Origin: Pseudomonadota bacterium
GTDB taxonomy: Bacteria; Pseudomonadota; Alphaproteobacteria; Sphingomonadales; Sphingomonadaceae
Reading direction: 5' to 3'
Length of the DNA stretch: 64,000 nucleotides
Assembly (NCBI GenBank): GCA_021847605.1
Contig: JAJZQN010000001.1
Coordinates: 124,001-188,000 of the forward strand
The position numbers were made by a program, and so were the translations under genes. Positions 1 to 64,000 of this stretch are shown one piece after another; the first letter of the stretch is position 1, and every line of letters starts with the position of its first letter. Below the pieces are notes generated by a model. The model was not told where the DNA came from. It ran no database searches and saw only the letters and a program-made list of their open reading frames with translations.

Positions 1-42
1 AACCAGTTCGTCGGCGCACTGGGCATCGGTTACACATTTTAA
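1..42 (+). CDS. C-terminal end of an outer-membrane beta-barrel protein (partial)
   Basis: Frame 1 reads 13 codons, NQFVGALGIGYTF, then TAA at 40-42. The Gly-Ile-Gly-Tyr-Thr-Phe ending with a terminal Phe is the usual last beta-strand signature of Gram-negative outer-membrane porin-like proteins, for example the OmpW family. The rest of the gene lies before the window, so the family cannot be fixed. It could also be another small barrel protein. Confidence 0.55.
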   Translation, partial: NQFVGALGIGYTF

Positions 43-60
43 GGAGTATTTCGGCTCATA

Positions 61-86
61 TTCAGGCCAGCGCAGGCTGGCCTGAA
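61..86. terminator. Perfect 11-bp hairpin at the end of two convergent genes
   Basis: TTCAGGCCAGC (61-71) and GCTGGCCTGAA (76-86) are perfect inverted arms around a 4-base loop. The hairpin lies 18 bases after the stop of the partial outer-membrane gene and overlaps the last codons and stop of the minus-strand transporter, so it could stop transcription from both sides. No long T run follows on either strand, so it is a hairpin of terminator type rather than a canonical intrinsic terminator. Confidence 0.5.
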
Positions 87-1036
87 CCATTACTGCCATG
101 TCGCCGATGAACCGCGACGCAGCTTATGACGCTGGCCACGACCAGAGCAAAGGCGGCAACTTCCATGACCGTGGGCAGCCGGTGCATCCACAGGAAGCCG
201 TAGATCAGCGCAAAGAGCGTTTCGAACAGGATCATCTGTCCGACGAGCGTCATGGGTAACAGGCGGCTTGCCCGATTCCACAAGGCGTTGCCAAGGATAG
301 AGGCGAAGATAGCGACTCCCGTCGATACCAGCGCGAATCGTCCCCATTCTGGCAGGCTGTGGCGAACAGGTTCGATGGCGAGCGTGACAGGGATGAGCAA
401 TAATGCCTGAGCGCCGGTCACAAGCCCGGTCAGCAAATTCCAGTCATGGGCGGCGAGATGGGGCAGGCGGCCGAGGCAACGGCTGTTGACCACGGCAAAG
501 ATCGTCCAGGATATGAGCGCACCGATTGCGAAGAAGAGACCTGTGACCCGAAGAGGGCTGGCGCCGTTGGCAGGGCCGGCCACCGCCTGCCACCCGATAC
601 AAATGGCCCCGGCAGTGCAGAGCAGGAGCGAGGGGGTGAGCCGGGTCAGCGCCACGGCATTATGATCGCGGCTGCCGATGATGGTGACGGCGACGGGTAG
701 AAAGCCGATGACCAGAGAGGTCAGCGCGATGCCGCCAGCATGAACGGCGCTCGACAGCAGCACGAAATAGACGATGTTGCCGGTCAGGCCCAGCCAGCAC
801 AGCGTCATCCAGTCGCGGCGGACGAGTTGCGAGGCAATGCTGCGCCAGCGTGGGGCAAGCATCATGGCGGATAATATGCCATAGGCCAGATAGCGCCCGA
901 TTGCGATTTGCAGCGGCGTGAATTCCCGAACCAGTTCAGGGGCGACGAACACCAGACCCCATATCGCGCCCGCACCCATGCCATAGCCGATGCCCAGCGT
1001 CATATTGTTCCCGTCCGACTGGCCCACCATGCCCAT
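62..1036 (-). CDS. EamA/DMT-family inner-membrane transporter
   Basis: A 324-residue, almost wholly hydrophobic protein with about ten predicted membrane helices arranged as two EamA-type repeats. The first repeat begins near residue 12 (GIGYGMGAGAIWGLVFVAPE) and the second near residue 165. Members of this drug/metabolite transporter superfamily usually export metabolites or amino acids; the substrate cannot be read from sequence. The frame is open to a TTG at 1054, but the ATG at 1036 has a GGAG four bases upstream and is preferred; 1003 is another option. The gene is divergent from an Lrp-type regulator 94 bases away, a common arrangement for exporters controlled by amino-acid-sensing Lrp proteins. 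Confidence 0.85.
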   Translation of the reverse strand: MGMVGQSDGNNMTLGIGYGMGAGAIWGLVFVAPELVREFTPLQIAIGRYLAYGILSAMMLAPRWRSIASQLVRRDWMTLCWLGLTGNIVYFVLLSSAVHAGGIALTSLVIGFLPVAVTIIGSRDHNAVALTRLTPSLLLCTAGAICIGWQAVAGPANGASPLRVTGLFFAIGALISWTIFAVVNSRCLGRLPHLAAHDWNLLTGLVTGAQALLLIPVTLAIEPVRHSLPEWGRFALVSTGVAIFASILGNALWNRASRLLPMTLVGQMILFETLFALIYGFLWMHRLPTVMEVAAFALVVASVISCVAVHRRHGSNGSGQPALA

Positions 1037-1130
1037 TTCGCTCCGATTTCCCAATGGAGGCAGGTCATATCATCGGCCGGGCGAGAAAAGTGCGCTTGAT
1101 CGGGGCTGAAAATGCAACAATTACTCGCTT

Positions 1131-1619
1131 ATGGCCATGAACCGACAGTCCGGCAGGCGTGCGCTCGACGCATTCGACCTTGCGATCCTGCGTATCGTGC
1201 AGAAGGATAACAAGACGCCGCAACGCACGATTGCGCAAGCGGTGAACCTGTCCGCTGCGGCCGTACAGCGCCGGATCGCGGCAATGGAGGAGGATGGGGT
1301 GATCGCGCGAAACGTCGCGATCGTCGATACGCGGGCGCTCCATATGACGATCACCTCCATCGTGGAGGTCCACCTTATCAACGAACGGCCTGCGACGGTG
1401 GACAGCGCCAAGGCGATCTTCATGGCCGCGCCGGAAGTGCAGCAATGCTATTATGTGACCGGCGGCATCAGTTTCGTGCTGGTGATCGTGACCCGCGACA
1501 TGATCGAATATGAAGCGATTACCCGCCGTCTGTTCGCCGATAGCGAGGCGGTGGCCAGTTTTCGCAGCCTGATCGCGCTCGATCGGGTGAAGACGGGCGC
1601 AGAAATTCCGATCTTTTGA
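1131..1619 (+). CDS. Lrp/AsnC-family transcriptional regulator
   Basis: A 162-residue protein with an N-terminal winged helix-turn-helix (about residues 12-65, FDLAILRIVQKDNKTPQRTI onward, with the recognition segment LSAAAVQRRIAAMEEDGVI). It is followed by a RAM/ligand-binding domain (about 75-155, with the VxxCYYVTGGISFVLVI core typical of Lrp proteins). It probably binds an amino acid or related effector and controls the divergent EamA transporter. No clear Shine-Dalgarno precedes the ATG at 1131; the ATG two codons later is an equally possible start. Confidence 0.9.
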   Translation: MAMNRQSGRRALDAFDLAILRIVQKDNKTPQRTIAQAVNLSAAAVQRRIAAMEEDGVIARNVAIVDTRALHMTITSIVEVHLINERPATVDSAKAIFMAAPEVQQCYYVTGGISFVLVIVTRDMIEYEAITRRLFADSEAVASFRSLIALDRVKTGAEIPIF

Positions 1620-1727
1620 GCGGGATGGGGTGCCGGTGCAGCCGCACTTCTTGTCCCCAAGGGGTGACGCCCCACATAAGGCGCTGTATGACGGCGGGCG
1701 ATACCGCATTGGCAGGAGATTAGAAGC

Positions 1728-2639
1728 GTGGCGACCCTTGGAATGAGCGAAACCGAAAAGGCGGCGGTGGAGGCATTTCGCCGCGACGTGGTGGAGCCGT
1801 CGCGCACGCAACTGGTGATCGTGGATTTCTGGGCCGAATGGTGCGGCCCGTGCAAGCAGCTTGCCCCCGTCATCGAAAAGGTGTGCGAGGAATATGCGTC
1901 CAAGGGCGTGAAGCTGGTCAAGGTGAATGTGGATGAAAATAGCTTCATTGCCAGCCAGTTCCGCGTGCAATCCATTCCCACCGTCTATGCCGTGTTTCAG
2001 GGGCAGCCGGTCGCCGACCTCAGCCAGGCGCGCACCGAAGGGCAGTTGAAACAGTATCTGGACCAGATATTGGGCCAGTTGCCGATCGAATCCGATGAAA
2101 AGGCGCAACTGGAAGAAATCGCCCCGCTGATCGCCATGGGTGAGGAATTGCTGGCCGGTGGCGAAGCGGAGCGCGCCTTATCGGTGTTTGCCCAGATTGC
2201 CGAGATCGCGCCCGACAATGTGGAAGTGGTCGCTGGACAGGCGCGTGCGCTGGTCGCACTCGGGCAGTTGGACGAGGCGGAAGCCGTGCTGGCCGCGCTG
2301 CCACCGGAACTGGCGAAGCATGGCGCCATCGATCAGGCGCGGGCCGCTATCGCGCTCGCCCGTGATGCCAAGCCTGTATCCGATCTGTCGGGTATAGAGG
2401 CGAAGGTGGCGGCCGACGCCAACGATCATGAGGCGCGGTTCGAACTGGCCGGTGGGCTGATGGCCAATGGCGACCGGGATGGTGCAGCCGATGCGCTGCT
2501 GGAAATCGTGCGGCGTGACCGGGCGTGGAACGATGGCGCGGCGCGGGCGCAATTGCTGAAGATTTTCGAGGCCGTCGGTCTGGAAGATCCGTGGGTATCG
2601 GCGCAGCGTCGCAAGCTGTCGCAGATCCTCTTCGCCTGA
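1728..2639 (+). CDS. cnoX: Thioredoxin-fold co-chaperone (CnoX/YbbN family)
   Basis: A 303-residue protein. Residues about 20-130 form a thioredoxin domain with the active-site motif WCGPCK (Cys39 and Cys42), and residues about 140-303 are a TPR-like helical region typical of YbbN/CnoX. The family holds oxidised unfolded proteins and passes them to DnaK/GroEL; this member keeps both cysteines, unlike the E. coli protein, so it may also be redox-active. The GTG start at 1728 has AGGAG nine bases upstream; an ATG five codons later is the alternative. It is followed four bases later by a Lon-substrate-domain gene, suggesting a protein-quality-control operon. Confidence 0.9.
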   Translation: MATLGMSETEKAAVEAFRRDVVEPSRTQLVIVDFWAEWCGPCKQLAPVIEKVCEEYASKGVKLVKVNVDENSFIASQFRVQSIPTVYAVFQGQPVADLSQARTEGQLKQYLDQILGQLPIESDEKAQLEEIAPLIAMGEELLAGGEAERALSVFAQIAEIAPDNVEVVAGQARALVALGQLDEAEAVLAALPPELAKHGAIDQARAAIALARDAKPVSDLSGIEAKVAADANDHEARFELAGGLMANGDRDGAADALLEIVRRDRAWNDGAARAQLLKIFEAVGLEDPWVSAQRRKLSQILFA

Positions 2640-2643
2640 AGTC

Positions 2644-3258
2644 ATGCCGTTGGCGCGAGTCTCTATCTTTCCCCTGTCCGGCGCCTTGCTGCTGCCGGGC
2701 ATGGACCTGCCGCTACATATATTCGAGCCGCGATACCGGGCGTTGATTCATGACGCCATGGCGCGCGACCGGCGCATCGGCATGATCCAGCCACGCAATG
2801 CCGGTCCGGTGCCGACATTGTTCGATGTTGGCTGTCTGGGCCATGTCAGCCAAATCGAGGCGCTGGACGACGGACGGTTCAATATCGTGCTGACCGGGCT
2901 GGCGCGGTTCCGGCTGGTGCGCGAACTGACGGTGCCGACCCAGTTCCGCCAGATCGAGGCGGACATCGAGCAGGCGCCGCAGGAGGACGAGATATTGTCC
3001 GCGATCGAGCGCGCCGCGCTGGAGCAGGAATCGCGCCGCTTCGCCGATGCGCTGGGCTATGTGGTGGACTGGACGGCGGTGTCACGGCTGGACGATATGG
3101 CGCTGGTGAACGGCATCGCACAGATTGCGCCGTTCGATCCGGCGGCCAAACAGACATTGCTGGAGGCGGACAATCTGTCCGAGCGGGCGGAACGGATCAT
3201 GCAACTCATGCAGATCGTCGGGCGGATAGAGCGCGACGGCGGAGCGACGATGCAATGA
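2644..3258 (+). CDS. Lon protease substrate-binding (LAN) domain protein
   Basis: A 204-residue stand-alone protein matching the N-terminal substrate-binding domain of Lon. It opens with [20 protein letters not shown] and the [12 protein letters not shown] segment that marks the family, and lacks any AAA+ or protease domain. Its biochemical role in bacteria is not settled; recognition of unfolded or degron-bearing substrates is inferred from the Lon domain. It starts four bases after cnoX and overlaps the next gene by four bases, so the three are likely co-translated. Confidence 0.88.
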
Positions 3259-3449
3259 GTGGGATTGAGGACGATGTAGCGCCGATCGATCCGTGGCTGC
3301 TTAAAAAGCTGGTATGCCCGGTGACGCGCGGGCCGCTGCGATGGGACGCGGTGCGTGGCGCGCTGGTATCGGACGCGGCGGGGCTGGCCTATCCGGTACG
3401 CGACGGCGTGCCGGTGCTGCTGGCGCGGGAAGCCGTGGCGATCGGGTGA
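3255..3449 (+). CDS. Trm112-family small protein (YcaR-like)
   Basis: A 64-residue protein with the YcaR/Trm112 pattern: [14 protein letters not shown] near residues 14-27 and [13 protein letters not shown] near residues 45-57. Bacterial family members usually keep only the first cysteine of the zinc site, as here. In other organisms Trm112 proteins activate methyltransferases; the bacterial partner is unknown. The ATG overlaps the stop of the Lon-domain gene (ATGA). Confidence 0.85.
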
Positions 3450-3460
3450 CTATATCGTAA

Positions 3461-3490
3461 ATCCCTCCCCAACCGAAGTGGGGGAGGGAT
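3461..3490. terminator. Bidirectional terminator between convergent genes
   Basis: ATCCCTCCCC (3461-3470) pairs perfectly with GGGGAGGGAT (3481-3490) across a 10-base loop. It lies in the 46-bp gap between the Trm112 gene on the plus strand and the RidA gene on the minus strand, so it probably ends both transcription units. The G/C-rich arms resemble the palindromic repeat at 26738, so it may also be a degenerate copy of an interspersed repeat. Confidence 0.6.
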
Positions 3491-3495
3491 GATCC

Positions 3496-3915
3496 TCACT
3501 TGAACGCGGCCAGACATTCCACTTCCAGCGGGGCGCCAAGGGCGAGGCCGTCGGCGCCGAAAGCGCTGCGGGTGGGTAGGCGCTTGCCCTCGAAATAGGG
3601 GAGATAGGCAGCGTTGAAGCGCGGCCAGTCGGCCATGTCGTCCAGCATCACCGTGCATTTGACCACATGGCCGAAGTCGAGACCGTTGCTGGCGAGAATT
3701 TTGCCGATCGAGTCCATCGCGCCCTTCACGGCGGCGTCGAACCCTTCCTTATGCGGGTCCATGCCCTTTGGTACCTGACCGATCTGACCCGACATATAGA
3801 GCATGTCGCCGACGCGGATGGAGGGGGAGAAGGGCAGCTTGGCAGGCAAGGGCTGCTGCGCGAGCGCGGGCGTGGCGGACAGCAGGAGCGCGGCGGCGGC
3901 GATCAGTTTCTTCAT
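3496..3915 (-). CDS. Exported RidA-family protein (second copy in the cluster)
   Basis: A 139-residue protein with a Sec signal peptide (about residues 1-19, MKKLIAAAALLLSATPALAQ) followed by a YjgF/YER057c/UK114 fold. The conserved arginine of active RidA proteins is present in the PTRSAFG segment near the C-terminus. Cytosolic RidA hydrolyses reactive enamines and imines made by PLP enzymes or amine oxidation; the signal peptide implies this one works in the periplasm. It is the last gene of a tight minus-strand operon, 19 bases after the class V aminotransferase, which fits a role in clearing the imines that operon makes. Confidence 0.85.
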   Translation of the reverse strand: MKKLIAAAALLLSATPALAQQPLPAKLPFSPSIRVGDMLYMSGQIGQVPKGMDPHKEGFDAAVKGAMDSIGKILASNGLDFGHVVKCTVMLDDMADWPRFNAAYLPYFEGKRLPTRSAFGADGLALGAPLEVECLAAFK

Positions 3916-3934
3916 GGTATATCCTCTTTAAAGA

Positions 3935-5206
3935 TCAGGCGCGGGGCAGGGCGGAAAGCAGGCGGTCGACATCCCGTTCGTCGTTGAACACGGACGGCGC
4001 GATGCGGAAATGATGGTCGTGCAGCGACAGGCGAACCTGAGCTTTTGCCAGGGGTTCGGCAAGCCGCGCCTTGGCATCGGGGTGCAGCGCGGTCAGCAGC
4101 GATGTTCTGGTGCCGGGGGGGGTGATGATGGCGTAGCCCTTGGCGGTCAGCCCTTCGCGCAGCGCACCGATAAGCTGCTGTGCATGCGCCTGAATGGCGG
4201 GGACGGTCAGCGCGCTGATGTAGGACAGGCTATGATCCAGCATCGCGGCAATCGCCTGCGCATAGGTGCCGGTGCCGAAATGGCCGAGCGCGCCGGGGCG
4301 GGCCATATAGCTGGTGGGCGCGTCGCCCGGCGGGTCCATGGGAAAGACATGGGTCAGTGGCGGTGACAGGCCGATGCCGGGGACGGCACCGGGCGCGGCA
4401 AAGCCATAATAGCCATATTCGCTGCGCGGCAACCGATCCGCCACGCCGCGCCGAACGTAGAGAAAGCCCAGCCCGAAATCGCCCATCAGCCATTTATAGG
4501 TGGCGCAGGCGGCGAAATCGACTCCGCTGCCGTGCAGGTCGACCGGGACGGCGCCGGCGGCATGAATGATGTCGGCATAGACGAGCGCGCCGGCCGCATG
4601 GGCAAGATCGCAGATCGCCTTCAGATCATGCTCGAAACCATTATAGGTAGAGACTTGCGATACGCAAACCAGCGTCGTGCCGGGCGTGATCGCGCGTGCC
4701 ATATCCTCCATCGGGATGCGGCCTTCGCGCGCCTGTACCCAGGCGACGTCGACGCCCTGTTTCGCCATTTCCTGATACATGGGGAAGGAAGCATAGAAAT
4801 GGAGCGTGTCGGTGACGATGCGGCCGCGCTTTTGCGGGAAGCCGATCGCGCGCAATACCGCCTGCTCGCCCATGGTGGTGGACTGGACCCATGTCACCTC
4901 GTCCGGGTCGGCGTTCACCAGCGCGGCGAAGCGGGCGAGGATGGCGGCGCGGTCCACCGGCTTCTTCGCTGAGGCAGCGGGATCGAGCGTGCGGGACGCC
5001 AGATAGGCGTCGGCCGCTGCCTTCGCACCCAGGCTGACGGGATGGGTGGAGGCGCTGTCGAAATAGGCGACCGGCGTGGTGGCGAAGCTGGCTTTATCGG
5101 GCAGGCTGACGGGCGTGCTGGCAGCAGATGGGGCCGCGCGGGCGGCCTGCGCCGCCAGCGGCATCGCGATGGCGGCGCCCAGTGCTTCCCGGCGGGAAAG
5201 GGTCAT
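3935..5206 (-). CDS. Tat-exported class V aminotransferase-fold enzyme
   Basis: A 423-residue PLP enzyme of the class V fold (isopenicillin-N epimerase/cysteine desulfurase-like). The N-terminus MTLSRREALGAAIAMPLAAQ has a twin-arginine-type motif and an Ala-rich region ending in AxA, so it is probably exported folded with its cofactor. The cofactor site is recognisable: VYADIIHAAGAVPVDL supplies the Asp and His, and ATYKWLMGDFGLGF contains the Schiff-base lysine. The start at 5206 overlaps the stop of the class I aminotransferase (ATGA); longer in-frame codons up to 5278 lie inside that gene and would hide the signal. Reaction unknown: transamination, racemisation or beta-elimination are all possible for this fold. 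Confidence 0.85.
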   Translation of the reverse strand: MTLSRREALGAAIAMPLAAQAARAAPSAASTPVSLPDKASFATTPVAYFDSASTHPVSLGAKAAADAYLASRTLDPAASAKKPVDRAAILARFAALVNADPDEVTWVQSTTMGEQAVLRAIGFPQKRGRIVTDTLHFYASFPMYQEMAKQGVDVAWVQAREGRIPMEDMARAITPGTTLVCVSQVSTYNGFEHDLKAICDLAHAAGALVYADIIHAAGAVPVDLHGSGVDFAACATYKWLMGDFGLGFLYVRRGVADRLPRSEYGYYGFAAPGAVPGIGLSPPLTHVFPMDPPGDAPTSYMARPGALGHFGTGTYAQAIAAMLDHSLSYISALTVPAIQAHAQQLIGALREGLTAKGYAIITPPGTRTSLLTALHPDAKARLAEPLAKAQVRLSLHDHHFRIAPSVFNDERDVDRLLSALPRA

Positions 5207-6333
5207 GCCAGCGCTTTGAGCAGAGCGGTCTTGAACGCCTGCATTTCGGCTGGCGTACCCATGGAGACGCGCACCCAATCGTCCATATGCTTGCGCGGAC
5301 CGCCGATGATGACACCGTCCTTCGCCAGCGCGGCGGTGACGGCGGCGCCGGGGCGGCCGACATGGATCATCATGAAACTGGCTTCGCTGGGCAGGGTGCG
5401 TAGCCCCTGCGCCTTACACCATGTCGCAAGATCATCGCGTACAGCCTTGTTTTCTGTCTTTCGCTTGGGGAGCAGGGTGGGATCAAGCAGGCTGGCCTCC
5501 GCTGCGACGACGGCGGGCATGGGCGTGATGTTGACGCCATAGCGCGCCATGCCGTCCAGCAAGTCCTTGCGTCCTGCAATCAGGCCGCAGCGAAGCCCCG
5601 CAAGTCCATATATTTTCGAGAAAGTCCGCGTGACGAGCAGGTCTGCATCCTTTGCCACCAGATCGAGGCAGCTTTGCGCATCGCTAAAGTGGATATAGGC
5701 CTCATCCATCAGAAGGATGCTGCCCTTGGGCTTGTTGGCGAGCAGCCATTCAATGTCAGCGCGCGGCGTGGTGAGGCCGGTCGGATTGTTGGGATTGCAC
5801 AGATAATAGAGCCCGGCATCGGGCGCGGCCGCGAGCAGCTTGCGTGGATCGGTGGTGAAATCGCCAGAGAGCGGCACCGCGACCGACCGGGTGATGCTGG
5901 CGTTACCGGCACCAAGAAACCCCTGATCGAAGGTCGGTTCGAAATAGGCGATGGGCCGTTCGGGCGAGCTATAGGTCAGCGCCACCGAACGCAGCGGCAT
6001 GAAGGAGCCGGGATGCACCTGCACCATGTCGGGTGACAGGCCGTTCTGGCGCGCGAACAGGCTTTCCAGCTTGGCGGCGAAGGCCATGCCATAGCGGCCC
6101 GACAATTTGGGCAGGTTGGCGAGCGCCGCCAGCGCGGCGGGGGCGGGGCCGTCGGGATGTTCGTTGCTGTTGATATAGACCGCATCGGTCAGCGTCGCGA
6201 CCATGCCGGCCGGATCGTCGGGCAGGGCAACCTTGCGATCGCGCTGGGCAAGGGCCGGTGCGGCGCTGGCTGCACCGGCGGCAGCCAGCGCGCCGCGCAT
6301 CATCATGCGGCGGGACAGGGGGCTATGGGTCAT
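5203..6333 (-). CDS. Tat-exported class I/II aminotransferase (HisC-like fold)
   Basis: A 376-residue fold-type I PLP enzyme most like histidinol-phosphate aminotransferases. An N-terminal SRRMMMRGALAAAGAASA segment with cleavage near APALAQ is a twin-arginine signal. Catalytic elements are intact: YLCNPNNPTG, LLMDEAYIHF (cofactor Asp), TRTFSKIYGLAGLRCG (Schiff-base Lys) and VRVSMG (substrate-carboxylate Arg). Histidine biosynthesis is cytosolic, so an exported copy must have another substrate. It overlaps the cytochrome c stop by four bases upstream and the class V gene by four bases downstream, indicating translational coupling. Confidence 0.87.
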   Translation of the reverse strand: MTHSPLSRRMMMRGALAAAGAASAAPALAQRDRKVALPDDPAGMVATLTDAVYINSNEHPDGPAPAALAALANLPKLSGRYGMAFAAKLESLFARQNGLSPDMVQVHPGSFMPLRSVALTYSSPERPIAYFEPTFDQGFLGAGNASITRSVAVPLSGDFTTDPRKLLAAAPDAGLYYLCNPNNPTGLTTPRADIEWLLANKPKGSILLMDEAYIHFSDAQSCLDLVAKDADLLVTRTFSKIYGLAGLRCGLIAGRKDLLDGMARYGVNITPMPAVVAAEASLLDPTLLPKRKTENKAVRDDLATWCKAQGLRTLPSEASFMMIHVGRPGAAVTAALAKDGVIIGGPRKHMDDWVRVSMGTPAEMQAFKTALLKALA

Positions 6334-6728
6334 TCTTCGCTCGTTTTTGCTGCGATGCGCTTCACATCGGCTTCCGATACCGGATCGGCATATTGGTTGT
6401 CGAAATGGGTGCGGACATAGCCGACCACGGACGCGACCTGCGCCGGAGTCAGCATTTCGGAGAACCAGGGCATCCCGCCCTGACCCTTCATGACGACGGT
6501 GATCGGGTAATCGGCGCTGGCGAGCTTCGCATTATGGGCCAGCGCCGGGACGGTGCCGTCCGGCGAACCCTGTGCCTTGTCCAGATGGCAGGCGGCGCAA
6601 ATCTGGTTATAGACCTGCTCGCCATCGGGCAGCGCCATCTTGACCGGACGCCCGCCCGGCGAATCCGCCAGAGCGGGGGCCGCCGCCAGCGCGGTCAATG
6701 CGGCGAGACGCAGGATCGCGGGACGCAT
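6330..6728 (-). CDS. Periplasmic monohaem cytochrome c
   Basis: A 132-residue protein with a Sec signal (about residues 1-21, ending AAPALA) and one haem-c site, CAACH, near residue 44. A distal Met in the GGMPWFSEML segment is the likely sixth ligand. The fold matches small class I cytochromes c that carry electrons to the respiratory chain. It starts two bases after the flavin amine oxidase stops and overlaps the next aminotransferase gene. It is therefore the natural electron acceptor for that flavoenzyme, which would then act as a dehydrogenase rather than a hydrogen-peroxide-forming oxidase (inference). Confidence 0.9.
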   Translation of the reverse strand: MRPAILRLAALTALAAAPALADSPGGRPVKMALPDGEQVYNQICAACHLDKAQGSPDGTVPALAHNAKLASADYPITVVMKGQGGMPWFSEMLTPAQVASVVGYVRTHFDNQYADPVSEADVKRIAAKTSEE

Positions 6729-6730
6729 GA

Positions 6731-8320
6731 TCAGGCCGCCTGCGCGCGTTCGTGGATCTGGGTGATCGCGTCGATACCCGACAGGATCGATCCTTCCATC
6801 CAGCCGCCATAATAGCTGGCATGTTCACCCGCCAGAACGACGCGATTGTCGAGCGTGACCAGATTCTTGTAATGCGCCTTGCGGTTTTCCTCGCTCCATG
6901 CGGACGTGCAGCCCAAAATCCATGGCACGCGGCTCCATGGCACGGACACGCCGCTCAGGAATTCCTTGCGATATTGTTCGGGGTGGAAGACCTCACCCTG
7001 CTTCAGCGCGGTTTCGATGCGCTGCTGCGGGGTCATGCTGGCAAGCTGGAACCCGGCAAGATCACGGGCGAAGGCACCCAGCAGCACGGCAGGGCCACGA
7101 CCGAACATCTTGTCATTGGGATAGGACAACTGGGTGATGGTCTGGTCGGTGAAGCTGTGACCGCCATAGATATTGTCATCTTCTTCCCAGAAGCGGCGCT
7201 TGAACTCCATGCCAATCTTGACATGACCGCCATAGGGAACGGCCTTCATCGCGGCCTTGAGCGCCGGCGATACCTGCATATCGACCTGGCTGATGATCGA
7301 CAGCGGGATGGTGCAGACGCACCAGTCGGCGCTGACGTCGTGCATCTGGCCGGTGGCGACATCCTTGTAACTGACGATGACGCCCTTGTCGGACTGGGCG
7401 ACCTTCGTCGCCTTTGCGTTATAGGTGACGATCTTGCCGATATTCTTGGCAAACGCCTTGCCGATCATGTCCATGCCGCCGACCGGCTGGAACATGGTGG
7501 TCTGCATCACATAGCTGAAATAGAAGGACATGGCGGTCCACACCTGCGGGTCCAGAACGTCCTGCAATTTCGCGATCTGCGATGGGGTGGGGGCGCCGTT
7601 GCGGCCGCCGCCGGGCGCCTGATCATAGCCGCGCTGGGCGGATACCTTCAGGTTGCTGCTATAGGCCATATTCTTGTCCAGCACGCCCCAGCCGCGCAGC
7701 GCCTCCATCAGCTTTTCCTGATCTTCCGCGGTCAGCTTGTCGTCCAGCGCCTTCGCGCTGATCGCCTTGGCCAGTAGTTCGGACGTGTGGCCTTTGAAGT
7801 CGGTCGCGACTTCCTTGTAGCGCATCGGCTTGCCGCCAAAGGCTTCGGACGAATGGATGAAGCCATTATGGTTGAGCTGGATGAAGGGCTCCAGCGCGAC
7901 GCCGAACTGGCGGCAATAATGGAGCAGCGCCTTGTGATGGTGCGGGATGCGCCACGGGCCGGGATTGATATAGTTGCCGGGCGCGAACTGAACCTTCTGA
8001 ACCGTGCCGTCGCTTTCCGTGAAGGTATCGCCGCCGCGCAGCGAATAGTTGCGGCCGCCGGGACGATCCTGAAATTCCAGTATCTTGACCGAATAGCCTG
8101 CCTTTTGCAGCTCATAGGCGGCGGCCATGCCGGCAAGGCCCGCGCCCAGCACGATGACGGACGCGCCCTTCTTTGCGCCGCTCAGGACCGGCGGGCCGGT
8201 GAACTGGGTTTCGGCCGCGTGGCCAAGGGCGGTCATCGCCTGATACATGGCGGCGGCCCCGCCGACCTTGCCGATCATGCTCAGCAATTGGCGGCGGCTG
8301 GGTTCGGTATGTTCGGTCAT
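6731..8320 (-). CDS. Tat-exported flavin monoamine/L-amino-acid oxidase family enzyme
   Basis: A 529-residue FAD amine oxidase. The N-terminus has SRRQLLSMIG, a good twin-arginine motif. VIVLGAGLAGMAAAYELQ near residue 55 is the FAD dinucleotide-binding motif, PGGRNYSLRGG follows it, and the C-terminal VVLAGEHASYYGGWMEGS segment is the second FAD-binding stretch of the L-amino-acid oxidase/monoamine oxidase family. It should oxidise an amine or amino acid to an imine, which RidA proteins hydrolyse. It follows an exported RidA gene by 79 bases and is coupled to cytochrome c downstream. The substrate cannot be told from sequence. Confidence 0.9.
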   Translation of the reverse strand: MTEHTEPSRRQLLSMIGKVGGAAAMYQAMTALGHAAETQFTGPPVLSGAKKGASVIVLGAGLAGMAAAYELQKAGYSVKILEFQDRPGGRNYSLRGGDTFTESDGTVQKVQFAPGNYINPGPWRIPHHHKALLHYCRQFGVALEPFIQLNHNGFIHSSEAFGGKPMRYKEVATDFKGHTSELLAKAISAKALDDKLTAEDQEKLMEALRGWGVLDKNMAYSSNLKVSAQRGYDQAPGGGRNGAPTPSQIAKLQDVLDPQVWTAMSFYFSYVMQTTMFQPVGGMDMIGKAFAKNIGKIVTYNAKATKVAQSDKGVIVSYKDVATGQMHDVSADWCVCTIPLSIISQVDMQVSPALKAAMKAVPYGGHVKIGMEFKRRFWEEDDNIYGGHSFTDQTITQLSYPNDKMFGRGPAVLLGAFARDLAGFQLASMTPQQRIETALKQGEVFHPEQYRKEFLSGVSVPWSRVPWILGCTSAWSEENRKAHYKNLVTLDNRVVLAGEHASYYGGWMEGSILSGIDAITQIHERAQAA

Positions 8321-8356
8321 GAATATGCTTCCCGTTTCTTACGGGCGACTATGCGC

Positions 8357-8386
8357 GGCAGGGGCTTCGCCCCCTTGTCCCCTGCC
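8357..8386. other. Hairpin between the RidA and amine oxidase genes
   Basis: GGCAGGGG (8357-8364) and CCCCTGCC (8379-8386) are perfect arms enclosing a smaller GGGG/CCCC pairing around CTTCG. It lies in the untranslated 79-bp spacer of a minus-strand operon and could act in mRNA processing or partial termination, or be a copy of an interspersed palindromic repeat. Confidence 0.45.
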
Positions 8387-8399
8387 ATGGCGCGAGGGG

Positions 8400-8885
8400 T
8401 CAGGGCGCCTTGGCGGCGACGGCCTCTACCTCGATCAATTGCTGCGGCCGTGCGAGGGCCGAAATCTGAAAAGCCGAACGGGTCGGCAGATTGGGTTGGT
8501 CGGCGCTGCCGAAGAATTTCTTGAACGCGCGGGCCAGGCCATCGCGATCCATCTTGCCGTCCTTCTTGGGATCGCCGACGAGGAATACGGTCAGCTTTAC
8601 CACATCGCCCATGGTCAGGCCCATTTCGGCAAGCTGACCCTTCATCTTGGTAAAGATCGACATGGCCTGCACTTCGGTATCGCCAAAGGCGTCGGGGCTT
8701 TCCATGTCCTTGGGGTCGATCGGCGCGGCGGTCGCACCGGACAGATAATAGATGGTGCTGCCCGGCGGGATGATGGCGGCGCTGGCGATCATGGCGCCCG
8801 GCGCCTGCTTATGTTCGACGGTGGCGGCGTGGGCCGATCCGGTCGCGGCCAGAGCGGCCAGAATCAATGCGGCACAGGTCTTCAT
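8400..8885 (-). CDS. Exported RidA-family protein (first copy in the cluster)
   Basis: A 161-residue protein with a Sec signal (MKTCAALILAALAATGSAHA) and a RidA fold. The catalytic-type arginine is kept in NLPTRSAFQ near the C-terminus, and IEVEAVAAKAP is the usual family ending. It is about 20 residues longer than typical RidA, with an insert near residue 90 (FLVGDPKKDGKMDRDGLARA). Because it precedes the amine oxidase, periplasmic imine hydrolysis is the likely role. It follows the TonB-dependent receptor gene after a strong hairpin, so its expression may be lower than the receptor's. Confidence 0.85.
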   Translation of the reverse strand: MKTCAALILAALAATGSAHAATVEHKQAPGAMIASAAIIPPGSTIYYLSGATAAPIDPKDMESPDAFGDTEVQAMSIFTKMKGQLAEMGLTMGDVVKLTVFLVGDPKKDGKMDRDGLARAFKKFFGSADQPNLPTRSAFQISALARPQQLIEVEAVAAKAP

Positions 8886-8912
8886 GACATTCCCCCCAGA
8901 TTTCGTAAAGCA

Positions 8913-8943
8913 GAAGGGCCGGTCCTGTATGGACCGGCCCTTC
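8913..8943 (-). terminator. Strong hairpin after the TonB receptor gene
   Basis: GAAGGGCCGGTCC (8913-8925) and GGACCGGCCCTTC (8931-8943) form a perfect 13-bp stem with a five-base loop. On the minus strand it begins 15 bases after the receptor stop and is followed by a weakly T-rich stretch. It probably ends most receptor transcripts or protects their 3' end, while allowing some readthrough into ridA. Confidence 0.7.
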
Positions 8944-8958
8944 CTTCGTGACCTCAGA

Positions 8959-11532
8959 TCAGAACTTGAAGTCGATGCGGGCGTAGTAATAACCGCCAGC
9001 CGTGCCGTACGGACCGAAGTTGTACGGGCTGTTATAGGCGGCCGAACCGTTGATGTAGGGCGACGTACCGGCAGGGATAGTCACGCCGGTCAGCAGGCCC
9101 GGAACTTCCGGCTTCTTGTTGAATGCGTTGTTCGCACCCAGCGAGAAGGTCACGGCATCGTTGAAGTCGTAGCTGACTTCGATGTCGGTGATGCCGGCCG
9201 GCTTGATCTTGGCTTCGTAGATGGTCGGCAGGCCAGCCGCGGTCAGCACGGAGGCGGACAGGCCCGGCTGCACCAGCAGGCTCGACTTGCCATAGAAGGT
9301 TTCACGCGCGTTCAGTGTGAACTTGCCGCTCTTGAACAGAGCGCCCAGCACAACCTTATATTCCGGCGAGGAATCTTCGACGTTGCTCTCGGAGATCGAA
9401 TTGAAGACCGTCGGAATATTGTTCTTCGTGATCTTCGTCTTGTTGTAGTTGGCCGAGAGCGACAGGTTCAGGCTGCCGAAGTCCAGAGCCACCGGATAGG
9501 CGGCCGAGAAGTCGATACCCCAGGTGCGGGTGTCGATGCCGTTGGTGAAGCTCTGCGCACCGATGTTCGGCAGGGCCGCATCGAACACCACGCCCGCCGC
9601 CTGAAGCGCCGAGATGATGGCCGGGGCTTCCGGCGTGGCAATCCCGCCCTGAACCGCGTAACGCGCGGCGGTCAGAGCGATGCGGTCCTTGATCTTGATG
9701 AGGTAGCCATCAAGGGTCACGGTCAGCTTAGGCACCGGCCGGAAAACGAAACCGCCCGAGAAGTTGGTCGATTTTTCAGGACGCAGGTTCGAGAAGCCCA
9801 GCAGGCTGGCCGCAGCGGAACCGGCCGGCAGCACCGCGACGGCGCTGGTCGGGCCGACGGCCACGGTCGAATAATGCTGTTCGGCGAGCGTCGGGGCGCG
9901 GAAGCCCGTGCTGGCCGTGCCACGGATGGCGATGGCGTCGCTGAAGTCGTAACGGCTCGTCACCTTGCCGATCAGCGTGTCACCGGCGTCGCTATAATCT
10001 TCATAGCGGCCGGCAAGGTCGATCGACCATGCATCCACCGGCTTGGCGATCAGGTTGATGTAACCAGCCTTCGAGCTACGCGCCCAGTCGCCTGCGTCGC
10101 TTGCCTTATAACCCGGGAAGGATTGAACGCCGGTCTTGTAGGTCGAATAATAGTCACCGGCGACGATTTCATAGGTGTCGCGGCGATATTCGCCACCAAA
10201 GGCAAAGGTGATCGGCTCGGCCAGACCCGCTTCGAATTCCTTGCGGATGTCAGCCGTGACCGTGGTCTGGCTCAGGCGGAAACCACCGTCATAGGCGGAA
10301 TCCGGGGTGTTGGGCAGAACGCCCGAACCGGCCAGATATTGGGCATAGGTTTCCTGCCACACTTCACGATGGGCCGAATTTTCGGTCCAGATTTCGTTCT
10401 TGTCATGGCCGTAGGTGGTCGAGACGTCATAGTTCCAGCCACCGCCAAATTCGCCCTTGGCGCCGATGGTGAAGCTATATTCGTCCTGCGCCACATGCTG
10501 GAGCGGGACCATGCCGACGACGCCGGTGTTGCCATAGCAGATGCTGCTGGCATCATACGCTGCCGACGTTACGCTGCCGCCGATGTTGCCGGCTTCGTAG
10601 CAGACGCGCTTGGGATGGCGATAACCCTGCTTGGCATAGCCGACACGACGGGCATAGTCACCGAAGCTGTAGAGTTCGACGCCGCCGAAGTCATAGCCCA
10701 TATTGTAGAAGACGTTGGTGAGGTATGTCTTGGGCTGGCCGCCGTTGATGTGCGCCAGTGCGTCACCCGACAGGTTCGACCACTGAGCCGGAGCGTTGGG
10801 CTGAAGCGAACCGTCAAGCTGCGTTACCTGAACCTGGCCGGTGCCGGTGGTGGTGTAATCCTGACGACGGTGGAAAGCGGAGAGGTTGAAATAGCCGTCT
10901 TCGCCCAGCTTGAACCCGACATTGCCGGAAACCGAGAAGAGTTCGCCTTCGCTATTATAGTTCTGGCCGCCCGTGACCTTGAAGCTGCCACCTTCGGTAT
11001 CGTCCTTGAGGATCAGGTTGATAACGCCGGCGATCGCGTCGGTGCCGTAAACGGCCGCAGCGCCTTCCTGAAGGATTTCGACGCGCTCGATGGCATCTGG
11101 CGGAATGAGGTCGAGGCTGGGTGCCGCCGAGCCGCCAAAAGGACCGCTGGCAACCTGAAGAATGGCCGAGCCGTGACGACGCTTGCCATTCACCAACAGC
11201 AGTGTGTGGTTGGGCGACAGTCCGCGCAGGCGAGCCGACAGCGAGAAGCTGGACATGTCGGTGCCCTGCGTCTGGGCGGTGAAGCCCGGAACGATCTGGG
11301 TCAGGACCTGGTTGAGGTTGGGCTGGCCGACATGGCTGATAGCCTCCTGGCTCAGCACCTGAACCGGTGCGGCAGCTTCGGCAGCCGACATGCCGACGGC
11401 GCGGGTGCCAGTGACGATGATGGCGTCACCGCCATCGGCCTGCGGTTCCTGCGGTGCGGTCTGCGCCATGGCGCATGCCGACCAGGACGAAGCCATAATC
11501 AAAGAAATCTTAAGCGCGGAAAGTCGCGTCAT
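8959..11532 (-). CDS. TonB-dependent outer-membrane receptor
   Basis: An 857-residue protein with a signal peptide (about residues 1-23, ending AMAQ). A plug domain spans about 35-165, including VQVLSQEAISHVGQPNLNQV, the LLLVNGKRRHGSA segment and RVEILQEGAAAVYGTDAIAG, followed by a long beta-barrel ending in YYARIDFKF with the terminal Phe needed for outer-membrane insertion. It belongs to the nutrient-uptake type rather than to siderophore receptors with extended N-terminal signalling domains. Its place upstream of the exported amine-catabolism genes suggests it imports the substrate of that pathway into the periplasm (inference). Confidence 0.95.
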   Translation of the reverse strand: MTRLSALKISLIMASSWSACAMAQTAPQEPQADGGDAIIVTGTRAVGMSAAEAAAPVQVLSQEAISHVGQPNLNQVLTQIVPGFTAQTQGTDMSSFSLSARLRGLSPNHTLLLVNGKRRHGSAILQVASGPFGGSAAPSLDLIPPDAIERVEILQEGAAAVYGTDAIAGVINLILKDDTEGGSFKVTGGQNYNSEGELFSVSGNVGFKLGEDGYFNLSAFHRRQDYTTTGTGQVQVTQLDGSLQPNAPAQWSNLSGDALAHINGGQPKTYLTNVFYNMGYDFGGVELYSFGDYARRVGYAKQGYRHPKRVCYEAGNIGGSVTSAAYDASSICYGNTGVVGMVPLQHVAQDEYSFTIGAKGEFGGGWNYDVSTTYGHDKNEIWTENSAHREVWQETYAQYLAGSGVLPNTPDSAYDGGFRLSQTTVTADIRKEFEAGLAEPITFAFGGEYRRDTYEIVAGDYYSTYKTGVQSFPGYKASDAGDWARSSKAGYINLIAKPVDAWSIDLAGRYEDYSDAGDTLIGKVTSRYDFSDAIAIRGTASTGFRAPTLAEQHYSTVAVGPTSAVAVLPAGSAAASLLGFSNLRPEKSTNFSGGFVFRPVPKLTVTLDGYLIKIKDRIALTAARYAVQGGIATPEAPAIISALQAAGVVFDAALPNIGAQSFTNGIDTRTWGIDFSAAYPVALDFGSLNLSLSANYNKTKITKNNIPTVFNSISESNVEDSSPEYKVVLGALFKSGKFTLNARETFYGKSSLLVQPGLSASVLTAAGLPTIYEAKIKPAGITDIEVSYDFNDAVTFSLGANNAFNKKPEVPGLLTGVTIPAGTSPYINGSAAYNSPYNFGPYGTAGGYYYARIDFKF

Positions 11533-11785
11533 TCATGCCCCCTGTTTATGCATTATGGATGACAGGAGGAACGACGGGCGGACTTTTGAAAACCTCTATT
11601 GCACCGCAAAAAAACTTCGAAAAACTGCAATATTTCTCAAATATTTCTCGGAAAAACGGTGCGGCGCTTCTTGTTTGTGTCATGGATGGTACAGGTGATG
11701 ATTAACTGTATCGCCATGCCATTTTGTGATGATTTGACATGGCGGATTTTTATTCGTTGTTCGTTATTCTAAATTCCGCCTCTTT
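11533..11785. promoter_or_regulatory. AT-rich upstream region of the TonB receptor gene
   Basis: These 253 bases are clearly richer in A and T than their surroundings. They hold an 11-base tandem repeat (AATATTTCTC at 11629-11638 and 11640-11649), A tracts, and ACAG/CTGT half-sites near 11691-11708. They must carry the minus-strand receptor promoter and probably a regulator site. The end next to 11786 is the untranslated 3' side of the TlpA-like gene; no clear terminator was seen there. No gene was found. Confidence 0.45.
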
Positions 11786-12394
11786 TCAGGAAGCGATGGC
11801 GGCCTCGATCAACGCTTTTGCTTCGGCTCCTTCCCAATCCATCGCGCCGATCACACGCACCATTTCCTTGCCATGCTTGTCATAGATGACGGTGGTGGGC
11901 AGCAGGCCGGTGGCATAGGTAAAGCCGAATTCATTGTCGGGGTCGGCCCATGCCTTGAGGTGGGGCAGTTTATGTTTTGCGAAGAAGGGCTGCGCCGCCT
12001 TCAATCCCTGATTATCCTGTGAGATGGTCAGCACGCTCAGCCCCTTGGGACCGTAGCTGGCGGCGACCCGGTCGAGCGTGGGCATTTCCGCGACGCAGGG
12101 GGTACACCATGTCGCCCACAGATTGACGAGCAGCGGGTGGCCGGCAAAATCCTTCAACGTCTTCTTGCCCCCATCGGGATCGAGGAAGGCGAAGCCGGGG
12201 GCAGGGGTGCCGGCCTTGCTGCGGTCGAGGCGATAGTCGAACTCGCCGCCTTTCTTCGCCGAAGGGCCGGTCGCTTCGCCCGATGTGGCGGCCACCTCTT
12301 CGCTGGCGCCCATATTGGCTTGCGCATTGTCTTGCTCCGGGGACTGGGATTGCCTATCGCAGGCCGCCAAAGCGACAGGCAGGAGCAGTATCAT
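11786..12394 (-). CDS. TlpA/ResA-type thioredoxin lipoprotein
   Basis: A 202-residue protein with a short lipoprotein signal, [12 protein letters not shown], the lipobox Cys at residue 12. A low-complexity linker follows, then a thioredoxin fold with the active site [12 protein letters not shown]. TlpA/ResA-like proteins reduce periplasmic disulfides, often in cytochrome c or oxidase maturation. The frame is open further upstream; an ATG at 12439 would add 15 residues and overlap the argH start by two bases, but 12394 gives the compact signal. It is divergent from argH with only 43 bases between starts. Confidence 0.85.
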
Positions 12395-12437
12395 TAGCGC
12401 GCGCGACGAAGATATCACTGGAAAAGGCTCCAACAGC

Positions 12438-13808
12438 ATGTGGGGTGGACGGTTCGCCGCCGGCCCGGCATCGATCATGCGTGAGATAAATGCCTCCATC
12501 CCCTTCGACAAGCGTCTGTGGAAACAGGATATCGCAGGGTCGAAGGCGCATGTCGCGATGCTGGCGAAACAGGGCATCGTCAGTCAGGCGGATGCCGACG
12601 CGATTTCCGCTGGCCTCGACACCATCGCCGCCGAATATGAAGCCAATGGCGTGCCGGTGAACCTCGACCTGGAAGACATCCATATGGTCACGGAATCGCG
12701 CCTCGCCGAGCTGATCGGCCCGGCTGCGGGCCGCCTGCACACGGCGCGCAGCCGTAACGATCAGGTGGCGACCGATTTCCGCCTGTGGGTGCGCGACGCC
12801 ATCGATGAAGTCGAAGCCGGGCTGAACGGCCTGCAACGCGCATTGGTAGCGCGGGCTGAGGAAAATGCCGACGCGGTGATGCCGGGCTTCACCCATCTGC
12901 AATCGGCGCAGCCGGTGACGCTGGGCCACCACCTGATGGCTTATTATGAAATGGTGCGCCGCGACCGCAGCCGTTTTGCCGATGCGCGCGAACGGCTCAA
13001 CGAATGTCCGCTCGGCGCTGCGGCGCTGGCGGGGACGGGCTTCCCAACCGATCGCCATATGACGGCGAAGGCGCTGGGCTTCGCCAAGCCTACCGACAAC
13101 AGTCTCGACAGCGTATCGGACCGCGATTTCGCGCTCGACTATTTGATGGCGGCGACGCAGGCGTCGCTGCACCTGTCGCGACTGGCGGAAGAATTCATCA
13201 TCTGGGCGAGCCAGCCCTTCGGTTTCGTCAAGCTGCCCGATGCCTATTCGACCGGCAGTTCGATCATGCCGCAAAAGCGCAATCCCGACGCGGCCGAACT
13301 GGTGCGCGGTCATGCCGGGCGCATCATGGGCTGCATGAATGCGCTGTGCGTCACGATGAAGGGGCTGCCGCTCGCCTATTCGAAGGATATGCAGGACGAC
13401 AAGCCGCCGGTGTTCGAGGCCCACGACCTGCTGGGCCTGTCCATCGCGGCGATGACCGGCATGATCGAAACGGTGACGTTCCGCACCGACCGGATGCGTG
13501 GACTTGCCGAAAGCGGCTTTGCCACCGCCACCGACCTTGCCGACTGGCTGGTGCGGGAGGGCGGCATTCCGTTCCGCGAAGCGCACCACATCACCGGGCG
13601 CGCTGTTGCCGCAGCGGAGGAGGCTGCGCTGCCGCTCGACAAATTGCCGCTCGAAACCTTGAAAGCCATCGATGCGCGTATCGATGATCGCGTCTATGCG
13701 ATATTGACGGTGGACGCATCGGTCGCCAGCCGCCGCAGCCATGGCGGCACCGCGCCGGTTCAGGTGCGTGCGCGCATCGCGCAGGCGAAACAGGATCTGG
13801 GCTTATGA
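12438..13808 (+). CDS. argH: Argininosuccinate lyase
   Basis: A 456-residue fumarase-superfamily enzyme making arginine and fumarate from argininosuccinate in the cytoplasm. The N-terminus [10 protein letters not shown] is the family start, [16 protein letters not shown] and the signature [12 protein letters not shown] are intact, and the length is standard. The frame extends upstream to 12285, but those codons overlap the divergent lipoprotein gene and do not match the family. An AAAAGG motif lies ten bases before 12438. It overlaps the next small lipoprotein gene by four bases. Confidence 0.97.
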
Positions 13809-14062
13809 AGGCGACGACATATCTGACGCTGGGCATGGTTGCGCTGACCCTGTCCGCCTGTGGCGGGCGGGAAACGCTGAAGCCCTTGAAGGATGATCGC
13901 CTGCCTGCAATTCCCCGTGGTGCGGATACGGCGCCGACCGCTGCCGATCTGATGCAGCCGTCCATTCAGGCCCGGCCTCAGCGCAACGTGGAGTTGCTGC
14001 TTCAATCGCAGCAGCGGGGCGACGATAAGTTCGACCTGCCGCCTGAGCGGAATCCCCAATAA
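13805..14062 (+). CDS. Small lipoprotein between argH and lysA
   Basis: An 85-residue protein with a lipoprotein signal ([19 protein letters not shown], lipobox Cys19) and a short polar tail without recognised domain. A tiny lipoprotein directly before lysA is conserved in many proteobacteria (LptM/YifL in E. coli, which assists LptD maturation), but similarity here is limited to size, lipobox and position, so that role is only suggested. Its ATG overlaps the argH stop. Confidence 0.8.
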
Positions 14063-14084
14063 AAAGACTATAAGGACCGGCCCT

Positions 14085-15350
14085 TTGGACCATTTCGATT
14101 ATGTGGACGGCGCCATGCAGGTGGAGCAGGTGCCGATGACGACGATTGCCGATGCGGTCGGTACGCCCGTCTATATTTATTCGACCGCGACGCTGATGCG
14201 CCATGCGCAGGTGTTTCGCGATGCCCTGTCGGGGCTGGACGATCCACTGGTTTCCTTTGCCGTAAAGGCCAATCCCAATGGCGCCGTGCTGGCGACGCTG
14301 GGCGGCATGGGACTGGGCGCGGATGTGGTGTCGGGCGGCGAATTGCTGCGCGCGATCGCCGCGGGCATCCCCGCCGACCGCATCGTCTTTTCGGGTGTCG
14401 GCAAGACCGCCGATGAAATGCGCCTCGCGCTGACCCACGGCATCTATCAGTTCAATCTGGAAAGCGAACCGGAAGCGCAGATGCTGTCCGATGTCGCGGT
14501 TTCCATGGGCAAGACGGCGCCGGTCGCCTATCGTATCAACCCCGATGTCGATGCGGGCACCCATGCCAAGATTTCGACCGGCAAGTCGGAAAACAAGTTC
14601 GGCATTCCTTATGACCGGGCGATCGAAAGCTATGGCGCGGCCCGCGACCTGCCGGGACTGGAGGTGCGCGGCGTCGCCGTCCATATCGGCAGCCAGTTGA
14701 CCGATCTCGCTCCGCTGGAGGCAGCCTTTGTGAAGGTCGGTACGTTGATCGCCGCGCTGCGTGAAGCGGGCCATGACATTGTGCGCGCGGATCTGGGCGG
14801 TGGCCTTGGCGTCCCCTATGATCCCTCGCAACCGCTGCCGCCCAGCCCCGCCGATTATGGCGCGATGGTGGCTCGGGTGACGCAGGGGTGGAATGTCCGA
14901 CTGATGTTCGAGCCGGGGCGCGTGATCGTGGGGAATGCCGGGGTGCTGTTGTCCCGTGTGGTGCGGGTGAAGCAGGGCGCGCAGGCGCCCTTCGTCATCG
15001 TCGATGCGGCGATGAACGACCTGATGCGGCCCAGCCTGTATGACGCATGGCATGATATTCGCGCCGTGGCGCCGACCGGCGAACGCGGCAGCGCCAACGT
15101 CGTCGGCCCGGTATGCGAGACGGGCGACACTTTCGCCATGCATCGCGATATGGACGTGGTGGCGGACGGCGATCTTGTCGCCTTCATGACGGCTGGCGCC
15201 TATGGCGCGACCATGGCCGGCACCTATAACAGCCGCCCGCTGGTCCCCGAAGTGCTGGTGTCCGGCGACAAATGGGCGGTGGTGCGCGAACGCCCGCCGA
15301 TCGAGGCGCTGATCGCGGCCGACATCATCCCCGACTGGATCGGCGGCTGA
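14085..15350 (+). CDS. lysA: Diaminopimelate decarboxylase
   Basis: A 421-residue fold-type III PLP enzyme catalysing the last step of lysine synthesis. VSFAVKANPNGAVL holds the PLP lysine (Lys61), GGGLGVPY is the phosphate-binding glycine loop, and GPVCETGDTF contributes the Cys-Glu active-site pair from the other subunit. The start is TTG at 14085, supported by AAGGA eight bases upstream and by the family N-terminus; the first ATG in frame is at 14115. It ends in a TGATG overlap with the next gene. Confidence 0.96.
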   Translation: MDHFDYVDGAMQVEQVPMTTIADAVGTPVYIYSTATLMRHAQVFRDALSGLDDPLVSFAVKANPNGAVLATLGGMGLGADVVSGGELLRAIAAGIPADRIVFSGVGKTADEMRLALTHGIYQFNLESEPEAQMLSDVAVSMGKTAPVAYRINPDVDAGTHAKISTGKSENKFGIPYDRAIESYGAARDLPGLEVRGVAVHIGSQLTDLAPLEAAFVKVGTLIAALREAGHDIVRADLGGGLGVPYDPSQPLPPSPADYGAMVARVTQGWNVRLMFEPGRVIVGNAGVLLSRVVRVKQGAQAPFVIVDAAMNDLMRPSLYDAWHDIRAVAPTGERGSANVVGPVCETGDTFAMHRDMDVVADGDLVAFMTAGAYGATMAGTYNSRPLVPEVLVSGDKWAVVRERPPIEALIAADIIPDWIGG

Positions 15351-16102
15351 TGCACAGCCTGCCCGTCTTTCTGAAGCTGGAGGGACGGGCGGTCATCCTG
15401 ACCGGAACTGGCGAGGCGGCTGACGCCAAGCGCCGCCTGCTCGAACGGGCGGGTGCCGTCATCGTCGGTGAGGATGATGCGCAGGCGCGCGTCGCGATCG
15501 TCGCCGACGGGGACGAAGCGACGGTTCGGCGACTGCGTTCGCGGGGCGTGCTGGTGAATGCGACGGACCGGCCGGACCTGTGCGATTTCACTCTGCCGGC
15601 GATTGTTGACCGCGATCCGGTGCTGATCGCCATTGGCACGGGTGGCGCTTCGGCTGGCCTTGCGGCGGCGTTGCGTCAAAGGCTGGAGGCGATGCTGCCC
15701 ACGCATCTGGGCGGGTTGGCGCAGGCATTATTTTCAGCGCGGTCGGAATTGCGCAGACTATGGCCGGACGCCGGGCAGCGCCGCCGCGCCATTGCGCACG
15801 GACTGGCGCCGGGCGGGGCAATCGATCCGCTGGGCGTGGAAGCCGATGTTGCAGCATGGCTCGGCCGGGCTGATGACCGGGCGATTGCCCGGTTTCATCA
15901 CATCGCTTTGCTGTCGGGCGATCCCGACGATCTGACGATGCGGGATGCGCGGATGCTGGCGCTGGCGGACCATATATATCATGCGCCCGATGTACCGGCC
16001 GCCATATTGGATCGGGCGCGGGCCGATGCGGCGCGGATCAGGGCGGATGGGCCGCCTGATCAGCGGGGGGAGGGGCTGACCCTCTGGTTAAGCCTGGGCT
16101 GA
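15350..16102 (+). CDS. Precorrin-2 dehydrogenase/ferrochelatase-type protein with a vestigial SUMT tail
   Basis: A 250-residue protein. Residues 1-115 match the CysG N-terminal half: LPVFLKLEGRAVILTGTGEA (NAD site), then DPVLIAIGTGGASAGLAAAL and LRQRLEAMLPTHLGGLAQAL. The rest cannot form a complete uroporphyrinogen methyltransferase, but LLSGDPDDLTMRDARMLALA and ILDRARADAARI resemble the first 50 residues of that domain (GPGDPxLLTLKxxxxLxxAD type). It should oxidise precorrin-2 and may insert iron to make sirohaem for sulfite or nitrite reductase. The start overlaps the lysA stop; the 3' end overlaps the convergent response regulator by 15 bases. Confidence 0.82.
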   Translation: MHSLPVFLKLEGRAVILTGTGEAADAKRRLLERAGAVIVGEDDAQARVAIVADGDEATVRRLRSRGVLVNATDRPDLCDFTLPAIVDRDPVLIAIGTGGASAGLAAALRQRLEAMLPTHLGGLAQALFSARSELRRLWPDAGQRRRAIAHGLAPGGAIDPLGVEADVAAWLGRADDRAIARFHHIALLSGDPDDLTMRDARMLALADHIYHAPDVPAAILDRARADAARIRADGPPDQRGEGLTLWLSLG

Positions 16103-16708
16103 GTGCAGCCGTTCCACCTCGTCATGCAGCGCCTGTATCGAGGACACCAGACGAGCGCGGTCGGCCTGCATTTCGCGCAGGGCTTCGCGCGTTTCACCCA
16201 GTTCGACCGCACGCCGCGCAATGCGGGCGTCCAGTTCGGCATTGTGGCGGGACAGGGCGTTCAGCCGTTCGGCGCGCTGGCACAAATGGCGCAGTCGCGC
16301 GTCCAGAATGTCGAAGTCGAAAGGTTTGACCACATGATCGTCGGCCCCGGCCTCCAGCGCCTCGATCATGGACTGGTTGTCGGAACGGCCGGTGATCATC
16401 ACGAAACAGGCATGGCCAGCCAGATTGGCGGTACGGATTTTCTTCATCGTCGCAATGGCCGGCACCATGGCCAGGCCCATATCGATGAGGATGATGTCGA
16501 CCGGATACGTAACCAGCATGGATAGCGCGACATGGCCGTTTTCGGCCAGCGCGACATCATAGTCGAGGTGGGACAGGCGACGCGCCACGACCGCACGCGC
16601 CGTCGGGTTTTCGTCGACCAGCAGGGCGCGCAGTCGGCGCCGGGGCGCTGCATCGATTATGCGGTCCTGATCCGTGCGAAGATTTTGAAGTCGTTTCAGA
16701 AAAGGCAT
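16088..16708 (-). CDS. Single-domain response regulator with C-terminal coiled coil
   Basis: A 206-residue protein. Residues about 26-145 are a receiver domain with acidic pair Asp32/Glu33 (LLVDEN), phospho-acceptor Asp76 (ILIDMG), Thr106 (MITG) and Lys128 (VVKPF), all at the expected spacing. Residues about 145-206 are a heptad-rich helical tail without a DNA-binding or enzymatic domain. It probably acts by protein-protein contact in a phosphorelay. It is divergent from nothing obvious; no kinase lies next to it. Confidence 0.88.
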   Translation of the reverse strand: MPFLKRLQNLRTDQDRIIDAAPRRRLRALLVDENPTARAVVARRLSHLDYDVALAENGHVALSMLVTYPVDIILIDMGLAMVPAIATMKKIRTANLAGHACFVMITGRSDNQSMIEALEAGADDHVVKPFDFDILDARLRHLCQRAERLNALSRHNAELDARIARRAVELGETREALREMQADRARLVSSIQALHDEVERLHSAQA

Positions 16709-16774
16709 GGCCGGTCCCCTGGCTATAGGCCAAGGATAGGAAGGCCATACGAATAAATGGTTAATGGCTGCTAT

Positions 16775-17413
16775 TCATAAAGGGGCATAGGCGCGCATGA
16801 AGATGTCGACCGCGAACAGGGCATCCGCTTCCATCTGATCGGCTACCGGCTCTGCGATTGCCCGCATCAATAATTGATGGTGCGTGCCGGACATGGTGAC
16901 GGACATGAGCAATCGCGCGGCATCGACGGGATCGGCGGTGCGCAACTGGCCACGCTCCATCGCGCCTTCCAGAAACCCGGCCATCAGCATGCGGGTGTTG
17001 CGTGGGGCGAGGTCGAAGAAAATCTGGTTGAGTTCGGGAAAGCGTTCTCCTTCGGAAATGATGACGCGATGCAGGGCAATCGCCTGCGGCGACGTCACCT
17101 TGGCCAGCAGGCTGCGGCAGGCATTTTCCAATGTGGTGCGAAGGTCCGCTTCCGGGTCGAGTATCTGGGAAAGGCGCGCGCGATAGGCCTGCGTCATTCG
17201 GCCTAGCACCGCCGCGAATAATTGTTCTTTGGACGGAAAGTGGTTCCACAGCGTCCCCTTGGACCCGCCCAGCGCCGCGGCGATGCCTGACATGGTGGTT
17301 CCGGCATAGCCATGTTCCAGGAAATAATCCTGCGCCACGGACAGGATCATATCCTGTCGGTCGCGTCGGCGCGCTTCGCGGCGAGTAAGAGAAGGACAAT
17401 CCTGATCGTTCAT
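16775..17413 (-). CDS. TetR/AcrR-family repressor of the adjacent efflux operon
   Basis: A 212-residue protein with an N-terminal TetR helix-turn-helix (about residues 18-65; GYAGTTMSGIAAALGGSKGT and LWNHFPSKEQLF are characteristic) and a helical ligand-binding domain. It is transcribed away from the tripartite pump genes, and the shared 105-bp spacer holds two related palindromes, the usual arrangement for a pump repressor that also controls itself. The frame is open to 17473, but those codons run through the operator, so the ATG at 17413 is chosen. Confidence 0.92.
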   Translation of the reverse strand: MNDQDCPSLTRREARRRDRQDMILSVAQDYFLEHGYAGTTMSGIAAALGGSKGTLWNHFPSKEQLFAAVLGRMTQAYRARLSQILDPEADLRTTLENACRSLLAKVTSPQAIALHRVIISEGERFPELNQIFFDLAPRNTRMLMAGFLEGAMERGQLRTADPVDAARLLMSVTMSGTHHQLLMRAIAEPVADQMEADALFAVDIFMRAYAPL

Positions 17414-17419
17414 GATAAA

Positions 17420-17437
17420 TCGTACTATATGGTACGA
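17420..17437. promoter_or_regulatory. TetR operator, site 1
   Basis: TCGTAC (17420-17425) and GTACGA (17432-17437) are perfect inverted half-sites six bases apart, seven bases upstream of the TetR start codon. The position suggests autorepression. Confidence 0.7.
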
Positions 17438-17480
17438 TAAGTTGGTTGACAAGCATATGCATCGGGGCCACATGCGATTT

Positions 17481-17498
17481 TCATACTGGATGGTACGG
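17481..17498. promoter_or_regulatory. TetR operator, site 2
   Basis: TCATAC-N6-GTACGG at 17481-17498 matches site 1 at 14 of 18 positions in the same orientation, centred 61 bases from it and ending 20 bases before the pump lipoprotein start. It likely blocks the plus-strand promoter of the efflux operon. Confidence 0.65.
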
Positions 17499-17518
17499 TT
17501 TGTTAGGCGGTGAGTCGC

Positions 17519-19027
17519 ATGGCAATTTCTTCCCGCGCGATGTCGGCTGCGGTGGCCGCAACGCTGTTAACGGGGTGCGCCGCAATACCCGATCTTGGCC
17601 CAAAGCCTGAAATCCGCGCGCCGCAAAGCGTCGCGGCGCAGCAGAGCCTGTCCGCGCAAGCGGTGGAATGGCCCGGTGAAGGGTGGTGGACATCTTATAA
17701 TGATCCCCAGCTTACGACCCTGATCGAGGAAGGGCTGCGTAATGCGCCCGACATGGCGATCGCGGTCGCGCGCCTCAATCAGGCGCAGGCCATGGCGAAG
17801 CAGGCGGGCGCCGCCCTGCTGCCCACGGTCGATGCCGAAGGGCGCACGGGCGTCACCAAGCAGAGCTATAATATGGGGATGCCCTCCAATTTCGTGCCGC
17901 AGGGCTGGCTTGGGACGGGGCAGGCTGCGCTCAGCCTTGGCTTCGACCTAGACCTGTGGGGCAAGAACAAGGCGGCGCTGGCAGCGGCAACGTCTCAGGC
18001 CCGCGCGGCGCAGATTGATGCGCAGCAGGCGCGGCTGACGCTGACCACGGCGATTGCCGACGCCTATGCCGATCTCGACCGCCTCTATGATGAGGCGGAC
18101 ATCGCGCAGCAGACGCTGGACCTGCGCGTGGCCAGCCAGAAGCTGGTGACGCAACGCCGCGACAACGGCCTTGAAACGCGCGGTGGGGAACGGCAGGCGG
18201 ACGCCACCGTATCGACCGCTCGCGCGGACCTTGCCGGTGCAAAAATGGCGATCGAACTGCGTCAGCATCAGATTGCCGCGCTGATCGGCGCCGGTCCTGA
18301 CCGTGGCCTGTCGATCACCCGGCCGCGACCGGGCGCGCTGGCGCCGCTGGGCCTGCCGGCCGACGTCACCACCAATCTGGTCGCGCGCCGCCCCGACATC
18401 GCGGCGGCGCTCGCCCGGACGGAGGCGGCGGCCAAACGGATCAAGGTGGCCCGTGCCGACTTCTTCCCCGCGCTGCGGCTCGATGCCCTGATCGGCGTGC
18501 AGTCGTTGGGCTGGGAAACTTTGTTCGGCAGCGGCGGGTTCGACAGCATCACCGCCGGATCGCGCCCCTTCACGGACACTTTGTTCAAGAAGGACTCGAT
18601 CTATGGCAATGCCGGCCCGGCGATCAGCCTGCCGATCTTCCACGGCGGGGCGCTGCGGGCGCAATATCGCGATGCGCGCGCCACCTATGACGAGGCGGTT
18701 GCCAGCTATGACAAGACGGTCCTCACCGCCTATCAGGAGGTCGCCGATGCCGTCACCAGCCGCCGGACGCTGGACCAGCGGCTGACCGATGCGCGCGCCG
18801 CGCTCAAGGCGTCGGAGGAAGCCCATCATGTGGCGACCCGCCGTTATGAAGGCGGCCTGTCCACCTATCTGGACGTGCTGACGGTCGAGGATCGCCTGTT
18901 GACCGCCCGTCGCGCGGTTTCCGATCTGGAAGCCAGCGCCTTCTCACTCGATATTGCCCTCATTCGCGCGCTGGGCGGCGGCTTTGCCGCTGGCGCTGAC
19001 CAGTCCAAGGATCAACCGCATGGCTGA
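17519..19027 (+). CDS. NodT/OprM-type outer-membrane efflux lipoprotein
   Basis: A 502-residue outer-membrane factor. The signal ends at the lipobox LLTGC, followed by two repeats of the TolC-like fold (about residues 55-250 and 265-490), with the family segment WWTSYNDPQLTTLIEEGLRN near the N-terminus and YRDARATYDEAVASYDKTVL near residue 385. It forms the exit duct of a tripartite pump. An upstream GTG (17510) is possible, but the ATG at 17519 has AGGCGG eight bases before it. It overlaps the next gene by eight bases. Confidence 0.93.
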   Translation: MAISSRAMSAAVAATLLTGCAAIPDLGPKPEIRAPQSVAAQQSLSAQAVEWPGEGWWTSYNDPQLTTLIEEGLRNAPDMAIAVARLNQAQAMAKQAGAALLPTVDAEGRTGVTKQSYNMGMPSNFVPQGWLGTGQAALSLGFDLDLWGKNKAALAAATSQARAAQIDAQQARLTLTTAIADAYADLDRLYDEADIAQQTLDLRVASQKLVTQRRDNGLETRGGERQADATVSTARADLAGAKMAIELRQHQIAALIGAGPDRGLSITRPRPGALAPLGLPADVTTNLVARRPDIAAALARTEAAAKRIKVARADFFPALRLDALIGVQSLGWETLFGSGGFDSITAGSRPFTDTLFKKDSIYGNAGPAISLPIFHGGALRAQYRDARATYDEAVASYDKTVLTAYQEVADAVTSRRTLDQRLTDARAALKASEEAHHVATRRYEGGLSTYLDVLTVEDRLLTARRAVSDLEASAFSLDIALIRALGGGFAAGADQSKDQPHG

Positions 19028-20144
19028 CGCTTCCTCCGAACAGAAAACCGAAGGCAATAATGCCCGCGCAACCTGGCTGAAGCGGCTGGCCATCGTGGTC
19101 GTGGTCGTCGGCGTGCTGTGGGCCGCTTATTATCTGCTGATCGGCCGCAATCATGTCAGCACCGACAATGCCTATGTGAACGCGGAAATGGCGCAGGTAA
19201 CGCCGCTCATCTCTGCGCAGGCGGTCGAAGTGCTGGTCAGCGATACGCAGGCCGTGCGCAAGGGCGACATCCTCGTCAAGCTGGACCCCAGCAATGCGAA
19301 GATCGCCGTGGCGCAGGCAGAGGCCGATCTGGCCGAAGCCCGTCGCCGCTTCCGTCAGACCAGCGCAACCAGTGGAGCGCTGTCGGCTCAGGTGGACGCC
19401 CGTGGGGCCGATATCGTGCAGGCCCGCGCCCAATTGGCGACGGCGCAGGCGGATTTCGACAAGGCTCGCATCGACCTGCAACGGCGTGAGGCGCTGGCGC
19501 CCGATGGCGCCGTGTCGGGCGATGAACTGACGACGGCCCGCCGGACCTTTGCTTCGGCCAAGGCGGCGCTGGACCTCGCCAATGCCGGCGTGAAGACCGC
19601 GCAGGCGACCCGGAACGCCGCGACCGGCGAACTGGCCGCGAACGATGCCCTGGTTCAGGGCGCGACGATCGACACCGATCCCGCCGTTCTGTCGGCACAG
19701 GCAAAGCTCGACAATGCAAAGCTAGACCTTGATCGCACCGTTATCCGTGCGCCCATCGATGGCGTCGTGACCAAGCGTCAGGTTCAGGTTGGCCAGCGCG
19801 TGGCGCAGGGCAGCCCGATCATGAGCATCGTTCCCCTGTCACAGGTCTATGTCGATGCCAATTTCAAGGAACGCCAGCTTCGCGGTGTGAAGGTGGGCAT
19901 GCCCGCGACGGTCACGTCCGACCTCTATGGCGGCGACGTCGTCTATCATGGCAAGGTCGTGGGCTTCTCGGGCGGCACCGGATCGTCCCTGTCGCTGATC
20001 CCGGCGCAGAATGCGACCGGCAACTGGATCAAGGTGGTTCAGCGTCTGCCGCTGCGTATTCAACTCGATCCCAAGGAACTGGCTGAACATCCGCTGCGCG
20101 TGGGCCTGTCGATGGACGTCGAACTGGATTTGGCCGGCGAATAA
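19020..20144 (+). CDS. EmrA/HlyD-family periplasmic adaptor of the efflux pump
   Basis: A 374-residue membrane-fusion protein with one N-terminal membrane helix (about residues 22-43), the STDNAYVNAEMAQVTPLISA segment that opens the lipoyl domain, a long helical hairpin (about 90-205) and a beta-barrel with the conserved VDANFKERQLRGVKVGMPA. It links the inner-membrane transporter with the outer-membrane duct. Codons before 19020 belong to the previous gene. It is followed 12 bases later by the MFS component, with AAGGAG upstream of it. Confidence 0.94.
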   Translation: MADASSEQKTEGNNARATWLKRLAIVVVVVGVLWAAYYLLIGRNHVSTDNAYVNAEMAQVTPLISAQAVEVLVSDTQAVRKGDILVKLDPSNAKIAVAQAEADLAEARRRFRQTSATSGALSAQVDARGADIVQARAQLATAQADFDKARIDLQRREALAPDGAVSGDELTTARRTFASAKAALDLANAGVKTAQATRNAATGELAANDALVQGATIDTDPAVLSAQAKLDNAKLDLDRTVIRAPIDGVVTKRQVQVGQRVAQGSPIMSIVPLSQVYVDANFKERQLRGVKVGMPATVTSDLYGGDVVYHGKVVGFSGGTGSSLSLIPAQNATGNWIKVVQRLPLRIQLDPKELAEHPLRVGLSMDVELDLAGE

Positions 20145-20156
20145 GGAGACGCGGCG

Positions 20157-21686
20157 ATGAGCGGCGGCGACGATATTTTCTCGCGGCTTTCGCCGCGCAC
20201 CCGGACGCTGGCCGGGCTGGTGCTGGCCATGAGCAATTTCATGGTCGTGCTGGACCTGACCATCGCCAATGTGTCCGTGCCGCATATCGCCGGCAATCTG
20301 GGTATTTCGCCCGATCAGGGTACGTGGATCATCACATCCTATGCGGTGGCGGAGGCAATCTGCGTGCCGCTGACCGGATGGTTGGCGCAACGTTTCGGCG
20401 TGGTGAAGATGTTCATTTGGGCGATGATCGGCTTCGGCCTTTTCTCCGTCCTGTGCGGCCTGTCGATGACGCTGGGCATGATCGTTGCCTGCCGCATCGG
20501 GCAGGGGCTGTGCGGTGGCCCGATCATGCCGATGTCGCAGACGTTGATGATGCGGATATTCCCGCCCGAACAACGGCCCAAGGCCATGGGCCTGTGGGCG
20601 ATGACGACGCTGCTCGGCCCCGCCATGGGACCGATCGTGGGCGGCTACATCAGCGACAACTGGAGCTGGCACTGGATCTTCTTCATCAACCTGCCGATCG
20701 CGGTGATGTGCGTCCTTTCGGCCATGGCCATGCTGCGTCCGGTGGAAACCGAAACCGCCAATGTGCCGATCGACAAGGTGGGTCTGTTCCTGCTGATCTT
20801 CTGGATCGGCTGCCTTCAGGTGATGCTGGATATCGGCCGCGATCATGACTGGTTCGGCGATCCGCTGATCGTCGTGCTGGCTATCCTTGCCGGCATCGGT
20901 TTCATCGTCTTCATCATCTGGGAATTGACGGAGGAGCATCCGGTCGTCGACCTGCGCGTGTTCCGCCATGTCGGTTATACGTCTGGTGTATTCACGCTGG
21001 CACTGGCGTTTGGCGCCTATTTCTCCGGCATCGTCATCATTCCCCAATGGTTGCAGATGTCGATGGGCTATACCGCGACATGGGCAGGCATCCTGACCGC
21101 ATTCACTGCGATGGCGGCGGTCATGGCCGCGCCCTTGTCCGCCCGCCTGATCGGTAAGGTCGATCCGCGCATCATGATTTCAGGCGCGGTCTTCTGGCTG
21201 GGTCTGATGACCCTGTGGCGCGCCCACTGGACCAGCGGTATCGATTTCTGGAGCATGGCCGCGCCGCAATTCATTCAGGGCTTTGCCATGCCCTTTTTCA
21301 TGATCCCGCTGACCACGCTGACGCTGGGTTCGGTATTGCCCAGTGAAACCGCGTCGGCGGCCGGGCTTCAGAATTTCCTGCGGACCATGGCCATCGCCAT
21401 CGCGACATCATTGACGCTGACGGGGTGGAGCGATGCGCAGCGCGTATCGCGCAACGATCTGGCCGAAGTGCTGCAACCCGCCGATGCGCAGGCCGCGTTG
21501 CAGGGCGCAGGATTTTCGACCGAGCAAATCCGTCAGACCATTTCCAACATGGTGGAGCAGGAAGCGATCGTCATTGCGGTCGATCATATCTTCTTCATAT
21601 CGGCGGTGGTGATGTTCATCGGTGCTTTGCTGGTGTGGCTGGCCCCTCGACCCAGCGGTCCGGTCGACACGTCGGCCGCACACTGA
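20157..21686 (+). CDS. EmrB-type DHA2 (14-helix) MFS drug exporter
   Basis: A 509-residue membrane protein with about 14 predicted helices. The first helix region has VLDLTIANVSVPHIAGNLGI, the hallmark of DHA2/EmrB transporters, and GPAMGPIVGGYISDNWSWHW is motif C with the typical WxW. It uses the proton gradient to expel hydrophobic drugs through the adaptor and outer-membrane duct encoded just upstream. Likely inducers and substrates are amphipathic toxic compounds sensed by the TetR repressor; the specific compound is unknown. Confidence 0.95.
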   Translation: MSGGDDIFSRLSPRTRTLAGLVLAMSNFMVVLDLTIANVSVPHIAGNLGISPDQGTWIITSYAVAEAICVPLTGWLAQRFGVVKMFIWAMIGFGLFSVLCGLSMTLGMIVACRIGQGLCGGPIMPMSQTLMMRIFPPEQRPKAMGLWAMTTLLGPAMGPIVGGYISDNWSWHWIFFINLPIAVMCVLSAMAMLRPVETETANVPIDKVGLFLLIFWIGCLQVMLDIGRDHDWFGDPLIVVLAILAGIGFIVFIIWELTEEHPVVDLRVFRHVGYTSGVFTLALAFGAYFSGIVIIPQWLQMSMGYTATWAGILTAFTAMAAVMAAPLSARLIGKVDPRIMISGAVFWLGLMTLWRAHWTSGIDFWSMAAPQFIQGFAMPFFMIPLTTLTLGSVLPSETASAAGLQNFLRTMAIAIATSLTLTGWSDAQRVSRNDLAEVLQPADAQAALQGAGFSTEQIRQTISNMVEQEAIVIAVDHIFFISAVVMFIGALLVWLAPRPSGPVDTSAAH

Positions 21687-21692
21687 TCGTCA

Positions 21693-22235
21693 TTACGGTC
21701 GTCCATCGGGCCGCAGGCTCTGGTCCAGCGCGGCCAGATCCTGCGGCCGGTTGATGTTGGGCAGGGTCAGGCCCGGCACCGCCACCCTGCGCGCGCCGAC
21801 CCGTTCCATCCAGCCGAACAGGGATCGGTTGTTTTCTTCCGCCAGATGCGCGTCCAGTGCGGCGGCGAGGGCGGCGGGCCACCATCCGATCAGCGGTTGT
21901 CCTTCCAGCACGGCGGCGCCGTCGCCCCACAGTGGCAGGGGCAGGGGCGCGGGATAGAAGGGCATGTCGCACCCGGTCGTCAGCACCCCGGCAAAGCCAT
22001 TCAACGCCGCATGATGCAACGCGGCGTTCAGGCCGCCCAGCGGTCCCATGTCGGGCGCCGGCCGATCCGGCAGGCCATCGTCCCGACCGCAGATGACGAC
22101 CTGCGCAACATAGGGCGCCAGTCCCGCCACTGCATGATCCAGCAAAGTGCGGCCATCGCGCATGCGGGCCATCGCCTTGTCGCTGCCAAAGCGGGAGGAT
22201 CGCCCGCCCGCCAGCACGGCACCTAATATCTGCAT
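21693..22235 (-). CDS. mobA: Molybdenum cofactor guanylyltransferase
   Basis: A 180-residue nucleotidyltransferase. LGAVLAGGRSSRFGSDKA at the N-terminus is the GTP-binding motif of MobA, and DMGPLGGLNAAL and TTGCDMPFYP are the other family motifs (Asp of CDMP binds Mg). It attaches GMP to molybdopterin to make the bis-MGD cofactor. The start at 22235 has AAGGA five bases upstream; the frame is open to 22253. It is divergent from fdhD, consistent with joint support of molybdo-oxidoreductases such as formate dehydrogenase. Confidence 0.92.
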   Translation of the reverse strand: MQILGAVLAGGRSSRFGSDKAMARMRDGRTLLDHAVAGLAPYVAQVVICGRDDGLPDRPAPDMGPLGGLNAALHHAALNGFAGVLTTGCDMPFYPAPLPLPLWGDGAAVLEGQPLIGWWPAALAAALDAHLAEENNRSLFGWMERVGARRVAVPGLTLPNINRPQDLAALDQSLRPDGRP

Positions 22236-22286
22236 GCCCGTCCTTCCCGCCACACTCTATCGGGCGTCCTGTCGCTTCGCTACAGC

Positions 22287-23111
22287 ATGACCCATGCGCG
22301 AACGAGTGGCCATATGGCGAAACAGATAGAAACGGAGGCCGCCGGCTTTCTGCGTTTGACGCCCGATGGCGGGCAGGCGCCGATCGAACGGATGCTGGCG
22401 CAGGAGGTGCCGGTCGCCATCGAATATAATGGCATCGGCTATGCGGTGTTGATGGCGACGCCCGATCATGTCGAAGATCTGGTGCAGGGCTTTGCCCTGG
22501 CAGAGCGGTTGGCCATGCCGGGCGATCCTGTCCTGTCGATCGATGTCCATGTGACGCAACAGGGACTGGTGGCCCGCGCTACCCTTCCGCCCGAACGGGC
22601 TGGCGCGTTGCTGGACCGGGTCCGTCATCGCGCGTCCGATTCCTCCTGCGGTATATGTGGCATCGAAAATCTGGAGCAGGCGATCCGCGATCTGCCGCCA
22701 GTGACGGCGCGCTCGACCGCCGATCAGCAGGCGATTTTTCGCGCGCTGGATGCGCTGGCCACGCATCAGCCGATGAATGCAGCGACCGGCGCCGTCCATG
22801 CCGCCGCCCTGGTCGATGCAGACGGCGCGATCCGGCTGGCGCGGGAGGATGTGGGCCGACACAATGCGTTCGACAAACTGATCGGGGCGATGCGCCGTCA
22901 GGGGCTGGGATGGGACGGCGGCTTTGCCCTGCTATCGTCCCGATGCTCCTACGAACTGGTGGAAAAGGCGGTGCTGGCCGATTGTCCGCTGCTCGTCACC
23001 ATCTCCGCGCCGACGCAGCTTGCGGCGGATCGGGCGGCGCAGGCGGGACTGCCGATCGTCGTGCTGGCCCGCCGCGACGCCGCGCTGGCGCAGGGTTGGC
23101 CCGGCGCCTGA
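22287..23111 (+). CDS. fdhD: Formate dehydrogenase accessory sulfurtransferase
   Basis: A 274-residue FdhD protein. It carries SSCGICGIENLEQAI, the cysteine loop that receives sulfur from a cysteine desulfurase and passes it to the Mo-bisMGD cofactor, plus the family motifs GAVHAAAL, REDVGRHNAFDKLIG and LLSSRCSYELVEKA. It acts in the cytoplasm on formate dehydrogenase. The start is at 22287 or, nine codons later, 22314. No formate dehydrogenase gene is in the window. Confidence 0.93.
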   Translation: MTHARTSGHMAKQIETEAAGFLRLTPDGGQAPIERMLAQEVPVAIEYNGIGYAVLMATPDHVEDLVQGFALAERLAMPGDPVLSIDVHVTQQGLVARATLPPERAGALLDRVRHRASDSSCGICGIENLEQAIRDLPPVTARSTADQQAIFRALDALATHQPMNAATGAVHAAALVDADGAIRLAREDVGRHNAFDKLIGAMRRQGLGWDGGFALLSSRCSYELVEKAVLADCPLLVTISAPTQLAADRAAQAGLPIVVLARRDAALAQGWPGA

Positions 23112-23117
23112 ACCCGA

Positions 23118-23735
23118 TTATTGCGTGGCGTTGGCGGCTGCGGGCGGAAGCGCTGCTTCGGCGGGCTGCGCATCGACCAGGCGCAGGCTGTCGAGAACCT
23201 GTTTGGCGATGGTGCGATATTGTTCGCTCAGCATTTCGGGATAGACGAAGGTCGCGGTGACGATCGACCCGTCGCTTTTCTTGAGCACGCGGATGGCGAC
23301 ATTATTGCCCTCGCCATCATTGGCGGTGCCGCGATATTCGCTGGCGCCGATGAAGTCGCCGTCGACGCCCTCGGCGCCGTCGTTCAGCGCCTCGACAATC
23401 TGTTGCAACGTCTGATCCTGCGCATTGGCCTGCCAGAATATGCGGACATCCGCACCGGCGCCGGGATCTTCATAAACGACGCCATCTTCCGTACTGGCGC
23501 CCTTGTCCATCACCCATCCTTCGGGGAAGGTGGCGGAAAATCCGTGAATGCTGCTGTTATAGGTGCGGACGGGCGGCGTTGCCTCGCTCTGCTGATTGCC
23601 GATCGCCTTGGCCGCGGCTTCATTGGCGGCGGCGGCAAGCTGTTCCTGATCGGGCAGGTCGGCAACCGGCTCGGTTCGCCCGCACGCGGCGAGCAGCAGG
23701 ACGGTCGTCAGGGCGGCAAGAGGCAAACGGATCAT
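23118..23735 (-). CDS. Predicted lipoprotein of unknown function
   Basis: A 205-residue protein with a lipoprotein signal (MIRLPLAALTTVLLLAAC, lipobox Cys18). After an Ala/Glu-rich linker comes a domain containing YNSSIHGFSATFPEGWVMD and a later YRTIAKQVLDSLRLV, which resembles the PsbP/MOG1-like fold seen in many uncharacterised envelope proteins; this is a weak similarity seen by eye. The frame is open upstream to 23810, but the signal begins at 23735. It ends seven bases from the convergent fdhD stop. Confidence 0.75.
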   Translation of the reverse strand: MIRLPLAALTTVLLLAACGRTEPVADLPDQEQLAAAANEAAAKAIGNQQSEATPPVRTYNSSIHGFSATFPEGWVMDKGASTEDGVVYEDPGAGADVRIFWQANAQDQTLQQIVEALNDGAEGVDGDFIGASEYRGTANDGEGNNVAIRVLKKSDGSIVTATFVYPEMLSEQYRTIAKQVLDSLRLVDAQPAEAALPPAAANATQ

Positions 23736-23813
23736 GCCCGTTCCAAAGCATAGCTGCGCCGGGATTTCAACGCCGGGCTTTCCCTTCATGCGACCGCTGG
23801 CGCTGAACATGGT

Positions 23814-25262
23814 TCAGGCCGCGCTGTCGATCCCCAGTTCGGCCAGTTTGCGATACAGGGTGGAACGGCCGATGCCCAGACGCCGGGCGACCTCCGTCAT
23901 GCGGCCCCGATAATGGCCGATGGCCAGGCGGATGACGTCCGCCTCGATTTCCGCAAGCTGACGCACATGCCCATCCCCTTCGAACAGGGTGATGCCAGCG
24001 CCTTCACGATGCGAAGGCGTTGCGGTGCGCAGCGATACCGGGCGGCGATCGGGCGAGGCGCCTGCCTGAATTTGGGCTGTGATCTGCGGAAAATCGAGCG
24101 GTGTCAGCGCGTCGCCCTCGCAAAGCACGGCGGCGCGGAACAGGGCGTTCTGCAACTGGCGCACATTGCCCGGCCAGCCATGCTGCATCAACAGCGCAAG
24201 CGCCCCGTCGGTCAGGCCCAGGCTGCGCAACCCCGGTTGTGATCCGATACGGGCGAGCAGGTGGCGGCAAAGGGCAGGAATATCGCCGATCCGTTCGCGC
24301 AGCGGCGGCACGGTCAGTTGCACGACGTTCAGACGGTAATATAGATCTTCGCGGAAACGCCCGGCCTCGATTTCGTCGGTCAGGCGTTTGTTGGTGGCGG
24401 CAATGATCCGCACGTCCACCTGTACCGGGCGGCGGGCGCCGATCGGCTGCACTTCGCCGTCCTGAAGCACGCGCAGCAATTTGACCTGTGCGTCGAACGG
24501 CATTTCGCTCACTTCGTCGAGGAACAGCGTGCCCATGTCGGCGCTGACGAATTTGCCGACATGTCGTTCGAACGCGCCGGTGAAGGCGCCGCGTTCATGG
24601 CCGAACAGCTCGGATTCGACGAGGTTGGCGGGAATGGCGCCGCAATTGACCGTCACCATCGCCTGTTTGTGCCGGGGCGACGCGGCATGAATGGCGCGGG
24701 CGATCACATCCTTGCCGACGCCGCTTTCGCCCTCGATCAACACGGGGACGCGGGCGCGTGCCGCCTTGGCCGCGATGGCCAGCGCTGCGCGAAACTGCGG
24801 CGCAGAACCCACCACATCCTCGAAAGACAGGGGCGCGGTGATCTTTTCGGTCAGCGGGCGAAGCTCGCCGCGTCCTCCGCTTTCGGCCAGCGTGGCGTTG
24901 AGTGCGGCCAGCAGACGTTCGGGGGCAATGGGTTTGGACAGATAGTCGGTCGCGCCGGCGCGCATGGCGTCCACCGCGACGGCGACATCATTATGGGCGG
25001 TCAGCACCAATATCGGCAGGGCAGGACGACGATCATGAATTTCACGGATCAGGTCGGACGGGTCATGTTCCGGGCTCCACTGGTCGAGCAGTACGGCGTC
25101 GAGTCGCATGCCATCCTGCGTGCCGAGCGTCGCAATAGCCATTTCTGCATCGGCGACGAAGATTGTTCGCCATCCGGCGCGTGCCGCCAATGCCGATACC
25201 AGACGCCGCTGCGCCGGTTCATCGTCAATCAGCATCAACATCGGTACACCGTCGCGCGCCAT
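23814..25262 (-). CDS. NtrC-family sigma-54-dependent response regulator
   Basis: A 482-residue regulator. A receiver domain (about residues 8-120, LIDDEPA, phospho-Asp in AVLLDQW, Lys in YLSKPI) is joined to a sigma-54-activating AAA+ domain (about 145-385) with Walker A GESGVGKD, the sigma-54 contact loop GAFTGA and Walker [12 protein letters not shown]. The C-terminus is a Fis-type helix-turn-helix ([20 protein letters not shown]). It should activate sigma-54 promoters after phosphorylation. No cognate kinase is adjacent. The frame extends upstream to 25388, but ATG 25262 gives a normal receiver start. Confidence 0.93.
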
Positions 25263-25431
25263 TGAAACCCCTTTGTTTTCCCAATGAAGCAAGGCTTTAG
25301 CGAGCAACGGTAAAAGCGCGCTTAACCGCGAAAGAATTTCTTGTTCCGGAATTTCTTGCGTCGTTCCGGGTTGAGGGGCATGCGGCAAAAAGATAAGAAT
25401 TTGCGAACATGCATGTCAGAGGGGATGAGCC

Positions 25432-25557
25432 ATGGCTTCCGACGGACATATCGAAGTTGCGACCGAAAATTATCACGGGTTCGTAGCGTTTGCGAAATGG
25501 GGGACGATTGCGGCCGTCGTGGTAGCGGCGATCGTGGTGCTGCTGATTTCGACCTAG
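25432..25557 (+). CDS. aa3-type cytochrome c oxidase subunit IV (small)
   Basis: A 41-residue ORF reading MASDGHIEVATENYHGFVAF at its N-terminus, then one hydrophobic helix to a TAG at 25555-25557. The His-rich acidic lead followed by a single membrane helix is the pattern of the bacterial aa3 oxidase subunit IV family. The start has AGAGGGG about seven bases upstream. It lies just before the transhydrogenase genes; its exact function in the oxidase is unclear in known systems. Confidence 0.8.
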   Translation: MASDGHIEVATENYHGFVAFAKWGTIAAVVVAAIVVLLIST

Positions 25558-25594
25558 GCCGACATCGGAACGAACGGAGGGGATGCACAAGATA

Positions 25595-26719
25595 ATGAAA
25601 ATAGCGATCGTGAAAGAGCAGGCCACCGGCGAACGCCGCGTGGCAGGCACGCCGGAAACGGCAAAGAAATTCATCGGATTGGGCGCGCAGGTCGCGGTGG
25701 AAAGCGGTGCCGGTGTCAGCGCGTCGATCGCCGACGCCGATTATGCGGCGGCTGGTGCTACGGTAGGCGACCGGGCCAGCGTGCTGGACGGCGCGGACAT
25801 CGTACTGGGCGTGCAGGGGCCGGACCCGGCCAGCCTGTCGGGCGTGAAGCCCGGCGCGTGGATCGTGGCAGGGCTTAATCCCTTTGGCGAGCGCGCACGG
25901 GTCGATGCCTATGCGGCGGCGGGTCTTGAGGCGCTGGCGATGGAATTCATGCCGCGCATTACCCGCGCCCAGTCGATGGACATTTTGTCGTCCCAGTCGA
26001 ACCTGTCGGGCTATAAGGCGGTGCTGGATGCCGCCGGCGAATATGGCAAGGCGTTCCCGATGATGATGACGGCGGCAGGCACGGTTTCTGCGGCCAAGGC
26101 GTTCATCATGGGCGTGGGCGTCGCGGGGCTTCAGGCCATCGCCACCGCCCGCCGTCTGGGCGCACAGGTCAGCGCGACCGACGTGCGCGCCGCGACGAAG
26201 GAACAGATTGAATCGCTGGGCGCCAAGGCAATCTTCGTGGAGAAGGTCGCAGGGATCGAGGGCGAAGGCACCGGCGGCTATGCCACCGAAATGTCCGACG
26301 AATATAAGGCCGCGCAGGCCGAACTCGTGTCCAGCCATATCGCCAAGCAGGACATCGTCATCACCACCGCCCTGATCCCCGGCCGTCCCGCGCCACGCCT
26401 GATCACCGACGCGCAGATTGCGACGATGAAGCCGGGCAGCGTGATCGTCGATCTGGCCGTCGAGCAGGGCGGCAATGTCGAGGGTGCCGTCGCCGGCGAA
26501 GTCGTGGAGCGCCACGGCGTCAAGATTGTCGGCCACCGCAACGTGCCATCGCGCCTTGCCGCCGACGCTTCCGCCCTGTTCGCGCGCAATCTCTTCAACT
26601 TCCTGTCCGCCTTCTGGGACAAGGAAAAGGGTGCGCCCATATTGGACGAGGAAATCGGCAACGCCATCCGCCTGACGCAGGGCGGAAAAATCGTCAACGA
26701 ACGGTTGCTGGCAAGCTGA
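25595..26719 (+). CDS. pntAA: NAD(P) transhydrogenase subunit alpha, part 1
   Basis: A 374-residue NAD(H)-binding domain I of proton-translocating transhydrogenase. It begins MKIAIVKEQATGERRVAGTP, includes the MPRITRAQSMDILSSQSNL segment and the Rossmann region FIMGVGVAGLQAIATARRLG, and ends without the membrane part, which is a separate gene in alphaproteobacteria. The enzyme couples proton entry to NADPH formation. ATG 25583 is an upstream alternative but sits only two bases after GGAGG. Unusually, 507 bases containing another gene separate it from pntAB. Confidence 0.92.
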   Translation: MKIAIVKEQATGERRVAGTPETAKKFIGLGAQVAVESGAGVSASIADADYAAAGATVGDRASVLDGADIVLGVQGPDPASLSGVKPGAWIVAGLNPFGERARVDAYAAAGLEALAMEFMPRITRAQSMDILSSQSNLSGYKAVLDAAGEYGKAFPMMMTAAGTVSAAKAFIMGVGVAGLQAIATARRLGAQVSATDVRAATKEQIESLGAKAIFVEKVAGIEGEGTGGYATEMSDEYKAAQAELVSSHIAKQDIVITTALIPGRPAPRLITDAQIATMKPGSVIVDLAVEQGGNVEGAVAGEVVERHGVKIVGHRNVPSRLAADASALFARNLFNFLSAFWDKEKGAPILDEEIGNAIRLTQGGKIVNERLLAS

Positions 26720-26737
26720 TGAAGCGTTCGCTTTCTA

Positions 26738-26853
26738 TCCTCCCCTTTAAGGGGAGGTGGCAGGCGGAGCCTGACGGAGGGGTGTCATCCTATCGATGGG
26801 GGGACACCCCTCCACCAGCCTGCGGCTGGTCCCCCTCCCCTTACAGGGGAGGA
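26738..26853. repeat. Composite palindromic repeat element next to a DUF559 gene
   Basis: This is a 116-base, strongly palindromic element. TCCTCCCC (26738-26745) pairs with GGGGAGGA (26846-26853), and inside them GGAGGGGTGTC (26776-26786) pairs with GACACCCCTCC (26803-26813). Each flank holds its own smaller palindrome, including ACCAGC-CTGCG-GCTGGT at 26814-26830. It lies immediately before the DUF559 gene, within the pnt operon. Elements of this form are typical of interspersed non-autonomous repeats; copy number needs a genome search. Confidence 0.75.
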
Positions 26854-26859
26854 TGAAGA

Positions 26860-27225
26860 ATGTTGCAGGGGGGCGATGCGGGTAAAGGGCGCGCGCGCAG
26901 GTTGAGGCAGGATATGTCTCTGCCCGAAGGCCTGCTTTGGCAGGCTCTTCGGCGTAAACAGGCTGGCTTCAAATTCCGTCGTCAACATCCCTGCGGTTCC
27001 TATGTCGCGGACTTCTACTGTCATGAGGCGCGGCTTGTGATCGAAATTGACGGGGAAGTGCATAATCGGGGCAATGCGCCCATGCGAGACGAACTGCGTG
27101 ATGGCTGGTTTGCGGACAAGGGGTTGATGGTCCTGCGCATTCCCGCTCTCAACATATTGAACGAACCGGACAATGCCGTCACCGCCATCATGGTGTCGGC
27201 TCAAGAAAGAATAGGGGAGGACTAG
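26860..27225 (+). CDS. DUF559 (Vsr-like) endonuclease-domain protein
   Basis: A 121-residue protein with the DUF559 pattern: an Arg-rich lead, LPEGLLWQALRRKQAGFKFR, then VADFYCHEARLVIEIDGEVH containing the Asp and Glu-x-Asp of a PD-(D/E)xK/Vsr-like nuclease core, and VLRIPALNIL near the end. Its function is not known; Vsr relatives nick DNA at mismatches. The gene starts six bases after a large palindromic repeat and splits pntAA from pntAB, which are otherwise adjacent, so it was probably inserted. Its terminal AGGGGAGGA (27213-27221) doubles as the Shine-Dalgarno for pntAB. Confidence 0.85.
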   Translation: MLQGGDAGKGRARRLRQDMSLPEGLLWQALRRKQAGFKFRRQHPCGSYVADFYCHEARLVIEIDGEVHNRGNAPMRDELRDGWFADKGLMVLRIPALNILNEPDNAVTAIMVSAQERIGED

Positions 27226-27226
27226 A

Positions 27227-27511
27227 ATGGACTTCATCTCCATCCTGTCGATTTTCGTGCTGGCGTGCTTCGTCGGCTATTATGTCGTCTGGTCGGTGAC
27301 GCCGGCCCTGCATACGCCGCTGATGGCTGTCACCAACGCCATTTCGTCCGTCATCATCGTCGGCGCGCTGGTCGCATCGGCGGAGGCAGGCAGCATCACC
27401 GCCAAGATATTGGGACTGGCCGCCGTCGTGCTGGCCTCCATCAACATCTTTGGCGGCTTTGCCGTGACCGAACGCATGCTGGCCATGTACAAGAAGAAGG
27501 AGCGCAAGTGA
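27227..27511 (+). CDS. pntAB: NAD(P) transhydrogenase subunit alpha, part 2
   Basis: A 94-residue membrane protein with three predicted helices (about residues 3-22, 28-50 and 57-80), containing FVGYYVVWSVTPALHTPLMA and INIFGGFAVTERMLAM, both typical of the separate domain II alpha part. It forms half of the proton channel. It begins one base after the DUF559 stop codon with AGGGGAGGA upstream, and overlaps pntB by one base. Confidence 0.95.
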   Translation: MDFISILSIFVLACFVGYYVVWSVTPALHTPLMAVTNAISSVIIVGALVASAEAGSITAKILGLAAVVLASINIFGGFAVTERMLAMYKKKERK

Positions 27512-28929
27512 TGCATGAGATCGCTTCTGTCTCGCCGCTCGTGGCCTTTGCCTATCTTGTATCGGGCATTCTCTTCATTCTGGCGTTGCGCGGGCTTTCC
27601 AGTCCCGCGACCAGCCGCCGGGGCAATCGCCTCGGCATGGCGGGCATGGCCATTGCGGTCGGTACGACGCTTTACACCCATGATGTGGTGAGCCTGCCGG
27701 AAATCATCGGCGCCATCATCGTGGGCGGCGGCATCGGTTTCCTGATTGCCCGGCGGATCGAAATGACCGCCATGCCGCAGCTTGTCGCCGCCTTTCACAG
27801 CCTCGTCGGTCTTGCCGCGGTGCTGGTCGGTGCCGCCGCTTTCCTTAATCCCGGCGCGTTCGGCGTGCTGGACTCGGATGGCCTCGACATTCTGAAGAAC
27901 AGCCGCATCGAAATGGGGCTGGGCGTGGCGATCGGCGCGATCACCTTTTCGGGGTCGGTCATCGCCTTCCTGAAACTCAACGGCAATATGTCGGGCAAGC
28001 CGATCATGCTGCCTGGCCGCCACCTGATCAATCTGGGTACGCTGGCGGCGATTTTGGTGCTGGTGTCGCTCTATCACCTCAATACGCCCGCCCTGTTCTG
28101 GACCATCATCGGTCTCAGCTTCGCCATCGGCTTCCTGCTGATCATCCCGATTGGTGGCGCCGACATGCCGGTCGTGGTGTCGATGCTGAACAGCTATTCG
28201 GGCTGGGCGGCGGCGGCGATGGGCTTTACCCTTGGCAATACCGCCATGATCATCACCGGCGCGCTGGTGGGGTCGTCGGGTGCGATCCTGTCCTACATCA
28301 TGTGCAAGGCGATGAACCGCAGCTTCATCAGCGTTATCGCGGGCGGCTTTGGCGCGGAAACCGGCCCGTCCGGTGGTGGCGCGGCGGCCATCGATCGCCC
28401 CTATAAGCGCGGCAGCGCGGAGGATGCGGCCTTCCTGATGAAACAGGCGGACAGCGTCATCATCGTGCCGGGATACGGCATGGCGGTGTCTCAGGCCCAG
28501 CATGCGCTGCGCGAAATGGGCGACCTGCTCAAGAAAGAAGGCGTCAGCGTCAAATATGCGATCCATCCGGTTGCAGGGCGCATGCCCGGCCATATGAACG
28601 TGCTGCTGGCCGAAGCGAACGTCCCCTATGACGAGGTGTTCGAACTGGAGGACATCAACAGCGAATTCGGTCAGGCCGACGTCGCCTTCGTCATCGGTGC
28701 CAACGACGTCACCAACCCGGCGGCCAAGACCGACAAGACCTCGCCCATCTATGGCATGCCCATCCTCGACGTCGCCAACGCCAAGTCGGTGCTGTTCGTG
28801 AAGCGATCCATGGGCGGGGCGGGCTATGCCGGCGTCGACAATGAAGTCTTTTACATGGACAACACCATGATGCTGCTGGCCGACGCGAAGAAGATGGTGG
28901 AGGAAATCGTCAAGGGGCTGGCGCATTAA
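27511..28929 (+). CDS. pntB: NAD(P) transhydrogenase subunit beta
   Basis: A 472-residue protein with about nine membrane helices (residues 1-265), containing RIEMTAMPQLVAAFHSLVGL and NSYSGWAAAAMGFTLGN, and the soluble NADP(H)-binding domain III (about 290-472) with VPGYGMAVSQAQHAL and GANDVTNPAA. It completes the proton-pumping transhydrogenase that makes NADPH. The upstream in-frame codons to 27265 overlap pntAB and do not match the family. The start overlaps the pntAB stop (TGATG-type coupling). Confidence 0.96.
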   Translation: MHEIASVSPLVAFAYLVSGILFILALRGLSSPATSRRGNRLGMAGMAIAVGTTLYTHDVVSLPEIIGAIIVGGGIGFLIARRIEMTAMPQLVAAFHSLVGLAAVLVGAAAFLNPGAFGVLDSDGLDILKNSRIEMGLGVAIGAITFSGSVIAFLKLNGNMSGKPIMLPGRHLINLGTLAAILVLVSLYHLNTPALFWTIIGLSFAIGFLLIIPIGGADMPVVVSMLNSYSGWAAAAMGFTLGNTAMIITGALVGSSGAILSYIMCKAMNRSFISVIAGGFGAETGPSGGGAAAIDRPYKRGSAEDAAFLMKQADSVIIVPGYGMAVSQAQHALREMGDLLKKEGVSVKYAIHPVAGRMPGHMNVLLAEANVPYDEVFELEDINSEFGQADVAFVIGANDVTNPAAKTDKTSPIYGMPILDVANAKSVLFVKRSMGGAGYAGVDNEVFYMDNTMMLLADAKKMVEEIVKGLAH

Positions 28930-28949
28930 GCGATAGGCTGACCCAACTT

Positions 28950-29029
28950 CCGTTCGCCCTAAGCTTGTCGAAGGGCCATTCTTCCGTAAAAGGGGCAGGA
29001 CGGGGCTTCGACAGGCTCAGCCCGAACGG
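28950..29029. repeat. Pair of inverted REP-like repeats
   Basis: CGTTCGCCCTAAGCTTGTCG, extended by AAGGGCC (28951-28977), faces an inverted copy, GGGCTTCGACAGGCTCAGCC plus CGAACGG (29003-29029). Each is an imperfect palindrome of the TTCG-CCTGAGC-TTGTCGAA kind that is abundant between genes in many proteobacteria. A third copy is at 60799-60824 in this window. The pair can fold as a long hairpin after pntB and may stop transcription or stabilise mRNA. Confidence 0.75.
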
Positions 29030-29070
29030 GGCTGGGCAGACATATCATCGCCCCGGTAAACGGGAGCGAT

Positions 29071-29760
29071 ATGCGTAAACTTGGTCTGATTGGTGGTCTC
29101 AGCTGGACGTCCACCGCCCGCTATTATGAGATCATCAACAAGGCCGTGCATCGCGCGCTGGGCGGACAGCATAGTGCGCCGCTGCTGATCGACAGTCTCG
29201 ATTTCGCCGAAGTCGCCCGCTGTGCTTCGGTGCAGGACTGGGATTGCGCCGCAGGGCAGCTCATCGCTTCGGCCCGCCGGCTGGAACAGGCGGGGGCGGG
29301 CAGCATCCTCATCTGCGCCAACTCCATGCACCGCGTCTATGATCAGGTGCAGGCCGAAGTCGGCATCCCCATCATCCATATCGCCGAAGTGGTGGGGGAT
29401 CAGATGCAGGCCGACGGCATCGAAAAGGCCGCGTTGATCGGCACGCGCAACGTCATGACCGAGAAATATTATCGCCAGCGTCTGGTCGCCCATGGCGTGT
29501 CACTGATCCCGGCGGACATGGAACTGGCCGACCGGATCGATCGCATCGTCTATGACGAACTGACCGTGGGCAAGGTCAGCAAGGAATCCGAACGCTATAT
29601 GAAGTCGGAACTGACCGACATCGCCAAGGAAGATGTGCAGGCGGTCGTGCTGGCCTGCACCGAACTGGAAATGATCGTCGATGTGAAGGCCAATGTGCTG
29701 CCCATCTACGATTGCACCGGCATCCATGCCAAGGCGGGCGTGGACTTCATTCTGGGCTGA
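29071..29760 (+). CDS. Aspartate/glutamate racemase-family protein
   Basis: A 229-residue protein of the Asp/Glu/hydantoin racemase fold. It starts MRKLGLIGGLSWTSTARYYE, has ICANSMHRVYDQVQ in the first catalytic loop and VVLACTELEMI in the second. In two-base racemases a Cys (Thr in E. coli YgeA) sits directly before the Asn of the first loop; here it is Ala, with a Cys one residue earlier. The second catalytic Cys is intact. It may be a one-sided racemase or isomerase, or act on another substrate. It is a single gene flanked by repeats on both sides. Confidence 0.82.
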   Translation: MRKLGLIGGLSWTSTARYYEIINKAVHRALGGQHSAPLLIDSLDFAEVARCASVQDWDCAAGQLIASARRLEQAGAGSILICANSMHRVYDQVQAEVGIPIIHIAEVVGDQMQADGIEKAALIGTRNVMTEKYYRQRLVAHGVSLIPADMELADRIDRIVYDELTVGKVSKESERYMKSELTDIAKEDVQAVVLACTELEMIVDVKANVLPIYDCTGIHAKAGVDFILG

Positions 29761-29820
29761 ACTGAAGGGGGGATATGGACAGGCGGGGTCACAGGCCAGC
29801 CCCAATCCCAGCCCTGTCCG

Positions 29821-29882
29821 TTCGTTTCGAGCGAAGTCGAGAAACGGATCAAGCTGGTTTCTCGACCATGTTCGAAATGAAA
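29821..29882. repeat. Second REP-like repeat pair
   Basis: TTCGTTTCGAGCGAAGTCGA plus GAAACGG (29821-29847) is followed by a degenerate inverted partner GTTTCTCGACCATGTTCGAA (29857-29876). The first is a clear imperfect palindrome of the TTTCTCGACTTCGCTCGAAA type, distinct from the family at 28950. It lies between the racemase gene and the convergent GntR regulator and may act as a bidirectional terminator. Confidence 0.65.
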
Positions 29883-29894
29883 TGGGAATAGGCC

Positions 29895-30641
29895 TCACTC
29901 GCCCGGTTCGTTGAGCGCAATATCCATGTCGGCCAGCGCCAGCCGCAACAATTCCGCCATGGTCGTGCGCGCCGCGGCCGTATCGCGTGCGGCAATCGCC
30001 TGAAACACGGCGCGATGGTCGGGCAGGGGGTCGCGCGGCATCAACCGTTTGCGATGCTTGAACGTGGTTGTCCAACTGACCGCCGCGCCGACCGAACTGG
30101 CCAGCGCCTCCAGCGCGTCATTATGGGTCGCGGCCAATATCGCATGGTGGAACCGCTGGTCGGCGGCGCGTCCGTCGGGCGTGGACAGGCCGAACCGGCC
30201 CATATCGGCCAGCGCCGCCTCCATCGTCGCAATCTGTTCGTCGGTGCGGCGTCGCGCGGCGAATTCGGCGGCGGCAGGCTCTATCACGCCGCGCAGTTCG
30301 AACAGGTCGCGGATGAAATTGGCGTCGGGTTCCCCGGCGAACATCCATGCCAGCATTTCGGGGTCCAGCACGTTCCACCGGCTGCGCGGCAGGACGCGGG
30401 TGCCGGCCTTGGGGCGGCTTTCCAGCATCCCCTTGGCAATCAGGATGCGGACCGCCTCGCGATAGGCGGTGCGCGATACGCCCAGCCGTTCGGACGCCTC
30501 GATCTCACCCTCGAACAGGTCGCCGGGTTTATGGCGGCCGGTCAATATGGCTGTGCCCAGATCGCGGGCAATCGCCTGATGGATGCGGAGCGCGCCTTCT
30601 TCCGGTCCGAAGGGTCCGTCCTTGCGCGCGCTCCCCATCAT
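29895..30641 (-). CDS. FadR-type GntR regulator of the sugar-acid operon
   Basis: A 248-residue regulator with an N-terminal GntR winged helix (about residues 15-85, including GEIEASERLGVSRTAYREAV) and a C-terminal FCD all-helical effector domain (about 100-235; LFELRGVIEPAAAEFAARR is typical). It is the last gene of the operon with sugar dehydrogenase, aldehyde dehydrogenase and sugar-acid dehydratase, so it probably represses it and responds to a sugar acid or keto-acid intermediate. Confidence 0.9.
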   Translation of the reverse strand: MMGSARKDGPFGPEEGALRIHQAIARDLGTAILTGRHKPGDLFEGEIEASERLGVSRTAYREAVRILIAKGMLESRPKAGTRVLPRSRWNVLDPEMLAWMFAGEPDANFIRDLFELRGVIEPAAAEFAARRRTDEQIATMEAALADMGRFGLSTPDGRAADQRFHHAILAATHNDALEALASSVGAAVSWTTTFKHRKRLMPRDPLPDHRAVFQAIAARDTAAARTTMAELLRLALADMDIALNEPGE

Positions 30642-30656
30642 TTTTCCCCTTGGATG

Positions 30657-31580
30657 TCAGTCCTCAAACGCAGCCGTAGGGCAATGCCGTCCGCAAAGAA
30701 AGGCATCGGCCACCAGACGCAGCGGCGCGGTGTCGGCATCGATGGCTCCGGCGGCCACCAGATCGACGAAACGACGATACATGGTGGGATATTCCTCGTC
30801 CGGCGCCTTCATTTGCACTTCGCCGTCCAGACGCAGGGTGTTGCCACCCTCCGACAGGAGCAGGCTGCCATTTTTCGCCTCGACCGCGATGTCCCATGTC
30901 TGCGGCCCGGTCTGGCGCCAGTCGAACACGGTGTCGATCGGCGCGCCCGAAGCGGTCGCCATCGACAGGGTGGCACCGATCGGCGCCTGCTTGTTCGACG
31001 GCACTTCCAGATCCGCCGACAGGACGGTGATCGGTTCGGCGACGATTTCGGTCAGGATCGACAGGGCGTTGATGCCCGGATCGAACACGCCAAAGCCGCC
31101 CGCTTCCCAGATCCAGGGCTGGCCCGGATGCCAGTGCCGCACATCTTCGCGCCACTGGATGGAAATGCGCTCGACCGTGCGATCTGCCATCCAAGCCTTG
31201 GCCTGCGCCACGGCGGCGGCATAGCGGCTATGCCAGCTGGCATAGAGCGTGACGCCCTGCGCCTTCGCCAGCGCAGTCAGCGCGTCCACTTCGGACACGG
31301 TGGCGCCCGGCGGCTTTTCAAGGAACACATGTTTCCCCGCCAGCAGCGCCTGCCGCGCGGCGGCATAGCGGACCTGCGGCGGCTGGCACAGGATGACGGC
31401 ATCCAGTTGGCTTTCGCCCGCCAGCATCGCGCCGAGGTCGGGGTAATTATTCACCCCGTCCCCCTGCGCGTTGCGGCTGGCGACGGCGACCAGATCGATG
31501 CCGTCCACCTGCGCGATCGCGGGCAGATGCTGGTCGCGCGCGATCTTGCCGAGGCCTACCAGACCTGCCCTGATCGTCAT
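30657..31580 (-). CDS. Gfo/Idh/MocA sugar dehydrogenase (galactose/arabinose 1-dehydrogenase type)
   Basis: A 307-residue oxidoreductase with a Rossmann N-terminus (RAGLVGLGKIARDQHLPAIA) and the family motif FLEKPPGATVSE. The GKIARDQH and LAGKH-EKPP segments match D-galactose 1-dehydrogenase and L-arabinose 1-dehydrogenase, enzymes of about 305 residues that share activity on both sugars. It would oxidise the sugar to its lactone with NAD(P). It overlaps the aldehyde dehydrogenase gene by four bases, and neighbours carry out the next pathway steps. Confidence 0.85.
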   Translation of the reverse strand: MTIRAGLVGLGKIARDQHLPAIAQVDGIDLVAVASRNAQGDGVNNYPDLGAMLAGESQLDAVILCQPPQVRYAAARQALLAGKHVFLEKPPGATVSEVDALTALAKAQGVTLYASWHSRYAAAVAQAKAWMADRTVERISIQWREDVRHWHPGQPWIWEAGGFGVFDPGINALSILTEIVAEPITVLSADLEVPSNKQAPIGATLSMATASGAPIDTVFDWRQTGPQTWDIAVEAKNGSLLLSEGGNTLRLDGEVQMKAPDEEYPTMYRRFVDLVAAGAIDADTAPLRLVADAFLCGRHCPTAAFED

Positions 31581-33154
31581 GCGGACGCTTCCAGCTTGCC
31601 TTCCATACGGCGCGTCAGACCCCAGGGGTTGGCGGCCTGAAGCGCGGGCGGCAGCAGCGCATCGGGAACGTCCTGATAGCAGACGGGACGCAGGAAGCGC
31701 ATCATCGCCAGCGTGCCGACCGACGTGGTGCGGCCGTCCGACGTCGACGGGAAGGGACCGCCATGGACCATGGCATGGGTCACTTCGACGCCGGTGGGCC
31801 AGCCGTTGGTCAGGATGCGGCCGACCTTGCGGGCGAGCGTGGGCAGCAGGGCGGCGGCATCGGCTTCGTCGCCGTCCGCCATCTGGAGCGTGGCGGTCAG
31901 CTGGCCTTCCAGATCGGCGATGGTCTTGACGACTTCCTCGATGCTGGAGCAGCGGATCAGCACCGACGAGGAGCCGAACACTTCGTCCGCCAGCTGCGGA
32001 TTGGCGAAGAAGTTGGCGCTGTCGGTCGAGAAGAACGCGGCCTGACCACGGTTGACGCCTTCCGGTTCGGTGCCGCGGGCGACGGTGGTGACGCCTTCTG
32101 CACCGGCGATGGCGGCGACGCCCTTTTCATAGGCGGCGTGGATGCCCGGCGTCAGCATGACCTGCGGCGCGGCACCCGACATGGCAGCAGCGGCCGAGGC
32201 GACGAACGTGTCGAGATCCGGGCCGTCGAGCGCGATGACAAGGCCGGGGTTGGTGCAGAACTGGCCCGAACCCATGGTCAGCGAACCGACGAAGGCGGCG
32301 CCCATCGCTTCGGCGCGGGCGGCGAGCGCGGCGGGCAGAAGGACGACGGGGTTGATCGACGACATTTCCGAATAGACCGGGATCGGCTCTTCACGGCCGG
32401 CTGCGATCTTCATGAGCGCAATGCCGCCGCCGCGCGATCCGGTGAAGCCGACCGCCTTGATGCGGGCGTCGGATACCAGCGCGCCGCCCAGGTCATTGGT
32501 GGTGCCGGGCAGGTAGGAGAAGACGCCTTCATGCAGGCCGCTGGCCTTGACCGCTGCTGCAATGGCTCGGGCGACCAGTTCGCCGGTGCCGGGGTGGGCG
32601 GGGTGGCCCTTCACCACGACGGGGCTGCCGGCGGCGAAGGCCGATGCGGTGTCACCGCCCGCCACCGAGAAGGCGAGCGGGAAGTTGGATGCGCCGAACA
32701 CGGCGACCGGGCCGAGCGACTGGTTGACGCGGCGCAGGTCGCTGCGTGGCAGCGGCGCGCGGTCGGGCAGCGCCTTGTCGATGGTGGCGTCCAGCCAGTC
32801 GCCCTGACGCACATAGCTGGCGAACAGGCGAAGCTGACCGACGGTGCGGCCGCGCTCACCCTCCAGACGGGGTCGGGGCAAGCCGGATTCGGCCATGGCG
32901 GTTTCGATCAGCAGGTCGCCGATGGCGACGATCTGGTCCGCGACCGCTTCCAGGAAGCTGGCGCGGGCGTCGGGGCTGAGCGTCGAAAAGCTCTCGAACG
33001 CGGCGTCGGCCAATGCGGCCGCATCGGCGACGTCAGCGGGCGAGGCGTTGGAAAAGGCGACATCGCCCTTGGCGCCGGTGGCGGGGTGGACGGCGTAGAA
33101 AGGCTCGCCGCCGCTGCGCTCGCTCGCGCCGATCAGGATGGATCCGTTGAACAT
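31577..33154 (-). CDS. 2,5-dioxopentanoate (alpha-ketoglutaric semialdehyde) dehydrogenase
   Basis: A 525-residue NAD(P)-dependent aldehyde dehydrogenase. VFGASNFPLAFSVAGGDTAS is the cofactor region, YSEMSSINPVVLLP holds the general-base Glu in the form (E-M-x-S-I-N-P) characteristic of the ketoglutaric semialdehyde group, and GSGQFCTNPGLV has the catalytic Cys. It would convert 2,5-dioxopentanoate from pentonate breakdown to 2-oxoglutarate. Operon position after an IlvD/Edd dehydratase and before a sugar dehydrogenase supports this. Confidence 0.88.
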   Translation of the reverse strand: MFNGSILIGASERSGGEPFYAVHPATGAKGDVAFSNASPADVADAAALADAAFESFSTLSPDARASFLEAVADQIVAIGDLLIETAMAESGLPRPRLEGERGRTVGQLRLFASYVRQGDWLDATIDKALPDRAPLPRSDLRRVNQSLGPVAVFGASNFPLAFSVAGGDTASAFAAGSPVVVKGHPAHPGTGELVARAIAAAVKASGLHEGVFSYLPGTTNDLGGALVSDARIKAVGFTGSRGGGIALMKIAAGREEPIPVYSEMSSINPVVLLPAALAARAEAMGAAFVGSLTMGSGQFCTNPGLVIALDGPDLDTFVASAAAAMSGAAPQVMLTPGIHAAYEKGVAAIAGAEGVTTVARGTEPEGVNRGQAAFFSTDSANFFANPQLADEVFGSSSVLIRCSSIEEVVKTIADLEGQLTATLQMADGDEADAAALLPTLARKVGRILTNGWPTGVEVTHAMVHGGPFPSTSDGRTTSVGTLAMMRFLRPVCYQDVPDALLPPALQAANPWGLTRRMEGKLEASA

Positions 33155-33199
33155 GGCTGTCTCCAGAATAGGGGTTAGGGATGTCTGGCTAGACGGTCA

Positions 33200-33228
33200 T
33201 GCCGAAAAGGGTTGACCCTTTTGCGGCA
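33200..33228. other. Near-perfect hairpin upstream of the aldehyde dehydrogenase gene
   Basis: TGCCGAAAAGGGT (33200-33212) and ACCCTTTTGCGGCA (33215-33228) are complementary except for one bulged base, with a two-base loop. It lies in the 161-bp spacer between the dehydratase and aldehyde dehydrogenase genes, upstream of the latter on the minus strand. It could be a regulator's operator, an mRNA processing hairpin or part of a secondary promoter. Confidence 0.5.
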
Positions 33229-33250
33229 CGATCAATGCGTATTTCGAAAT

Positions 33251-33316
33251 GAAAGGAGGCGGTGGTTCAGATAGAGAGCCGCCGCCCCCTTTCAATCCCG
33301 GGAACAAGGCCGGGAT
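33251..33316 (-). terminator. Two stacked hairpins after the sugar-acid dehydratase gene
   Basis: ATCCCGG (33295-33301) pairs with CCGGGAT (33310-33316) right at the dehydratase stop, and GAAAGGAGGCGG (33251-33262) pairs with CCGCCCCCTTTC (33282-33293) with one mismatch. On the minus strand the second hairpin is followed by a weak T-containing stretch. They may partly end the dehydratase transcript, so the downstream genes could have lower expression or their own promoter. Confidence 0.5.
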
Positions 33317-35118
33317 TAATGATTATCGCGCGGCAGGCCCATGGTCTGGGCGATGCGCTGATATTTCTCCGCGCCCTCCAGAATGGCGCCGGTGTTCATC
33401 TGGCCGACGACCGAACGCTGAATTTCCTGCCACGGCGTCTGCGACGCGGGATATTTGAACCCGCCTTCGGCTACCAGCTTGGTGCGGCGTGCTTCCAGTT
33501 CCTCGTCGGAAATCAGGACGTTCACGACACCCTTCTTCAGGTCCATGCGTACCCGATCGCCGGTTTCCAGCAGGGCAAGGCCACCCATCGCCGCCGCTTC
33601 GGGCGAGGCGTTCAGGATCGACGGGCTGCCCGATGTGCCGGACTGACGGCCATCGCCGATGCAGGGCAGGGCCGATACGCCTTCGGTGATGAGGTAGGCG
33701 GGCGGACGCATGTTCACGACTTCGGCCGCGCCGGGATAGCCGATCGGGCCGGCGCCGCGCATGAACATCAGCGTATCGGGCGTGATGCCGACCGACGGAT
33801 CGTCGATGCGGTGGTGATAATCTTCCGGGCCATCGAACACGACGGCCGGGCCTTCGAACGCTTCGGGATCGTCGGGGTTCGACAGGTAACGCAGGCGGAA
33901 TTCTTCACTGATGACGCTCGTCTTCATGACGGCGGCATCGAACAGATTGCCCGACAGGACCAGGAAGCCGGCTTCCTCCTTCATCGGCTGGTTGAACGGA
34001 CGGATGACCTTTTCATCCTCGATCTCCACGCCCTTGCAATTTTCGCCCATGGTCTTGCCATTGACGGTCATCGCGCCTTCCTTGATCAGACCCTGGTCGA
34101 TCAACTGGCTGATGACGGCGGGCAGGCCGCCTGCGCGATAATAGTCTTCGCCCAGATATTCGCCGGCCGGCTGCATGTTGACCAGCAGGGGAACCTTGTG
34201 GCCGACGGTTTCCCAATCCTTGAGCGGCAGGTCGACGCCCATGTGGCGTGCGATCGCGCTCAGGTGGATCGGCGCATTGGTCGAACCGCCGATGGCCGAA
34301 TTGGCGACGATGGCGTTGTGGAAGGCGTCGAGCGTCATGATGTCGGACGGCTTCAGGTCTTCATGCACCATTTCCACGATGCGCTTGCCGGTGCGATAGG
34401 CGGCTTCCTGACGGTCGCGATAGGGGGCGGGGATCGCCGCGCTGCCGGGCAGCATCATGCCCAGCGCTTCGGCCAGTGCGTTCATGGTGCTGGCGGTGCC
34501 CATGGTGTTGCAGAAGCCGGTCGAGGGAGCCGACGACGCCACCAGCTTGATGAAGCCTTCATCGTCGATCTTGCCGGCGGCCAGCAACTGGCGGCCATGC
34601 CATACGATGGTGCCGGAACCGGTGCGCTCACCCTTGTGCCAGCCGTTCAGCATCGGGCCGACCGACAAAGCGATGGCGGGGATGTTGACGGTGGCGGCCG
34701 CCATCAGCAGCGCCGGGGTGGTCTTGTCGCAACCGCTGGTCAGGATCACGCCGTCGAGCGGATAACCATACATGGCTTCGACCAGACCCAGATAGGCGAG
34801 GTTGCGGTCAAGGCCGGCGGTCGGGCGCTTGCCGGTTTCCTGAATCGGGTGAACCGGGAATTCCAGCGCAATGCCGCCCATTTCGCGAATGCCTTCGCGC
34901 ATGCGTTCGGCCAGAACGAGGTGATGGCGGTTGCAGGGGCTAAGGTCGCTGCCGGTCTGGGCGATGCCGATGATCGGCTTGCCACTGCGCAGTTCCTCCA
35001 GGCTCAGGCCGAAGTTCAGATAGCGCTCCAGATAGAGCGACGTCATGTCGATATTGTCTGGGTTGTCGAACCAGGCGCGGCTGCGCAGCTTCGGGGCGGG
35101 CTTGGACGAATCGCTCAT
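33316..35118 (-). CDS. IlvD/Edd-family sugar-acid dehydratase (L-arabinonate/galactonate type)
   Basis: A 600-residue iron-sulfur dehydratase. The cluster cysteines are in [21 protein letters not shown] and [11 protein letters not shown], and [10 protein letters not shown] and [20 protein letters not shown] are family motifs. The N-terminus [20 protein letters not shown] is characteristic of pentonate dehydratases rather than of IlvD or Edd proper. It would dehydrate L-arabinonate, D-galactonate or a related acid to the 2-keto-3-deoxy acid. The frame opens at 35145, but ATG 35118 fits better. It is the first gene of the minus-strand operon and divergent from dgoK. Confidence 0.9.
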
Positions 35119-35254
35119 GGGGCATCCTGACGCTAAAATGGGCATGGCGCGTTGACGCGCTCGCCATCCTGATATACTCAGACAAATAATATTTCAAGCG
35201 GTGGTTTAGAGGTTTTGTGAGCGCTACCATTAATTTTTTCCGCTACGCTCACCC
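35119..35254. promoter_or_regulatory. Shared control region of the sugar-acid operons, with a LacI-type operator
   Basis: The 136-bp divergent spacer contains TGTGAGCGCTACCA (35216-35229), a near-palindrome around AGCGCT of the kind bound by LacI-family regulators. GTGAGCG (35217-35223) is also an inverted repeat of CGCTCAC (35246-35252) next to the dgoK start. On the minus strand TTGAAA (35192-35197) and TATATC (35171-35176) are a possible promoter for the dehydratase operon, with short spacing. The local regulator is GntR-type, so a second regulator elsewhere may act here. Confidence 0.5.
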
Positions 35255-36154
35255 ATGACCGGCACCCATATCATCGGCGATTGGGGCACCAGCCGCCTGC
35301 GCCTGTTTCGCATATCGGATGGTCATATTGTTGCCCGCCGCGACGGGCCGGGCATCGGTAAGGTTGGACAGGGGGCAGAACAGGCTCTGGCTGAAACCAT
35401 CGCGCCGTTGATGGCTGATGGCGCACCCGATGAGATCGCCTTGTGCGGCATGATCGGCGCCCGCGACATATGGGTGGAGGCGCCCTATGCCGATTGCCCG
35501 GCCACTATGGATGACTGGCGCGCGGCGGCTGTGCGGTTCGACTGGCGCGGCGTGCCGCTGTCCATCATGGCGGGGCTGGCCTGTGTCGGGTCAGACCGGA
35601 TCGCGGACGTCATGCGGGATGAGGAAACGCAGATATTCGGCGCATTCCGCCTTCATCCGCAACTGGGGCAGGGGCGTCGCCTGATCGTCCTGCCCGGCAC
35701 GCATAATAAATGGGTGCTGGTGGAGGATGGACGCATCCTGTCCTTCCGCACCATGCCGACCGGCGAGTTGTTTGCCCTGTTGCGCGATCAGTCGGTGCTG
35801 GGGCCAAAGGATATGAGCGGCGACGCCGTGCAGCAGCAGGCCGGTTTTACAGAGGGGCTGGCGCGGGCCGGGGACGGCCGTCTGCTCGCTTCGCTCTTTG
35901 CGGCGCGATCGATGCGGTTGCGGGCAGGGCGCTCGTCCGACTGGGCGGCGGGCTATCTGTCCGGCCTGCTGATCGGCTGCGAAGTGCGGGAGGCCATGGC
36001 GCTTCTGCCCGCCGAGCAGGATGTGACGCTGATCGGTGACGGCCGACTGTCGGACCTTTATGGGCAGGCGCTTGGTGCCATGGGCGTGGTGAGCCGACGC
36101 CTCGATGGCGAAGTCTGCGCGCTCGCCGGGCTTGGATTTGTGGAGACGGAATAA
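35255..36154 (+). CDS. dgoK: 2-dehydro-3-deoxygalactonokinase
   Basis: A 299-residue DgoK-family kinase with the actin-like phosphate motif GDWGTSRLRLFRI at the N-terminus, the family segments CGMIGARDIWVEAPYADCPA and VLPGTHNKWVLVEDGRI (phosphoryl-transfer region). It phosphorylates 2-keto-3-deoxygalactonate with ATP. It is followed two bases later by dgoA, and the divergent operon encodes the dehydrogenase and dehydratase that would make its substrate. Confidence 0.93.
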   Translation: MTGTHIIGDWGTSRLRLFRISDGHIVARRDGPGIGKVGQGAEQALAETIAPLMADGAPDEIALCGMIGARDIWVEAPYADCPATMDDWRAAAVRFDWRGVPLSIMAGLACVGSDRIADVMRDEETQIFGAFRLHPQLGQGRRLIVLPGTHNKWVLVEDGRILSFRTMPTGELFALLRDQSVLGPKDMSGDAVQQQAGFTEGLARAGDGRLLASLFAARSMRLRAGRSSDWAAGYLSGLLIGCEVREAMALLPAEQDVTLIGDGRLSDLYGQALGAMGVVSRRLDGEVCALAGLGFVETE

Positions 36155-36156
36155 TC

Positions 36157-36789
36157 ATGACCATCGACGATCTTCTGGCCGATGGCGCGCCGCCCATTGC
36201 CGCGATCCTGCGCGGCATTCGCCCCGACGAGGCGGTCGACATCGCCGCCGCTCTGGTCGATGCGGGGCTGCGCATATTGGAAGTGCCGTTCAATTCGCCC
36301 GATCCGCTGGTCAGTATTGCGGCCATGCAGGCGGCATTTGGCGATCGCGCGATCATCGGCGGCGGCACGGTGTTGAGCGTCGAGGCGGTGGAGGCGCTGC
36401 ATGGCGCGGGCGGGCGCATCATGGTGACGCCCAATACCGACACCGCCGTCATCGCACGGGGCGCGGAACTCGGGCTTGAACTATTGCCCGGCTTCATGAC
36501 GCCCAGCGAAGCCTTTGCTGCCATCGGCGCGGGTGCGCGGCGGATCAAGCTGTTCCCGGCCGCCCGGCTCGGTGCATCCTATGTGAAGGCGATCAGGGAT
36601 GTGCTGCCGCGTGACGTTGGCGTGTGGGCGGTGGGGGGCACGGGCGCCGACACGATCGGCGAATGGCTGGCGGGCGGATGCGAAGGCATCGGCGTGGGCG
36701 GTGCGCTTTATCGTCCGGGTGACGATGCAAAGATCGTGGGCCAACGTGGCGCGGAACTGGTCGCTGCATGGAAGGCGGCGAAGGGCTAA
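36157..36789 (+). CDS. dgoA: 2-dehydro-3-deoxy-6-phosphogalactonate aldolase
   Basis: A 210-residue KDPG/KDPGal-type class I aldolase. PIAAILRGIRPDEAVDIAAA and LEVPFNSPDPL hold the conserved Arg and Glu, and RIKLFPAARLGASYVKAI contains the Schiff-base lysine in the IKLFPA motif. It splits the phosphorylated keto-acid to pyruvate and glyceraldehyde-3-phosphate. It starts two bases after the dgoK stop, so the two are co-transcribed. Confidence 0.93.
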   Translation: MTIDDLLADGAPPIAAILRGIRPDEAVDIAAALVDAGLRILEVPFNSPDPLVSIAAMQAAFGDRAIIGGGTVLSVEAVEALHGAGGRIMVTPNTDTAVIARGAELGLELLPGFMTPSEAFAAIGAGARRIKLFPAARLGASYVKAIRDVLPRDVGVWAVGGTGADTIGEWLAGGCEGIGVGGALYRPGDDAKIVGQRGAELVAAWKAAKG

Positions 36790-36954
36790 GGTGTCTTTTT
36801 ATCCGGCCTGTCCTACATGCAGGCGGCAGGGCATGATGGGCGTAACATTGTTTGCTTGGCTTTCCGATATATTCAAACACTGGTAATCTTATTTCAAAAT
36901 TGCCGGGAAATATGGGAAGCTAAGCGCTCTCGCTCCAACATCGGATCGCGGCGA

Positions 36955-38997
36955 TCAGGCCGCTTCGGTCGCCCGGTCCAGCATCTCGCGAACCCGCGCC
37001 GCCAATGCGCCATAGCTGAAGGGTTTTGTCAGCAACTCGACCCCTTCGTCCAGTCGGCCATGGTGGACGATGGCATTGCGGGCATAGCCGGTGGTGAACA
37101 GCACCCGCAGGTCCGGTTGCATCGCCTGCGCCTCCCGCGCCAGATCGGCGCCGGTCATCCCACCGGGCAGGATGACATCGGTAAAGAGCAGGTCGACCGG
37201 CGCATCACTGGCCTCCAATTGCTCCAGCGCCTGTCGCGCATTGCCGGCGGCAATCACGCGATAGCCCAGCTCGCTCAGCACCTCGACCGAAAAGGCGCGG
37301 ACATTCTCGTCATCCTCGCACAGCAGGATGGTTTCGCTGCCCCCCGCGACGGGGAGCTGTTCGCTGTCTTCGGTCATGTCGGGGATGGGCAGAGCGCCGG
37401 CATGACGGGGCAGATAGAGTTTGACGCACGTCCCCATTCCCCGTTCGGAATAGACGCGCATATAACCGCCCGATTGCTTGATGAAGCCATAGACCATCGA
37501 CAGGCCAAGGCCGGTGCCGCGTCCCACTTCCTTCGTGGTGAAAAAGGGGTCGATTGCCTGCGCCAGCGTCGCTTCATCCATGCCATCGCCCGTATCGGTC
37601 ATGCCGATCATGACATAATGACCCGGCTTGATATCGCCTTCATGCCGGGCGAGGCGAGCGTCCACATCGACATTGGCGACTTCCATGGTCAACCGTCCGC
37701 CATTTGGCATGGCATCGCGTGCATTGACCGCCAGATTCAACAGCGCATTTTCCATCTGGTTGACGTCAATGGCGATCGGCCAGGCATCGCATGCGCCGAC
37801 CGTTGTAATCTCGATGGCTTCATTCAGCGTCCGCTGAAGCAGGCCCGACATGCTCTCGATCAATTGATTGGGGTCGATCGGGCGGGGGGCCAGCGGTTGG
37901 CGGCGGGAAAAGGCCAGCAGGCGCTGCGTCAGCGTCGCGGCCCGGTTCGCCCCGGCCGCCGCATTGGTCGCCATGCGGCGCAGCTTCGCTTCTTCGGGCG
38001 GCAGGCTGCGCAGCATCAAATCCAGATTGCCGGTCACGATCTGAAGCAGATTGTTAAAGTCATGGGCGATGCCGCCGGTCAACTGGCCCAGCGTCTCCAT
38101 CTTCTGCGCCTGCCTCAACGCGGCCTCCGTATCGGCCAGCATCTGTGCGTCGGTCCGTTGCTGCGTCACGTCACGCGCCACGCAGTAGATCAGGTGCCCC
38201 TCCGGAACGGCGGTCCAGCTAAAGGTGCGATAATGGCCGTCCTTGGTGCGGAACCGGTTTTCGAAGCGCAGCACGGTTTCGCCATCCGCCAGATCGGCTA
38301 CCCGTTCACGGGTCTTGGAAATATCGTCAGGATGTTCCATCCATTGCGATGTGCGGCCTACCAGTTCCGCTTCGCTCCATCCCAATATTTCGGTCCAGGC
38401 GGGGCTGACTGACAGCCATGTGCCGTTGGTGTCGGCGATCAGAAACGGATCGCGCGCCAGCGCCCACAGGCGGTTGCGGTCGGCCATCATCGCCCGCTCC
38501 GCCAGCACGCGCTGCGTCGTTTCGCTGACGATGCACAGCACACCGCCGATGCTGCCGTCCGCCTCGAACACCGGGGAATAGGATATGTCGAAAAATACTT
38601 CCTCGCCGCGCCCGCCATCACGCTCGATATAGAAAGGGCGATCCCTGGCGTGCAGCGTCTCGCCGGTATCCAGCACCGATTGCAGCAGCGGTCCCAGATC
38701 GTCCCATAATTCCGCCCACCCTTCGCGGGCGGGACGCCCCAGCACATGGGGGTGTTTGTCGCCGATGGTCGGCGCATAGGCCTCATTATAAAGGGCGCTG
38801 AAATCCGGTCCCCAGAACAGCACGATCTCCGCTCTGGCCGACAGCATCAGGCGTACGGTGGAAATCAGGCTGGGCGACCAGCTCTCGACCGGGCCTAGCG
38901 GCGAGCGCGCATCCAGTGCCGCCGTCAGGACGCCCAATGGTCCCTGTGCGGCGATCATCGCGCTGATGCTGTTCGTCCTCGACATTGTGGTCGCCAC
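36955..38997 (-). CDS. PAS-containing hybrid histidine kinase
   Basis: A protein of about 680 residues. The N-terminal 120 residues contain a PAS-like segment (LFWGPDFSALYNEAYAPTIG), followed by a second PAS domain (ARDPFLIADTNGTWLSVSPA), a dimerisation/His box LGQLTGGIAHDFNNLLQIVT, an ATPase domain (NLAVNARDAMPNGG, GTGLGLSMVYGF) and a C-terminal receiver domain (LFTDVILPGGMTG). No membrane helices, so it senses a cytoplasmic signal. GTG 38997 has GGGAGG six bases upstream; ATG 39003 touches the motif and ATG 38985 is farther. No partner regulator is adjacent. Confidence 0.88.
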   Translation of the reverse strand: MATTMSRTNSISAMIAAQGPLGVLTAALDARSPLGPVESWSPSLISTVRLMLSARAEIVLFWGPDFSALYNEAYAPTIGDKHPHVLGRPAREGWAELWDDLGPLLQSVLDTGETLHARDRPFYIERDGGRGEEVFFDISYSPVFEADGSIGGVLCIVSETTQRVLAERAMMADRNRLWALARDPFLIADTNGTWLSVSPAWTEILGWSEAELVGRTSQWMEHPDDISKTRERVADLADGETVLRFENRFRTKDGHYRTFSWTAVPEGHLIYCVARDVTQQRTDAQMLADTEAALRQAQKMETLGQLTGGIAHDFNNLLQIVTGNLDLMLRSLPPEEAKLRRMATNAAAGANRAATLTQRLLAFSRRQPLAPRPIDPNQLIESMSGLLQRTLNEAIEITTVGACDAWPIAIDVNQMENALLNLAVNARDAMPNGGRLTMEVANVDVDARLARHEGDIKPGHYVMIGMTDTGDGMDEATLAQAIDPFFTTKEVGRGTGLGLSMVYGFIKQSGGYMRVYSERGMGTCVKLYLPRHAGALPIPDMTEDSEQLPVAGGSETILLCEDDENVRAFSVEVLSELGYRVIAAGNARQALEQLEASDAPVDLLFTDVILPGGMTGADLAREAQAMQPDLRVLFTTGYARNAIVHHGRLDEGVELLTKPFSYGALAARVREMLDRATEAA

Positions 38998-39124
38998 GTA
39001 CATCCTCCCGGTTCGCAAACTACGCGCGCGGTGGCTTTTGTATCCGCCCCATGCTGGTCCTATGTCCTTTTGTCCAACCTGTCTTTCTCTTGAAACATGG
39101 TCGGCATGGGCGCATGGACCGCGC

Positions 39125-40177
39125 ATGACAGCCCCCACCGCCAGCGCTTTTTCCGCCGCCGCCTATCGTCCCATTGCTATCGCCCGATGGTTGCTGGCCG
39201 TGGCGGCGCTCGTCTTCCTGATGGTGGTGGTCGGCGGCATTACGCGCCTTACCGAATCCGGTCTGTCGATTACACAATGGAAGCCGATCACCGGCGCCAT
39301 TCCCCCACTGACCCATGACCAGTGGATGGAGGCCTTCCGCCTCTATCAGCAGATTCCGGAATATAAGCAGATCAACAGCGCGCGGGGCATGACGCTGGGT
39401 GATTTTCAGTTCATCTTCTTCTGGGAATGGCTGCATCGCCTGATCGGGCGCCTGATCGGCGTCGCCTTCGCTCTCCCCCTGATATGGTTCGCAGTCCGCC
39501 GGGCTATCCCGCGCGGCTATGGCTGGCGGCTGGTCGCGCTGCTGGCGCTGGGCGGGTTACAGGGCGCGATCGGCTGGTGGATGGTGTCGTCAGGCCTTTC
39601 TGTGCGAACAGACGTCAGCCATTATCGGCTGGCCGTGCATCTGCTCACCGCCCTGTTCATCATGGGGGGGCTGATCTGGACCGCGCTGGACCTGTTCGCG
39701 CTGGCGCGTTCGCCCTCGGCTGCTCCCGCAAAGCTGAAGCCTCTGGCTTTGGGGGCGATGCTGGTCCTGCTGCTCCAGTTGATGTTCGGCGCTTTCACCG
39801 CCGGTCTGGATGCGGGCTATGTCTCCAATACATGGCCGCTGATGAACGACCATCTGGTGCCGGAGGGGATTAGCTGGATGGGTTCGCTCTGGGCGACCGT
39901 GTCGTCCGACCCCTATCTGGTTCACTTCATCCATCGCTGGTGGGCTTGGGTCGCAGCTTTCGCATTGTTCACGCTGGCGCGCCGGGCAAAGCGATCCGGG
40001 GCGCGGGGCGCTTCCATCGCCATCAATGCGGCGCTCGGCACGCAAATCCTGCTGGGCATAGCTACGGTGATCAGCGGCATCGCCCTTCCGCTTGCCGTGC
40101 TGCATCAGGCTGTCGGTGCGCTGGTTGTGGCGGCCACGACATGGGGGGCGTACAGCATCGGAGTGCGGCGGGCATGA
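39125..40177 (+). CDS. ctaA: Heme A synthase (CtaA/COX15 type)
   Basis: A 350-residue inner-membrane protein with about eight helices. It converts haem O to haem A for aa3 oxidase. The conserved histidines are visible in FFWEWLHRLIGRLIGV, HYRLAVHLLTALFI, VHFIHRWWAW and LAVLHQAVGAL, and GGITRLTESGLSITQWKPIT is the family N-terminal motif. Upstream in-frame codons to 38858 overlap the divergent kinase and lack similarity. It fits with the aa3-oxidase subunit IV gene elsewhere in the window. It overlaps the next gene by four bases. Confidence 0.95.
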   Translation: MTAPTASAFSAAAYRPIAIARWLLAVAALVFLMVVVGGITRLTESGLSITQWKPITGAIPPLTHDQWMEAFRLYQQIPEYKQINSARGMTLGDFQFIFFWEWLHRLIGRLIGVAFALPLIWFAVRRAIPRGYGWRLVALLALGGLQGAIGWWMVSSGLSVRTDVSHYRLAVHLLTALFIMGGLIWTALDLFALARSPSAAPAKLKPLALGAMLVLLLQLMFGAFTAGLDAGYVSNTWPLMNDHLVPEGISWMGSLWATVSSDPYLVHFIHRWWAWVAAFALFTLARRAKRSGARGASIAINAALGTQILLGIATVISGIALPLAVLHQAVGALVVAATTWGAYSIGVRRA

Positions 40178-40968
40178 ACAAGGGCAAGATGCTGACCGGC
40201 ATGGCCATGATGGCCAGTGCTTCGGCTGCAACGGCTGGCACGATCGCTGTACCCTTCGCGCCGCCGGTCGGACGGACGCTCAGCTACCGGATTGAGCAGC
40301 ATCGCCCGGTAGAAGGTAAGGTCAGCGAATTTACCGCGACGCGCGATCTGCGCTTCGACCGGGATGGCGAGGGTTATGCCCTGACCGTGACGTTGCGCGC
40401 GATCGACACCAACGCGCCGCCTTCCGGTGCGGAGCCTTATCGCGCCGCGCTGGAGCCGCTCGTCGGCATCGCGATCCGCTTCCGCCTTGACGCAAAGGGT
40501 CAGTTTATCGGCGTGGACGATATGGATGGCGTCTGGGCAAAGGTTCAGGCGGGCGTCGATGCCATCGCATCCGGTGCCCAGGGCGATCGCCAGCGCGCCG
40601 CAAAAAATATCCAGACGCTCTTCACCAGCCTCTCGCCGGAGGGGCGTCTGTCCCTGTTGTCCGGCGAGGTGCGTCCGCTATTCCTGTTTGTAGCCAGCGA
40701 TGTGGAGGATGGTGCGGGGCGTGGATTGCGCACTGTTGCGGGATCGCCGCTGACCCGGCCGGTGCCGGTGGAAGGTGTGCTGAAGCTGACGGCGCAGGAT
40801 GGCGACGGATTGAAACTGGAGGAAAATCTGTCGGGGCAGGGGGTGCAGGTGGCCATCCGCTATACGCTGTCGCGCGTGACGGGCTTGGTCGAAAGTCAGG
40901 AACGCAGCCTGATTGCCGGTGGGCAGATATTGGTGGAAAGCCGGAGCCTGAAATCGGCGGGAAGTTAA
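40174..40968 (+). CDS. Exported protein of unknown function coupled to ctaA
   Basis: A 264-residue protein with a signal peptide (MNKGKMLTGMAMMASASAAT, cleavage near ATA-GT). The mature part is mostly beta-rich, with alternating polar strands (LSYRIEQHRPVEGKVSEFTA; YALTVTLRAID), and no cofactor or metal motif. The start overlaps the ctaA stop (ATGA), so it is translationally coupled to heme A synthase. No family was recognised; a periplasmic or outer-membrane-associated binding protein is possible. A role in oxidase biogenesis is only suggested by position. Confidence 0.75.
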   Translation: MNKGKMLTGMAMMASASAATAGTIAVPFAPPVGRTLSYRIEQHRPVEGKVSEFTATRDLRFDRDGEGYALTVTLRAIDTNAPPSGAEPYRAALEPLVGIAIRFRLDAKGQFIGVDDMDGVWAKVQAGVDAIASGAQGDRQRAAKNIQTLFTSLSPEGRLSLLSGEVRPLFLFVASDVEDGAGRGLRTVAGSPLTRPVPVEGVLKLTAQDGDGLKLEENLSGQGVQVAIRYTLSRVTGLVESQERSLIAGGQILVESRSLKSAGS

Positions 40969-40988
40969 ACGGGTATTATTTTACCCGT
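40969..40988 (+). terminator. Short hairpin after the ctaA-linked gene
   Basis: ACGGGTA (40969-40975) pairs with TACCCGT (40982-40988) across a six-base AT loop, directly after the stop. No T run follows, so termination is uncertain. Confidence 0.4.
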
Positions 40989-41008
40989 CGTGAAACGCCC
41001 CGAATCTC

Positions 41009-41071
41009 TTGACTTCGCGCCCTGCTACCGTCATTAGCGCCCCACTTCCGGGTGTCGGCAACGGCGCCCGG
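41009..41071 (+). promoter_or_regulatory. rplM promoter and leader hairpin
   Basis: TTGACT (41009-41014) with CATTAG (41032-41037) at 17-base spacing is a plausible sigma-70 promoter. Downstream, CCGGGTG (41048-41054) pairs with CGCCCGG (41065-41071), including one G-T pair, followed by a T-rich run before the rplM Shine-Dalgarno (CTGGAG). L13 represses its own operon through the leader in E. coli, so this hairpin may serve such feedback; that is inference. Confidence 0.4.
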
Positions 41072-41101
41072 TTTCATTTTTCATTCTGGAGTATTGGCAC
41101 C

Positions 41102-41581
41102 ATGAAGGCGCTGATGAAGACCACCAAGCCGGCAACCCCGGCAACGGTCGAAAAGAAGTGGATCCTGATCGACGCCGAAGGGCTGGTCGTGGGCCGTCTC
41201 GCATCGACCGTCGCGAATATCCTGCGCGGCAAGCACAAGACCAGCTTCACGCCCCACGTTGATTGCGGTGACAATGTCATCATCATCAACGCTGGCAAGG
41301 TGAAGTTCACCGGTCGCAAGCTGACCGACAAGGTGTACTACAAGCACACCGGTTATGCCGGCGGCATCAAGGAAACCACGCCCGCCAAGATTCTGGAAGG
41401 CCGTTTCCCCGAGCGCGTCCTGGAAAAGGCCGTTGAGCGTATGATCCCCCGTGGTCCGCTGGGCCGTCAGCAGATGCGCAACCTGCGCATCTTCGCTGGT
41501 GCCGAACACGCCCATGAAGCCCAGAACCCCGAAGTGCTCGATTTCGCGTCGCGCAACCGTAAGAACAAGGTGGGTGCATAA
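41102..41581 (+). CDS. rplM: 50S ribosomal protein L13
   Basis: A 159-residue protein with the family pattern: [55 protein letters not shown] and [20 protein letters not shown]. It binds 23S rRNA early in large-subunit assembly. A TTGGCACC spacer follows CTGGAG before the ATG; upstream in-frame codons lie in the leader. The stop overlaps the rpsI start by one base, as usual for this pair. Confidence 0.98.
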
Positions 41582-42123
41582 TGTCCGATAACCGCCAGTC
41601 TCTGTCCGACCTCGCGTCGATCGCCGCTGAAGCTGCTGCCGCTCCGGCCGCTGCTGCTCCGGTTTCGGACGTCGTTGACGCACCCGTCGCTCCGGTTCAG
41701 CCTTCGGCTCCGCTGCGTGCGCAGGAAATCGACGGCCTCGGCCGCGCCTACGCCACCGGCCGTCGTAAGGACGCCGTTGCCCGCGTCTGGGTGAAGCCCG
41801 GCACCGGCAAGATCACGGTCAATGGCCGCGATCAGGAAATCTATTTCGCTCGTCCGACCCTGCGTTTGGTGATCAACCAGCCGTTCGGCGTGACCGAGCG
41901 TGAAGGTCAGTATGACGTGATCGCTACCGTCAAGGGCGGTGGTCTGTCGGGTCAGGCCGGCGCCGTGAAGCACGGCATCGCCCAGGCTCTGTCGAAGTAC
42001 GAACCTGCGCTGCGCAGCGCGGTCAAGGCCGAAGGCTTCCTGACCCGCGACAGCCGTACCGTTGAACGTAAGAAGTACGGTAAGGCCAAGGCCCGCCGCA
42101 GCTTCCAGTTCTCGAAGCGCTAA
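41581..42123 (+). CDS. rpsI: 30S ribosomal protein S9
   Basis: A 180-residue S9. The core (about residues 52-180) has [20 protein letters not shown], the [18 protein letters not shown] segment and the basic tail [17 protein letters not shown] that reaches the P-site tRNA. The first 50 residues are an Ala/Pro-rich extension absent from E. coli S9 but common in sphingomonads and relatives. It is co-transcribed with rplM and ends before a strong terminator. Confidence 0.97.
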
Positions 42124-42165
42124 GAGCATATTGCAGCATCCGGGGCGAAAGCTCTGGACGCAAAG

Positions 42166-42196
42166 AAAAAGGCGCCCGTCACCGGGCGCCTTTTTT
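42166..42196. terminator. Intrinsic terminator after rplM-rpsI
   Basis: AAAAAGGCGCCCG (42166-42178), loop TCAC, then CGGGCGCCTTTTTT (42183-42196). The G/C stem with A and T tracts on both sides can stop transcription from both strands, serving rpsI and the convergent PQQ-dehydrogenase gene. Confidence 0.9.
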
Positions 42197-42206
42197 GCTA
42201 TTCGGA

Positions 42207-43337
42207 TCAGTTGATGGGCGTCAGCTTCAGCAGACGGCCCTGCGACTTGCCGCCATCCTCCAACAGCCATAATGCGCCATCCGGTCCCTGTTCCACCTCG
42301 CGGATGCGTTCGCCCATGTCCCACTGGTCGGCCTTTTCCGCCTTGTCGCCATTCAGCTTCACGCGGATCAGCGCCTTGCTCGATAGTCCGCCGATGAACA
42401 GCGATCCTTTCCACATTGGGAAAGCGGTGCCGGTATAGTAGAGAAGGCCGCCCGGTGAGATGGACGGATTCCACCAGACCTTCGGTGCCTCATATCCATC
42501 GCCCGCCTTGTGATCGGGAATGTCGCGGCCGTCATAATGGCTGCCGTTCGACGCATTGGGCCAGCCATAGTTGAGGCCCGGCTCGATGAGGTTGACCTCA
42601 TCGCCGCCCTGCGGCCCCATTTCCTGTTCCCACAAGCGTCCGTCCGCATCAAAGGCAATGCCCAGCAGGTTGCGATGACCGTATGACCAGATGGCAGGGT
42701 TGAAGCCTTTGGCGGCCAGCGGGTTGCCCGCCGCAGGTGTGCCGTCGCGGTTGAGGCGCAGCACCTTGCCCAAGGTCGATTTGGGGTCTTGCGCCGGATC
42801 GAATTTCTGCCGTTCGCCATTGGTGAAGAACAGATATTTACCATCGGGGGAAAAGGCGATCCGGCCCGAATAATGGCCATTTCCATCGACATAGGGGCTG
42901 GCGCGAAAAATAACCTGAACATTGTCCAGCTTGGTGTTTCCGTCGCTCGCCTGATTGAACACGCCCTTGGCGAGCGCCACGCCCTTCACCCCGTCGCGCG
43001 CTTCGGAAAAGCTGAAATAAACCGCCTTGTCCTTGGCGAAGGTCGGCGACAGCACGACGTCCATCAGGGCGCCCTGACCGGCGCTGTCCGATTGCGGAAT
43101 GCCGGCCACGGGAATCTTGGTGCCGTTCTTCGGATCGAAGAGAATCATCTCACCGGCTTTTTCGGTGACGAGCGCCCGTCCATCCGGCAGGAATGTCATC
43201 GCCCATGGGGAATCGAAATCGGCGATGACCGATGTCTTGAACGGTTTCTCTGCCGCGGCAGCATTTTGTCCGGTGGCGTTTTCTGCCGAGCAGGCGATGA
43301 GAATGAGGGGTAGGGCGACAAGCGACAGGTGGCGCAT
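42207..43337 (-). CDS. PQQ-dependent aldose sugar dehydrogenase-type lipoprotein
   Basis: A 376-residue protein with a lipoprotein signal (MRHLSLVALPLILIAC, lipobox Cys16) and a six-bladed beta-propeller of the soluble glucose dehydrogenase/YliI family. Typical pieces are SPWAMTFLPDGRALVTEKAG, GNGHYSGRIAFSPDGKYLFF, SYGHRNLLGIAFDADGRLWE and EMGPQGGDEVNLIEPGLNYG. Such enzymes oxidise aldoses at C1 in the periplasm using PQQ. No PQQ biosynthesis gene is in the window. The start has GGAGAG about four bases upstream; codons to 43394 are alternative. Confidence 0.88.
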   Translation of the reverse strand: MRHLSLVALPLILIACSAENATGQNAAAAEKPFKTSVIADFDSPWAMTFLPDGRALVTEKAGEMILFDPKNGTKIPVAGIPQSDSAGQGALMDVVLSPTFAKDKAVYFSFSEARDGVKGVALAKGVFNQASDGNTKLDNVQVIFRASPYVDGNGHYSGRIAFSPDGKYLFFTNGERQKFDPAQDPKSTLGKVLRLNRDGTPAAGNPLAAKGFNPAIWSYGHRNLLGIAFDADGRLWEQEMGPQGGDEVNLIEPGLNYGWPNASNGSHYDGRDIPDHKAGDGYEAPKVWWNPSISPGGLLYYTGTAFPMWKGSLFIGGLSSKALIRVKLNGDKAEKADQWDMGERIREVEQGPDGALWLLEDGGKSQGRLLKLTPIN

Positions 43338-43523
43338 CTTGCTCTCCAATGGGGCCGTCAGGCTGGGGAATATGCGCTGGGAATGCGCGGACACGAATGT
43401 TGTTGCAGATTATTCGCACGCCGCCTATATCGGCAATGCTTCCTTACATCGTTAAACATGTCGGGGTCGCAGGTGGAACGCCTGCGGCGGCGAAAGCGCA
43501 CATATGTCGTATCTGGAGATTGC

Positions 43524-44048
43524 ATGGCGGACATCGCCGAATTGACTGCATTGATCGAACCCGAGGTGAAGGCTCTGGGGTTCGACCTTGTGCGTATCAA
43601 GCTATTTGGTTCGGGCGATGAATATACGCTTCAGATCATGGCGGAAAATCCGGCAACCAAGCAGTTGGTGATCGAGGATTGCGCCGCCATTTCGCGCCGC
43701 CTGTCCGACGTGCTGGACGAGGTTGATCCGATCGAGGAGGCCTATCGCCTGGAAGTCAGTTCGCCAGGCATCGATCGCCCGCTCACCCGTCTTCATGACT
43801 TCATGGAATGGGCGGGGCATGAGGCGAAGATCGCCGCGACCGAACTGGTCGAGGGACGCAAGGCGTTTCGCGGCACGCTGAACGGTATCGAGGGGGATGA
43901 TATTCTCTTCACCGATGCAAAGGCGGGCGACGTATCCATTCCATTTTCGCTTGTCGGCGAGGCAAAGCTGTTGCTGACCGACCGGCTGATTTCTGCTACC
44001 ATGCCGCTCTCTTCCGATGGGGCGGATGAATTTGAAACCGAAGAATAA
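43524..44048 (+). CDS. rimP: Ribosome maturation factor RimP
   Basis: A 174-residue protein with the RimP N-terminal domain (EVKALGFDLVRIKLFGSGDE, LVIEDCAAISRRLSDVLDEV) and the YRLEVSSPGIDRPLTRLHDF motif before the SH3-like C-terminal domain. It is needed for 30S maturation. The frame extends upstream to 43329, but ATG 43524 has TGGAGAT nearby and matches the family. It opens the conserved rimP-nusA-ylxR-infB gene cluster. Confidence 0.95.
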   Translation: MADIAELTALIEPEVKALGFDLVRIKLFGSGDEYTLQIMAENPATKQLVIEDCAAISRRLSDVLDEVDPIEEAYRLEVSSPGIDRPLTRLHDFMEWAGHEAKIAATELVEGRKAFRGTLNGIEGDDILFTDAKAGDVSIPFSLVGEAKLLLTDRLISATMPLSSDGADEFETEE

Positions 44049-44062
44049 GGGTTCATAAAGTC

Positions 44063-45637
44063 ATGGCCAACGCCATTTCCGCCAATCGGGCCGAACTGAT
44101 AGCCATTGCCAACAGCGTGGCGAGCGAAAAGATGATCGACAAGGCCATCGTCATTGAGGCGATGGAAGACGCGATTCAGCGCGCCGCCCGCGCCCGTTAC
44201 GGTGCCGAAAACGACATTCGTGCCAAGCTGGACCCCGATAGCGGCGACCTGCGTCTTTGGCGCGTTGTCGAAGTCGTTGAGCAGGTGGACGATTATTTCA
44301 AGCAGGTGGACCTGAAGCAGGCTGCCAAGCTGAAGAAGGACGCCGTAGTCGGCGACTTCATCGTTGATCCGCTGCCTCCGATCGACCTGGGTCGTATCGA
44401 TGCCCAGTCGGCCAAGCAGGTCATCTTCCAGAAGGTGCGCGACGCCGAGCGTGAGCGTCAGCATGAGGAATATAAGGACCGCGTGGGTGAGATCATCACT
44501 GGCGTCGTCAAGTCGGTCGAATTCGGTCATGTCGTCGTCAATCTCGGCCGCGCCGAAGGCGTGATCCGCCGTGATCAGCAGATCCCGCGTGAAGTGGTTC
44601 GCGTCGGCGATCGCATCCGCTCGGTCGTGCTGAATGTGCGTCGTGAAAATCGCGGTCCGCAGATTTTCCTCAGCCGCGCGCATCCCGAATTCATGAAGAA
44701 GCTGTTCGCGCAGGAAGTCCCCGAAATCTATGATGGTGTCATCACCATCATGGCGGCTGCTCGCGATCCGGGTTCGCGCGCCAAGATCGGCGTCATCAGC
44801 CGTGACGGCAGCATCGATCCGGTCGGCGCCTGCGTCGGCATGAAGGGTAGCCGCGTTCAGGCCGTCGTGCAGGAAATGCAGGGCGAAAAAATCGACATCA
44901 TCCCCTGGTCGGAAGACACGGCGACCTTCGTCGTCAACGCGCTTCAGCCTGCCCAGGTCAGCCGCGTTGTCATCGATGAGGAAGAAGAGCGCATCGAAGT
45001 CGTCGTTCCCGACGATCAGCTCTCGCTCGCCATCGGTCGTCGCGGTCAGAATGTCCGCCTTGCCAGCCAGTTGACCGGCAAGGCCATCGACATCATGACC
45101 GAGGCTGACGCCAGCGAAAAGCGTCAGAAGGAATTCGTCGCCCGCTCCGAAATGTTCCAGAATGAACTCGACGTTGACGAAACCCTCTCGCAGCTTCTGG
45201 TCGCCGAAGGCTTTGGCGAACTGGAAGAGGTCGCTTATGTCAGCATCGACGAACTGGCTTCGATCGAAGGCTTCGACGATGATCTGGCCGGCGAGCTTCA
45301 GAGTCGTGCGCTCGAAGCGCTCGACCGTCGCGAACAGGCCGCCCGTGAGGAACGTACGGCTTTGGGCGTCGAAGACGCACTGGCCGAAATGCCTCATCTG
45401 ACCGAAGCGATGCTGGTCACGCTGGGTAAAGCGGGCATCAAGACGCTCGACGATCTTGCAGACCTCGCCACCGACGAACTGGTGCAGAAGAAGCGTCTGG
45501 ATCAGCGCCGTCGCAAGCCGGATGCCAAAGAGAAAGAGGACAAGGGCGGCATTTTGGCGACCTATGGCCTGTCCGACGAGCAGGGCAATGAAATCATCAT
45601 GGCCGCTCGCGCTCACTGGTTCGAAGAGGAAGCATAA
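44063..45637 (+). CDS. nusA: Transcription termination/antitermination factor NusA
   Basis: A 524-residue NusA with N-terminal RNA-polymerase-binding domain, S1 domain (VGEIITGVVKSVEFGHVVVN), two KH domains (DPVGACVGMKGSRVQAVVQE; LSLAIGRRGQNVRLASQLTG) and C-terminal acidic helix-hairpin repeats (about residues 370-490). It controls pausing, termination and rRNA antitermination. It lies 14 bases after rimP. The gene after it is not the usual ylxR but a tautomerase-like gene. Confidence 0.98.
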   Translation: MANAISANRAELIAIANSVASEKMIDKAIVIEAMEDAIQRAARARYGAENDIRAKLDPDSGDLRLWRVVEVVEQVDDYFKQVDLKQAAKLKKDAVVGDFIVDPLPPIDLGRIDAQSAKQVIFQKVRDAERERQHEEYKDRVGEIITGVVKSVEFGHVVVNLGRAEGVIRRDQQIPREVVRVGDRIRSVVLNVRRENRGPQIFLSRAHPEFMKKLFAQEVPEIYDGVITIMAAARDPGSRAKIGVISRDGSIDPVGACVGMKGSRVQAVVQEMQGEKIDIIPWSEDTATFVVNALQPAQVSRVVIDEEEERIEVVVPDDQLSLAIGRRGQNVRLASQLTGKAIDIMTEADASEKRQKEFVARSEMFQNELDVDETLSQLLVAEGFGELEEVAYVSIDELASIEGFDDDLAGELQSRALEALDRREQAAREERTALGVEDALAEMPHLTEAMLVTLGKAGIKTLDDLADLATDELVQKKRLDQRRRKPDAKEKEDKGGILATYGLSDEQGNEIIMAARAHWFEEEA

Positions 45638-45643
45638 GTCTCC

Positions 45644-45877
45644 ATGCCCTTTGTCGACATCCGCTTGGCTGGCCAAGCGACTCGCGAGCAGAAAGCTGCG
45701 ATCGTCGCTGACGTCACCCGGTCGCTCGTAGAGCGGCTGGGCAAGCCGGCGGCTGCCGTTCAGGTGGTGATTTCTGAAATCTCGACTGAAAATTATGGCG
45801 CCGGCGGTCAATTGATCGCCGACCGCGATGCCCCTCATTCAAGGGAGGACGCCAATGTTGCGGACACTCCCCAATGA
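45644..45877 (+). CDS. 4-oxalocrotonate tautomerase-family protein
   Basis: A 77-residue protein starting MPFVDIRLAGQATREQKAAI, so after Met removal Pro would be the catalytic N-terminal residue of the tautomerase family. The body fits the 60-70-residue fold (VTRSLVERLGKPAAAVQVVI), with a short extra tail. It probably isomerises an enol or related metabolite, or has only structural use. It sits six bases after nusA and 63 bases before ylxR, splitting the usual nusA-ylxR pair, and is probably co-transcribed. Confidence 0.85.
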   Translation: MPFVDIRLAGQATREQKAAIVADVTRSLVERLGKPAAAVQVVISEISTENYGAGGQLIADRDAPHSREDANVADTPQ

Positions 45878-45940
45878 GAGAATAAGCGCATCCCATAGCG
45901 TTGGACTTGCCCTTTCATCCGTTTTGGCGGAGGGGCACGC

Positions 45941-46603
45941 ATGACCGAACGCAAATGTATATTGAGTGGCGACCGCGCCGATCCCGAAACCCTGATCCGC
46001 CTTGCGATCGGTCCCGAAGGGCAGGTGCTGCCTGACATTCGGGCCAAGGCGCCGGGGCGGGGGGCGTGGGTCGGCGTGACACGTGTCGAACTGGAAGCCG
46101 CCCTTGCCAAGGGCAAGCTGAAGGGCGCTTTGGCGCGTTCTTTTAAGGAGGGGGCGCTTCAGATCCCCGATACTCTGCCGGACATGATCGAGGATGGCCT
46201 GCGTAAGGCGCTGCTCGACAGGCTCGGGCTGGAGGCGCGGGCTTCGATGGTGCTGACCGGCTCTGAAAAAATCGATGTGGCGTGCCGTAAAGGTCAGGTG
46301 CAATTGCTGTTGCACGCAGCCGACGCAGCGGTTGACGGCAATCGCAAGCTGGATCAGGCCTATCGCGTCGGACAAGAGGCGGAAGGCACGGATTTGGCAG
46401 GTATCACCTTGCCTGTGGACCGGAACGCCCTATCTATGGCAATGGGGCGGGACAATGTCGTCCATATCGCGGTGACCGACTCGCGGGCTGCTTTGCGCCT
46501 GCGCGCGGCCATAGGCCGCTTGGAAAGCTATCTGGGTTGCGCTAACGGGGCGCCAGTGCATGGGGAGCATGTCTCCGCTGATGCGCCGGTCGTTCCTGAA
46601 TAG
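45941..46603 (+). CDS. YlxR-domain RNA-binding protein with L7Ae-like C-terminal domain
   Basis: A 220-residue protein. Residues 1-80 are the YlxR (DUF448) domain, starting TERKCILSGDRADPETLIRL and with RGAWVGVTRVELEAAL. Residues about 90-190 contain an L7Ae/L30e-like domain (SMVLTGSEKIDVACRKGQVQ, LPVDRNALSMAMGRDNVVHI). This two-domain form is typical of alphaproteobacteria. It likely binds RNA, in keeping with the flanking nusA and infB. It is spaced 82 bases before infB. Confidence 0.9.
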   Translation: MTERKCILSGDRADPETLIRLAIGPEGQVLPDIRAKAPGRGAWVGVTRVELEAALAKGKLKGALARSFKEGALQIPDTLPDMIEDGLRKALLDRLGLEARASMVLTGSEKIDVACRKGQVQLLLHAADAAVDGNRKLDQAYRVGQEAEGTDLAGITLPVDRNALSMAMGRDNVVHIAVTDSRAALRLRAAIGRLESYLGCANGAPVHGEHVSADAPVVPE

Positions 46604-46685
46604 GCGTTGCCCGGCAGCATTGAAGACGAAGAGGGCGTCGGCGGGCCTATCGCCGAAGCGGAAGTGAAGGGTTAAGTTCGATCGT

Positions 46686-49286
46686 ATGAGTGACAGCAAG
46701 GAAGACAAGCCGGTTCTGGGCCGCAAGCCGCTGGGCATCAAGCGGACCGTCGAATCCGGCCAGGTGCAGCAGCAGTTCAGCCATGGCCGCAAGAATACGG
46801 TCGTGGTTGAGGTGAAGCGGCGCCGCGTCCTGGGCAAGCCGGGTGAGACGACCGGTGGCGCTCCTGCGGCTGCCCCCCAGGCCGATCCAGCCCCTGCGCC
46901 CACAGCGCCGCGCCCGGCCGCTCCCGCGCCGCAGCAGGCCCGTGCGCCGCAGCCTGCCGCCCCCGTGCGTCAGGCGCCGCCGCAGAGCCTGATGTCGCGT
47001 CAGGAATTGCAGGCCAAGCTGCTGCGTGAGGCCGAAGAGGCCCGCATGGCCGCGCTGGAGGATGCCCGCCGTCGTGAAGATGCTGCGCGCCTTGCCGCCA
47101 GCGAAGAAGAAAAGCGCCGGGCCGAGGAAAATCGCCTCGCGGCCGAAGCTGCTGAAGCCGAAGCTGCTAATCCTCCTGCCGCGCCCGAGCCGGTCGTGGA
47201 AGAAGCCCCGGCTACGCCTGCCGCGTCGGTTGAGGCTGCTGCGCCGGCCGCTGCTGAACCCGTCGCCGAAGCCGCTGCTCCGGCTGCGCCTGCCGCCGTG
47301 ACGCCGCCGCCGCGTCGCTTTACCCCGGTAACGCCGGTCAAGCGTCCTGAGCCGGCCAAGCCGGACCGGAACAAGCGTGCCGACGATAATCGCCGCCAAT
47401 CCGGCAAGCTGACCGTCACGCGCGCTCTGGCCGATGACGACAGCGCCCGTGCGCGCAGCCTTGCCGCGCTCAAGCGCGCTCGCGAAAAGGAACGTCGCGC
47501 GCATTATGCCGGCGGTGCCAAGCCGCGTGAAAAACAGTCGCGTGACGTGATCGTGCCGGAAAGCATCACCGTTCAGGAACTTGCCAACCGTATGGCCGAA
47601 AAGGGTGCGGATCTGGTCAAGTCGCTGTTCAAGATGGGTACCGCCGTCACGCTCAATCAGCCGATCGATCAGGATACCGCGGAATTGCTGGTCGAAGAAT
47701 TCGGCCACCGCATCCAGCGCGTGTCTGATGCCGACGTCGAAATCGGCATGGAAGGCGAAGTGGATGCGTTCGAAACGCTGAAGCATCGCGCGCCTGTCGT
47801 GACGATCATGGGCCATGTCGATCATGGTAAGACCTCGCTGCTCGACGCGCTGCGCGGGACGGATGTGGTCGCCGGCGAAAGCGGCGGCATCACCCAGCAT
47901 ATCGGCGCCTATCAGGTGACGACGAAGAAGGGCGATGTCATCACCTTCCTCGATACGCCGGGTCACGAAGCCTTCTCGGAAATGCGTGCCCGTGGCGCCA
48001 ATGTCACCGACATCGTCATTCTGGTGGTGGCGGCGGACGACGGCCTGATGCCGCAGACCGTCGAAGCCATCAACCATACCAAGGCCGCTGGCGTGCCGAT
48101 GATCGTCGCGATCAACAAGTGCGACAAGCCCGAAGCCAATCCGCAGAAGGTGCGTGAGCGCCTGCTGAGCGAAGAGGTTGTGGTCGAGGATATGGGCGGC
48201 GACGTTCAGGACGTGGAAGTTTCCGCGCTTAAGAAGACGGGTCTGGACGAACTGATCGAAAAGATCCTGCTTCAGGCCGAAGTCATGGAACTGACCGCCA
48301 ACCCCGATCGCGCAGCCGAGGGCAATGTGATCGAGGCACAACTCGATAAGGGTCGCGGGGCCGTCGCCACGGTGCTGGTGCGTAAGGGTACGCTGAAAGT
48401 CGGCGATACCTTCGTCATAGGCGCCGAAAGCGGCAAGGTGCGTGCGCTGGTCAATGACAAGGGCCAGCAGGTCAAGGTCGCCGGTCCGTCGACCCCGGTC
48501 GAGGTTCTGGGTCTGTCGGGCGTTCCCAAGGCTGGCGATCAGCTTACGGTCGTGGAAAATGAAGCCCGCGCCCGCGAAGTCGCCGCCTATCGTCAGGAAC
48601 TCGCGACCCGCGCTCGGACGACCGCAGCTCCGACCAGCTTTGAACATATGTTCTCGGCGCTCAACACCAAGGTCATCGAATATCCGGTGGTGGTGAAGGG
48701 CGACGTGCAGGGTTCGGTCGAAGCGATCGTGTCTTCGCTCAACCGCATCTCGACCGACGAGATCAAGGTTCGCATCCTGCATTCGGGTGTCGGCGCGATC
48801 ACCGAAAGCGACGTCACGCTGGCCGCTGCCAGCCGCGCGCCGCTGATCGGTTTCAACGTTCGTCCCAATGCCAAGGCGCGTCAACTGGCGGAGCGCGAGA
48901 AGATTTCGCTGCGCTATTATGACGTGATCTACGACCTTCTCGAAGAAGTCCGTGGCGAAATGGCCGGGCAGCTGGCGCCGGAACGCATCGAAACCATCGT
49001 CGGCCGTGCCGAGGTGCTTCAGGTGTTCCCGGCCGGCAAGAAGGACAAGGCGGCTGGTCTGCTCGTCCTCGACGGCATCATCCGCAAGGGGCTGTCGGCA
49101 CGCCTTACCCGCGACGATGTTATCGTGTCGCGCACCAACATCGCCTCGCTGCGTCGCTTCAAGGACGATGTGTCCGAAGTGCGTGCAGGCATGGAGTGCG
49201 GTGCGGTCCTTCAGGACACCAACGACATCAAGGCGGGCGATACGCTCGAACTGTTCGAAGTCGAAGAGCGTCAGCGCACGCTGTAA
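46686..49286 (+). CDS. infB: Translation initiation factor IF-2
   Basis: An 866-residue IF-2. After a long Ala/Pro/Glu-rich N-terminal region (about residues 50-280) comes the GTPase domain with [20 protein letters not shown] (G1), [11 protein letters not shown] (G3) and [12 protein letters not shown] (G4), followed by domains II-IV that bind fMet-tRNA ([40 protein letters not shown]). It is essential for translation initiation. Its usual neighbour rbfA is displaced 716 bases downstream by a toxin-antitoxin pair. Confidence 0.98.
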
Positions 49287-49311
49287 ATTGCAACCATCAG
49301 TTATAGGGGTT

Positions 49312-49369
49312 GGTCAGGAAAGTTAGCTATCAGTTAAATTTCTTGACCGGCCCCTTATATCCATATAGT
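49312..49369 (+). promoter_or_regulatory. Toxin-antitoxin promoter with inverted-repeat operator
   Basis: GGTCAGGAAA (49312-49321) and TTTCTTGACC (49339-49348) are inverted arms with one mismatch, flanking a 17-base centre that itself contains TTA/TAA half-sites. The right arm includes a -35 like TTGACC (49343-49348); TATAGT (49364-49369) follows as -10. Transcription would start near the GTG codon at 49379. It is consistent with autorepression by the XRE antitoxin. Confidence 0.5.
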
Positions 49370-49378
49370 CTCTGTCTT

Positions 49379-49630
49379 GTGGATATTCGCTTCTCGAAAA
49401 CCGCCATGCGAGCGCTTTTGCGATCGAATAAGCGAACACTTATTCGGCAGAAAATCGACGAATTGGCAAATGATCCTGCTTCACTGGAAGCAAATGTGAA
49501 GCGTTTGCAAGGCCGTTCTGAATATCGGCTGCGGGTTCAGGACTGGCGCGTGATCTTTCGCATTGATGGGGATATCCTCTGGATAGATGATGTGGCGCCG
49601 CGCGGATCGGCATATGAGGTGAACCCATGA
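49379..49630 (+). CDS. RelE/ParE-family toxin
   Basis: An 83-residue basic protein, VDIRFSKTAMRALLRSNKRT at the start, with the RelE-type core LQGRSEYRLRVQDWRVIFRI and IDDVAPRGSAYEV at the C-terminus. Family members cut mRNA on the ribosome or poison gyrase. The GTG at 49379 gives the family N-terminus; a longer reading from TTG 49310 would run through the operator. No Shine-Dalgarno precedes GTG, so the mRNA may be leaderless. It overlaps the antitoxin gene by four bases. The base composition is more A/T-rich than infB. Confidence 0.85.
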   Translation: MDIRFSKTAMRALLRSNKRTLIRQKIDELANDPASLEANVKRLQGRSEYRLRVQDWRVIFRIDGDILWIDDVAPRGSAYEVNP

Positions 49631-50010
49631 CCGCTCAGATTGTTGAGATCGCCGGGCAAAAAATCGTTATGCTGCCGATTGAGGACTATCAACGATTGGT
49701 CGATATTGCCGAGGATCGAGCAGATATCGCAGCGACTGTTGAAGCAGAACGCCGTCGCCAAGATGGTGAGGAATATGTGCCGGTTGAGGTTATTGATCAA
49801 CTATGTGCAGGTATTAATCCCGTCAAAGTATGGCGTAAGTATCGTAATCTCAATCAGAAGGCATTGGGGCAGATGATTGGATGCAGTGCGGCGCATGTCA
49901 GCCAAATCGAGAACCAGGAAAAGGGGGCTAGTGCCACCCTTTGGCGAAAGTTGGCGGATGCCCTTGATGTGTCTGTAGATGATTTGATGCCGGTGAATAT
50001 TCATGACTAA
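49627..50010 (+). CDS. XRE-family antitoxin
   Basis: A 127-residue protein. Residues about 68-123 form an XRE helix-turn-helix ([20 protein letters not shown]). The first 60 residues resemble a toxin-binding region ([20 protein letters not shown]) of Phd/HigA-like antitoxins. It should neutralise the RelE-type toxin and repress the promoter upstream. Its last eight bases overlap the rbfA start at 50003, so rbfA translation may be coupled to it. Toxin-first gene order is typical of HigBA pairs. Confidence 0.88.
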
Positions 50011-50401
50011 TCAACCCGAAGGCCCGTCCGTCCGCCTGCTGCGCGTGGGTGAACAGGTGCGCCATGTGCTGTCCGACATTCTTCAGCGCGGCGACGTGCA
50101 TGACGATGTGCTGGCGAAGCATGTCGTGAGCGTTACCGAAGTACGCATGTCACCCGACCTGCGTCATGCCACCGTCTTCGTGAAATCGCTGCTGGGGCAG
50201 GATGAAGAAGCGGTGCTGAAGGCGCTGCGCACCAACACCGCCTATCTGCAACGCGAAGTCGCGCATCGCATTCGCCTCAAATATGCATCCAAGCTCAAAT
50301 TCCTGGCAGATGAGAGTTTCGACGAAGGCAGTCATATCGACAAGCTGCTGCGCGATCCTAAGGTCGCCCGCGATCTGACGCCGGACGAAGGCGAGGATTG
50401 A
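50003..50401 (+). CDS. rbfA: Ribosome-binding factor A
   Basis: A 132-residue RbfA of KH-like fold: [20 protein letters not shown] at the N-terminus, [20 protein letters not shown] in the middle and [18 protein letters not shown] near the end. It helps mature the 16S 5' end under cold stress. It is normally directly after infB; here it begins inside the antitoxin gene. Confidence 0.96.
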
Positions 50402-50455
50402 CCTAAATGCGTCGTCGTCGGACATATTTCTGATATTTGCCAGCCGAACTGACCA

Positions 50456-50483
50456 GCCAGTGGGGGATTCGTCTCCCGCTGGC
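50456..50483 (+). terminator. Hairpin after rbfA
   Basis: The arm GCCAGTGGGGGA (50456-50467) pairs with TCTCCCGCTGGC (50472-50483) around a TTCG tetraloop, with G-T pairs. It lies 55 bases after rbfA and ahead of the hydrolase gene, so it probably marks the end of the translation operon's rbfA transcript. No T run follows. Confidence 0.45.
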
Positions 50484-50515
50484 GTCATGACAATAGTGCA
50501 AGATTGAGGGATGAT

Positions 50516-51415
50516 ATGATGCGGGCTTTCTGGTTGTCCTTGACCCTGATGGCGTGCGTCAGCGCACAGGCGGTTGCAAAAGAGCCCGCAATCCATCCCG
50601 CCGTCATCGTCGATCCAAAGCCTGACGCTGCCTATCCCGCCGGGATGAGTGCCTTTGTCATTCCGGCGCAGGATGGGGCGATGAACGCTGTCATGTACAC
50701 GGCCGCAGGTTCAGGCATTCATCCGACCTTGCTGCTGCTCCATGGCTTTCCGGGCAACGAGCAGAATCTCGATCTGGCGCAGGCCGCCCGGCGTGCGGGC
50801 TGGAATGTGTTGACGCTCCATTATCGGGGGAGTTGGGGTAGCCCCGGCACTTTCTCCTTCGGCAATGCGTCGGACGACGCCTTCACCGCTCTGCAATATC
50901 TGCAACAGCCCGCCACCGTTGCGAAATATCGCATCGACACCAGCGCTATCGTGGTCGCTGGGCATAGCATGGGCGGCTTCATGGCCGCCGATGTCGCGGC
51001 GGCTGAGCCGCGTGTTGCAGGCCTGTTCCTGATCGATCCATGGGATCCGGCCCAGACCGTTGCTGCGCTCGCTACCCCCGACGGGGAAGCTGCGTGGAAA
51101 GCGGAAGTGGCAGGTGATCTGCCGCCGCTGAACGGCGCGACCTATGACAGTCTGACCGCCGAAATCAGCGACAATGGCCAGAAATTCGACCTTGGTCGCC
51201 GCCTTGCCGGCTATGGCCGTCGTCCACTGACCATATTGGGTGCTGAAAAGGGGTTGGGGGCCGCCGCCCGCAAGGTCGCTGCCGATGCGCAAGGGGCCAA
51301 CCCCGACGCTCGCCTGATGGTCTGGCCGACCGATCACAGCTTTTCGGGCGAACGGATAGCGCTCGCCGATGCGCTGGTCCGTTTCCTCTCTGGCGTTGCG
51401 CCCACGATCCATTAA
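50516..51415 (+). CDS. Exported alpha/beta hydrolase
   Basis: A 299-residue protein with a signal peptide (residues 1-20, FWLSLTLMACVSAQAVA) and an alpha/beta-hydrolase fold: oxyanion region LLLLHGFPGNEQNLDLA, nucleophile elbow GHSMGGFMAADVA (Ser), Asp in LFLIDPWDP or a later turn, and His in WPTDHSFSGERI. It likely hydrolyses an ester or peptide in the periplasm. ATG 50516 follows GAGGG by five bases; an adjacent ATG at 50519 is equal. It is the first gene of a block that separates rbfA from truB. Confidence 0.87.
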   Translation: MMRAFWLSLTLMACVSAQAVAKEPAIHPAVIVDPKPDAAYPAGMSAFVIPAQDGAMNAVMYTAAGSGIHPTLLLLHGFPGNEQNLDLAQAARRAGWNVLTLHYRGSWGSPGTFSFGNASDDAFTALQYLQQPATVAKYRIDTSAIVVAGHSMGGFMAADVAAAEPRVAGLFLIDPWDPAQTVAALATPDGEAAWKAEVAGDLPPLNGATYDSLTAEISDNGQKFDLGRRLAGYGRRPLTILGAEKGLGAAARKVAADAQGANPDARLMVWPTDHSFSGERIALADALVRFLSGVAPTIH

Positions 51416-51424
51416 ACGAGCGCG

Positions 51425-52003
51425 ATGGCGAAGCTCTATTTCTACTATAGCTCGATGAATGCGGGCAAATCTACGACCCTGCTGCAATCGGACTTCAACT
51501 ATCGCGAACGCGGCATGGAAACGATGCTGTGGACCGCCGCGCTTGATGATCGCTATGGGCAGGGGCGGATCGTGTCCCGCATCGGTCTGGAGGCGCCAGC
51601 CCATCTGTTCGATCCGGCAACCGATATTCATGCCGCCATCGCCGCCCAGCATGGTGTCACGCCGCTCTCCTGCGTGCTAGTGGACGAGGCACAGTTCCTG
51701 ACGGAAGCGCAGGTGTGGCAACTGGGGCAGGTGTGCGACCGCCTCGGCATCCCCGTCCTTTGCTACGGCATCCGCACCGATTTTCAGGGTCAGCTTTTCC
51801 CCGGTAGCGCCGCTTTGCTGGGCCTTGCCGACACACTCAGCGAGATCAAGACGATCTGCGAATGTGGGCGCAAGGCGACGATGAACCTCCGGGTGGATAG
51901 CGCCGGTCACGCCATTCGGCAGGGGGATCAGACGGAAATCGGTGGCAATGACCGCTATGTTGCGCTGTGCCGTCGCCATTTTGTGGAGCAGATGCAGGGA
52001 TGA
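51425..52003 (+). CDS. tdk: Thymidine kinase
   Basis: A 192-residue type II thymidine kinase. The P-loop is [18 protein letters not shown], the catalytic Glu lies in [33 protein letters not shown] is the lasso region and the zinc cysteines are CECGRKAT and, near the end, LCRRHF. It salvages thymidine to dTMP in the cytoplasm. It begins nine bases after the hydrolase stop and overlaps the GNAT gene by four bases. Confidence 0.95.
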
Positions 52004-52548
52004 GCCGGATCGAGCAATTGCTGGCGCCGATCGACGCGCCGGGCCTTCATCTGGAGCAGGTGACGGAGGAGCATCGCGAAACCCTGCGTGCCATCTGCCC
52101 GGCGGATGATCCAGTGTGGGAGATTTATCCCCGTCGCCTTGCCGAGGAAGATTTCGACCCGGCGTTCGATGCGATCCTGAACAATCCCGACTATTGTCCC
52201 TTCATGATTTTCGCTGATGGCGTGGCGATGGGCATGTCGGGTTTTCTCAATATCAATCCGGCCGACAACTGGCTGGAACTGGGCGGCACCTATATGAAGC
52301 CTGCTGCGCGCGGCACCGGACTCAACAGCCGGATCAAGCCGCTGCTGATCGGTCGGGCGTTGGAATGCGACTTTACCCGGATCGAGTTTCGCATCGACCA
52401 ACGCAATATCCGCTCGCAAAAGGCGGTGGAGAAGCTGGGTGCCGTGTATGAAGGCACGCTGCGCAAGCAGCGCATCACATGGACCGGCCATATCCGCGAT
52501 ACGATGATCTATTCGATCCTCGCGGATGAATGGCGCGCCCGCGCCTAA
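52000..52548 (+). CDS. GNAT-family acetyltransferase (RimJ/RimL type)
   Basis: A 182-residue acetyltransferase with the acetyl-CoA pattern of GNAT enzymes: [20 protein letters not shown], then [20 protein letters not shown] and the conserved late segment [20 protein letters not shown]. It probably acetylates a protein N-terminus or small amine; target unknown. The start overlaps the tdk stop (ATGA), and the end overlaps the convergent HAD gene by four bases. Confidence 0.9.
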
Positions 52549-53240
52549 CCGATCGTCGCGATCCAGTCGGGCAGGTCGCCCAGCCGTTCGATCTGGGTAA
52601 AGCGTGCATGGTCGGACGGCGCCTTCGCCACTTCATGCGCCCATGCACCGTCCTGCGGAATGAAGGCGGCCCACGCGCCGGCCTCCAGCGCTGGCAATAT
52701 GTCCGACCGCATCGAATCTCCGGCCATCACCGCTTGCTGCGGCTCGATAGCATGGCGGGAGAAGAGTGAGCGGAACGTATCCACTTTCTTATCGCTGACG
52801 ATCTCAATTCCGGAAAACATGTCGCCCAGGCCCGACGCGGCCAGCTTGCTCTCCTGATGCAGCAGGTCGCCCTTCGTCACCAGCACCAGCGGCGCAATGT
52901 CGGACAGCCGCTCCAGCGTCTCTTCCACCCCGTCGAACAATTGCACCGGATGCGCCAGCAGCGCCCGACCCGCCGCCAATATCCCTTCGATCATGGATTT
53001 GGACAGCGCATCGCCCGCCAGTTCCACCGCCGTTTCGATCATCGACAGGGTAAAACCCTTTGCCCCATAGCCATAGAGCGGCAGGTTTCGCGTCTCACAG
53101 GTGATCAGCCGTTCCCGAGTCACATCCACATCGGCAAAGGGGCGCAGCATGTCGAGCAGCGCATCTTCGGTGGCGTTGAAATGGCGCATATTGTGCCACA
53201 GCGTATCGTCGGCATCGAGGCAGATGAGCTTGATTGTCAT
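52545..53240 (-). CDS. HAD-superfamily hydrolase
   Basis: A 231-residue haloacid-dehalogenase-type phosphatase. Motif I is CLDADDTLWH, motif II LVLVTKGDLLHQESKLAASG, motif III MAGDSMRSDILPALEAGAWA. The first motif has the DxDxT nucleophile, so it is a phosphatase or phosphatase-like hydrolase; substrate unknown. It is convergent with the GNAT gene and followed by a repeat before truB. Confidence 0.9.
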   Translation of the reverse strand: MTIKLICLDADDTLWHNMRHFNATEDALLDMLRPFADVDVTRERLITCETRNLPLYGYGAKGFTLSMIETAVELAGDALSKSMIEGILAAGRALLAHPVQLFDGVEETLERLSDIAPLVLVTKGDLLHQESKLAASGLGDMFSGIEIVSDKKVDTFRSLFSRHAIEPQQAVMAGDSMRSDILPALEAGAWAAFIPQDGAWAHEVAKAPSDHARFTQIERLGDLPDWIATIG

Positions 53241-53258
53241 GGCATCCTTTTAGCGCCT

Positions 53259-53282
53259 CGCATCAAGCGAAGTCGAGATGCG
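53259..53282. repeat. REP-like palindrome before truB
   Basis: CGCATC (53259-53264) and GATGCG (53277-53282) flank AAGCGAAGTCGA. The element is close to the family at 29821 and lies in the 128-bp gap between the divergent HAD and truB genes. It could be a transcription or mobility remnant. Confidence 0.55.
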
Positions 53283-53368
53283 CAAAACGTCGGGCGGACA
53301 TGCGTCGCCCCGTTCTGAGCCATGTTAAGGGCTGACATGGCAAAGCGCAGGGCGTAAGGCCCGCCGCC

Positions 53369-54304
53369 ATGCACGGCTGGATCATCCTCGATAAACCCCA
53401 TGGCCTTGGCTCGACGCAGGCGGTCAGCGCGGTGAAGCGCGCGCTGCGGACCCAGCGGGAATTGCTGGGCGGAACGGAAAAGTGGAAGGTCGGCCATGGC
53501 GGCACGCTCGATCCGCTGGCAACCGGGGTGCTGCCCATCGCCATCGGGGAAGCGACCAAGCTCGCCGGCCGGATGCTGGACAGCGACAAGATCTATGATT
53601 TCACGATCCGTTTTGGCGAACAGACCGATACGCTCGATCTGGAGGGGAAGGTCATTGCGCAGAGCGATCATCTGCCCACGCTGGCGGAGGTGGAGGCGAT
53701 CCTGCCCAGCTTCACCGGCGCGATCGAACAGGCGCCGCCCGCCTACAGCGCCATCCTGATCGACGGTCATCGCGCCTACGACCTTGCCCGCAAAGGGGAA
53801 GTGGTCGAGATGAAACTGCGCAGCGTGACGATCCATGGGTTGGAGATCGCCGGGCAAGAGCAGGGGGCAGGGCAGAGGCTGGCATCTGTCACCCTGACCG
53901 CCCATGTTTCCAAGGGCACCTATATTCGCTCATTGGCTCGCGATATATCGCTGGCGCTTGGCACGGTTGGTCATGTCACCATGCTGCGTCGGATAAAGGC
54001 CGGGCCGTTCCGCCTCGAAACCGCGATTTCACTGGACAAATTGGACGAAGCTGCTAGGGGCGGCGACATCGGTGGGCTTATGCTGCCGCTGACCGCAGGG
54101 CTGGACGACATCCCGGCTCTTGCAGTCTCTCCCGATCAGGCACTGGCCCTCCGACAGGGGAAGGTGCTGTCGGGGTCCGACATTGCCACCGGCCTTCATC
54201 TGGCGTTCGACGGGATTATTCCCGTGGCGTTGGTCGAAGCGCAGGACGGAGACATCCGGGTAGTGCGTGGATTTAACCTGATGCCGAAGGAAGAAGATAG
54301 ATGA
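53369..54304 (+). CDS. truB: tRNA pseudouridine55 synthase
   Basis: A 311-residue TruB. It begins [20 protein letters not shown], and the catalytic Asp lies in [20 protein letters not shown]. [22 protein letters not shown] and [20 protein letters not shown] segments are also in place. It makes the universal Psi55 in the T loop of tRNA. It overlaps rpsO by four bases (ATGA), as in other alphaproteobacteria. Confidence 0.96.
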
Positions 54305-54570
54305 CGATTACTGCCGAGCGCAAAGAAGCGCTTATCAAGGAATATGCCCGCGTTGAGGGTGACACGGGTTCGCCGGAAGTCCAGGTTTCGATCCTGACCG
54401 AGCGTATCACGAACCTGACCGAGCATTTCAAGTCGCATCACAAGGATAACCATAGCCGTCGCGGCTTGCTGATGCTGGTCAACAAGCGCCGTTCGCTGCT
54501 GGACTATCTGAAGAAGAAGGATGCGGGTCGTTACACCGACCTCATCACCAAGCTGGGCCTGCGTAAGTAA
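54301..54570 (+). CDS. rpsO: 30S ribosomal protein S15
   Basis: An 89-residue S15 of normal length: [40 protein letters not shown] and [20 protein letters not shown] are all family segments. It binds 16S rRNA and is a primary assembly protein. Its start lies inside the truB stop; a short terminator-like hairpin follows before pnp. Confidence 0.98.
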
Positions 54571-54585
54571 GCCTGCTACTAAGGG

Positions 54586-54605
54586 ACGGCCCCATTCGGG
54601 GCCGT
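54586..54605 (+). terminator. Hairpin between rpsO and pnp
   Basis: ACGGCCCC (54586-54593), loop ATTC, GGGGCCGT (54598-54605), then TTTCC. The T run is short, so partial readthrough into pnp is likely, as in the E. coli rpsO-pnp pair. Confidence 0.7.
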
Positions 54606-54701
54606 TTCCGATTCTGGAATAGGGCGCAATCCGGCGCCCTGTTGCATATCAGGGGCCAGATGATGCCCCGAAACCGATGCGGGCCGGTTTAGTCCGCAAC
54701 A

Positions 54702-54727
54702 CTGGCCCCGCCCGGCAATAGGGCCAG
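54702..54727 (+). promoter_or_regulatory. pnp leader hairpin
   Basis: CTGGCCC (54702-54708) and GGGCCAG (54721-54727) form a stem that ends 19 bases before the pnp start, next to its Shine-Dalgarno GAAGGA. In E. coli the pnp leader hairpin is cut by RNase III and then bound by PNPase for self-control; a similar role here is inferred from position. Confidence 0.45.
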
Positions 54728-54746
54728 GCGGGCGAAGGAAAAATCT

Positions 54747-57056
54747 ATGTTCGATGTAAAGAAAGTTTCGATCGAGCTGGGCGGCAAGACGCTGACCCTC
54801 GAAACCGGTCGTATCGCGCGTCAGGCCGATGCCGCCGTGCTGGCAACCTATGGCGAAACCGTGGTGCTGTGCGCCGTGACCGCCGCCAAGAGCGTGAAGG
54901 AAGGGCAGGATTTCTTCCCGCTGACCGTTCACTATCAGGAAAAATATTCGGCCGCCGGTCGCATTCCCGGTGGGTTCTTCAAGCGTGAACGCGGCGCCAC
55001 GGAAAAGGAAACGCTGGTTTCCCGCCTGATCGACCGTCCGGTCCGTCCGCTGTTCCCTGAAGGTTTCTATAACGAAATCAACGTCATCGCTCAGGTTCTT
55101 TCGTTCGATGGTGAAAGCGAACCCGATATCGTCGCGATGATCGCCGCTTCGGCCGCGCTGACCCTGTCGGGCGTGCCTTTCCTTGGCCCGATCGGCGCTG
55201 CCCGCGTCGGTTACAAGGATGGCGAATATCAGCTGAACCCGTCGCTGGACGAAGTGAAGACCGGCGAACTCGACCTGGTCGTCGCCGCTACCGGCAACGC
55301 CGTGATGATGGTCGAATCCGAAGCCAAGGAACTGTCGGAAGACGTCATGCTGGGCGCCGTTCTCTTCGCCCATGAAGCGTCGAAGAAGGTCGTCAACGCG
55401 ATCATCGACCTGGCTGAAAAGGCTGCAAAGGATCCGTGGGAAGTCGCCAAGGGCGATGATCTGGAAGACCTGAAGAAGAAGCTGAAGAAGCTGATCGGCA
55501 AGGACATCACAGCCGCCTACAAGCTGACCGACAAGTCGGCCCGCTCCAACGCGCTGAACGAAGCCCGCGCCAAGGCGAAGGCCCAGTTCGCGGCCGACGG
55601 CCTCGACGCTCAGACCGTGATGGCCGGCATCAAGCTGACCAAGAAGCTGGAAGCAGAAATCGTACGCGGCGCCATCCTGAAGGACGGCAAGCGTATCGAC
55701 GGCCGCACCACCACCCAGATCCGTCCGATCGAAGCGATGGTCGGCTTCCTGCCCCGCACCCATGGTTCGGCCCTGTTCACGCGCGGTGAAACGCAGTCGA
55801 TCTGCACCACCACGCTGGGCACCAAGGACGCCGAGCAGATGATCGACGGCCTCACTGGCCTGCATTATGAAAACTTCATGCTGCACTATAACTTCCCGCC
55901 CTATTCGGTCGGTGAAGTCGGTCGCTTCGGCGCGCCGGGCCGTCGTGAAGTGGGTCATGGCAAGCTGGCATGGCGTGCGCTGCACCCCGTTCTGCCCAGC
56001 AAGGACGAGTTCCCCTACACCATCCGCGTTCTCTCGGACATCACCGAGTCGAACGGCTCTTCCTCGATGGCTACCGTCTGTGGCGGTTCGCTGTCCATGA
56101 TGGACGCCGGTGTGCCGCTGAAGCGCCCCGTGTCGGGCATTGCCATGGGCCTGATCCTGGAAGGCAAGAATTTCGCTGTCTTGAGCGACATTCTTGGCGA
56201 CGAAGATCATCTGGGCGACATGGACTTCAAGGTGGCGGGCACCGAAGAAGGCATCACCACGATGCAGATGGACATCAAGGTTGCCGGCATCACGCAGGAA
56301 ATCTTCGAAGTCGCGCTGCGTCAGGCAAAGGAAGGCCGCGCCCACATTCTGGGTGAAATGGGCAAGGCATTGTCCTCGACCCGCACCGAACTGTCGGCCC
56401 ACGCTCCGCGCATCGAAACGATCCAGATCGACAAGTCGAAGATCCGTGACGTCATCGGCACCGGCGGCAAGGTCATCCGCGAAATCGTCGCGGAAACCGG
56501 CGCGAAGGTCGACATTGACGACGAAGGCATCATCAAGATTTCCTCGTCCGACATCGCCCAGATCGAAGCTGCCAAGAAGTGGATTCTGGGCATCGTCGAA
56601 GAAGCGGAAGTCGGCAAGATCTACACCGGCAAGGTCGTCAACATCGTCGATTTCGGTGCGTTCGTGAACTTCATGGGTGGCAAGGACGGTCTCGTCCACG
56701 TTTCCGAAATGAAGAATGAGCGCGTCGAAAAGCCGACCGACGTCGTGTCGGAAGGTCAGGAAGTGAAGGTCAAGGTTCTCGAAATCGATCCGCGCGGCAA
56801 GGTTCGCCTGTCCATGCGCGTCGTCGATCAGGAAACCGGTGAGGAACTGGAAGACACCCGTCCTGCCCGCGAACCGCGCGAACCCCGTGGTGATCGCGGC
56901 GACCGTGGCGATCGTGGTCGTGGCCCGCGTCGCGACGGCGGCGATCGTGGCGGCCGTGGTGGCGATCGCGGTCCGCGCCGTGATCGTGGCCCGCGCAGCG
57001 ACAAGGGCGAAGACGGCCCGAGCGGCGGTCTGCCCGATTTCCTGACCCAGGACTGA
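54747..57056 (+). CDS. pnp: Polyribonucleotide nucleotidyltransferase (PNPase)
   Basis: A 769-residue PNPase. Two RNase PH cores (about residues 10-150 and 300-540, with [20 protein letters not shown] and the [20 protein letters not shown] and [17 protein letters not shown] segments), a KH domain ([15 protein letters not shown]) and S1 domain ([20 protein letters not shown]) are complete. The last 60 residues are RGD/RGG-rich repeats ([19 protein letters not shown]), longer than in E. coli and perhaps for RNA or RNase E binding. It degrades RNA from the 3' end with phosphate. Confidence 0.98.
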
Positions 57057-57080
57057 TCGACCGCTTTGGCGCTAGATTGA

Positions 57081-57117
57081 AAAAAAGGGCGTCCGGTTCG
57101 ACCGGGCGCCCTTTTTT
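57081..57117. terminator. Intrinsic terminator after pnp
   Basis: AAAAAAGGGCGTCCGG (57081-57096), loop TTCGA, CCGGGCGCCCTTTTTT (57102-57117): a strong G/C stem with flanking A and T tracts, 25 bases after the pnp stop. It is of the same form as the terminator at 42166. Confidence 0.9.
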
Positions 57118-57197
57118 AATGTCATCAACGGCCGCTGCCTAATGTCGATCAAGGTATGCCGTCAAAGTTGTGATACTGTAACGATTGGTTGTCGGGG

Positions 57198-58223
57198 ATG
57201 GATATGCAACGGAATAATGAGCGGTTCGTGGAACGCCTGCCGCTCGTGCCGGGGCATCCGGCCTATGCCTATGGATTGACGCTGCTTTTCTGCATCGCGG
57301 GTCTGGCGCTTCGATACGGAGCGGAGGGGGTGCTGCCCGGTGGCTATCCCTTCGTGACATTTTTTCCGGTGGTGATCCTGTCGTCCTTTCTGTTCGGGGT
57401 CCGGCCCGGCATTTTTGCCGGCATCATATGCGGTGTCCTGTCCTGGTATTTTTTCATCCCACCATTTCGTACCTTCACCTTCAATCCGGGTGTCGGTGCG
57501 GCAATGCTGTTCTACACCGGCGTCGTGGTGGTCGATATCGTCCTCATCCACTTCATGCAGCGGGCCAATTATCATCTGGCGGTGGAGCGAGAGCGCAGCC
57601 GCAACCTGGCAGAAACGCGCGAGTTGCTGTTCCATGAGTTGCAACATCGCGTGTCGAACAATCTTCAGGTCGTGGCGGCCATGCTCGCGCTTCAGCGCCG
57701 CCACGTCGATCATGATGTCGCCCGTCGCGCGCTCGATGACGCGGCGTCGCGTCTGGCGGTGGTCGGGCGCATCAGTCGCGCATTGTACGACCCGGCGGGG
57801 CAGGGGCAGGATATGGCGGCTTTTCTCACCACTCTGGTCGAGGATGTGCTGGAGGCCAGCGGACGAACGGATATAATAGTTCGGATTTCAGCGCCCAGCG
57901 ACCTGAAGCTGGATCCGGAGGTTACGGTTCCGTTGGCGTTGATCGTCGCGGAATCGGTCAGTAACGCCATCGAACATGGATTGTCCGATGGAGCGGGCCA
58001 TATCACGGTCGATTTATCGACGGGTGAAGATGCAATGTGCCTGCGTATTGGGGATAATGGACGCGGCCTTTCTCCCGATTTCACCCTGGGACAGGGCGAA
58101 TCCCTTGGTCTGCGCATTGCCCATGCGCTTGCGGGGCAGTTGGGTGGCCGTTTCTCGCTCATTCCCGCAATATCGGGCGGGGCGATTGCCCAACTCGACC
58201 TGCCAATGCGGAATGGCTGTTGA
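57198..58223 (+). CDS. HWE/HisKA_2-type sensor histidine kinase with DUF4118 membrane domain
   Basis: A 341-residue membrane kinase. Residues about 20-115 hold four membrane helices of the DUF4118/KdpD-like type (YGLTLLFCIAGLALRYGAEG; FAGIICGVLSWYFFIPPFRT). The phospho-His box is RELLFHELQHRVSNNLQVVA, followed by an ATPase domain (ESVSNAIEHGLSDGAGHITV, IGDNGRGLSPDF). It probably senses an envelope or membrane cue. ATG 57204 is a possible alternative to 57198. No response regulator is adjacent. Confidence 0.9.
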   Translation: MDMQRNNERFVERLPLVPGHPAYAYGLTLLFCIAGLALRYGAEGVLPGGYPFVTFFPVVILSSFLFGVRPGIFAGIICGVLSWYFFIPPFRTFTFNPGVGAAMLFYTGVVVVDIVLIHFMQRANYHLAVERERSRNLAETRELLFHELQHRVSNNLQVVAAMLALQRRHVDHDVARRALDDAASRLAVVGRISRALYDPAGQGQDMAAFLTTLVEDVLEASGRTDIIVRISAPSDLKLDPEVTVPLALIVAESVSNAIEHGLSDGAGHITVDLSTGEDAMCLRIGDNGRGLSPDFTLGQGESLGLRIAHALAGQLGGRFSLIPAISGGAIAQLDLPMRNGC

Positions 58224-58266
58224 TCTGCCTCCATTCTGCCGCTTGGCGAGCGCGATCCGCTCCGCT

Positions 58267-59064
58267 ATGACCCGGCGCATGCTGACGAAAAAACTGACGC
58301 GCATCGGCGCGGCTACCGCCCCGTTGTTGCTCGCAAGCCTGCTCGCTGGATGTGCGGGATCGAAGAACAAGGCCGACACTCAATATGTCGCGCGCGACGT
58401 GTCGACCCTCTACAACAGTGGTAAGGATCGGCTCGATCGCGGCCAGTATAAGCTCGCCGCCGCCCTGTTCGATGAAGTGGAGCGTCAGCATCCCTATTCG
58501 CCCTGGGCGCGTCGTGCGCAGCTCATGTCGGCGTTCAGCTATTATATGAACCGGGATTATCCCGAATCCATTTCCGCCTCGCAGCGCTTCCTGTCGATCC
58601 ACACGGGTAACAAGGACGCACCCTACGCCTATTATCTGATCGCACTTTGCTATTATGAGCAGATTGCCGACGTGACCCGCGACCAGAAGATCACGCAGCA
58701 GGCGATGGATTCGCTGGGCGAGCTGATCCGCCGTTATCCCGATACGCGCTATGCGTCGGATGCGCGGCTGAAGGTCGATCTGGTCAATGACCATCTGGCC
58801 GGCAAGGAAATGGAACTGGGCCGCTTCTATCAGCGTCGTGGCCAGTGGCTGGCCGCCACGCTGCGTTTCCGCACCGTCATCGACAAATATCAGACGACCA
58901 CCCACACGCCCGAAGCGTTGGAGCGACTGGTCGAATCCTATCTCTCGCTCGGCGTGCGCGACGAAGCGCAGAAGGCCGCCGCCGTTCTGGGCCGCAATTA
59001 TCCCGGCACCAAATGGTATGAGCGCAGCTATAAGTTGATGAAGGAATATCCGCCCAAGGCGTGA
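58267..59064 (+). CDS. bamD: Outer-membrane protein assembly lipoprotein BamD
   Basis: A 265-residue lipoprotein with signal MLTKKLTRIGAATAPLLLAS then the lipobox LLAGC, followed by TPR repeats (YNSGKDRLDRGQYKLAAALF; YYLIALCYYEQIADVTRDQK; LERLVESYLSLGVRDEAQKA) typical of BamD. It is an essential subunit of the BAM complex on the inner face of the outer membrane. ATG 58279 is a close alternative start. It precedes recN, a known alphaproteobacterial order. Confidence 0.94.
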   Translation: MTRRMLTKKLTRIGAATAPLLLASLLAGCAGSKNKADTQYVARDVSTLYNSGKDRLDRGQYKLAAALFDEVERQHPYSPWARRAQLMSAFSYYMNRDYPESISASQRFLSIHTGNKDAPYAYYLIALCYYEQIADVTRDQKITQQAMDSLGELIRRYPDTRYASDARLKVDLVNDHLAGKEMELGRFYQRRGQWLAATLRFRTVIDKYQTTTHTPEALERLVESYLSLGVRDEAQKAAAVLGRNYPGTKWYERSYKLMKEYPPKA

Positions 59065-59115
59065 TCGGCTGCATTGCCTGTTCCCCTTTTGTGCGTTGAC
59101 GGGTAGAAGCGCGCC

Positions 59116-60780
59116 ATGCTGACCTCGCTGGCCATCCGCAATGTCGTGCTGATCGAGGCGCTGGACCTGGAGTTCGGCGTCGGTCTGTCCGTTCTGACTG
59201 GCGAAACCGGGGCGGGCAAATCGATCCTGCTCGACTCGCTCGGCCTCGCGCTGGGTGCGCGTGCCGACAGCGGCCTTGTCCGCAATGGGGAGGCGCAGGC
59301 CAGCGTCGTCGCCACGTTCGAGCCGCCTGCCGCCGATCATCGCGTGACGGCGCTGCTGGCCGACAATGGCATCGACATGGAGCCGGGCGAACCGCTCATC
59401 ATCCGTCGTCAGGTGAAGGCCGATGGCGGCAGCCGTGCCTTCATCAACGATCAGGCCTGCTCCGCCGCCCTGCTGCGCGACATTGGCGGGTCGCTGGTTG
59501 AAATCCACGGTCAGCATGATGATCGCGGTCTGCTCAATGCACGCGGTCATCGTGCGATGCTCGACAGCTATGGCCGCTGTGATGCCGGTGCCGTCGCCAC
59601 TGCCTATGCCGCATGGCGCAGCGCTGCCAATGCGCTGGCCGATGCGCGCACCATGGTCGAAAATGCGGCACGTGATCGCGACTACCTGACCCATGCGGTG
59701 GAAGAACTGCGCAAATTCGCACCCGAACCGGGTGAGGAGGCGACGCTGGCCGAAGAACGCGCCACCATGCAGAAGGGCGCACGCCTGTCCGACGATCTGT
59801 CCGCCGTCAGCGATTGCCTGACCGGGTCGGACGGCGGCCTCGCCCAATTGCGTCAGGCCGCCCGTCGTCTCGACCGTATCGCCGGGGAAGAGCCGTTGCT
59901 CGCCATGGTGCTGGAGGCGCTGGACCGCGCCGTGATCGAGGCGGGCGAGGCGGAGGACAAGCTGGCCGAAGTCGCCGAGGCGCTGAGTTTCGATCCCGCT
60001 CGTCTCGACGCCATCGAAACCCGCCTGTTCGACTTGCGCGGCCTTGCCCGCAAGCATCAGGTACAGCCCGACGAGCTGGCTGCCTTGCGCGATGATATGG
60101 CCACGAAGCTCGCCGCGATCGAGGGTGGCGAGGAGCATATCGCGAAGCTGGAGGCGGACGTCGCCAAGCGCGCCGCCGCTTACCGATCCGCAGCACAGGC
60201 CTTGTCGGGCGAGCGTCAGCTTGCCGCCGGTCGCCTCGATGCCGGCGTCGCAGGCGAACTTGCGCCGCTGAAACTCGATGCCGCCCGTTTCCGCACCGTG
60301 GTCGCGCCACTCGATGAGGGGCAATGGAGCGCGCAGGGCATGGACCGGGTGGAGTTTGAAATCTCCACAAACCCCGGCGCGCCCTTCGCGCCGCTGGCCA
60401 AGATCGCATCCGGCGGCGAACTCTCCCGCTTCATCCTGGCGCTCAAGGTCGCTCTGGCCGAACGGGGCGGGGCCGATACGCTGATCTTCGACGAGATCGA
60501 CCGGGGTGTCGGCGGCGCCGTGGCAGACGCGATCGGCGAACGCCTCTCACGTCTTGCGCAGAGCAACCAGATCCTCGTCGTCACGCACAGCCCGCAGGTC
60601 GCGGCGCGGGGTGCAGGGCATATGCTGATCGCAAAATCGAGCGACGGCACGGTAACACGCACCGGCGTCCACGCCCTGAGCGACGACGAGCGCCGCGAGG
60701 AAATCGCGCGCATGCTGTCCGGTGCGGAGATCACCGCCGAGGCACGCGCGCAGGCGGAACGGTTGCTGGAACGGGTTTGA
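59116..60780 (+). CDS. recN: DNA repair ATPase RecN
   Basis: A 554-residue SMC-like protein. It opens MLTSLAIRNVVLIEALDLEF and the Walker A GETGAGKSILLDSLGLALG. A coiled-coil centre (about residues 150-360) is followed by ABC signature IASGGELSRFILALKVAL and Walker B TLIFDEIDRGVGG. It organises double-strand-break ends in recombination repair. It lies 51 bases after bamD and is followed by repeat DNA. Confidence 0.97.
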   Translation: MLTSLAIRNVVLIEALDLEFGVGLSVLTGETGAGKSILLDSLGLALGARADSGLVRNGEAQASVVATFEPPAADHRVTALLADNGIDMEPGEPLIIRRQVKADGGSRAFINDQACSAALLRDIGGSLVEIHGQHDDRGLLNARGHRAMLDSYGRCDAGAVATAYAAWRSAANALADARTMVENAARDRDYLTHAVEELRKFAPEPGEEATLAEERATMQKGARLSDDLSAVSDCLTGSDGGLAQLRQAARRLDRIAGEEPLLAMVLEALDRAVIEAGEAEDKLAEVAEALSFDPARLDAIETRLFDLRGLARKHQVQPDELAALRDDMATKLAAIEGGEEHIAKLEADVAKRAAAYRSAAQALSGERQLAAGRLDAGVAGELAPLKLDAARFRTVVAPLDEGQWSAQGMDRVEFEISTNPGAPFAPLAKIASGGELSRFILALKVALAERGGADTLIFDEIDRGVGGAVADAIGERLSRLAQSNQILVVTHSPQVAARGAGHMLIAKSSDGTVTRTGVHALSDDERREEIARMLSGAEITAEARAQAERLLERV

Positions 60781-60798
60781 GGAACAGCACCCTTCCTC

Positions 60799-60824
60799 CG
60801 TTCGCCCTGAGCCTGTCGAAGGGC
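60799..60824 (+). repeat. REP-like repeat, same family as at 28950
   Basis: CGTTCGCCCTGAGCCTGTCG plus AAGGGC (60799-60824) matches the 28951 copy at nearly all positions and is itself an imperfect palindrome. It lies 18 bases after recN and may end its transcript. Confidence 0.75.
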
Positions 60825-60950
60825 TGTTCTTTCTCCTAAAAGTGCTGAGCCTCGACATTGGGTCAAGACATGGGGTTCGGCTGAACAGACAACAGGGTAT
60901 GTGACCCATAATCGCAGAGATATGCTTGGCATCCCAGCCGCCGCTGTCGA

Positions 60951-61172
60951 GAAATTTTGCGCGCAGAGGCGCAGAGAGCGCAGAGGAAGAATTTTCAAGC
61001 GGAGACGCGAAGGCGCGGAGTTTTTGGAGCAGCCTTCGGCTGATTGGCATAGCGCGCAGCAGTTCCCGGAAAAAACTCTGCGTCCTTTGCGCCTCTGCGC
61101 GAACAATTTTGCAGGGGCAAATTTCCCGACCAATTCTCTCCGCGTCTTCGCGCCTCCACGCGAACCAGAAAG
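60951..61172. repeat. Composite inverted repeat of GCGCAGAGG units
   Basis: Within the 433-bp gap between recN and ligA, the left part holds two modules, GCGCAGAGGCGCAGAGAGCG (60961-60980) and GCGGAGACGCGAAGGCGCGG (61000-61019). The right part holds the complements of both, CTCTGCGTCCTTTGCGCCTC (61077-61096) and CTCCGCGTCTTCGCGCCTCC (61138-61157). The central 100 bases contain CAGCC-TTC-GGCTG. No gene of any length matches it. Similar GCGCAGAGG intergenic elements are widespread; whether they are mobile is not clear. Confidence 0.65.
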
Positions 61173-61204
61173 GCAAGCTTTCGCACAAGCACGACAGAGG
61201 ATAA

Positions 61205-63714
<2,510 letters not shown>

Positions 63715-63786
63715 GGGCGGTATCCTCGACGTAACCAGATGACGGCAAAGTGCCTTCTTGTGGTCTAAGTAGCATAATCGCTATCT

Positions 63787-63803
63787 GGTTTCCATTAGTA
63801 ACC
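63787..63803. promoter_or_regulatory. Possible HxlR operator
   Basis: GGTT (63787-63790) and AACC (63800-63803) flank TCCATTAGT in the divergent spacer, 17 bases before the start of the oxidoreductase. Similar short palindromes precede HxlR-controlled genes. The pattern is short, so support is weak. Confidence 0.4.
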
Positions 63804-63820
63804 ATTATGGAGACATCATC

Positions 63821-64000
63821 ATGAAGGTAGCGATCATCGGCGGTTCCGGCCGCGCCGGGCGCGAAATCAGCGCGGAACTGGCCCGTCGCGGGCATCAGGT
63901 GACGGCCATTTCCCGTCACCCCGAAAATGCGGTCGATGCTGATGGCGTCATAGCGGTCGCAGGCGACGTCAATCATGTCGATGCGCTGGCCGACACGATC
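63821..64000 (+). CDS. NAD(P)-binding oxidoreductase, N-terminal part (cut by window end)
   Basis: Sixty codons are readable: KVAIIGGSGRAGREISAELA, a Rossmann dinucleotide-binding start, then RGHQVTAISRHPENAVDADG. This matches the NmrA-like/atypical short-chain dehydrogenase (NAD(P)H-binding) family that is often paired with HxlR regulators. GGAGAC lies seven bases before the ATG. The rest of the gene lies beyond the window. Confidence 0.8.
   Translation, partial: MKVAIIGGSGRAGREISAELARRGHQVTAISRHPENAVDADGVIAVAGDVNHVDALADTI

Follow-up and report, generated by a model that had tools for sequence, protein, structure and literature searches.

A receptor-headed row of export-signal genes in Sphingobium as a candidate periplasmic route for amino-nitrogen stripping

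The cytosol is the usual setting assumed for imine chemistry and for PLP enzymes. Seven neighboring genes in a 64,000-nucleotide stretch of a Sphingomonadaceae genome (contig JAJZQN010000001.1; hereafter the window) raise the question of whether both might operate outside the cytoplasm. A sequence-only reading had taken them for one entirely exported oxidation pathway, in which a flavoenzyme makes an imine, RidA proteins hydrolyze it and cytochrome c takes the electrons. The features concerned, from the 5' end of the row, are the following.

8959..11532, minus strand: TonB-dependent receptor, 857 aa, Sec-type signal (Pfam Plug and TonB_dep_Rec)
8912..8944, minus strand: terminator-like hairpin just 3' of the receptor stop codon; 14-bp GC-rich stem, short T runs
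8400..8885, minus strand: RidU, Rid3-type imine hydrolase-like protein, Sec-type signal (best solved relative PFL_1385, 115 bits)
6731..8320, minus strand: LAO, flavin L-amino acid oxidase/dehydrogenase, twin-arginine signal (best solved relative 2jae)
6330..6728, minus strand: CycC, cytochrome c with CxxCH, Sec-type signal (Pfam; adjoins LAO in related loci)
5203..6333, minus strand: AT1, class I PLP enzyme, periplasmic-transaminase-like, twin-arginine signal (NCBIfam scores, structure model, Lys240)
3935..5206, minus strand: AT5, class V PLP enzyme, twin-arginine signal (Pfam Aminotran_5, structure model, invariant residues)
3496..3915, minus strand: RidD, RidA-type imine hydrolase-like protein, Sec-type signal, the receptor's usual partner (Pfam; kept Arg and Glu)

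All seven genes share the minus strand (3496–11532), in the single direction described by the sequence-only reading. The spacing it had given, a 2-base gap, two 4-base overlaps and a 19-base gap, is exact, and Pfam agrees with its protein families. The start of AT5 is an ATG at 5206, a TTG being also present upstream. Purifying selection acts on all seven genes, with dN/dS of 0.04–0.31 and one cytochrome value of 0.46 over seven pairwise comparisons, in which some relatives lack some of the genes. No Rfam family reached its gathering score in the window.

Export was assessed by our own motif tests (not SignalP), and signals were found on all seven gene products, as had been claimed for every enzyme. 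The FAD and PLP enzymes all carry Tat signals and the remaining proteins Sec-type signals, as would follow from export of the enzymes in folded, cofactor-containing form. Across 45 loci of the genus, the twin-arginine motif is present in 31/31 flavoenzymes, 26/26 class I and 30/30 class V PLP enzymes; a hydrophobic N-terminus is found in 26/26 Rid3 proteins, 26/26 cytochromes c (all 26 with CxxCH) and 33/33 downstream Rid proteins. Receptors exceed the same hydrophobicity cut-off in 30 of 36 cases; five of the six misses score 1.55–1.6 against the cut-off of 1.6, and the sixth match begins inside the protein. The twin-arginine RR of LAO is invariant in an alignment of 37. As a control, PF01042 has eight matches in this genome, two being pieces of one apparent gene, and by inspection only the two Rid genes of the row have an N-terminal signal. 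On these signals the proteins of the row are predicted to leave the cytoplasm.

The best solved relative of LAO is the Rhodococcus L-amino acid oxidase 2jae (288 bits). RidU keeps the catalytic Arg and Glu in the alignment and has Ile at the column of RidA Tyr17, which is the Rid3 subfamily rule (PMC4433059); PFL_1385 is likewise a Rid3 protein (PMC5619798). A cytochrome c match adjoins LAO in 79 of 80 related loci, in several orders, the 80th ending at a contig edge, and a Rid gene lies within 3 kb of LAO in 39 of the 80 (in three of these solely on the other strand). Rid3 travels with LAO: among the first 45 genus loci it was present in 26/26 with LAO and 0/19 without, and in a 27th LAO genome, G465, it sits about 4 kb from LAO on the opposite strand. 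An independent-pairs test of this association on the tree had only three usable pairs, all in agreement (p 0.25), and hence no power.

LAO is located away from the receptor's chromosomal place in 14 of 27 genomes. Five genus loci have Rid3-LAO-CycC behind the same receptor family at a different place, and eight have the LAO cassette elsewhere with no receptor match in the fetched stretch. On a lysA+argH tree the presence of LAO takes at least five changes, at least three of them on well supported branches, with gain and loss indistinguishable. Recent transfer of the cassette was suggested by identities of 93–95% for LAO against 78–85% for the PLP enzymes in four close pairs. This idea was rejected because the dS of LAO (0.36–0.47) is barely under that of the flanking genes (0.50–0.80), indicating constraint rather than fresh transfer.

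The cassette has a studied counterpart in Gluconacetobacter diazotrophicus. The operon there was found via published primers, all six lao-cccA-ridA primers being located on it; LAO, CycC and Rid3 are 60, 49 and 48% identical to its products, which by sequence and gene content places the cassette in the lao-cccA-ridA type. Both have a Tat flavoenzyme, a cytochrome c and a signal-bearing Rid side by side, but Rid follows cytochrome c in G. diazotrophicus, whereas Rid3 precedes the flavoenzyme here. Queries with the receptor, PLP-enzyme and RidD sequences gave no match in two 13-kb stretches of G. diazotrophicus. In strain PAL5, Tn5 insertions in lao abolish IAA formation from tryptophan, and the operon is described as making indolepyruvate for auxin (PMC5053998). 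Loss of cytochrome c maturation reduces IAA to 5% (earlier work cited in PMC5053998). The path from flavoenzyme to imine to Rid, with electrons passing to cytochrome c, is the hypothesis offered for that operon, whose authors call the periplasmic site unconfirmed (PMC5053998). As Rid3-LAO-CycC is orthologous to lao-cccA-ridA, oxidation of L-amino acids with cytochrome c and Rid in a predicted periplasmic setting is already published.

A Tat flavoenzyme with an adjacent Sec cytochrome c, the arrangement found here by motif tests, is also the genetic mark of cytochrome-using amine dehydrogenases (PMC12224317). Some clade 1 Tat flavoenzymes with such a neighbor are reported to react slowly with it (PMC12224317). 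NicA2/Pnao and CycN of Pseudomonas putida S16 likewise pair a Tat flavin amine oxidoreductase with an adjoining Sec cytochrome c (PMC12224317), but NicA2/Pnao belongs to a different branch, LAO being L-amino-acid-oxidase-like by its score to 2jae. That paper's main text uses none of the terms Rid, TonB and L-amino acid. Rid3 beside an FAD amine oxidase, as seen here, is a reported genomic pattern (PMC4433059), in a paper whose main text lacks the words periplasm and cytochrome. The exported sequence of reactions in the sequence-only reading would thus agree with both the published hypothesis (PMC5053998) and the genetic criteria (PMC12224317).

The two PLP enzymes score below the curated cut-offs of the following models. 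AT1 scores 413 bits on NCBIfam PRK09105 (NF006580; cut-off 444) and 321 bits on the PtaA periplasmic transaminase model (NF051461; cut-off 500). Its PLP lysine, Lys240, is invariant in an alignment of 44, the Tat motif is present, and its structure model (pLDDT 88) has a HisC fold. AT5 (pLDDT 91) has a desulfurase/kynureninase fold, with Lys238, Asp212, His215 and Arg401 invariant in an alignment of 50. It scores 19 bits on the PvdN model (NF051467; cut-off 650) and 55 on kynureninase TIGR01814 (cut-off 246), though the kynureninase 1qz9 is its best solved sequence match, and it does not reach the 475-bit cut-off of the cysteine desulfurase SufS (TIGR01979). Fold searches on the two models added no function beyond HisC-like and desulfurase/kynureninase-like folds. 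Among 14 loci of more distant AT5 relatives (L108–L121), 11 (L108–L114 and L116–L119) have partial TonB-receptor matches no further than about 3 kb away. L108, the sole locus annotated more fully, also contains S10 peptidases, an amino-acid permease, an amidohydrolase and an ornithine-cyclodeaminase-type gene.

RidD reaches 81 bits on the RidA subfamily model TIGR00004 (cut-off 106) and has Phe at the Tyr column. Since its Arg and Glu are kept in the alignment, we class it as a Rid protein whose subfamily is uncertain and whose function may nonetheless be that of RidA. At 51 of 61 loci RidD lies 3' of the receptor, with which it travels. It had appeared to be the partner of the PLP enzymes, being present in 32/32 of the first 45 loci with a PLP enzyme and 1/13 without, but RidD stands beside the receptor in 20 loci without any PLP enzyme. 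The 45-locus table was confounded by the choice of loci and that reading was dropped; the Rid3-LAO link in the same table stands. The two Rid proteins are not interchangeable parts of the row, one following the flavoenzyme and the other the receptor.

In 61 of the 94 genomes of the genus, the receptor occupies one chromosomal place, and the contents behind it are nested. It is alone in 10 loci (one, G469, being cut by a contig end), accompanied by the exported RidA in 20, additionally by one or two Tat-signal PLP enzymes in 18, and by the Rid3-flavoenzyme-cytochrome cassette as well in 13. At this place no PLP enzyme occurs without RidA (31/31) and no LAO cassette without a PLP enzyme (13/13), with hypergeometric probabilities, uncorrected for relatedness, of 3e-4 and 4e-4. 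Gene order and orientation are never broken and, whichever enzymes are present, their genes are enclosed by those of receptor and RidD. Of the 31 loci with AT1 or AT5, 7 lack one of the two. Over all 94 genomes the association of LAO with the PLP enzymes is weak (13 with both, Fisher p 0.09), so the signal is in the arrangement. The sequence-only reading had named loss of synteny in close relatives as evidence against itself. Synteny is indeed lost in part, all seven genes being at the place in 11 of 94 genomes, yet LAO and the PLP enzymes are contiguous in 13/13 genomes that have both. One fixed pathway is not what these genomes contain: flavoenzyme cassette, PLP enzymes and receptor-RidA pair come apart.

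The strong hairpin following the receptor (z -4.4), a feature absent from the sequence-only reading, recurs as an uninterrupted stem of at least 10 bp in 57/61 loci, with a T run in 54/61, against 0/61 in mononucleotide shuffles (one per locus); a 5-T terminator rule does not call the window's own hairpin. A conserved terminator-like hairpin argues against one simple operon, and co-expression of receptor and enzymes is not assured. The place might then be an insertion-tolerant neighborhood, where a receptor with its own terminator and function had enzyme modules settle downstream, with no shared substrate. The position of the hairpin, the 10 loci with a receptor alone and the eight cassettes elsewhere with no receptor match in the fetched stretch favor this, while the unbroken order, the nested occupancy (13/13 and 31/31) and the five loci with Rid3-LAO-CycC behind the same receptor family elsewhere speak against it. 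We consider settlement of this kind unlikely, though the least unlikely of the alternatives.

The PLP enzymes might instead serve tailoring rather than catabolism. Tat-exported class I and class V PLP enzymes, PtaA and PvdN, tailor pyoverdine in the periplasm, where either can be missing (PMC6206403), and AT1 and AT5, one of which is likewise missing in some loci, might modify a peptide ligand imported by the receptor. The 321 bits of AT1 on the PtaA model would fit. Against this stand scores under both curated cut-offs (321/500 and 19/650) and the presence of L-amino acid oxidation and two Rids, which lie outside the pyoverdine tailoring described in the available text of PMC6206403; tailoring appears improbable to us. 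AT1 and AT5 also differ from PtaA and PvdN in adjoining an oxidase, two Rids and a receptor. Hardly better placed is the view that LAO is an ordinary oxidase using O2, whose extracytoplasmic products would be hydrogen peroxide plus 2-oxo acids (or indolepyruvate/IAA), with cytochrome c as only a peroxide or heme accessory. The best solved relative 2jae is annotated as an oxidase, and Chlamydomonas LAO1 with LAO2/RIDA, a periplasmic L-amino acid oxidase with a Rid, yields peroxide and IAA (PMC10805672). That system shares with ours an L-amino acid oxidase paired with a Rid outside the cytoplasm, but it is algal, with hydrogen peroxide as by-product, and the available text names no cytochrome c or PLP partner. 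The cytochrome c next to LAO in 79/80 loci, in several orders, and the fall of IAA to 5% without cytochrome c maturation in G. diazotrophicus (cited in PMC5053998) make an O2-using enzyme doubtful.

Building on gene order, protein families, conserved signals, kept catalytic residues, orthology of Rid3-LAO-CycC with the genetically tested G. diazotrophicus operon, the Rid3-LAO and RidD-receptor links and the nested build-up, all read from sequence and its comparison, we lean towards a row in which a receptor and six export-signal proteins would serve the periplasmic deamination of amino-acid-like compounds along two routes. The receptor would supply these compounds; LAO would likely oxidize an L-amino acid and pass the electrons to neighboring CycC rather than to oxygen, and RidU, its Rid3 partner, would hydrolyze the imine. 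AT1 and AT5 would likely work on the same amino-acid pool, with RidD probably clearing imine/enamine by-products of the PLP enzymes. A wider and more tentative proposal treats receptor and exported RidA as a permanent pair of genes at a fixed place in Sphingobium. Different species may have extended this pair with exported deaminating enzymes in a nested order, adding PLP enzymes first and afterwards a cytochrome-c-linked L-amino acid dehydrogenase accompanied by a Rid3 of its own. The outcome would be a full periplasmic line for stripping amino nitrogen, combining two chemistries with an imine scavenger matched to each.

The interpretation in the sequence-only reading is thus partly supported. 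Its periplasmic chemistry is not undescribed: L-amino acid oxidase with Rid outside the cytoplasm is known from Gluconacetobacter (predicted) and Chlamydomonas (PMC10805672), and Tat PLP enzymes from pyoverdine tailoring (PMC6206403). Its statement that no described system has exactly this set stands for the full combination, of which no description was found in the titles and abstract openings of the open-access literature searched, but not for three of the seven genes, which match the studied Gluconacetobacter operon. New is the setting of the cassette, namely the receptor's place, the nested build-up, the PLP enzymes and RidD, and not the chemistry of L-amino-acid oxidation.

The nested series amounts to natural knock-outs, in that species with 1, 2, 3–4 or 6–7 genes are directly comparable. 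Such a comparison would tell the purpose of a receptor-coupled RidA. It would also tell whether the L-amino acid oxidases of LAO's branch are really dehydrogenases, the flavoenzyme being probably linked to the respiratory chain, and in what way sphingomonads draw on amino-acid nitrogen, or produce auxin, ahead of cytoplasmic uptake.

Seven minus-strand genes run in a row from 11532 down to 3496 in the window and encode, in order, a TonB-dependent receptor (TBDR), a Rid3-type protein (RidU), a flavin L-amino acid oxidase/dehydrogenase (LAO), a cytochrome c (CycC), a class I and a class V PLP enzyme (AT1 and AT5), and a downstream RidA-type protein (RidD). The coordinates, gaps and overlaps given for the row by the sequence-only reading proved correct on re-check. 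The row is a real, conserved arrangement, and its oxidation core is already known. The closest named LAO proteins (93-95% identity) are those of S. limneticum, S. cupriresistens and four other Sphingobium; because the nearest named loci belong to Sphingobium, the 94 genomes surveyed were taken as that genus. Matches to LAO, AT1 and AT5 were found in 27, 26 and 30 of the 94 genomes, respectively (E up to 1e-100), to TBDR in 68 (E up to 1e-150) and to RidD in 57 (E up to 1e-30). The best LAO, PLP-enzyme and TBDR locus of each genome was fetched; the 41%-identical receptor of G418, second receptor and LAO copies, and the ~50% RidD matches in G414 and G454 lie outside this set. TBDR occupies one shared place in 61 genomes, between lysA-argH-TlpA and LON-TrxN (called from at least one flank), and is followed there by nested gene content.

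Genes following TBDR at the shared place
none of the six: 10 loci (one, in G469, ends at a contig end)
RidD: 20 loci
AT5-RidD: 4 loci
AT1-RidD: 1 locus
AT1-AT5-RidD: 13 loci
RidU-LAO-CycC-AT1-RidD: 1 locus
RidU-LAO-CycC-AT5-RidD: 1 locus
all six (seven genes in total): 11 loci

The conserved co-occurrence in relatives that the sequence-only reading had proposed to look for is thus found in part: 11 of the 61 loci hold all seven genes and the other 50 hold fewer. It follows from these counts that RidD is present in 31/31 loci with a PLP enzyme (hypergeometric 3e-4, relatedness ignored) and a PLP enzyme in 13/13 loci with LAO (4e-4, relatedness likewise ignored). Content states switch at least 17 times on a lysA+argH tree covering 59 of the 61 loci. 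The role of RidD as a partner of the PLP enzymes was considered and dropped, given the 20 TBDR-RidD loci without a PLP enzyme: RidD follows TBDR. Three genomes with TBDR but none of the other six genes at the place (G273, G416 and G423) hold RidD elsewhere, and AT5-RidD off the place without a neighbouring TBDR occurs once, in G273. LAO lies off the place in 14 genomes, in none of which AT1 or AT5 was found at the thresholds used.

The best solved relative of LAO is a Rhodococcus L-amino acid oxidase (288 bits). Those of RidU are PFL_1385 and PSPTO_3006, Rid3 proteins described as hydrolysing imines from an L-amino acid oxidase in vitro (PMC5619798). In the alignment RidU has Ile at the RidA Tyr17 column and keeps Arg and Glu, the rule given for Rid3 in PMC4433059. 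Across 45 genus loci, RidU is present in 26/26 with LAO and 0/19 without. Outside the genus, Rid is less constant than CycC beside LAO: among the best 80 of 227 candidate LAO loci, spread over sphingomonads, Caulobacter, Phenylobacterium, acetic acid bacteria and Bradyrhizobium, 79 have a match to CycC next to LAO and the 80th ends at a contig end, whereas a Rid gene lies within 3 kb in 39, in three of them on the opposite strand only.

The sequence-only reading named no described system with exactly this set; the oxidation core is of a published type. In Gluconacetobacter diazotrophicus, Tn5 insertions in lao are reported to abolish IAA formation from tryptophan, expression of lao, cccA and ridA drops together, and LAO has a predicted Tat signal (PMC5053998). 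We traced this locus via a primer of that study in 2/14 Gluconacetobacter genomes, with all six of its primers in one stretch and five in the other. Judged from protein identity, the trio is of the lao-cccA-ridA operon type, because the six-primer stretch holds three orthologues 60% (LAO), 49% (CycC) and 48% (Rid) identical to the window proteins. The Gluconacetobacter Rid has a signal-like N-terminus, as read in the other stretch, L142. The literature searches found no published description of the rest: the frame of receptor and RidA, the pair of Tat-signal PLP enzymes, and the nested series of gene contents.

When a Tat flavoprotein amine oxidoreductase is encoded next to a Sec cytochrome c, it is in many cases a dehydrogenase that uses this cytochrome (PMC12224317). 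LAO and CycC show both of these genetic features. CycC is a likely electron acceptor of LAO, short of certain because the neighbouring cytochrome of clade 1 in that study reacted slowly.

The Sec or Tat signal claimed for every enzyme was present throughout and kept in orthologues by our own motif tests. A twin-arginine motif is found in LAO, AT1 and AT5, hence on every cofactor enzyme of the row, and Sec-type signals in TBDR, RidU, CycC and RidD. Among orthologues in the 45 genus loci, RR is kept in LAO 31/31, AT1 26/26 and AT5 30/30, and a hydrophobic N-terminus in RidU 26/26, CycC 26/26, RidD 33/33 and TBDR 30/36. In 21 extra RidD copies the N-terminus is always hydrophobic and the catalytic Arg always present (21/21 each), and 17/21 have an AxA motif; for 20 of these copies, no enzyme gene separates TBDR and RidD at the locus. 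By inspection, the other Rid genes of the window's genome have no comparable N-terminal extension. One Rid gene of that genome (L006/L008, G000:C71:16610-16950) was matched in two neighbouring parts, at model positions 5-67 and 71-120, which would fit a frameshift or an assembly error. The Tat motifs on the cofactor enzymes would fit, as expected, export in folded form, which is established for PvdN and PtaA (PMC6206403).

AT1 falls below the cut-offs of both PRK09105 (413 against 444 bits) and PtaA (321 against 500), and its predicted structure is HisC-like (pLDDT 88). AT5 reached no curated cut-off among the 25 NCBIfam families listed, of 27 in total (kynureninase 55/246 bits, SufS 83/475, PvdN 19/650); its predicted structure has a desulfurase/kynureninase fold (pLDDT 91). 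Both enzymes are probably active, since the PLP lysine and a near-C-terminal arginine are kept (K240 and R355 of AT1 in 44 aligned sequences, K238 and R401 of AT5 in 50) and dN/dS is 0.12-0.25. The two arginines presumably bind the substrate carboxylate. A tandem AT1-like pair, 40 and 34% identical to AT1, was seen elsewhere in the genome (L129, in the window's own genome, G000:C87; and L132), and a similar pair in G352.

The TBDR stop codon is followed directly by a GC-rich hairpin (8912-8944, minus strand; 14-bp stem, z -4.4). An uninterrupted stem of at least 10 bp is found in 57/61 loci, and 54/61 also show a T run at its 3' arm; a stem reaching 10 bp appeared in 0/61 shuffled sequences (one mononucleotide shuffle each), and such a stem is absent from 6/7 receptor matches off the place. 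The window's own hairpin has a T-poor tail and was missed by a stricter terminator rule. L106, L183 and other loci carry the hairpin at the corresponding position too, and by eye its two arms covary between species. Given its resemblance to a terminator or attenuator, the receptor and the enzymes may be made out of step; an attenuator between them is possible.

Several related neighbourhoods were observed. Sphingomonad loci L020, L024, L037, L123 and L177 show receptor-Rid3-LAO-CycC, in most cases with a second LAO, and a divergent Rid; a DAO-type oxidoreductase gene adjoins this Rid in L024, and an RND pump lies downstream of the arrangement in L020. A distant counterpart of the Sphingobium row is found in L068 (Komagataeibacter melomenusus, 1598-10961), where a single row holds LAO-CycC, an AT1-like gene at 39%, a receptor at 33% and LAO-CycC again. 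Apart from the seven genes, the window carries a divergent gene pair, a common pairing for amino-acid export:

62-1054, minus strand, EamA-family transporter gene
1131-1619, plus strand, Lrp/AsnC-type regulator gene

Several neighbourhoods bear on the substrate. In five genus genomes the same receptor family precedes Rid3-LAO-CycC off the place, in most with a second LAO, together with a divergent Rid, and it is such a Rid that the DAO-type gene of L024 adjoins. Of the distant AT5 relatives at other sites (39-53%, L108-L121), 11/14 lie within ~3 kb of a partial match to a different TBDR, and L108 also carries S10 carboxypeptidase-like proteins, an amino-acid permease and an amidohydrolase. In L017 (Sphingobium fuliginis) a gamma-glutamyltranspeptidase gene (3549-5420) lies ~3 kb upstream of a PLP-free Rid3-LAO-CycC cassette. 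These neighbourhoods point, by association only, to amino acids or short peptides as the substrate.
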